Shown in pieces: positions 1-21,681 of a DNA stretch of 21,681 nt. The number at the start of each line of letters is the position of its first letter. Within the stretch, counting starts at the first letter, position 1. Origin of the DNA: a virus; the IMG/VR virus record IMGVR_UViG_3300025131_000494, positions 1-21,681 of that record; one strand, given 5' to 3'. Below the pieces are notes generated by a model. It did no database searches and was not told where the DNA came from. It saw only the letters and a program-made list of their open reading frames with translations. The translations under genes were made by a program, and so were the position numbers.

Positions 1-42
1 TATCATGCGAAATTATTGGTAGAGGAGGCGAGCGATGAGTAA
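1..42 (+). CDS. 3' end of an upstream gene (partial), unknown function
   Basis: Reading from base 1, the frame gives the last 13 residues YHAKLLVEEASDE and a TAA stop at 40-42. The stop overlaps the ATG of the next gene by 8 nt (ATGAGTAA), the same kind of overlap seen between several other gene pairs here. The Glu-rich tail and this overlap support a real C-terminus, but the rest of the gene lies outside the window, so no function can be given. Confidence 0.45.
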   Translation, partial: YHAKLLVEEASDE

Positions 43-244
43 TGGCGCAAAAGTTAATTTTACCTCAGACAATGGGGGAGTGGTTTATCTTGGTTTTGGA
101 CGTGGCAACATACGTTTTGAAACAGATGGAAAGACGGGCCAAACAAAGTTTTGGAATCCTAACGAGTCGGCAAGTCCGCAAGTTAGTAATTTATTAATCC
201 AGAGAGCGAGAGCGATCTACAAAAAAGAAAGGGAGGACGCATGA
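35..244 (+). CDS. Small hypothetical phage protein (69 aa)
   Basis: A 69-residue soluble protein that I do not recognise. The N-terminal half is rich in Gly, Asn and Thr with alternating hydrophobic residues (VVYLGFGRGNIRFET), suggesting beta structure. The C-terminal third (about residues 48-69) is a basic and acidic helix. A strong Shine-Dalgarno sequence, GGAGG, lies about 7 nt before the ATG at 35. The gene overlaps its neighbours by 8 nt upstream and 4 nt downstream (ATGA), so it belongs to a co-translated + strand cluster. There is no signal peptide or membrane segment. The gene call is well supported; the function is unknown. Confidence 0.75.
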   Translation: MSNGAKVNFTSDNGGVVYLGFGRGNIRFETDGKTGQTKFWNPNESASPQVSNLLIQRARAIYKKEREDA

Positions 245-483
245 CAAAAATATGGCGTAAGAACGAGTGGGAACAACTGGGGCTGTTTCCTGTATCGAAA
301 CAAGAACGAGAAGATGTTTTAACAAACGGCTTTAAAGTGTTTGTTTTTAGAATGTTTGACCGAAACTGTAGGGAAAGACGAGAACACGGGCAAAAGGAAT
401 ACAAGAACGTGTTTCGGTACTATAGGAAACACCATGATTGGTTATTAGAAAAATACTACAAGAAAATTGGTACGAGCCAATGA
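241..483 (+). CDS. Small basic hypothetical phage protein (80 aa)
   Basis: An 80-residue protein rich in Lys, Arg, Tyr and Trp, with no family that I recognise. Its C-terminal half, rich in KYRRH-type residues, is strongly basic and aromatic, which would suit nucleic-acid or partner binding, but no motif proves this. Its ATG overlaps the TGA of the previous gene, with GGGAGG 5-6 nt upstream as ribosome-binding site. Its own TGA overlaps the ATG of the next gene. Small basic proteins of this kind are common among phage host-takeover genes; that is context only. Confidence 0.7.
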   Translation: MTKIWRKNEWEQLGLFPVSKQEREDVLTNGFKVFVFRMFDRNCRERREHGQKEYKNVFRYYRKHHDWLLEKYYKKIGTSQ

Positions 484-773
484 GAACCAATATTCCTATA
501 GACCTTACCAAGGACGAGCGTTTGGACCTTGCTCAAAAATATACAGGCACGACCCACAAAAAACTGCTAACTCGAAAAGAGTTGACCGAGATTGTCCAAG
601 CCTTCGTGCAGGAACTCATTGAGGCAGACACCTCTGTTAAGAAGACGAAAGAACGAGTGGTGGAAGAAGGAACGTGGACCAAGACCTATTTTTATGAGGG
701 AAAGCGTGTCTCGGAAAAAGAATGGAATAAAAGGCCCAACGGGGGGAGGAAGTTTTATAGTTATGATGACTAA
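480..773 (+). CDS. Hypothetical phage protein (97 aa)
   Basis: A 97-residue charged protein of unknown function. An ATG at 438 in the same frame would add 14 residues. I prefer the ATG at 480 because it makes the ATGA overlap with the preceding stop that is typical of this cluster, and because the longer form would run through the previous gene. Residues about 1-55 look helical (TKDERLDLAQKY, then an amphipathic ELTEIVQAFVQELIEA helix). Residues about 60-97 look like short strands ending in a basic, Gly-rich segment. There are no membrane segments. The gene overlaps the next one by 11 nt. Confidence 0.7.
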   Translation: MRTNIPIDLTKDERLDLAQKYTGTTHKKLLTRKELTEIVQAFVQELIEADTSVKKTKERVVEEGTWTKTYFYEGKRVSEKEWNKRPNGGRKFYSYDD

Positions 774-954
774 AATAAAACAAGAATCTTTGCTAGAAAT
801 GTCTGATGTTGAAATTTTAAGGTTGCACAACGAACTAAAGAAAGAAGCTAGGGTTCACTCTGAACTGACGAGCGCAATAACGGTGGAATTGGTCAACAGA
901 GGTTGGCGACAAGAAGATTTTGAAAAGTGGACTTGGAGACTTCCCGGTGATTAG
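763..954 (+). CDS. Small hypothetical phage protein (63 aa)
   Basis: The sequence begins MMTKIKQESLLEMSDVEIL and ends in WTWRLPGD. Two consecutive ATG codons (763 and 766) could be used. The GGGGGGAGG run at 741-749 is the only ribosome-binding site, with 13-16 nt spacing. The frame stays open further upstream, but that part overlaps the 97-aa gene and reads as low-complexity basic sequence, so I trimmed it. The product is a mostly helical, charged 63-residue protein (helices about 8-28 and 32-48). It is the last + strand gene of the cluster and overlaps the convergent - strand gene by 4 nt at 951-954. Function unknown. Confidence 0.65.
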   Translation: MMTKIKQESLLEMSDVEILRLHNELKKEARVHSELTSAITVELVNRGWRQEDFEKWTWRLPGD

Positions 955-1094
955 GTGTTGTAGAGATGTTCCATCATCTTCTCAAACATCAACCTAAAAT
1001 CAACAAGTGCCATAAACGGGACGTTTTTTAGGCTTTGTTCTTTGCAGTATATTTTGTAGCAGTCTTCGAGTTGCTGTTCTGTGTACAAAACCAC
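951..1094 (-). CDS. Small hypothetical protein downstream of the terminase small subunit (47 aa)
   Basis: A short - strand frame encoding a protein that starts (M)VLYTEQQLEDCYKIYCKE and ends in MMEHLYNT. The start is a GTG whose G is the last base of the TAG stop of the terminase small-subunit gene. GAGGAA, inside that gene's last codons, lies 6 nt upstream as ribosome-binding site, so translation is probably coupled. The pattern of hydrophobic residues (VPFMALVDFRLMFEKMMEHLY) suggests two amphipathic helices. I do not recognise a family. The start context and the perfect fit into an otherwise empty 140-bp gap support a real gene. Confidence 0.6.
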   Translation of the reverse strand: MVLYTEQQLEDCYKIYCKEQSLKNVPFMALVDFRLMFEKMMEHLYNT

Positions 1095-1594
1095 TAGACT
1101 TCCTCAAACTCGGCTTCTTCGGCTTCGAGCAAAGGCTGATAGTCTGCAAGTAAAGCGTCTATTTTCTGTTTTATTTGTTTTTCTGACAAAGACTCGAGCG
1201 TACCTGTGCGGATCTCTTTTCTTTCAACATAAATTCCAGCGGCACGGCCTCTTTGTACTTCGGCAGAAACAGCGGCGGTCAAATTACCTTTATCAATGGC
1301 TTGGTCTCGAATCTCAGCGAGTTTCCTTATGTGTCTATCAAAGGTGACATCAAACTTTTGCTGCACTTCGTTTTGTAGTTCTTGTATGTATCGAACGACC
1401 AAAGGAAATTTTCTTGGGTTTGTAAGCTCTGAAGCTCGTACATGTGCGCTTGATTTACCATAGCCTGCATCTACGGCACATTCTGTTTTGGTTTTTGTTC
1501 CATCGTTATAAACAAACTCTCTTGCAAACCTTTTTTGTTTGTCTGTGAGGTGTTTACTGTTTTTCCCTGTAGGGTTGCCAGAACCGTTTTCCAT
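1094..1594 (-). CDS. terS: Terminase small subunit (Terminase_2-like)
   Basis: A protein of 166 residues. Residues about 16-70 match the N-terminal DNA-binding part of phage terminase small subunits: LTDKQKRFAREFVYN, then a TKTECAVDAGYG turn, then SSAHVRASELTNP. This is the layout of the family that binds packaging sites and loads the large-subunit ATPase. Residues about 75-166 are long charged helices ending in an acidic tail (LLEAEEAEFEEV), expected for oligomerisation and contact with the large subunit. There is no obvious Shine-Dalgarno before the ATG, but a tiny open frame with a good ribosome-binding site ends 10 nt upstream, so coupling is possible. The large-subunit gene is not adjacent, as is usual, and must lie outside the window. 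Confidence 0.85.
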   Translation of the reverse strand: MENGSGNPTGKNSKHLTDKQKRFAREFVYNDGTKTKTECAVDAGYGKSSAHVRASELTNPRKFPLVVRYIQELQNEVQQKFDVTFDRHIRKLAEIRDQAIDKGNLTAAVSAEVQRGRAAGIYVERKEIRTGTLESLSEKQIKQKIDALLADYQPLLEAEEAEFEEV

Positions 1595-1603
1595 ACCCGA
1601 AGT

Positions 1604-1648
1604 TTAGCAGCAAAAGAGCCACAGTAAACCCCATAAGAGCCATCGCAT
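1604..1648 (-). CDS. Possible 14-residue hydrophobic leader peptide upstream of terS
   Basis: AAGGAG (plus-strand complement at 1657-1662) lies exactly 8 nt before an ATG that opens a 14-codon frame encoding MRWLLWGLLWLFCC, followed by TAA 9 nt before the terS ATG. A second ATG in another frame (1641-1643) would give a 29-residue peptide, MALMGFTVALLLLNF and onward, ending at 1554 inside terS. Either reading is strongly hydrophobic. The ribosome-binding site is better than any in front of terS itself, so this may be a translational leader or a small membrane peptide. A 14-codon frame is easily a coincidence, so confidence is low. Confidence 0.3.
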   Translation of the reverse strand: MRWLLWGLLWLFCC

Positions 1649-1730
1649 ACGCTGAACTCCTTATAAATCAAGGGCAAAAATGTTAGACCATAAGTCCTGT
1701 CTCATAAAAATCTGCCTTTTTTACTGTGGC
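1618..1730. repeat. 11-bp perfect inverted repeat in the terS leader
   Basis: GCCACAGTAAA at 1618-1628 and its exact reverse complement TTTACTGTGGC at 1720-1730 are 91 nt apart. In a leftward transcript the two arms could pair and enclose the AAGGAG ribosome-binding site at 1657-1662. The distal arm also overlaps a candidate -35 element. Function is inferred only. Confidence 0.5.
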
Positions 1731-1732
1731 AA
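1704..1732 (-). promoter_or_regulatory. Candidate leftward promoter for terS
   Basis: On the - strand, TTGCCA (plus 1727-1732, 5 of 6 to the -35 consensus) is followed 17 nt later by TTTTAT (plus 1704-1709, 4 of 6 to the -10). Transcription would start near 1697 and read the leader peptide and terS. The -10 is weak, and the region is AT-rich, so chance matches are likely. Confidence 0.35.
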
Positions 1733-1784
1733 ATGCGCAAAAACACCCTTTTTTCCTTAGATTATTAGATGAACCTTAGACGGG

Positions 1785-1992
1785 CCATATAACATTGAAA
1801 CCCCTATAGGGGTTATATTTGGAGCAAATTACTTCGTGTTAGACGAAATTTGTTCGTTGCACGTGATAGTCTTTTTCTCTGAAAAACTCAAAAATCCATC
1901 TAAGATATAATGTTTTGATGAAAAGTAGGGTATATAGGGTTTCCAGTATTATATTAGATATGTATTAGACGAACATCCGTCCATATAACATT
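1785..1992. repeat. 12-bp exact direct repeat CCATATAACATT, inside a longer imperfect repeat
   Basis: CCATATAACATT occurs at 1785-1796 and 1981-1992. Each copy is preceded by a related block that begins TTAGAYGAACMT (from 1765 and from 1965). The full imperfect repeat is about 30 bp, and its two copies lie 196-200 bp apart. The spacing and shared order suggest binding sites or a local duplication. Confidence 0.65.
1799..1814. promoter_or_regulatory. 16-bp perfect palindrome AACCCCTATAGGGGTT
   Basis: The 16 bases are their own reverse complement. As DNA this looks like a two-fold symmetric operator. As RNA it could form a 6-bp stem with a UAUA loop in either direction. No U-tract follows on either strand, so it is not a standard intrinsic terminator. 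Confidence 0.5.
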
Positions 1993-2241
1993 TTACTGGT
2001 TTTGTTGTTTTGAAACCACAGAGACCAGTTTGTTTAAATACCATTGAGCCTTCTTTAAGTCCTCGACTGGTTTGCCTTTGTGTGGAAACCTCAAAAGATA
2101 TTTCATTATGTTCCCGAGCAAGTACCCGACAAATCCCCGGTCCCCGGACCGCTTTCCACCAGTCACCAATTCAATGACATCGATCGCTTCCATCCCACCT
2201 TTCTTATAGTGCGGTGGATGATTCACCATATCCTCAGACAT
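1993..2241 (-). CDS. DUF3310 family phage protein (82 aa)
   Basis: An 82-residue protein with the complete signature of the phage DUF3310 family. VNHPPHYKKGGMEAIDVIE lies at residues 6-24. Then comes GFVGYLLGNIMKYLLRF, then HKGKPVEDLKKAQWYLNKL, the usual R-x-x-x-K-x-x-x-x-DL-x-KA-x-WYL ending. The family is common in phage replication and nucleotide-metabolism regions and is often labelled a nucleotide-kinase-like protein, but its biochemical role is not established. The ATG overlaps the end of the preceding gene by 8 nt, so translation is probably coupled. It is the last gene before the non-coding repeat region. Confidence 0.85.
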   Translation of the reverse strand: MSEDMVNHPPHYKKGGMEAIDVIELVTGGKRSGDRGFVGYLLGNIMKYLLRFPHKGKPVEDLKKAQWYLNKLVSVVSKQQNQ

Positions 2242-2524
2242 ATTCCCTCACAAAAATGGGTGTTTGTTCGCCAACATAAGCACCCACTACATTAAATTCC
2301 ATGTGTTCGACCGCATCTTCAAGGTTCATGTCTCGTGTAAGCACCTGAATGCAATGATCGTAACTGTAAACGGCCCGTGGTGGTCCCCATTCGTTTGAAA
2401 CACCCACAAACGCTTCTTCAAAGCCGTCTGCAACCAACATAGCCTCGCCCGTGTCTTCTAAAAACTCGGCCCAGTCCGCCAGTTTTTTTGGTCCAATACC
2501 GATAATGTTCCTTATCTTTGACAT
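2234..2524 (-). CDS. Conserved-looking phage hypothetical protein (96 aa)
   Basis: A 96-residue protein. Residues about 1-20 (IRNIIGIGPKKLADWAEFL) resemble one hairpin of a helix-hairpin-helix DNA-binding motif around GIGPKKLA; a single hairpin is weak evidence. The C-terminal segment EDAVEHMEFNVVGAYVG, then EQTPIFV, has the look of a small phage family that I have seen as hypothetical proteins, with a conserved N-x-x-G-A-x-x-G core. There is no membrane segment. It overlaps the membrane-protein gene by 13 nt upstream and DUF3310 by 8 nt downstream, so it is part of the leftward operon. Function unknown. Confidence 0.75.
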   Translation of the reverse strand: MSKIRNIIGIGPKKLADWAEFLEDTGEAMLVADGFEEAFVGVSNEWGPPRAVYSYDHCIQVLTRDMNLEDAVEHMEFNVVGAYVGEQTPIFVREYV

Positions 2525-2730
2525 TGTATTATTTTAACGCCTAGCACAATCAAAGCAACACTTACCACTGCCTGCAATCCGGCGAACCAAACATTCAAAG
2601 AAAACCAGTTGTTGAAAAACCCAAGCAAAAACAATAGATAAAGGTCGCTTTTAAAGACCAGGGTCGCTAGATCAAGGAAAACACACCCAAAAACAACGGA
2701 AACAACACCAACCAGATTATTCGCTTTCAC
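2512..2730 (-). CDS. Small integral membrane protein (72 aa)
   Basis: I place the start at a GTG (plus 2728-2730) that overlaps the last 14 nt of the preceding gene. The frame is open further upstream, but that part is the shadow of the neighbour (a Trp- and Lys-rich stretch unlike a real protein). The product starts (M)KANNLVGVVSVVFGCVFL and has two or three hydrophobic segments: about 5-25, 32-46 and 48-67. It ends with a short polar tail, IIQCQR. Small membrane proteins in phage early operons include holin-like, superinfection-exclusion and host-modifying proteins. Nothing here selects one, and the early context does not favour a holin. The ribosome-binding site is weak (GGAAA). Confidence 0.6.
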   Translation of the reverse strand: MKANNLVGVVSVVFGCVFLDLATLVFKSDLYLLFLLGFFNNWFSLNVWFAGLQAVVSVALIVLGVKIIQCQR

Positions 2731-2932
2731 TGTTGTTTCCGCTTGGAAACGACTGCAAAGCGACTCTGAACCATTCCAACGTTTCCAACATGCCTTCCAC
2801 GTCTTCTTTTGCCACCACCACCAATTTTGTGTTCTCGTCCACATAAACGTCACCATACTCTCGTACGGTGGTGTTCCCAGACTCAATTTTTTCGAGCATT
2901 TGCTCAATTAAATTGTTGATTAAACTAGCCAT
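2717..2932 (-). CDS. Small hypothetical phage protein (71 aa)
   Basis: A 71-residue acidic protein: a helical N-terminus (LINNLIEQMLEKIESG), a short strand region around DVYVDENTKLVVVAKEDV, a second helix (EGMLETLEWFRVAL) and a polar acidic tail, NNSESE. The ATG lies inside the last codons of the SNF2 gene (13-nt overlap), with GAGG about 9 nt upstream. I do not recognise a family. Its position right behind the helicase could suggest a partner, but that is only position. Confidence 0.7.
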   Translation of the reverse strand: MASLINNLIEQMLEKIESGNTTVREYGDVYVDENTKLVVVAKEDVEGMLETLEWFRVALQSFPSGNNSESE

Positions 2933-4371
2933 TCTTTTACCTCACCCAATACTTCATTACTTATCTTCACCTTTTTTCGCAAAGAATCCAAAATCTTTTC
3001 GTCCACGGTCCCCGGTGCAACAAGATCGACATACGTACAATGGTTCGTCTGCCCGATCCGATGAATCCGGTCCTCGGCTTGCAGCCTCAATTCCAAATCA
3101 TAACTGTTTGAATAGAAAATCATGGTGTTTGCCGCGGTCAATGTCAGTCCCCGGCCCCCGGTATGTGGATTGGAAACAAAGAAGCGTAGAGAGTCGTCCT
3201 CGTCTTGAAAGCGATCCAACGTCTTCTCTCTATCACTGGCACTCGTTGGCCCGTAATAGGCCGCAACGCTGTCCTCGCCGAACTTTTCAGCAATCGCTTT
3301 TTGCAACGCCTCGATGTCGGTCTGAAACACAGCAAAAAGAATCACCTTGCCTCGCGTTTCCTCCAACAAAGAAAGCACTTCTTTGACCCGATTGTTCTTG
3401 AGCACCACCGTATTGCCGTCCGCGTCTCGTAAACTGCCTGCAACCACTTGCTGCAATCGCATCAACTGCGTCAACACACTTTGCGTACTGAACAAACTGT
3501 TCTCAACAATCATCAAAGCTTCCTTCTTCATCGTATGATAAGCCTGCTTCTGTTCGTCGGTGAGCTCTACCTCGCGCCTCATGTACACTTTCTCCGGCAA
3601 ATCCAGGCACTCGTCTTTGGTGTAGCGCACAGAAAAATCACTGAGTGCGCCTTGCAATTCGTCCAAGCGTTGAAAGTCCACGATTTCTTGAAAACTTCGT
3701 CCGCGCCCCAGTTGTCGCTGCTTAATCACAGCATACCTCGCGCGAAACGCATAATAACTACTGAACCCCAGAAGATTGGGACTGAGAAAAGCGCACTGTG
3801 AGAAAAGATCCAACGGTGCTTTGGTCACAGGAAAGCCTGTCAGGATTCTTTTGTATCGTGGCAAAGCAGACAACTTCAATAAGTTCTTGGTCCGCTGTGC
3901 TTTGGGATTTTTTATTAAAGTGCTTTCATCGACCGCCATCATCGCATGATGAACATTGAGAAAATTCTCCACAAACACACAGCCTTTCTTCGTGGAAAAC
4001 GCTTCCACGTTCACCGTCAATATGTTCAACACACCGTGTGAGTCGTCCTTGACCATTTCATCGTACTTCTCTCGCCACTGTTTCGTGTGATTGGGTTGCC
4101 ACACCAACACTCTGCGTTCAATGTGGTCCGGCAGATGCCTTGGAATCTCCAACTTGTCCCAGTTCCTCAAGTTTCCTTTCGGCGTAATCACCACCAACGC
4201 ATCGATCTTGCCTTCATCAAAAAGTATTGCAGCATTGTCCAACAACACTTTGGACTTGCCCAAACCCATTTCCAAAAAGTACGCATACTCTTGGCGGTGC
4301 ACGGATCGCTGTAAGCTTTTTATTTGGTGCTCGTAAGGCGTTGTTTTAAAAGGGTATTCTTCAAAGTTCAC
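2920..4371 (-). CDS. SNF2-family (SF2) ATP-dependent DNA helicase or translocase
   Basis: A 483-residue two-lobe SF2 ATPase of the short phage SNF2 type. Lobe 1 has the Q-like start YEHQIKSLQR (about 13-22), Walker A EMGLGKSK (34-41), motif Ia VITPKGNLRNW (61-71), the DExx box VDES (147-150) and motif III LTGFPV (177-182). Lobe 2 carries VILFAVFQTDIEAL, motif V NPHTGGRGLTL and motif VI QAEDRIHRIGQ (431-441), the hallmark of SNF2 proteins. Such proteins translocate on duplex DNA and can remodel forks or strip bound proteins. The phage role is unproven. No extra domains are fused to it. The start is GTG at 4369-4371, giving a GTGA overlap with the previous stop, with GAGG 5 nt before it. All catalytic residues are present. 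Confidence 0.93.
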   Translation of the reverse strand: MNFEEYPFKTTPYEHQIKSLQRSVHRQEYAYFLEMGLGKSKVLLDNAAILFDEGKIDALVVITPKGNLRNWDKLEIPRHLPDHIERRVLVWQPNHTKQWREKYDEMVKDDSHGVLNILTVNVEAFSTKKGCVFVENFLNVHHAMMAVDESTLIKNPKAQRTKNLLKLSALPRYKRILTGFPVTKAPLDLFSQCAFLSPNLLGFSSYYAFRARYAVIKQRQLGRGRSFQEIVDFQRLDELQGALSDFSVRYTKDECLDLPEKVYMRREVELTDEQKQAYHTMKKEALMIVENSLFSTQSVLTQLMRLQQVVAGSLRDADGNTVVLKNNRVKEVLSLLEETRGKVILFAVFQTDIEALQKAIAEKFGEDSVAAYYGPTSASDREKTLDRFQDEDDSLRFFVSNPHTGGRGLTLTAANTMIFYSNSYDLELRLQAEDRIHRIGQTNHCTYVDLVAPGTVDEKILDSLRKKVKISNEVLGEVKEWLV

Positions 4372-4655
4372 TCCTCTGCCTCCTCTTCCACATCATCGTA
4401 TCCAACGATCTCTCTGGGGTGAATGGCATCGTATTCCTTCAACCAGGATTCTTCCTGTGCGTTCAACCGCCGGCCGTACCTCTCGTGATATGCACCCAAC
4501 TGCTGCTGAAACCAAAACAACTTATCCAAGTGTTGTTTTGTAAATATCGGAAGATCAAAGCTCAATATAAACTCCTCCAGTTCTTGGTGCGCTTCGCTGA
4601 AATACTTGCTTTCCGCAAAAGCTTTTTGAAAGTCTTTTTTAGTTGCTTCACTCAT
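4368..4655 (-). CDS. Hypothetical phage protein (95 aa)
   Basis: A 95-residue acidic, mostly helical protein of no recognised family. It has aromatic- and Gln-rich helices (KLFWFQQQLGAYHERYGRRL) and a very acidic C-terminus (YDDVEEEAEE) running into the GTG of the helicase gene. It overlaps the previous gene by 8 nt (ATGAGTGA), and GGGAGAG upstream serves as ribosome-binding site. The tight coupling to the SNF2 gene suggests coordinated expression. A DNA-mimic or protein-interaction role of the acidic tail is possible but unsupported. Confidence 0.7.
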   Translation of the reverse strand: MSEATKKDFQKAFAESKYFSEAHQELEEFILSFDLPIFTKQHLDKLFWFQQQLGAYHERYGRRLNAQEESWLKEYDAIHPREIVGYDDVEEEAEE

Positions 4656-4839
4656 AGAAACTCTCCCGAAGACGCTCCTCTGCGATCTTTACTTTAATAT
4701 CGTCTCGGTCATCGTCTGCATGAAGGCCCTGTTCCTTGGACAGTTTATTTATTTTACTGTCCAATAAGCCTTTCTCGTCTTCATCGTCTATGTCTTGATA
4801 GATCAACTCCATGACGTAATCGTAGTAGTCATTACTCAT
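4648..4839 (-). CDS. Small acidic hypothetical protein (63 aa)
   Basis: I use the ATG at 4837-4839, one base after the stop of the previous gene, giving MSNDYYDYVMELIYQDIDDE and onward. An earlier ATG at 4893 in the same frame would add 18 residues but overlaps the preceding gene by 53 nt. The product is acidic and helical, with a D/E-rich centre (DIDDEDEKGLLD) and a charged C-terminus. I recognise no family and no membrane segment. It is the second gene after the leftward promoter. Confidence 0.6.
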   Translation of the reverse strand: MSNDYYDYVMELIYQDIDDEDEKGLLDSKINKLSKEQGLHADDDRDDIKVKIAEERLRESFYE

Positions 4840-4840
4840 A

Positions 4841-5152
4841 TCAATACCCGCTTTTATTGTTGACGCTAAAAACAAACGAAGCGCCTTCATCAAAAGAAAT
4901 GTGTTTTTTTACATTCTTAGATTTTTTACGATCAATGACAGGATGTCCGTAGTCATTTTTGACCACCCTTCCATTCTTGTATTTTTTGTAGACAGGCTCC
5001 AATTCATGGTACGCAATCTCCACGATACCTTCCGCTAACACACAGTTCTCGGAGTAAATATCGAAATCTACATCCATCTTGTAGTTTTCTTTTAAGTATA
5101 ACTCAAGGGCTTCTACGACTTCATAATAATGTACTTCAATTTCTATGCTCAT
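4841..5152 (-). CDS. First gene of the leftward early operon, hypothetical (103 aa)
   Basis: A 103-residue protein: an amphipathic N-terminal region (IEVHYYEVVEALELYLKENY), a Val/Ile-rich strand region and a basic, Lys-rich part (KKYKNGRVVKNDYGH, then RKKSKNVKKH) before a short C-terminal strand. No family is recognised. TAGGAGAAAGAACA precedes the ATG, so the ribosome-binding site is strong. It starts about 20 nt downstream of the predicted transcript start of the best promoter in the window, so it is probably among the earliest leftward products. Confidence 0.7.
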   Translation of the reverse strand: MSIEIEVHYYEVVEALELYLKENYKMDVDFDIYSENCVLAEGIVEIAYHELEPVYKKYKNGRVVKNDYGHPVIDRKKSKNVKKHISFDEGASFVFSVNNKSGY

Positions 5153-5178
5153 TGTTCTTTCTCCTAATTTGTATGGGA

Positions 5179-5207
5179 AGTATAGTTGTCTTAATATTAT
5201 AGGTCAA
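5179..5207 (-). promoter_or_regulatory. Strong sigma-70-like leftward promoter
   Basis: On the - strand TTGACC (plus 5202-5207) is followed by exactly 17 bp and then TATACT (plus 5179-5184). Each hexamer has 5 of 6 consensus bases. Transcription would start near 5172, just before the 103-aa gene. Its quality suggests recognition by the host RNA polymerase and early expression. Confidence 0.75.
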
Positions 5208-5264
5208 GCTTTTTATGCGTCTTAAAATAAATTTGCTTTTGGTCCGTGTTTCGTTTACCATCGT

Positions 5265-5293
5265 TTTACAAATCACAATAACGGTTATATAGA
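5265..5293 (+). promoter_or_regulatory. Candidate rightward promoter of the replication operon
   Basis: TTTACA (5265-5270) is followed by 17 bp and TATAGA (5288-5293). The -35 matches 5 of 6 and the -10 matches 4 of 6. Initiation near 5300 would produce a leader RNA of about 80 nt that starts almost directly with the hairpin at 5309-5365. It is divergent from the leftward promoter, with about 58 bp between the -35 elements. Confidence 0.55.
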
Positions 5294-5299
5294 AACCGT
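5281..5299. promoter_or_regulatory. Inverted repeat over the rightward -10 (possible operator)
   Basis: ACGGTT (5281-5286) and AACCGT (5294-5299) flank a 7-bp centre that contains most of the predicted -10. A repressor or activator bound here would control the replication operon. The half-sites do not match the palindrome before the RHH gene, so that protein is not an obvious ligand. Confidence 0.45.
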
Positions 5300-5308
5300 A
5301 TAAACAAA

Positions 5309-5365
5309 GTGACCAGAGGGCCCCACCCTCTAGTTTGAGACAACATATCTGGGCTCTCTGGTTGC
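5309..5365 (+). promoter_or_regulatory. Long leader hairpin with a competing short hairpin, before the first replication gene
   Basis: GUGACCAGAGGGCCC (5309-5323) can pair along all 15 positions with GGGCUCUCUGGUUGC (5351-5365), using four G-U pairs, around a 27-nt loop. The 5' arm can instead fold on itself: AGAGGG (5315-5320), loop CCCCA, CCCUCU (5326-5331). The two folds exclude each other. The long stem ends 5 nt before AGGAAA, the ribosome-binding site of the gene at 5381. No U-tract follows, so this is better seen as an RNA processing or translation-control element than as a terminator. Confidence 0.6.
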
Positions 5366-5380
5366 CAAAAAGGAAATAGA

Positions 5381-5971
5381 ATGAAGAACGAACCAATTGT
5401 AGACCTATTTGAAAAGGCGACCGAACGCAAAGTCACTAAACTAGACGACTCCCAACTTAAATCTTTGAGCGAAAGCATTGACCAAATGCTACGAGTTGGC
5501 GGAGAAATCGGCAACACCGAGGAACTGCTCCGCAAACTCAGAGAACAATACCGACAGCTTTCCGAAGAAGCGCTCCCAGAAAAACTTGCGCAGATTGGCA
5601 TGAAAGAACTGCGTCTGGAAGACGGTTCTAAGATCACAATAGATAATTTTTATTCCACTCGCATCACCGAGAGAAACAAAGAAGCCGCACACCAATGGCT
5701 GCGCGACAATGGCCACGGCGACATCATCAAGAATCAAGTGAGTGTTTCCTTCGGTAAAGGCGAAGATGACACGGCACTCGAAACTATGGCGCTTTTAAAA
5801 GAGTTTTTGCAAAAGGATGGAAACACCCCCACGCAAAAGGAAAGCGTCCACCCATCCACCCTCAAAGCGTTCGTTAAAGAACGAGTTGAAAGTGGCGACA
5901 CTGCGTTCAATCTCGACGTACAGAAACAATTTTCTTTGTACAAAGGGAAACGGACGAAAATAACTAAATAA
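5381..5971 (+). CDS. Conserved phage protein at the head of the replication operon (196 aa)
   Basis: A 196-residue soluble protein. Residues about 18-70 form a long charged helical region, probably coiled coil (LKSLSESIDQML, EELLRKLREQYRQLSEEALP). Residues about 68-125 carry the most distinctive part: KLAQIGMKELRLEDGSKI, then WLRDNGHGDIIKNQVSVSFG. The C-terminal part has a helical HPSTLKAFVKERVESG segment. This arrangement is seen in hypothetical proteins of many phages next to ssDNA-binding or recombination genes, but I know of no proven function. AGGAAA lies 4 nt before the ATG, and a long leader hairpin lies just upstream. It precedes the SSB-like gene by 23 nt. Confidence 0.75.
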   Translation: MKNEPIVDLFEKATERKVTKLDDSQLKSLSESIDQMLRVGGEIGNTEELLRKLREQYRQLSEEALPEKLAQIGMKELRLEDGSKITIDNFYSTRITERNKEAAHQWLRDNGHGDIIKNQVSVSFGKGEDDTALETMALLKEFLQKDGNTPTQKESVHPSTLKAFVKERVESGDTAFNLDVQKQFSLYKGKRTKITK

Positions 5972-5994
5972 TATAAATAAGAAAGGAAGAAAAA

Positions 5995-6771
5995 ATGGCT
6001 ACGAAAAAGCAAGATAATATGTTGTCTCTTTTTGAAGACAACGCAGGTGCCGGTATCGGCGAAATTAGTGCGGATGATTTAGCGACTCCGCGTATCTCTA
6101 TAGTGCAGGCGATGAGTCCGCAAATTAAGAAGTCGAGTCCAAAGTACAGTCCAGACGCCAAAGTTGGCGACATGATGTTCACGGCAACCAATACGTTCGT
6201 GGACGGCGATGAAGGCATACGCTTTCTGCCGGTTTTCTATGATCGAAACTACGTTGAGTGGAAAATGGGACGTGAGGGCTTTGTTGGAGTACACCCACTA
6301 AACACGCCACTGATGGCACAAACCACAAGAGACGCGAGCTACAACGACGTACTGACCAAACCCGATGGAAGCACTACGATTTTGCAGAACACTGCAAATC
6401 ACTACGGCTTTGCTGAAATCAACGGTGAGCTACAGCGTTGTGTCATAAACATGTCCCGCTCACAACTCAAAGTTTCGAGAGCGTGGATTGGTTTAATCAA
6501 CGGAACACGAATGAATGGCGCCAAAGGAGACTTTACTCCTCCGTCATACTCTCATTGGTATGTGGTAAGAAGCGTAGAAATTGAAGGCGCTAAAGGCTCT
6601 TACTACAATTTTTCTGTTACGCAAGAACGTTCGTTGAATAACAAAGAGGCAGAGCTTTTTGAAGAAGCACAAGAGTTTTCTTCGTTTTGTGAAAAAGGCG
6701 GGATGCAGCCCGTACTACCCAAAGCAGAGCAGAACGCACAAGCAATAGAGGACCAGTCTACAGATTGGTAA
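5995..6771 (+). CDS. Probable single-stranded DNA-binding-like phage protein (258 aa)
   Basis: A 258-residue protein. The N-terminus is polar. Residues about 30-90 contain ATPRISIVQAMSPQ, then VGDMMFTATNTFV, then GIRFLPVFYDRNYVEW, a beta-rich pattern shared with a group of phage proteins found in replication operons. The C-terminal about 30 residues are low-complexity and acidic and end in EDQSTDW. Acidic tails ending in an aromatic residue are typical of ssDNA-binding proteins such as E. coli SSB (ending in F) and T7 gp2.5 (ending in F). That tail, the beta-rich core and the place just before the primase suggest an SSB role. I see no diagnostic OB-fold motif, so this remains an inference. 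AGGAAG 9 nt before the ATG is a good ribosome-binding site. Confidence 0.55.
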   Translation: MATKKQDNMLSLFEDNAGAGIGEISADDLATPRISIVQAMSPQIKKSSPKYSPDAKVGDMMFTATNTFVDGDEGIRFLPVFYDRNYVEWKMGREGFVGVHPLNTPLMAQTTRDASYNDVLTKPDGSTTILQNTANHYGFAEINGELQRCVINMSRSQLKVSRAWIGLINGTRMNGAKGDFTPPSYSHWYVVRSVEIEGAKGSYYNFSVTQERSLNNKEAELFEEAQEFSSFCEKGGMQPVLPKAEQNAQAIEDQSTDW

Positions 6772-6780
6772 ACAAAAACT

Positions 6781-6837
6781 GCTAGCGCAAGGGCCTTTCT
6801 ATACCTATGGTAAACCCCCAGAGGGGCCCTTGTTAGC
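6781..6837 (+). promoter_or_regulatory. Long intergenic hairpin before the primase gene
   Basis: The 79-nt gap holds a long stem. GCUAGC (6781-6786) pairs with GUUAGC (6832-6837). After a 2-nt bulge, AAGGGCCUUUCU (6789-6800) pairs with AGAGGGGCCCUU (6820-6831), with two G-U pairs. The apical loop contains a small UACC-UAU-GGUA hairpin (6802-6812). The stem ends directly before AAAGGGG, the primase ribosome-binding site. CCAGAGGGGCCC here resembles CCAGAGGGCCCC in the 5309-5365 leader. No U-tract follows. RNase III processing or transcript-end protection of the SSB-like mRNA is possible. Confidence 0.65.
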
Positions 6838-6849
6838 AAAGGGGCATAA

Positions 6850-8448
6850 GTGAAAGAATTAGCAGTAGAATTTATGGAAACATTCGCCGGATTGGAAAGA
6901 GCGTATGGTATCTATGAAATTCGCGGCACCAAACAAACAGCGAAAGGCACGAAGAAAGACGGCAGAGGACGAACACTACAAGAACCCCTGTCCCTGGTCC
7001 ACTGGCAGAATCACTTAAACGGACAAACCTCCATTGGTGTCATACCCATCACTGACGACGAAACCTGTCAATGGGGTTGCATAGACGTTGACGAATATCC
7101 GGTTGACATCGACCATTTACAAAAACTCATTGCAGACATGTCACTGCCCTTGGTCCCCTGTATGACTAAATCGGGCGGAGTACACTTGTTTTTGTTTACA
7201 CAGAACCCTGTGCCTGCATACAAATTTAAAACCAAACTCGAAGAGATTGCCGCCGCCATGGGGCGCACACAAGACGAGATCTTTCCCAAACAATACCAAT
7301 GGGCCAAACAACTGCCCAAAGAAAAACAAACAGGAAACTGGTTGAACATGCCTTATTTTGGTGGACAAGAAACCACGCGCTACGGAATAAACAAACAAGG
7401 AGAAACACTGTCTCCCGAAGAATTCATCCAAGTTGTTAAGAAAGCCGCAATTACGGAACAACAGCTTGACAAACTAAAACCCATAAAGAAAAGCCGAAAG
7501 GCTAACGGGGAGGGCTCGAAAGAGTCTTTCTGGGACCAAGCGCCGCCGTGTTTGGTACACATGAAGCTAAACGGGATACCTGAAGGCACCCGCAACGACG
7601 CTCTTTTCTCTTACGGGGTACTCTTTAGAAAGATGCACCCTGAAAGCGATGAGTGGCGCGACAAACTTCAGGAAGTGAACAAAGCAGCGTGTCACAAGCC
7701 CCTGTCACACTCTGAGTTGAACGCTTTAATGAATAGTTTGGAGAAGTCCGACTATCGTTATAAGTGTACCACACCTCCTTTGGTAAACCATTGCCAAAGC
7801 GGCGTTTGCGTTACAAAAAGGTACGGCATTGATGCCTCTGAAAAAGAGGTGGCTTTGACTGGACTTAGAAAGTATCTGACGGACCCTCCCTTATGGCACC
7901 TAGACATAGAAGGACAAACCTTGGTCCTCGAGACGCGGCAACTTCACAACTTTTCTTTGTACCAACAACGGTGCATGGAAGTGCTCAATGTTTGCCCTCC
8001 TGATTTAAAAAAGAAAGACTGGGTGATGAAACTCAACGCGCTTTTGCAAGACGTACAAGAAATTGAGGTGCCACCGGATATGACAAAGGCGGGCTTGTTG
8101 CAAGATGCGATCATAGAGTTTTGCAAAAACACGGAGTCTTCTGCTCGAGTGGCCGTTGCCGCAGGGGCTGTTTATAGAAGCGAAGAAACAAAACCACAAG
8201 AATGGTGGTTTCGTGGGCGAGATTTGGTAAAGTATATTAAGGACTTCAAAAACATGAAGACCATAAGAGACGCAGAGATTTTTAACGAGTTGAAGGAACT
8301 GGGGGCTCACACGGCGACGAAATATATTGACAAGGGGGCCGGCGCTACTTCCATCTGGATTCTCGAGACACAAGAAGAGTCTAACTTAAACGTCAGTGCG
8401 AAAGATTTTAAGCTCAACAAACCCAAAAAGGATTGGGAAGATGAGTAG
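6850..8448 (+). CDS. Archaeo-eukaryotic-type (AEP) DNA primase
   Basis: A 532-residue primase of the AEP superfamily, closest in layout to the TOTE-type and related phage primases. The catalytic metal-binding pair is D79 and D81 in IDVDEY. The second motif is SGGVH (108-112), and EIFPKQ (143-148) with GNWLNMPYFGG (162-172) completes the pattern of that group. Residues about 242-300 (GIPEGTRNDALFSYGVLF) form a PriCT-like helical domain. C306, H314, C315 and C320 in YKC-x8-HC-x4-C may bind a metal. Residues about 340-532 look like a C-terminal accessory region without Walker motifs, so no helicase is fused. It would lay primers for the family A polymerase two genes downstream. The start is GTG at 6850 with AAAGGGG upstream. 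It overlaps the helicase gene by 8 nt. Confidence 0.85.
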   Translation: MKELAVEFMETFAGLERAYGIYEIRGTKQTAKGTKKDGRGRTLQEPLSLVHWQNHLNGQTSIGVIPITDDETCQWGCIDVDEYPVDIDHLQKLIADMSLPLVPCMTKSGGVHLFLFTQNPVPAYKFKTKLEEIAAAMGRTQDEIFPKQYQWAKQLPKEKQTGNWLNMPYFGGQETTRYGINKQGETLSPEEFIQVVKKAAITEQQLDKLKPIKKSRKANGEGSKESFWDQAPPCLVHMKLNGIPEGTRNDALFSYGVLFRKMHPESDEWRDKLQEVNKAACHKPLSHSELNALMNSLEKSDYRYKCTTPPLVNHCQSGVCVTKRYGIDASEKEVALTGLRKYLTDPPLWHLDIEGQTLVLETRQLHNFSLYQQRCMEVLNVCPPDLKKKDWVMKLNALLQDVQEIEVPPDMTKAGLLQDAIIEFCKNTESSARVAVAAGAVYRSEETKPQEWWFRGRDLVKYIKDFKNMKTIRDAEIFNELKELGAHTATKYIDKGAGATSIWILETQEESNLNVSAKDFKLNKPKKDWEDE

Positions 8449-9979
8449 GGCGTTCCGTACAATCAAGTATTTTGGACCCCCTGGAACCGGCAAAACCACT
8501 ACACTACTTCGACAAATAGAGCAACACCTAGACCAAGGAATTGCTCCCGATCAAATTGCATTTATTTCTTTTTCTGTAAAAGCTGCAAACGAGGGGAAAG
8601 AACGGGCTCGAATGCGTTTTGGTTTAGACAAAGACGAATTGGTTTATTTTTGCACCAGCCACGCGTTTTGTAAAAGAGCCATGGGAATCACTCGGGTCAT
8701 GGAAGGTGCTGATATTAAAGAGTTTTTAGAAAACTATAGTTTTCCCTTGACACAACACTATCACGGCAACACACGCAAGTCTTTGGAAGCCATGCTGGAA
8801 GACCCTTATTTTCAAATCATTGAAAACGCCAAATCAAACTGCAACAGCGTCGGCGTAGAGCGACTCAAAACAGGGTTGAAACAAAGACAGAAAGTCGTGC
8901 CGTCCATGTTAGAACTGATTGATCGTGCGTGGGCACAGTACCGAGAAGAGCAAGGAATCTTCTCTTTTGCCGACATGATTCTTGAATTTATCAACAAAGG
9001 ACGCGTTCCTCCTCTGCAAGTATTGGTGGTGGACGAGGCTCAAGACTTGGCAGAACTGAACTGGCGTCTGATAGAAAAGCTCATGTCCGTGGTCCCCGTT
9101 TCTTACATCGCGGGCGACGATGACCAAGCCATTTACGAATGGAACGGTGCACGTCCGGATCGGTTTATTGCCATGCAAGGAAACACCACGGTCCTCGATC
9201 AGTCGTTTCGAGTGCCCATACAGATACACAAGGTGGCCGAGAAGATTGCCGGACGAATCAGTAACCGACAAGCCAAGACGTATTTACCGAGACCCGAAGA
9301 AGGCAGTTTAGAGCATTTGCATTCCGCAGAGTTCTTGCCTTTGGAAGAAGGAGAGTGGTTGATTCTTGCGTCTTGCGATTACATGTTGGACAAAAACCGC
9401 AAGCATTTGATTGATAAAGGCATTCCCTTCTCACACAACACCTTTCGTTACATTCCTTTTCCAATGATTCAAGCCATCGACGGGTGGAAAAAACTAAACA
9501 GAGAGCACACTAAAATTACAGTGGGGGAACTGGAAACGGTTTACAGATACCTTACAAAGAACGAAGTCAGAAGAGGGTTTTTATCTGCTCCAGGAAAAGA
9601 AGAAGACAAACAAAGAACGCTTTCTAAAAAAGAAGTGGTCAGCGCCTTCGGTCTCGCCGAAGAATGTTTGGGGCGCTCATGGGAAGAACAGTATGCGAAA
9701 AAGATCAACGAAGAACGAAGAGCATTTATTAAAAAAGCATTTAAAAACAATGAAGATTTATACGGTGAACCGCGTGTTGCTTTATCGACAATACACAAAG
9801 CAAAGGGGGGAGAGGCAGACAATGTTGCGATATTGTTAGACCTATCCCCCGCACAAAAGCTTAACGCTGTTCTTAATGCAGACAGTTTGCATCGACAATT
9901 TTATGTCGCGGTGACTCGAGCAAAAGAAAATCTTTTCCTTATTAACGCACAAAACGAGAGTTTAAAATATGGCCTTTAA
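8441..9979 (+). CDS. SF1 DNA helicase (UvrD/Rep- or Dda-like)
   Basis: A 512-residue SF1A helicase. It has Walker A GPPGTGKTT (12-20), Ia-like ISFSVKAAN (42-50), the DExx box VVDEAQD (196-202), motif III GDDDQAIYEWNGA (225-237), motif IV LDQSFR (252-257), motif V STIHKAKGGEADNV (449-462) and motif VI FYVAVTRAKENLFLI (487-501). These enzymes move 3'-5' or 5'-3' on ssDNA depending on subgroup; the sequence alone does not fix the polarity. I start at the ATG at 8441, which overlaps the primase stop (ATGAGTAG). An ATG at 8396 would add 15 residues inside the primase gene. No DnaB-type helicase is present in the window, so this may be the fork helicase. It is shorter than UvrD (about 720 aa), closer to Dda (about 440 aa). 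Confidence 0.92.
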   Translation: MSRAFRTIKYFGPPGTGKTTTLLRQIEQHLDQGIAPDQIAFISFSVKAANEGKERARMRFGLDKDELVYFCTSHAFCKRAMGITRVMEGADIKEFLENYSFPLTQHYHGNTRKSLEAMLEDPYFQIIENAKSNCNSVGVERLKTGLKQRQKVVPSMLELIDRAWAQYREEQGIFSFADMILEFINKGRVPPLQVLVVDEAQDLAELNWRLIEKLMSVVPVSYIAGDDDQAIYEWNGARPDRFIAMQGNTTVLDQSFRVPIQIHKVAEKIAGRISNRQAKTYLPRPEEGSLEHLHSAEFLPLEEGEWLILASCDYMLDKNRKHLIDKGIPFSHNTFRYIPFPMIQAIDGWKKLNREHTKITVGELETVYRYLTKNEVRRGFLSAPGKEEDKQRTLSKKEVVSAFGLAEECLGRSWEEQYAKKINEERRAFIKKAFKNNEDLYGEPRVALSTIHKAKGGEADNVAILLDLSPAQKLNAVLNADSLHRQFYVAVTRAKENLFLINAQNESLKYGL

Positions 9980-11828
9980 AACATTTCAACCCCCCACAGA
10001 GTGGACTCCACCCGATACTTTTCCGGCACAAAGAATACTCGACGCCGATGAGATTGCAATCGACACCGAAACCAGAGACCCCTCTTTAAAAGAGAAAGGT
10101 CCAGGCTATGTTCGCGGCGACGGAGAGATTGTGGGAGTCTCCATTGCAATAGACGGCTACGCCGATTACTTTCCTTTTGCTCACGAAGCAGGATTTAATT
10201 TTCCAAAGAAGAGAGTCTTGGAATTCGTAAAGGACGTGCTGTCTGGAGACCAAGACAAAATCTTTCACAACGCCATGTACGACGTGGGTTGGCTAAAGAA
10301 GGAAGGCGTTGAAGTCAAAGGAAGAGTCATTGACACCATGGTTGTTGCGCCTTTGGTTAATGAAAACATGTATTGGTACACGCTTAATTCTTTGGGCATG
10401 GAATATCTGCAAGAGGGCAAGTCCGAGGCTGAACTCAGACAAGCCGCCGAAGAGTGGGGCATTGATCCGAAAGCAGAAATGTGGCGCTTGCCTTCTTCTT
10501 ATGTCGGCACTTATGCAACACAAGATGCAGCACTGACGCTTAAACTTTGGAATCATTTTAAAATTCATTTGGAAGAACAAAATCTTTGGAACATTTTTAA
10601 CCTAGAGACAGATTTGTTCCCTGTTTTGTTTAACATGAAGATGACGGGAGTACGAGTGGACCTAGAACGAGCAGACAAACTAAAGAAACAACTGCTTGCC
10701 AAAGAGAAAAAGACGTTAAAAGAAGTGGAAAAGGTTTCCGGTATTAAAGACATAAGGGTTTGGGCGGCAAACGACGTGGCACAAGTCTTCGATGCGTGTG
10801 AAATTCCCTACAACCACACGGCCAAAGGTTCGCCAAGTTTTACCAAAGCGTTTTTAGCCAACCAAAAACACCCTGTTGCACAAATGATTATGCGTATACG
10901 CGAGCTAAACAAAGCCCACAAAACATTTATAGACACGATCATTAAACACGCACACAACGGGCGGATTCACGCAGACGTCAGACAACTTAAAGGAGAGATG
11001 GGTGGAACAGTGACCGGAAGATTGTCCATGTCCAACCCGAACCTGCAACAAGTTCCTGCTCGAGACAAAGAGATCGGTCCTTTGATTCGTTCTTTGTTTC
11101 TTCCAGAAGAAGGACAGAAATGGTGTTCGGCGGATTTTTCACAACAAGAGCCTAGAATACTGACTCACTTTGCCTATCGTTCTCAATACGAAGGGGCAGA
11201 CACAATTGCAGAGGCTTACATTAACGGAGAGGCAGACTTTCATCAAGAGGTTGCCGATCTGGTGGGCATTGATCGCAAGACAGCCAAAACCATAGGGCTT
11301 GGAATCATGTACGGCATGGGCAAAGGAAAGCTTGCCGACCAGTTGGGCGTAGACGTTGAAGAAGCAAGCGACATTCTAATGCGTTTTAATACTTATGCGC
11401 CATTTGTTCGTCAAATGGCGGACACAGTGATGCGAAGCGCAAGCACTCGTGGCTACATCAAAACTTTGCTTGGACGACGGTGCCACTTTGATATGTGGGA
11501 ACCGCGTCAATACGGCACCGGAAGGCCCATGAAGTACAAAGAAGCCATGCACGAGTACAACGGAGAGATCAAGCGTGCTTTCGTTTATAAGGCCCTGAAC
11601 AAATTAATCCAGGGTTCGGCCGCAGACATGACAAAGAAAGCCATGTTGGACTGCTACAACGCTTCCTATAAGCCTGTATTGCAGGTACACGACGAGCTTG
11701 TTTTTTCTGTGTCTAGTGAGGAAGAGGTAAAAGGCATTGCAGAGATTATGGAAAAGGCTCTCAGGCTTGAGGTGCCGAACAAAGTTGATGCGGAACTTGG
11801 AGAAAATTGGGGCGATTCTATGTCCTAA
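9969..11828 (+). CDS. polA: Family A DNA polymerase with 3'-5' exonuclease domain
   Basis: A 619-residue replicative polymerase without a 5'-3' exonuclease domain. The proofreading domain has Exo I IDTET with D32 and E34, Exo II HNAMYDVGWL with D105, and Exo III YATQD with Y182 and D186, so it should be active. The polymerase domain has TGRLSMSNPNLQQVP (349-363), motif A CSADFSQQEPRIL with D389, motif B R436, K440 and Y448 in DRKTAKTIGLGIMYG, and motif C VHDE (573-576). The residue matching E. coli Phe762 is Leu444, a form known from many environmental viral polymerases. There is no DnaJ-like zinc-finger insert. The ATG overlaps the helicase gene by 11 nt. Confidence 0.96.
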   Translation: MAFKTFQPPTEWTPPDTFPAQRILDADEIAIDTETRDPSLKEKGPGYVRGDGEIVGVSIAIDGYADYFPFAHEAGFNFPKKRVLEFVKDVLSGDQDKIFHNAMYDVGWLKKEGVEVKGRVIDTMVVAPLVNENMYWYTLNSLGMEYLQEGKSEAELRQAAEEWGIDPKAEMWRLPSSYVGTYATQDAALTLKLWNHFKIHLEEQNLWNIFNLETDLFPVLFNMKMTGVRVDLERADKLKKQLLAKEKKTLKEVEKVSGIKDIRVWAANDVAQVFDACEIPYNHTAKGSPSFTKAFLANQKHPVAQMIMRIRELNKAHKTFIDTIIKHAHNGRIHADVRQLKGEMGGTVTGRLSMSNPNLQQVPARDKEIGPLIRSLFLPEEGQKWCSADFSQQEPRILTHFAYRSQYEGADTIAEAYINGEADFHQEVADLVGIDRKTAKTIGLGIMYGMGKGKLADQLGVDVEEASDILMRFNTYAPFVRQMADTVMRSASTRGYIKTLLGRRCHFDMWEPRQYGTGRPMKYKEAMHEYNGEIKRAFVYKALNKLIQGSAADMTKKAMLDCYNASYKPVLQVHDELVFSVSSEEEVKGIAEIMEKALRLEVPNKVDAELGENWGDSMS

Positions 11829-11864
11829 TATATGTTGTATATATTAAGGGACTTGTATTATAAT
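11826..11864 (+). promoter_or_regulatory. Palindrome and promoter upstream of the RHH gene (likely operator)
   Basis: TAATATAT (11826-11833) and ATATATTA (11839-11846) are perfect inverted arms with a 5-bp centre. They begin at the polymerase stop codon. A perfect TATAAT lies at 11859-11864 and a weak -35, TTGTAT, at 11835-11840 (18-bp spacing), the latter inside the palindrome. A dimer or tetramer bound here would block this internal promoter. Autoregulation by the RHH protein encoded next is a natural guess. Confidence 0.55.
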
Positions 11865-11891
11865 CTATCAGATAAACCATGAGGAGAATTT

Positions 11892-12038
11892 ATGAACACT
11901 GATAAATGGAAAAGCGTAGCGATACGAAAAGAAATCGTAGAGCTGGCTAGAAAAATTGGACTCGCAACAGAGCGTCCAACCAGTAATGTGTTTGCACAAG
12001 CCATTAAAGAAATGGCCGCAAAAGAAAAAATAAAGTAG
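11892..12038 (+). CDS. Ribbon-helix-helix (CopG/Arc-like) DNA-binding protein (48 aa)
   Basis: A 48-residue protein. WKSVAIRKEIVELARKIGL has the expected short N-terminal strand (about residues 6-11) and first helix (about 12-22). RPTSNVFAQAIKEMA supplies the turn and second helix (about 28-43) with the usual S-N-V at the helix start. RHH dimers bind DNA through the paired strands and often repress their own gene. GAGGAG lies 5 nt before the ATG. A perfect palindrome and a TATAAT box lie 30-65 bp upstream. It sits between the polymerase and nuclease genes (5-nt gap to the latter). No toxin gene follows, so it looks like a regulator rather than an antitoxin. Confidence 0.65.
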   Translation: MNTDKWKSVAIRKEIVELARKIGLATERPTSNVFAQAIKEMAAKEKIK

Positions 12039-12043
12039 GTGCC

Positions 12044-12730
12044 ATGAAGCACGACATTTTATTTGAGTCTCCGTATAAGTACGCAGAATTGACTCAAGAA
12101 ACAGAAGACGGTCGACGTCTTTATGTTTATGGCGAAGAAAGGTTGCCCTCCGTGACCACTATTTTATCTGGAACAAAGAAAGGCGACAGCATAAAGCAGT
12201 GGATTGAAAAGGTCGGACAAGAAGAAGCGGATCGTATACGCAACGAAGCCGCGGCTCGAGGTACCGAAATGCACGAGATACTTGAAAGACAATTGAAAGA
12301 AGGCAACATTTGGGACTATTATCCAGAAACTCCCGACAAGAAAAGAGCTTATAAAATGGCTTGTACCATCATGGACCAAGGCTTTCCTTCCATCGACCAA
12401 GTATACGGTTGTGAAGTGCCTTTATATTATCCAGGAAAATACGCTGGCACCGCGGATGTAATCGGGAAACACTTAGGCGAAGAAGCCATCATGGACTTTA
12501 AGCAAACCAACATACCCAAGAAAAGCAGACGCTATGTCTGGGACTACTTTCAACAACTTGCCGCTTATGCAACGGCGCACAATGCACTACACGGCACCGA
12601 AATCAAGAAAGGCGTGATTATGATGTGCTCAGTGGATTGTTTCTATCAAGAGTTTGTTTTAGAAGGCAGAGAATTTGATCGAGCCGTAGACGCTTGGAAC
12701 GACAGAGTGGCCCAGTTTAGTCTTCTGTAG
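12044..12730 (+). CDS. PD-(D/E)XK (RecB-type) nuclease
   Basis: A 228-residue exonuclease-like protein of the RecB/MGME1-type PD-(D/E)XK group. The motifs are in order. RGTEMHEILE (72-81) is the helix with the conserved Glu/His. EVPLYY (124-129) is followed by GTAD (135-138) with D138. MDFKQ (150-154) has D151 and K153. DYFQQLAAYATA (167-178) provides the Q-x-x-x-Y signature. All catalytic residues are present. In phages such enzymes degrade host DNA or resect ends for recombination with an SSB. The ATG at 12044 has AGGTG just upstream. The gene is the last of the rightward operon and overlaps the convergent giant virion gene by 14 nt. No partner annealase is seen in the window. Confidence 0.85.
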   Translation: MKHDILFESPYKYAELTQETEDGRRLYVYGEERLPSVTTILSGTKKGDSIKQWIEKVGQEEADRIRNEAAARGTEMHEILERQLKEGNIWDYYPETPDKKRAYKMACTIMDQGFPSIDQVYGCEVPLYYPGKYAGTADVIGKHLGEEAIMDFKQTNIPKKSRRYVWDYFQQLAAYATAHNALHGTEIKKGVIMMCSVDCFYQEFVLEGREFDRAVDAWNDRVAQFSLL

Positions 12731-15700
12731 ACCGCAAGGTTTCTCTAAGTTCTGCTTTTTGAAGATCAGTGAGCCCGCTTTCTTTTTTAGCCTTACTTTC
12801 ACCGATTGCTCCTCTTATTGTCCAATAAACAGGTTCTTTTGACCATTTGTCATAAGACTCTTCTTTTATTGTTTCTGCCAAAAAACGCGCACGCCTTCTT
12901 ATTTCTACGTTTGTAAAAATATCCGGTTGCTTTTTTTGCGCTTTTAAAAGTCTTTCTACGTACGCGTTCACAAAGTTATTTATGTCCGTAGGTTCATACA
13001 AAGGTTTTTTCTTTCTGTCTGTAAAAACGTTTTTGCGGTCTATTACACGGATGGTTTCGTCACGCTCGGAACTTTGTATGTAACCGATAATTTCTTGGGG
13101 GGACTTTCCACTTAACAAAGGCCCTTTCCAATGGAGCTCATAACGAAATTTTCTTACATGCTTGAGGTGTTGTCGTTGTAACTCATCGTAAGCCTCAACC
13201 ATTGCTGGCATGTCGCCGTAGCCCAACCCGCTGCCCTCGGCTTTACGAAAAACGTTTTTTGCAAACCTGTCGCTTTGTTGAAAAGCTCTATTAAACTCAG
13301 AAACTTTAAAACTGGACATAATCTCTTGCGCGTTAATGGGCATACCCTTGGTTCCCAGTGCTTGTGGAAAAGATTTAAGAACAGAGCGTTCTAGGTCATT
13401 TTTGTCTAAAGCGTCTTCTCCTTTAAGAAAGATAGACTTTGCCAGGTCTATGCCTTCATGCACAGCTTTAGGAGCAAGCTCCGCCACCGCATGGTCAAAT
13501 TTAGCTTTGTTTTTTTGCCAATCTTCTAATTGAGGGTTCCACAACAATGCGCCTGTGTCATTGTCCAACCCGGTCCTTAGTTCTTGCAAAATACCAAGCA
13601 TTATTTTTTGGTCAAAATACGTGCCTCTAAGATCAACCATAGAACGCACAAAAATATCCCAAACCTGGCTTGCTGCTTCTGGGCCCATAAACACCCTAGC
13701 GGTGAGATATTTTAGCATCAGCCTTCCGGGACCCGAGACCATCGTATAGCCGTCTGTATAAGAAACGTCTACAACGTAGAACACCCCTTCTTCGTCTGCA
13801 TCGGAAACAACCAGAAATTCGTGGTTCGCGGCCCAAGGGGACACAAAAGAAGCCAAAGCATCAGGGAACAACAGTATGGCTGCCGCAGGGGGAATCCCAA
13901 TAACAGAAGCGTTCTTCGCTACATACCAAGCATTCATAAGAGTGGTTTGAGTAGCCCCACGAGCCGCCCAACCGATGTTTGATACACCACGCATAGCGGC
14001 TCTTTTTCCTAAACGGCCTTTTAACCCACGAGTTACAGCAGGATCCTTAGACAACGCTAGGTTGCCCTCTACCATCATGGTTTTTAAAATGTTTGCTTCG
14101 GCAACAGCAATTGCGGTGGGAAACCCAGCAAAGTTTGACATAAAAGCAAGCCTTAACATATCAACCAAGTTTGGTAGCCTGTTGTAATTTGGTATGTTTC
14201 TTCGTGTAAGAAACGCTGCTCTTTTTTTAATTGCCAAATCTAAATTTTCAGCGGGAGTGCTTTCAGAACGCGAAATTTTTCGGCCTCCCATCTGAACCAT
14301 CAGTTCAGAGATCATATCAATCCGGTCTTCGATTTGTTGCTCGGTTAAGTTTTCAATACCTCGAGGAGCAAATATTTTGTATCCCGAATCGACTTCTCCC
14401 AAAAAATTCATTATTTTTGGAATATCGTCCGCGGCGACATAAGTTTCTTCTGCCCCAGACAAGAATTTTCTAAGCAGCCGCTTGCCTTTTTTCACCGGCT
14501 GTCTCCAACCAACCTTTTTTCCTTCCGCCTCTTCAACCGCAGCAAAAAATTCTCCCCAACTGGTTGATTCTTGCATTTTGTCAAACAAAGCTCTTCTTTC
14601 TCCAATGTTTACACTTGATTGCGTAACGTTTTCTCCAACAATAAAGTCCAATTCTTTTTGCGTCATACCAGAAATTTTTTCTTTAATGTAGGCGGCAGCT
14701 TCTTTTGGGTGGTTGTAGGCTTCCCAATTACCAGACATTAAAGGGAACAACATCGCGCTTTGGAAGTTCCTGCTTTGTGTTTTAATGGAAAGAGTTAAGT
14801 AAGCAAGAGAAATCCAACCGGTCATAGCTTGAACAGCTAAGTACGTTTCTCTTGCCGGTTGGCTTGCAAAAAAATCTGTGCTTTCAAAATAACGACTTAT
14901 AGGGCCATATCCCGCGCCTTTTTTAATGGCTCTGGCCATTTCGGGAGTGGTGTAGTATCCGTTAAGAGGACTAATTACATCACCAGGAATAACAATTTCT
15001 GTGCTGTATCTCCGATCAGGAACACGAGAAAGAAAACGAGTCGTTGGTGAACTGCCTATTCTTGCCACATCAAACAAATATTCCGTCATCGCGATAAACT
15101 GTTCTTGTTTGTACGCCGTCATTTGAGCCATTGCCCAAGGCTCGTCAAGCTCACCCAAAGCTTTCCTTACTTCTTTAGGAATGTCTGTTCGTTTTTGTTT
15201 GAGTTGCGGCGCTATGAATTTTGTTTGGCCCGTATCCGTTGCCAGATAAGCAGGACTTATCGTGCCTGTGTCTTTGGGCGGGATTTCAAACATTCTTACA
15301 AAAACTTCTGTGCGCTGTTGTTCCGTTCCTTTGTATAACTTGTCCAAGTCGCTTTCAGCCAGCTTTCTCATTTCTTCGGGCGATTTTCCAGTTTGTTCCA
15401 CATAAATTCCCGCTAACTGTTCAACCGCAGCCTTGTGCTGGGCTTTTTCTTCCGGAGAAGCAAATTTTCTGTTTGGGGCCTTCCAATCAGGGAATACATA
15501 AGCACCAAAAATCCTTCCCATGTAACGTTCTACGGAATCTTCAAGTTGTTGCACTTTTTCTTTGGTGTAAAAAGTGCCCTCTGGGTCCATAAGTTTAACC
15601 AGTTCGATGATTCGCTTTGAGTTGTTAGTGATTCTTTTTCTGCCGGCAACAATTTTTTCAAGCAATTCAGTTTGTCCCAATGCACCCAATTGCGCTTGCG

Positions 15701-18626
15701 CTTGTTTATCACCTCTAAAAGACTTAGCAATAAGTTGTTTAAACCGGTCCATAGTAGCTTGTGGATCAAGAAAAACGTCGTCTTCGCCTTGAAACAAAAT
15801 ACTTGGATCATTTACTTCATCTCTTATTTTTATAACACCGTTTTCAATGTCTTTTGACAACTCTTCTTGAAGAACAACAAAGTCTTTAAACATTCGAGTA
15901 ATCTGCCTCATAGACAGTTTTGCTTTAGCTATAGGCCCGCCGGGCCCACTTTGCAGTTCCGCCAAAGTCGTTGGACGCACCCCAGCAGGGGTAAGAAAAC
16001 TTCTGTGGCGGTGATAATAACTTGCTATCCACTCGTCTCTGTCTTTTTTAGACAAAGTTTTTGGAAGCGCGGTTAGATTGTTAGGATTCGCTGCGGGATC
16101 ACTGGAATAGCTTACATAAGCAGCGGAAAGTGTGCCCGGCTCCCACATCGCTTGATATGTTTTACCGTCCATTTCAATGGAGGGCAAAAGATTTTTGTCA
16201 AGAGCGTGTTGTCCGGTAAGAGCGTTTACTTTTCCGGAAAGAGGATTAACAAACTCAAAGCCATCATACATTGCAGAAAACTTTTTCCCTGTTATTGGAT
16301 CCATTAAAGGGTTTAATGTGCCTTCTGAAGCCTCATAAAAATACAAGGAAATTCTGGCGTCTTCGGGGAGTTCCTCAAAAGAAACCAGTTGAGGCTGCGG
16401 AGAATCCTCCTGTTCCTCTTGTTGAGAAGCCCTGATTTTTTCGTTGTCCAAGGCAGGTGTATATGTGACAAAGTTATTGAGTTCAGAGGGAATTACTTTT
16501 TCTCTAAGCGTTTTCCAAAGAGTTTTAGGCGCAAAGAAACGACTTTTCTTTCCATACGGATTGCTTGTGTCTTCAACACGTTCTCGCATAGGGATTATGG
16601 GTTCTTGGGCACGTTCAATGATCTTGTCGATGTTTGCATTAGCTTCAGCTATTGCCTGATTATTGGACAATGTTTTTTGGTTGTATTCTGTTTGTTCTAT
16701 CGTACCGTCTACCAACTTGTTTTTTAAACGGCTGTTGTCCAATTCTTTGTTTAAAAGACTTTTAGACTGTCGCAACAATCGTCGAAGATCTTTTTGCATT
16801 TCTTTAAGCAGTAGAGGAGCTTTTTTGTCTATTACTCCCTTTGACGTGTATCCTGAGTCTGCCATCTTTTGTCGTATCGTGTTGTAAGCAGTAACAATCC
16901 GATCCGCTGTCCTCGGTTCTATAAGATCGTCATACAATTTTTGCACAGTAGAATTGAAAAACCCTGTTTTGCCTTTCATGTTCTGTGCTTCCGGAGTGTT
17001 CTCCAAGCCAATCACACCTTCTTCAATTTCAAAAGGCGTGTACTCAACCGGACCGGGTTGTTGCGCCGCAGTTTTTGGTCCTTCCATCTTGATTTCCGAT
17101 AAGAGCACGCTCTGTTCTTGTTCCAGTTCCGAAACTATTTGTGCGTCTTCAGCATACTCAAGTTCTTCTTGAATCTCTCTTAAACGCTTTAACCGTCCAT
17201 CGATCTTTTCAAACTCTAGTCGCGTTTTCTCAATACGATCAACTTTTTCTTGTTGTTTAGAAATAGCTTCATCCATTTTTTCAACAGCAGCCCTTAGTTT
17301 TTTGGTGTCTTTTTTAAGATCAGGGTCTTTTAAAACATCTTGTTTTTCCTTTTCAAGTTCGTTTAATGTTTGAACGGCTTCCGATTGCGCAGTGCCTGTT
17401 TGCGCCAAACCCAAAGCAACTTTTTCTTGGTCCGACCTTTTCGCAGCCTCCATTTTTTCCTGCCAATCAAGGTACTCTTGTTGTGCCTGGTTCTGTTCTT
17501 CCGGAGTCAACATTTGATAACCCACTGTTTTGGGTGTAATCATTTCTTTTATTTGGTCTTCGGTGAAGTTGGCGTTAGCAAGTTGAGCGACGCCCGTCTG
17601 AAGACCACCAGTTATAACGGTTGCAAACAAAGTTACCGTATGGCGTTTAATCACCAACTCTTTTTTTAGTTCTTCGTATTTCTCGCCATCTATCTGCCCT
17701 GAACTGTACGCATCTTCAATCATCAACAACTCTTTATTTAGATCAAAATTTTCTGCGTTAAGATTTTGTAAATATGTGGCTGCTTGTTCTCCCCCTATTT
17801 CGGAAAAAAGAAAACGAAGCGCGTTTTTAGAAAAACCCCCAGCCGCGTCTTTGGCGCCGGGAAACAGTTTTAAAAAGAACTTAGCAGGGAGTATTTCGGT
17901 TATGCCTTCAACAAACCCGTCAAATGCACCATATTTAGTGGCGTCTCTGTGGGACAAACCGTCGACTCTTCCATTTGTGTAACTGTCTCCAGCGGTAAGC
18001 GCAGAAAGACCAATAACCATTGGTTCTGGTCTTCTTGTAATTAAAGAGGAGACTGTAAGCGGGCCCATCGTGAAAAGACTTAGCATAGAAGTTCTAAGGC
18101 TTTCTTGAAACGTATTTAGCTCTTCTTCCGGACCCAACTCTTCAACCCGGTTAATGCCTTCATCCATTCGGTCAATCAACTCTACAGAAACAGCATCAAT
18201 TTCTTTGTTCCATTCTTCTCGCTCTTCGTCTGTTTTAGGGCCAATGTATGTACCACTGGGCGAAACCAAACCAAAACGCGAATTTTCTAAAACACTTAGT
18301 TGTAGGGCACTGTACGCATTTTTATATATTTGCCCGACCTGTGGACCGACGCCCTCAAATGCGGGACGTATCAACTCTTTTTGTTCTTGAAGAGACGTTC
18401 GGTTAATGCCCTCATCAAACATTTCGCGTTCTCTGAGTGTGGCTCCAACCATGCTTCGCCACGATTGTTTCCGCTCGTCGCGAGCATCGAAAGAATCTTC
18501 TTCGGGTTCGGGGACAACGGTTTCCGGGTCAAGTTGGGGAAAAAAGGTTTCTGGGGACTGAGATTGGTTGCTTCCGGCAATAGCCTTTCTTAACTCTTCT
18601 TTTTGCTCTTCAGTTAAAGGAGCCAT
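12717..18626 (-). CDS. Giant polyvalent-like phage protein, probably an internal or ejected virion protein (1969 aa)
   Basis: At 1969 residues this is the largest gene here, at the end of a virion-protein operon. From the N-terminus: a polar segment; about 190-240, a Gly/Ala-rich helical block (MVIGLSALTAGDSYTNGR and onward) like those in phage polyvalent proteins; about 395-510, a long charged coiled coil; about 943-946, ILFQ followed by G, a short motif I associate with polyvalent proteins; about 1230-1300, LNGYYTTPEMARAI then a hydrophobic WISLAYLTLSIKTQSRN region; about 1470-1520, IPNYNRLPNLVDMLRL with a hydrophobic helix; about 1568-1600, VIGIPPAAAILLFPDALASF, a possible membrane segment; then a charged helical C-terminus. 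I see no lytic transglycosylase, peptidase or RNA polymerase motif. T7 gp16 (1318 aa) is an analogue by size and place, not by visible sequence. GAGAAG precedes the ATG, and the gap to the previous gene is 9 nt. Confidence 0.8.
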   Translation of the reverse strand: MAPLTEEQKEELRKAIAGSNQSQSPETFFPQLDPETVVPEPEEDSFDARDERKQSWRSMVGATLREREMFDEGINRTSLQEQKELIRPAFEGVGPQVGQIYKNAYSALQLSVLENSRFGLVSPSGTYIGPKTDEEREEWNKEIDAVSVELIDRMDEGINRVEELGPEEELNTFQESLRTSMLSLFTMGPLTVSSLITRRPEPMVIGLSALTAGDSYTNGRVDGLSHRDATKYGAFDGFVEGITEILPAKFFLKLFPGAKDAAGGFSKNALRFLFSEIGGEQAATYLQNLNAENFDLNKELLMIEDAYSSGQIDGEKYEELKKELVIKRHTVTLFATVITGGLQTGVAQLANANFTEDQIKEMITPKTVGYQMLTPEEQNQAQQEYLDWQEKMEAAKRSDQEKVALGLAQTGTAQSEAVQTLNELEKEKQDVLKDPDLKKDTKKLRAAVEKMDEAISKQQEKVDRIEKTRLEFEKIDGRLKRLREIQEELEYAEDAQIVSELEQEQSVLLSEIKMEGPKTAAQQPGPVEYTPFEIEEGVIGLENTPEAQNMKGKTGFFNSTVQKLYDDLIEPRTADRIVTAYNTIRQKMADSGYTSKGVIDKKAPLLLKEMQKDLRRLLRQSKSLLNKELDNSRLKNKLVDGTIEQTEYNQKTLSNNQAIAEANANIDKIIERAQEPIIPMRERVEDTSNPYGKKSRFFAPKTLWKTLREKVIPSELNNFVTYTPALDNEKIRASQQEEQEDSPQPQLVSFEELPEDARISLYFYEASEGTLNPLMDPITGKKFSAMYDGFEFVNPLSGKVNALTGQHALDKNLLPSIEMDGKTYQAMWEPGTLSAAYVSYSSDPAANPNNLTALPKTLSKKDRDEWIASYYHRHRSFLTPAGVRPTTLAELQSGPGGPIAKAKLSMRQITRMFKDFVVLQEELSKDIENGVIKIRDEVNDPSILFQGEDDVFLDPQATMDRFKQLIAKSFRGDKQAQAQLGALGQTELLEKIVAGRKRITNNSKRIIELVKLMDPEGTFYTKEKVQQLEDSVERYMGRIFGAYVFPDWKAPNRKFASPEEKAQHKAAVEQLAGIYVEQTGKSPEEMRKLAESDLDKLYKGTEQQRTEVFVRMFEIPPKDTGTISPAYLATDTGQTKFIAPQLKQKRTDIPKEVRKALGELDEPWAMAQMTAYKQEQFIAMTEYLFDVARIGSSPTTRFLSRVPDRRYSTEIVIPGDVISPLNGYYTTPEMARAIKKGAGYGPISRYFESTDFFASQPARETYLAVQAMTGWISLAYLTLSIKTQSRNFQSAMLFPLMSGNWEAYNHPKEAAAYIKEKISGMTQKELDFIVGENVTQSSVNIGERRALFDKMQESTSWGEFFAAVEEAEGKKVGWRQPVKKGKRLLRKFLSGAEETYVAADDIPKIMNFLGEVDSGYKIFAPRGIENLTEQQIEDRIDMISELMVQMGGRKISRSESTPAENLDLAIKKRAAFLTRRNIPNYNRLPNLVDMLRLAFMSNFAGFPTAIAVAEANILKTMMVEGNLALSKDPAVTRGLKGRLGKRAAMRGVSNIGWAARGATQTTLMNAWYVAKNASVIGIPPAAAILLFPDALASFVSPWAANHEFLVVSDADEEGVFYVVDVSYTDGYTMVSGPGRLMLKYLTARVFMGPEAASQVWDIFVRSMVDLRGTYFDQKIMLGILQELRTGLDNDTGALLWNPQLEDWQKNKAKFDHAVAELAPKAVHEGIDLAKSIFLKGEDALDKNDLERSVLKSFPQALGTKGMPINAQEIMSSFKVSEFNRAFQQSDRFAKNVFRKAEGSGLGYGDMPAMVEAYDELQRQHLKHVRKFRYELHWKGPLLSGKSPQEIIGYIQSSERDETIRVIDRKNVFTDRKKKPLYEPTDINNFVNAYVERLLKAQKKQPDIFTNVEIRRRARFLAETIKEESYDKWSKEPVYWTIRGAIGESKAKKESGLTDLQKAELRETLRSTED

Positions 18627-18635
18627 CGTGCTTCT

Positions 18636-20417
18636 CTACGGAACCGTATAGGTACGTAATGCTCCGTTGGGTTCTACGCCCACTAAAAGAACATCACCAG
18701 ACTTATAGGTTCCGTCTTCAACTCTTTCCTCTATAACGTCTTGGGGAACACCTTGCGCATCGTGATTAAAGGCGGTGCCTTGTTGTTGAGAGCCTTGTTG
18801 TTGAGAGCCTTGTTGAAAACCCATTTGTTGGCTTATTCCGTGTTGCAAAAACAAATACGCAAAATATCCGGAATTGTCCGGAAAGATTTCTCCTATTCCC
18901 TGTGTTTTCAACCAACTATAAAAACTAGGATACTCTTCCCTGAAAAATGCTTTTCTCTCTGGAACACTCATTGACTCCGCAAGAACGTTCCCTGTGTCCG
19001 GCGTTCCTAATTGGGTCCAAAGATCAGTGGCGTTCTTCGCTCCGTTCTTCGCTCCTTCAACAACTGCTTTCGTTGTACCCATTTGTTGTAATGCCCTGTC
19101 ATACTCAACGGTTCCTTTTTTTGAATCGTCATTCAGTATGCTCAAATAATATTTTTCGTCTTCACGAGTGGGTGTGTTTTTCTGGTCCCCAATCTGTCTA
19201 GCCAGAATGTCCCCGGCTTCTGTAAGGGCTTGTTTTTCTATTGCCCCAGTGGTGCTTAACAAGGTGTTTGATAACTCGCCTTCTATTTTTTGTGTCTGCT
19301 GATAAACTGCTCGCAACATGTCGGCATCGCCCTGTTTTAGCGCTTGTTGTTCGGCTTGTTTTAGTTTTTCGATCTCTTTGTCATAACCAAGAACAGCTTT
19401 TCTACCGGCACTCTTTGCTCTTTTTGATCTTGTAGAAAAAGCATCTAGCCACTTGCCCCCCATGGTGGAAAGCGCGGGAGAGTAAGAAGGTGTGCGCATG
19501 GCGTCTTCTTCCGCAACAGCTCTGACTTCCTCCGCTAAATTTTCTAGGTCTGTCCAATCAGTCATAAACCCTTTACTAAAATCACCGGCTCTTATTTTCT
19601 TTTCAGCAGCATCTCGTCTGTCTCTCTCGGCTTGGACTTCTCTTTCTCTTCTTGCCTCTATTCTGTCGGTTGAGGTTCTGCGGTTTCGTTCGATAATGGA
19701 CAACGGATCATCGTCTTCCTCTTCTACAGGCTGAACGCCGCTTGGCAAACTTCCACCAAACATTTTCTGCACCGCTTGATCGGCCATGTCCATAGGCATA
19801 TCCATAGGCATATCCATAGGCATATCCATAGGTTGTTCTTGTGCCGGCGGAGCGCTGACTATCATCCGTGCTTTTTCTAGGTAACTTTGTGCCACTTCTG
19901 CGGGAATAAGGTCTACTTCTTCGGGTAAGTTCATGGCTTCTTTGACCGTTGCTTCAGCTTGTCCTTCCATTACTTCAATTTCATCCATCAATATCATGTC
20001 CATGTCCTGCATCGGCATGCCGCCTGCTGCCATTTGTGCTTGCATGATTGACATGGCTTCATCAAATTTTTGGTCAAAGATCGACATGGCTTGTTGCTTT
20101 GCCAATTCAAGTTTGTTTTCTTTGACTTCCGGCTCTGCGGACATTTCTTCTTCCAGCCCAGCAACAATGCCTGCATCCGTTACTTTAGGAGCGCCAAAGT
20201 TTCCTTCTGGAAAAAACCCTGCGCCGCCAATACCGGAACCGGTCATTTCATTAAGGGGTTCACCCATAAACTCTGCTGGACTAAAAAGATCCGGTGAAAC
20301 CGAAGCAATGCCCATTGGACCTGGACCACTGCCTTCTTGCATACGAGGCATTGGCACCATGCCGCCTACCTGCATGTTCACTGCATTTCTAAACATGGGT
20401 CGTTTGTTCCAGGACAC
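18636..20417 (-). CDS. Met/Gln-rich virion-associated protein (593 aa)
   Basis: A 593-residue protein with a low-complexity first half. The N-terminus (KRPMFRNAVNMQVGGMVPMP) is a Gly/Met/Pro-rich opening I associate with structural proteins of marine phages. Residues about 125-220 are rich in Met and acidic residues and include four PMDM units from a 12-bp DNA repeat. Residues about 240-290 are a charged helix (RRTSTDRIEARREREVQAER), a probable coiled coil. About 320-500 is helical. Near the C-terminus a QQGSQ-type repeat precedes a compact end with VLLVGVEPNG. The start is GTG at 20415-20417, with GGAGGG about 10 nt upstream inside the previous gene; the gap is 2 nt. An internal virion or tail role is inferred from its place and composition. 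Confidence 0.7.
   Translation of the reverse strand: MSWNKRPMFRNAVNMQVGGMVPMPRMQEGSGPGPMGIASVSPDLFSPAEFMGEPLNEMTGSGIGGAGFFPEGNFGAPKVTDAGIVAGLEEEMSAEPEVKENKLELAKQQAMSIFDQKFDEAMSIMQAQMAAGGMPMQDMDMILMDEIEVMEGQAEATVKEAMNLPEEVDLIPAEVAQSYLEKARMIVSAPPAQEQPMDMPMDMPMDMPMDMADQAVQKMFGGSLPSGVQPVEEEDDDPLSIIERNRRTSTDRIEARREREVQAERDRRDAAEKKIRAGDFSKGFMTDWTDLENLAEEVRAVAEEDAMRTPSYSPALSTMGGKWLDAFSTRSKRAKSAGRKAVLGYDKEIEKLKQAEQQALKQGDADMLRAVYQQTQKIEGELSNTLLSTTGAIEKQALTEAGDILARQIGDQKNTPTREDEKYYLSILNDDSKKGTVEYDRALQQMGTTKAVVEGAKNGAKNATDLWTQLGTPDTGNVLAESMSVPERKAFFREEYPSFYSWLKTQGIGEIFPDNSGYFAYLFLQHGISQQMGFQQGSQQQGSQQQGTAFNHDAQGVPQDVIEERVEDGTYKSGDVLLVGVEPNGALRTYTVP
18778..18815. repeat. 15-bp tandem repeat (2.5 copies) in the virion gene
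   Basis: CCTTGTTGTTGAGAG occurs at 18778-18792 and 18793-18807 and partly from 18808. On the coding strand it encodes QQGSQ-type units. The copies are identical, so they probably arose by recent slippage. Confidence 0.8.
19785..19832. repeat. 12-bp tandem repeat, four copies, encoding PMDM units
   Basis: CATATCCATAGG is repeated at 19797-19808, 19809-19820 and 19821-19832. A one-base variant, CATGTCCATAGG, lies at 19785-19796. The coding strand reads Pro-Met-Asp-Met four times. The near-identity suggests slippage, so copy number may vary between related phages. Confidence 0.9.
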
Positions 20418-20419
20418 CT

Positions 20420-21379
20420 CTAGCCCCCTCCAAATAGTTCGTCAATTAAATCTTTAAGAAGAGTGCCTTGATCTGGAACATTTCCGTAGTTAGTGGTGAT
20501 GCCTGTGCCCATGGTCTTGGGCAGCATTCCTTGAATTAGGTTGGCTAAAGCGCCCAATCGAGCCAACGGCTCTCCTGCCAATCCTTGCGCTGTTTGGAAC
20601 TGAGCGCCGAGTCTTTGATCGGCAATGCCTCGGGCTTGTCCGCCCAAAGTGTTCATCATATTAATTTGATTGGTCAACATGTTTTGTCCGGTTTGTCCTA
20701 GGCCCGCGATCCCTTGTCCAAGGTTTCCGTATGCTTGTGCGCCTTGCAAACCCAGTTGACCCGCTTGTTGCATTCTTTGTTGCTGATTTTGAAAAGCGTT
20801 CATGGCTTGATCTTGTGCTTGAGAATATCCCTGTGATCTCAATTGCCCGGCTGTGCCTGACATGCCTTTGCCCAATTGATTAAAACGTTCTTGCGCCATC
20901 AGTCTTCCACGACCGCCGCCATAGGCTCCTGAGCCTACTGCACCCGATCTTGCCTGCATGTCTTGTTGTGAGAAATTTTTGTACACATCATCGAGACTTC
21001 TTTGCACCACTTGGTCTTCATAAGGGTTAAAGAAAGCCTGACCCATGTTTGGGTTGTAAGCCTGTGCACCGGCAAAGCCCGCTTGCATACCTTGACCCAA
21101 CATTCCAAGCCCTTGTCCGTAAGCCCCGGCTCCTTGTTGCAGGTAAGGTTGAAAACCACCTAAACCAGAGGTTAAATTTCTAGCCTGCATTTCATAAGGG
21201 TCTAGTCCTGAGAACTGTTGTGTTGGAATGGGTGTGGGTTGTCCTGCCCAATTCCAAGCATTGTCGAGAAAGCCTCGTCGCATTTGCTCAATCCAAGGCG
21301 GCTCAAAAGCAATTGTGGACCCGGGTCCTTGAGTAGAAGTAGCTCCCCCATTGTCAAGTCTTAATAAACCCTTGGACAT
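20420..21379 (-). CDS. Gly/Gln/Ala-rich structural protein (319 aa)
   Basis: A 319-residue protein with a Gly/Gln/Ala/Met-biased composition. Residues about 110-160 contain FNPYEDQVVQRSLDDVYKNF, then RSGAVGSGAYGGGRGR, then an ERFNQLGKGMS helix. This NPY-x-x-x-VV ... GA-[FY]-GG-x-R pattern recurs in structural proteins of many aquatic phages, usually beside internal-virion or tail genes. Residues about 190-260 are heptad-like Gln/Ala/Gly repeats (QNQQQRMQQAGQLGLQGAQ) that should form long helices, and the end is GTLLKDLIDELFGGG. The ATG overlaps the previous stop by one base (TAATG). The exact virion role is unknown. Confidence 0.7.
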   Translation of the reverse strand: MSKGLLRLDNGGATSTQGPGSTIAFEPPWIEQMRRGFLDNAWNWAGQPTPIPTQQFSGLDPYEMQARNLTSGLGGFQPYLQQGAGAYGQGLGMLGQGMQAGFAGAQAYNPNMGQAFFNPYEDQVVQRSLDDVYKNFSQQDMQARSGAVGSGAYGGGRGRLMAQERFNQLGKGMSGTAGQLRSQGYSQAQDQAMNAFQNQQQRMQQAGQLGLQGAQAYGNLGQGIAGLGQTGQNMLTNQINMMNTLGGQARGIADQRLGAQFQTAQGLAGEPLARLGALANLIQGMLPKTMGTGITTNYGNVPDQGTLLKDLIDELFGGG

Positions 21380-21681
21380 TATCTCATCCCCTCTAAACTT
21401 TTCATTATGCTGTACATTTTCTTTGCTCCCTGTCTAACGTCACCGCCGCCCATGTTTTGAACCGCTTTGCGTGTGAACACAAACTCATCGGGCTCTAACA
21501 GTGCTGGAACCACGTCGCCGTGACCTTTTGCATTCATAATACCACCACTTTGAGCGGCTTGCACTTTCTCAACGAAAGGCTTTCCGATCTTGTGTGTGGC
21601 TGCCGGAATGCCTTGTTGCCCGACCGGAATGCCGTAGTCTTGTCCTTGTAAATAATTAGGTTTCATTCCAGCAAGGGTCAT
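21379..21681 (-). CDS. Partial or small virion-associated protein, tape-measure-like C-terminal motif
   Basis: The frame runs off the right edge. A Met codon lies exactly at the last three bases, so the 100 residues may be the whole protein or only its C-terminus. The segment GGIMNAKGHGDVVPALLEPD followed by EFVFTRKAV resembles the G-D-x-VPA-L-x-P-x-EFV-x-x-x-x-AV motif found near the end of tape-measure and other phage structural proteins. The end is a basic helix, AKKMYSIMKSLEGMR. It is coupled to the 319-aa gene by a one-base stop/start overlap. No ribosome-binding site can be judged. Confidence 0.6.
   Translation of the reverse strand: MTLAGMKPNYLQGQDYGIPVGQQGIPAATHKIGKPFVEKVQAAQSGGIMNAKGHGDVVPALLEPDEFVFTRKAVQNMGGGDVRQGAKKMYSIMKSLEGMR

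Follow-up and report, generated by a model that had tools for sequence, protein, structure and literature searches.

A stem-loop between the SSB-like gene and the primase gene

The stretch of DNA analyzed here (the window, a 21.7-kb virus record of 21,681 nt) carries a stem-loop directly ahead of its primase gene, and we wondered whether this structure is one of two related leader hairpins read by a common factor, as the initial annotation had proposed, or an element with a role of its own in the replication operon. The operon runs rightward, with all its genes on the same strand. It opens with a Pam3 gp33-like gene (5381..5971, + strand), which is followed by a Pam3 gp34-like gene (phrog_2402; 5995..6771, +; Pfam PF23977, E 4e-47), called SSB-like below, an archaeo-eukaryotic-type primase gene (AEP-TOTE; 6850..8448, +, with a GTG start at 6850), a UvrD/Dda-type helicase, a family A DNA polymerase and an exonuclease. 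A gap of 78 nt separates the end of the SSB-like gene from the primase start; it holds one stem-loop, hairpin 2 (6780..6838, +). The gap had been described as the only real one between genes of the operon; it does hold the hairpin, but it is not the only one, since a gap of 215 nt follows polA (11829-12043). That second gap contains a possible 48-aa ORF with GAGGAG ahead of its ATG (11892-12038).

Folding and a stem scan place the arms of hairpin 2 at 6780-6784/6834-6838 and 6787-6800/6820-6833, that is, a main stem of 14 bp with 4-5 bp below a 2-nt bulge, closed by a loop of 19 nt (in the window) that is larger than in the usual intrinsic terminator. On top sits a 4-bp apical hairpin, TACC-TAT-GGTA (6802..6812, +), which is kept only in the allele shared by the window, L002, L015 and L017. 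Folded alone, positions 6781-6837 reach -26.3 kcal/mol with 18 bp (z -3.3, 1 of 200 shuffles being as good), which confirms the initial description of an 18-bp stem with a small apical hairpin that ends at the primase Shine-Dalgarno (SD) sequence. With its flanks, the structure extends to 19 stem bp over 6780-6838 (-28.9 kcal/mol), and in wider context the folding z is -1.9 to -2.0. The SD-like AAGGGGC (6839..6845, +), which directly adjoins the stem, is kept across the window's clade and reads GAGGGGC in L008.

When the whole window was scanned for stems with GC weighting, only two scored at least 14, namely hairpin 1 (17.7), in the leader of the gp33-like gene, and hairpin 2 (15.7). Shuffled windows hold on average 1.4 stems at this threshold, and 10 of 25 reach 15.7 somewhere. 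By itself, the stem of hairpin 2 is thus not beyond chance, and the case for it rests on its position in the gap and on its conservation in relatives. An Rfam search of the window (E ≤ 5) returned three matches, none at 6781-6837 and none at the gathering score.

The hairpin keeps its place among primase relatives, whereas its sequence turns over

The relatives of the primase fall into three tiers by identity: A (80-100%), B (61-65%) and C (mostly 33-38%, with a few genome contigs counted there outside this band). Out of 107 primase loci (the window, a set of 20, 73 new ones and 13 from successive searches), 97 were tabulated; the remaining ten (L054, L073, L094, L100, L106, L107, L108, L110, L156 and L157) had scant upstream sequence or a partial match, upstream sequence being present in some of them. 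L099 was dropped because no start was found. L146, L147 and L150-L155 stand outside the gap folding set, because a ~260-aa ORF does not immediately precede the primase or because the gap is long (249 and 311 nt), and gaps shorter than 35 nt (11 loci) went unscored. The 77 usable gaps were collapsed at 90% likeness into 56 representatives.

Throughout the three tiers, the gene ahead of the primase belongs to one ~260-aa family. Folding z scores below -2 against shuffles were obtained for 47 of the 56 distinct gaps between this gene and the primase (9 of 10 in tier A, 12 of 12 in B and 26 of 34 in C; gaps inside one tier are related, so that these are not counts of independent events). When all stems of a locus (8-22 kb) were ranked, the gap hairpin came first in 15 of the 23 tier A and B loci, second in four and third to fifth in three, and it was not found in one. 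In 11 loci, the gap measures only 3-22 nt and leaves no room for such a hairpin.

The letters follow a different course. No relationship in sequence is seen among the stems of the window, L006, L007, L008, L009 and L045, in phages whose primases are 82-91% identical to the window's. Neither stem nor loop letters of hairpin 2 are conserved past its own allele group. The position of the hairpin is kept across distant phages while its stem sequence diverges completely between lineages. Between the window and L015, the hairpin gap is 92% alike, the 300 bases before it 59% and the 300 bases after it 85%, a pattern that suggests that recombination joined sequences at the hairpin's edge. The idea that the whole hairpin is a mobile element was rejected. 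A pattern scan of viral contigs gave 10 stretches, all in contigs that the primase search had already found, and the tested hairpin-2 loops recur nowhere else, the 13-nt loop of L007 being too short to inform (204 contexts). The outcome is a regulatory feature beyond the reach of sequence search, in which the position after the SSB-like gene is kept and the letters turn over completely.

Compensatory changes and mismatches point to the mRNA

Two sets, A3 and A4, could be aligned for covariation. In A3 (B-tier), 6 of 13 pairs show compensatory changes and 100% of the cells are paired, and none of 500 shuffles came as high for paired cells and covariation score. The corresponding values in A4 are 4 of 19 pairs and 94.7%; here the shuffles came closer, with 17 of 500 matching the number of pairs with double changes. 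The stems also carry information on the strand, because a coding-strand G.T mismatch is a G.U pair in its RNA, and A.C is a G.U pair in the RNA of the opposite strand. A strand-symmetric stem finder, for which 6 of the 56 representatives were too weak to score, counted 24 G.T and 0 A.C mismatches inside stems (p 1.2e-7; 7, 7 and 10 G.T in tiers A, B and C), some of these events being common to related sequences. Thus, the object under selection is the coding-strand RNA, that is, the mRNA.

In named phages, the hairpin is tied to the gp34-like gene

The gp34-like family is present in 497 phage records, and 17 named phages had a usable gap after the gene. HTVC023P, with a 5-nt gap and no hairpin, and the Manatee Spring record, where the gp34-like gene lies on the other strand, were left out. 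As controls we took 34 same-strand gaps from the same and neighboring records, skipping those below 35 or above 210 nt. A stem score of at least 7 was found after the gp34-like gene in 17 of 17 phages versus 12 of 34 control gaps (Fisher 3.7e-6), and the median folding z was -2.81 versus -0.2. The hairpin is kept where the next gene encodes a Dda-like helicase (YuA, CN2 and MP1412, the last nearly the same as YuA in this gap), a separate SSB (CJY) or another protein whose function is not known (LBL3, MTx, Maja and others, with a small protein among them), and the records of YuA, LBL3 and Maja have a terminator annotated at the gap. Because the hairpin is present after the gp34-like gene even when a different gene follows, it is tied to the end of the SSB-like gene, and by this gene context we assign it to the gene upstream and not to the primase downstream.

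As to the protein itself, gp34-like relatives end in an acidic tip (DQSTDW, DKDWED or DDVPF), and in VIA-align an AF2 model aligned weakly with OB-fold proteins (SSB, RPA and gene V; Z 2.4-3.8). The best VIA-align row was a phiC31 integrase-RDF fusion chain (9teh_I; Z 7.9, rmsd 4.2, 152 aligned). Since this chain outscores the SSB, RPA and gene V rows, the label "SSB-like" extends no further than the acidic tip and the weak OB-fold likeness. The model may hint at a possible link between this phage family and recombination directionality factors, the match being below the level that shows kinship. Foldseek with the same model gave no match at E ≤ 0.001, and a sequence search of solved structures returned nothing relevant. 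Vibrio relatives have a separate SSB gene nearby as well.

Hairpin 1 has a different distribution

Hairpin 1 (5309..5365, +) has no sequence homology to hairpin 2. It was found in six records, all in the window's subclade (G003 and G004 show it), and it is absent from L028/L029 and the other A-tier gp33 leaders examined, in phages that do have hairpin 2. Its stem and loop letters are not conserved either. In L023, the insert is replaced by another stem (60% identity), with flanks of 91% and 97% identity and a primase that is 100% identical; in the close relatives L023, L026, L027 and L028, window positions 5309-5365 are swapped for an unrelated stem-loop or absent, with the flanks conserved. 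A conserved dyad, ACGGTT-N7-AACCGT followed by ATAAACAAAGTGA (5281..5299, +), stands upstream of hairpin 1 and is a putative promoter or operator. The hairpin after it always starts with GTGA and may be a 5'-terminal leader stem.

Recurring loop modules and other repeats

G003 (L005) has two tandem hairpins ahead of its primase; the outer one has nearly the stem of the hairpin in L002, a close relative of the window, and a different, long loop. This loop carries a module of ~30 nt, TATAGACAAA(C)TAAACAATAAC...AGTYC, that occurs in hairpins with unrelated stems: besides L005:2770-2928, it is found on another stem in the B-tier pre-primase hairpins of L053, L059, L137 and L144. A version with one extra base is present in G012/G013, in the hairpin that leads an unrelated gene (G012:21584-21665) and that stands behind a TTGACA-TATACT pair resembling a promoter by eye. 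Most matches in a 17-mer scan for the module look like chance hits in coding sequence. One could speculate that hairpins are cassettes with independently recombining stems and loops, and that a phage protein, perhaps the SSB-like one, binds the module and tunes replication genes, a doubtful proposal in our view; the window's hairpin would then be a cassette with another loop.

Other repeats were seen in the same records. The 28-37 kb region of G012, G014 and G016 shows canonical short-loop stem-loops with T-runs about every 500 bases, resembling intrinsic terminators between small genes, and promoter-like pairs (by eye) lie inside an inverted-repeat loop just ahead of a small gene at G012:29705-29792 and G014:34331-34411. 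The B-tier records G017, G019, G023 and G028 contain scattered long palindromes with recurring ends (GACAAGCTAGC..., CTTGCTTGTCTTTTCTATCTAA), much like small mobile palindromes. In G026 (84 kb), the primase matched twice, at 18183-19772 and 74824-76275 (64% and 39% identity, opposite strands), and this contig is possibly joined or chimeric.

The hairpin probably lowers the downstream part of the replication mRNA

What, then, does the hairpin do? Taken together, the comparisons identify hairpin 2 as an RNA element that is real, conserved and functionally ordinary, and we favor, as the probable explanation, an intercistronic attenuator or decay terminator, with which more SSB-like protein would be made than primase, helicase and polymerase. 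The gp33-gp34 (SSB-like) portion of the replication mRNA would have its 3' end at hairpin 2, and the stem-loop would lower the downstream mRNA (primase, helicase, DNA polymerase and exonuclease) relative to that portion. A U-tract (at least 5 T in 9 nt) follows the hairpin in 7 of 12 tier B and 14 of 28 tier C gaps; since this amounts to about half, many of these hairpins are probably leaky intrinsic terminators, composed of stem and U-tract. In the window's clade, no U-tract was found (0 of 10 in tier A), and the hairpin, a stable stem in the gap of one operon, would more likely be a decay terminator, whose stem would stop RNases that degrade the downstream segment and so prolong the life of the upstream one. 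Either route would yield more gp34-like than primase mRNA, and the hairpin seems to shift between the make-up of a terminator and that of a stem lacking a U-tract.

We infer that the purpose would be stoichiometric, the upstream gene being the more highly needed one because its product would coat ssDNA and the enzymes act catalytically. This gives a simple account of how one replication operon could supply more ssDNA-binding protein than enzymes. The initial annotation had likewise suggested that the hairpin sets the dose of SSB-like protein against primase; this part stands as plausible, given the kept boundary, the selection at the RNA level and the frequently terminator-like structure, but the shared factor that was to read the hairpin is not supported. 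Two observations go against our preferred explanation: some lineages have too short a gap at this boundary for any hairpin, and in the window's clade the hairpin has no U-tract and is placed right at the SD, so that its role might instead lie in translation.

Alternative explanations

The location of a 14+5-bp stem with a 2-nt bulge directly ahead of the SD, together with selection at the RNA level, would also suit a processing site, at which host RNase III cuts the stem and frees a primase mRNA with its 5' end beside the SD. Such sites lie between the early genes of T7, and the usual substrate is about two turns of double-stranded RNA. Hairpin 2 has 18-19 bp, interrupted by the bulge, where that enzyme calls for ~20 bp, and the structure is shorter in many relatives: most B and C stems have 7-13 bp, half of them with U-tracts, and no conserved internal loop was seen, so that we regard RNase III processing as unlikely, if conceivable. 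Slightly less credit still goes to a translational operator, in which a phage protein (e.g., the SSB-like protein) would bind the stem or loop and control primase translation. The contact between hairpin and SD in the window's clade and the loop module common to several otherwise unrelated hairpins speak for it, and the T4 proteins gp32 and gp43, which bind a leader pseudoknot and a leader hairpin, respectively, provide a precedent (PMC3014915). However, the letters of the window's hairpin are unconserved past its own allele group, and the hairpin is kept in phages with a different next gene. SD sequestration was rejected, as accessibility is inconsistent among relatives (mean P unpaired 0.36-0.77), with no sign of a conserved on/off switch. 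More improbable is that the window phage itself has a plain intrinsic terminator here, at which most transcripts stop ahead of the primase. Hairpin 2 is indeed a GC-rich stem-loop, and relatives carry canonical terminators at the gap (L087, L101, L102 and L115, and also LBL3, Maja and CJY), but the window's tail after the stem, TTAGCAAAG, has only 2 T of 9, and a consensus terminator scan of the + strand found none in 5100-7000.

A very improbable reading is the one with which we began, a related pair of leader hairpins served by one trans-acting factor. It drew on a 12-mer, CCAGAGGGSCCC, said to be nearly the same in both hairpins, and 11 of 12 positions are indeed identical between hairpin 1 (5313-5324) and hairpin 2 (CCAGAGGGGCCC, 6818..6829, +); the distances to the start codons are similar too, with hairpin 1 ending 15 nt before its ATG and hairpin 2 11-16 nt before its GTG. 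Kinship does not follow, however. In hairpin 1 the match falls within the 5' arm, but in hairpin 2 it spans loop and 3' arm, and structure-preserving shuffles reach it with P 0.012. The 12-mer is not conserved: among 219 loci it occurs nowhere but in the window and one near-identical contig, so that it is private to one strain, and the resemblance is gone in L002, L005 and L007. Hairpin 1, moreover, is missing from phages that have hairpin 2. A covariance model of hairpin 2, by which a third copy was to be sought, gave no match at E < 1e-2 outside the gap between SSB-like gene and primase in 41 sources (640 kb), the only additional near-significant match being to the second of the two hairpins before the G003 primase (E 0.0098). 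These comparisons of sequence largely refute the related pair. Least probable of all is a DNA-level element, be it a cruciform, an origin or an opposite-strand terminator: the palindrome and the AGTTTTTG that follows the stem on the window's minus strand would fit it, but the G.T excess over A.C points to + strand RNA, and the minus-strand T-run is missing from L006, L015 and L016. On these two grounds, the DNA dyad and the opposite-strand terminator were rejected.

Comparison with known systems

A literature search, mostly of titles and abstract openings, brought up no paper that describes this arrangement, and neither the place of the hairpin nor its sequence turnover was described in the literature so searched. 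For expression in YuA- or 14-1-like phages, it gave nothing usable, from which we claim no absence.

Several known systems nevertheless resemble the hairpin. With an intrinsic terminator that permits read-through inside an operon, it shares the stem followed by a U-tract in about half of the tier B and C gaps, as annotated in YuA, LBL3 and Maja; the window's clade differs in the missing U-tract, the long stem and the larger loop (19 nt in the window). Like the early RNase III sites of T7, the hairpin lies between genes just ahead of an SD, but here the stems are shorter in most lineages and no conserved internal loop is seen. The T4 gene 32 and gene 43 leader operators are likewise RNA structures near SSB or polymerase replication genes; our element, by contrast, comes after the SSB-like gene and has an unconserved loop (PMC3014915). 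Closest to the preferred reading for the window's clade are the intercistronic decay hairpins, for which the puf operon of Rhodobacter capsulatus is the classic case; in Escherichia coli, whose operons show differential decay, 26 of 34 stabilized upstream segments end just past a stable hairpin without a U-tract (PMC5927463). The likeness consists in a stable stem in an operon gap that separates more-needed from less-needed genes and, in the window's clade, in the missing U-tract. The differences are that the genes here are those of phages and that many relatives of the window carry a true terminator-like structure at the very same position.
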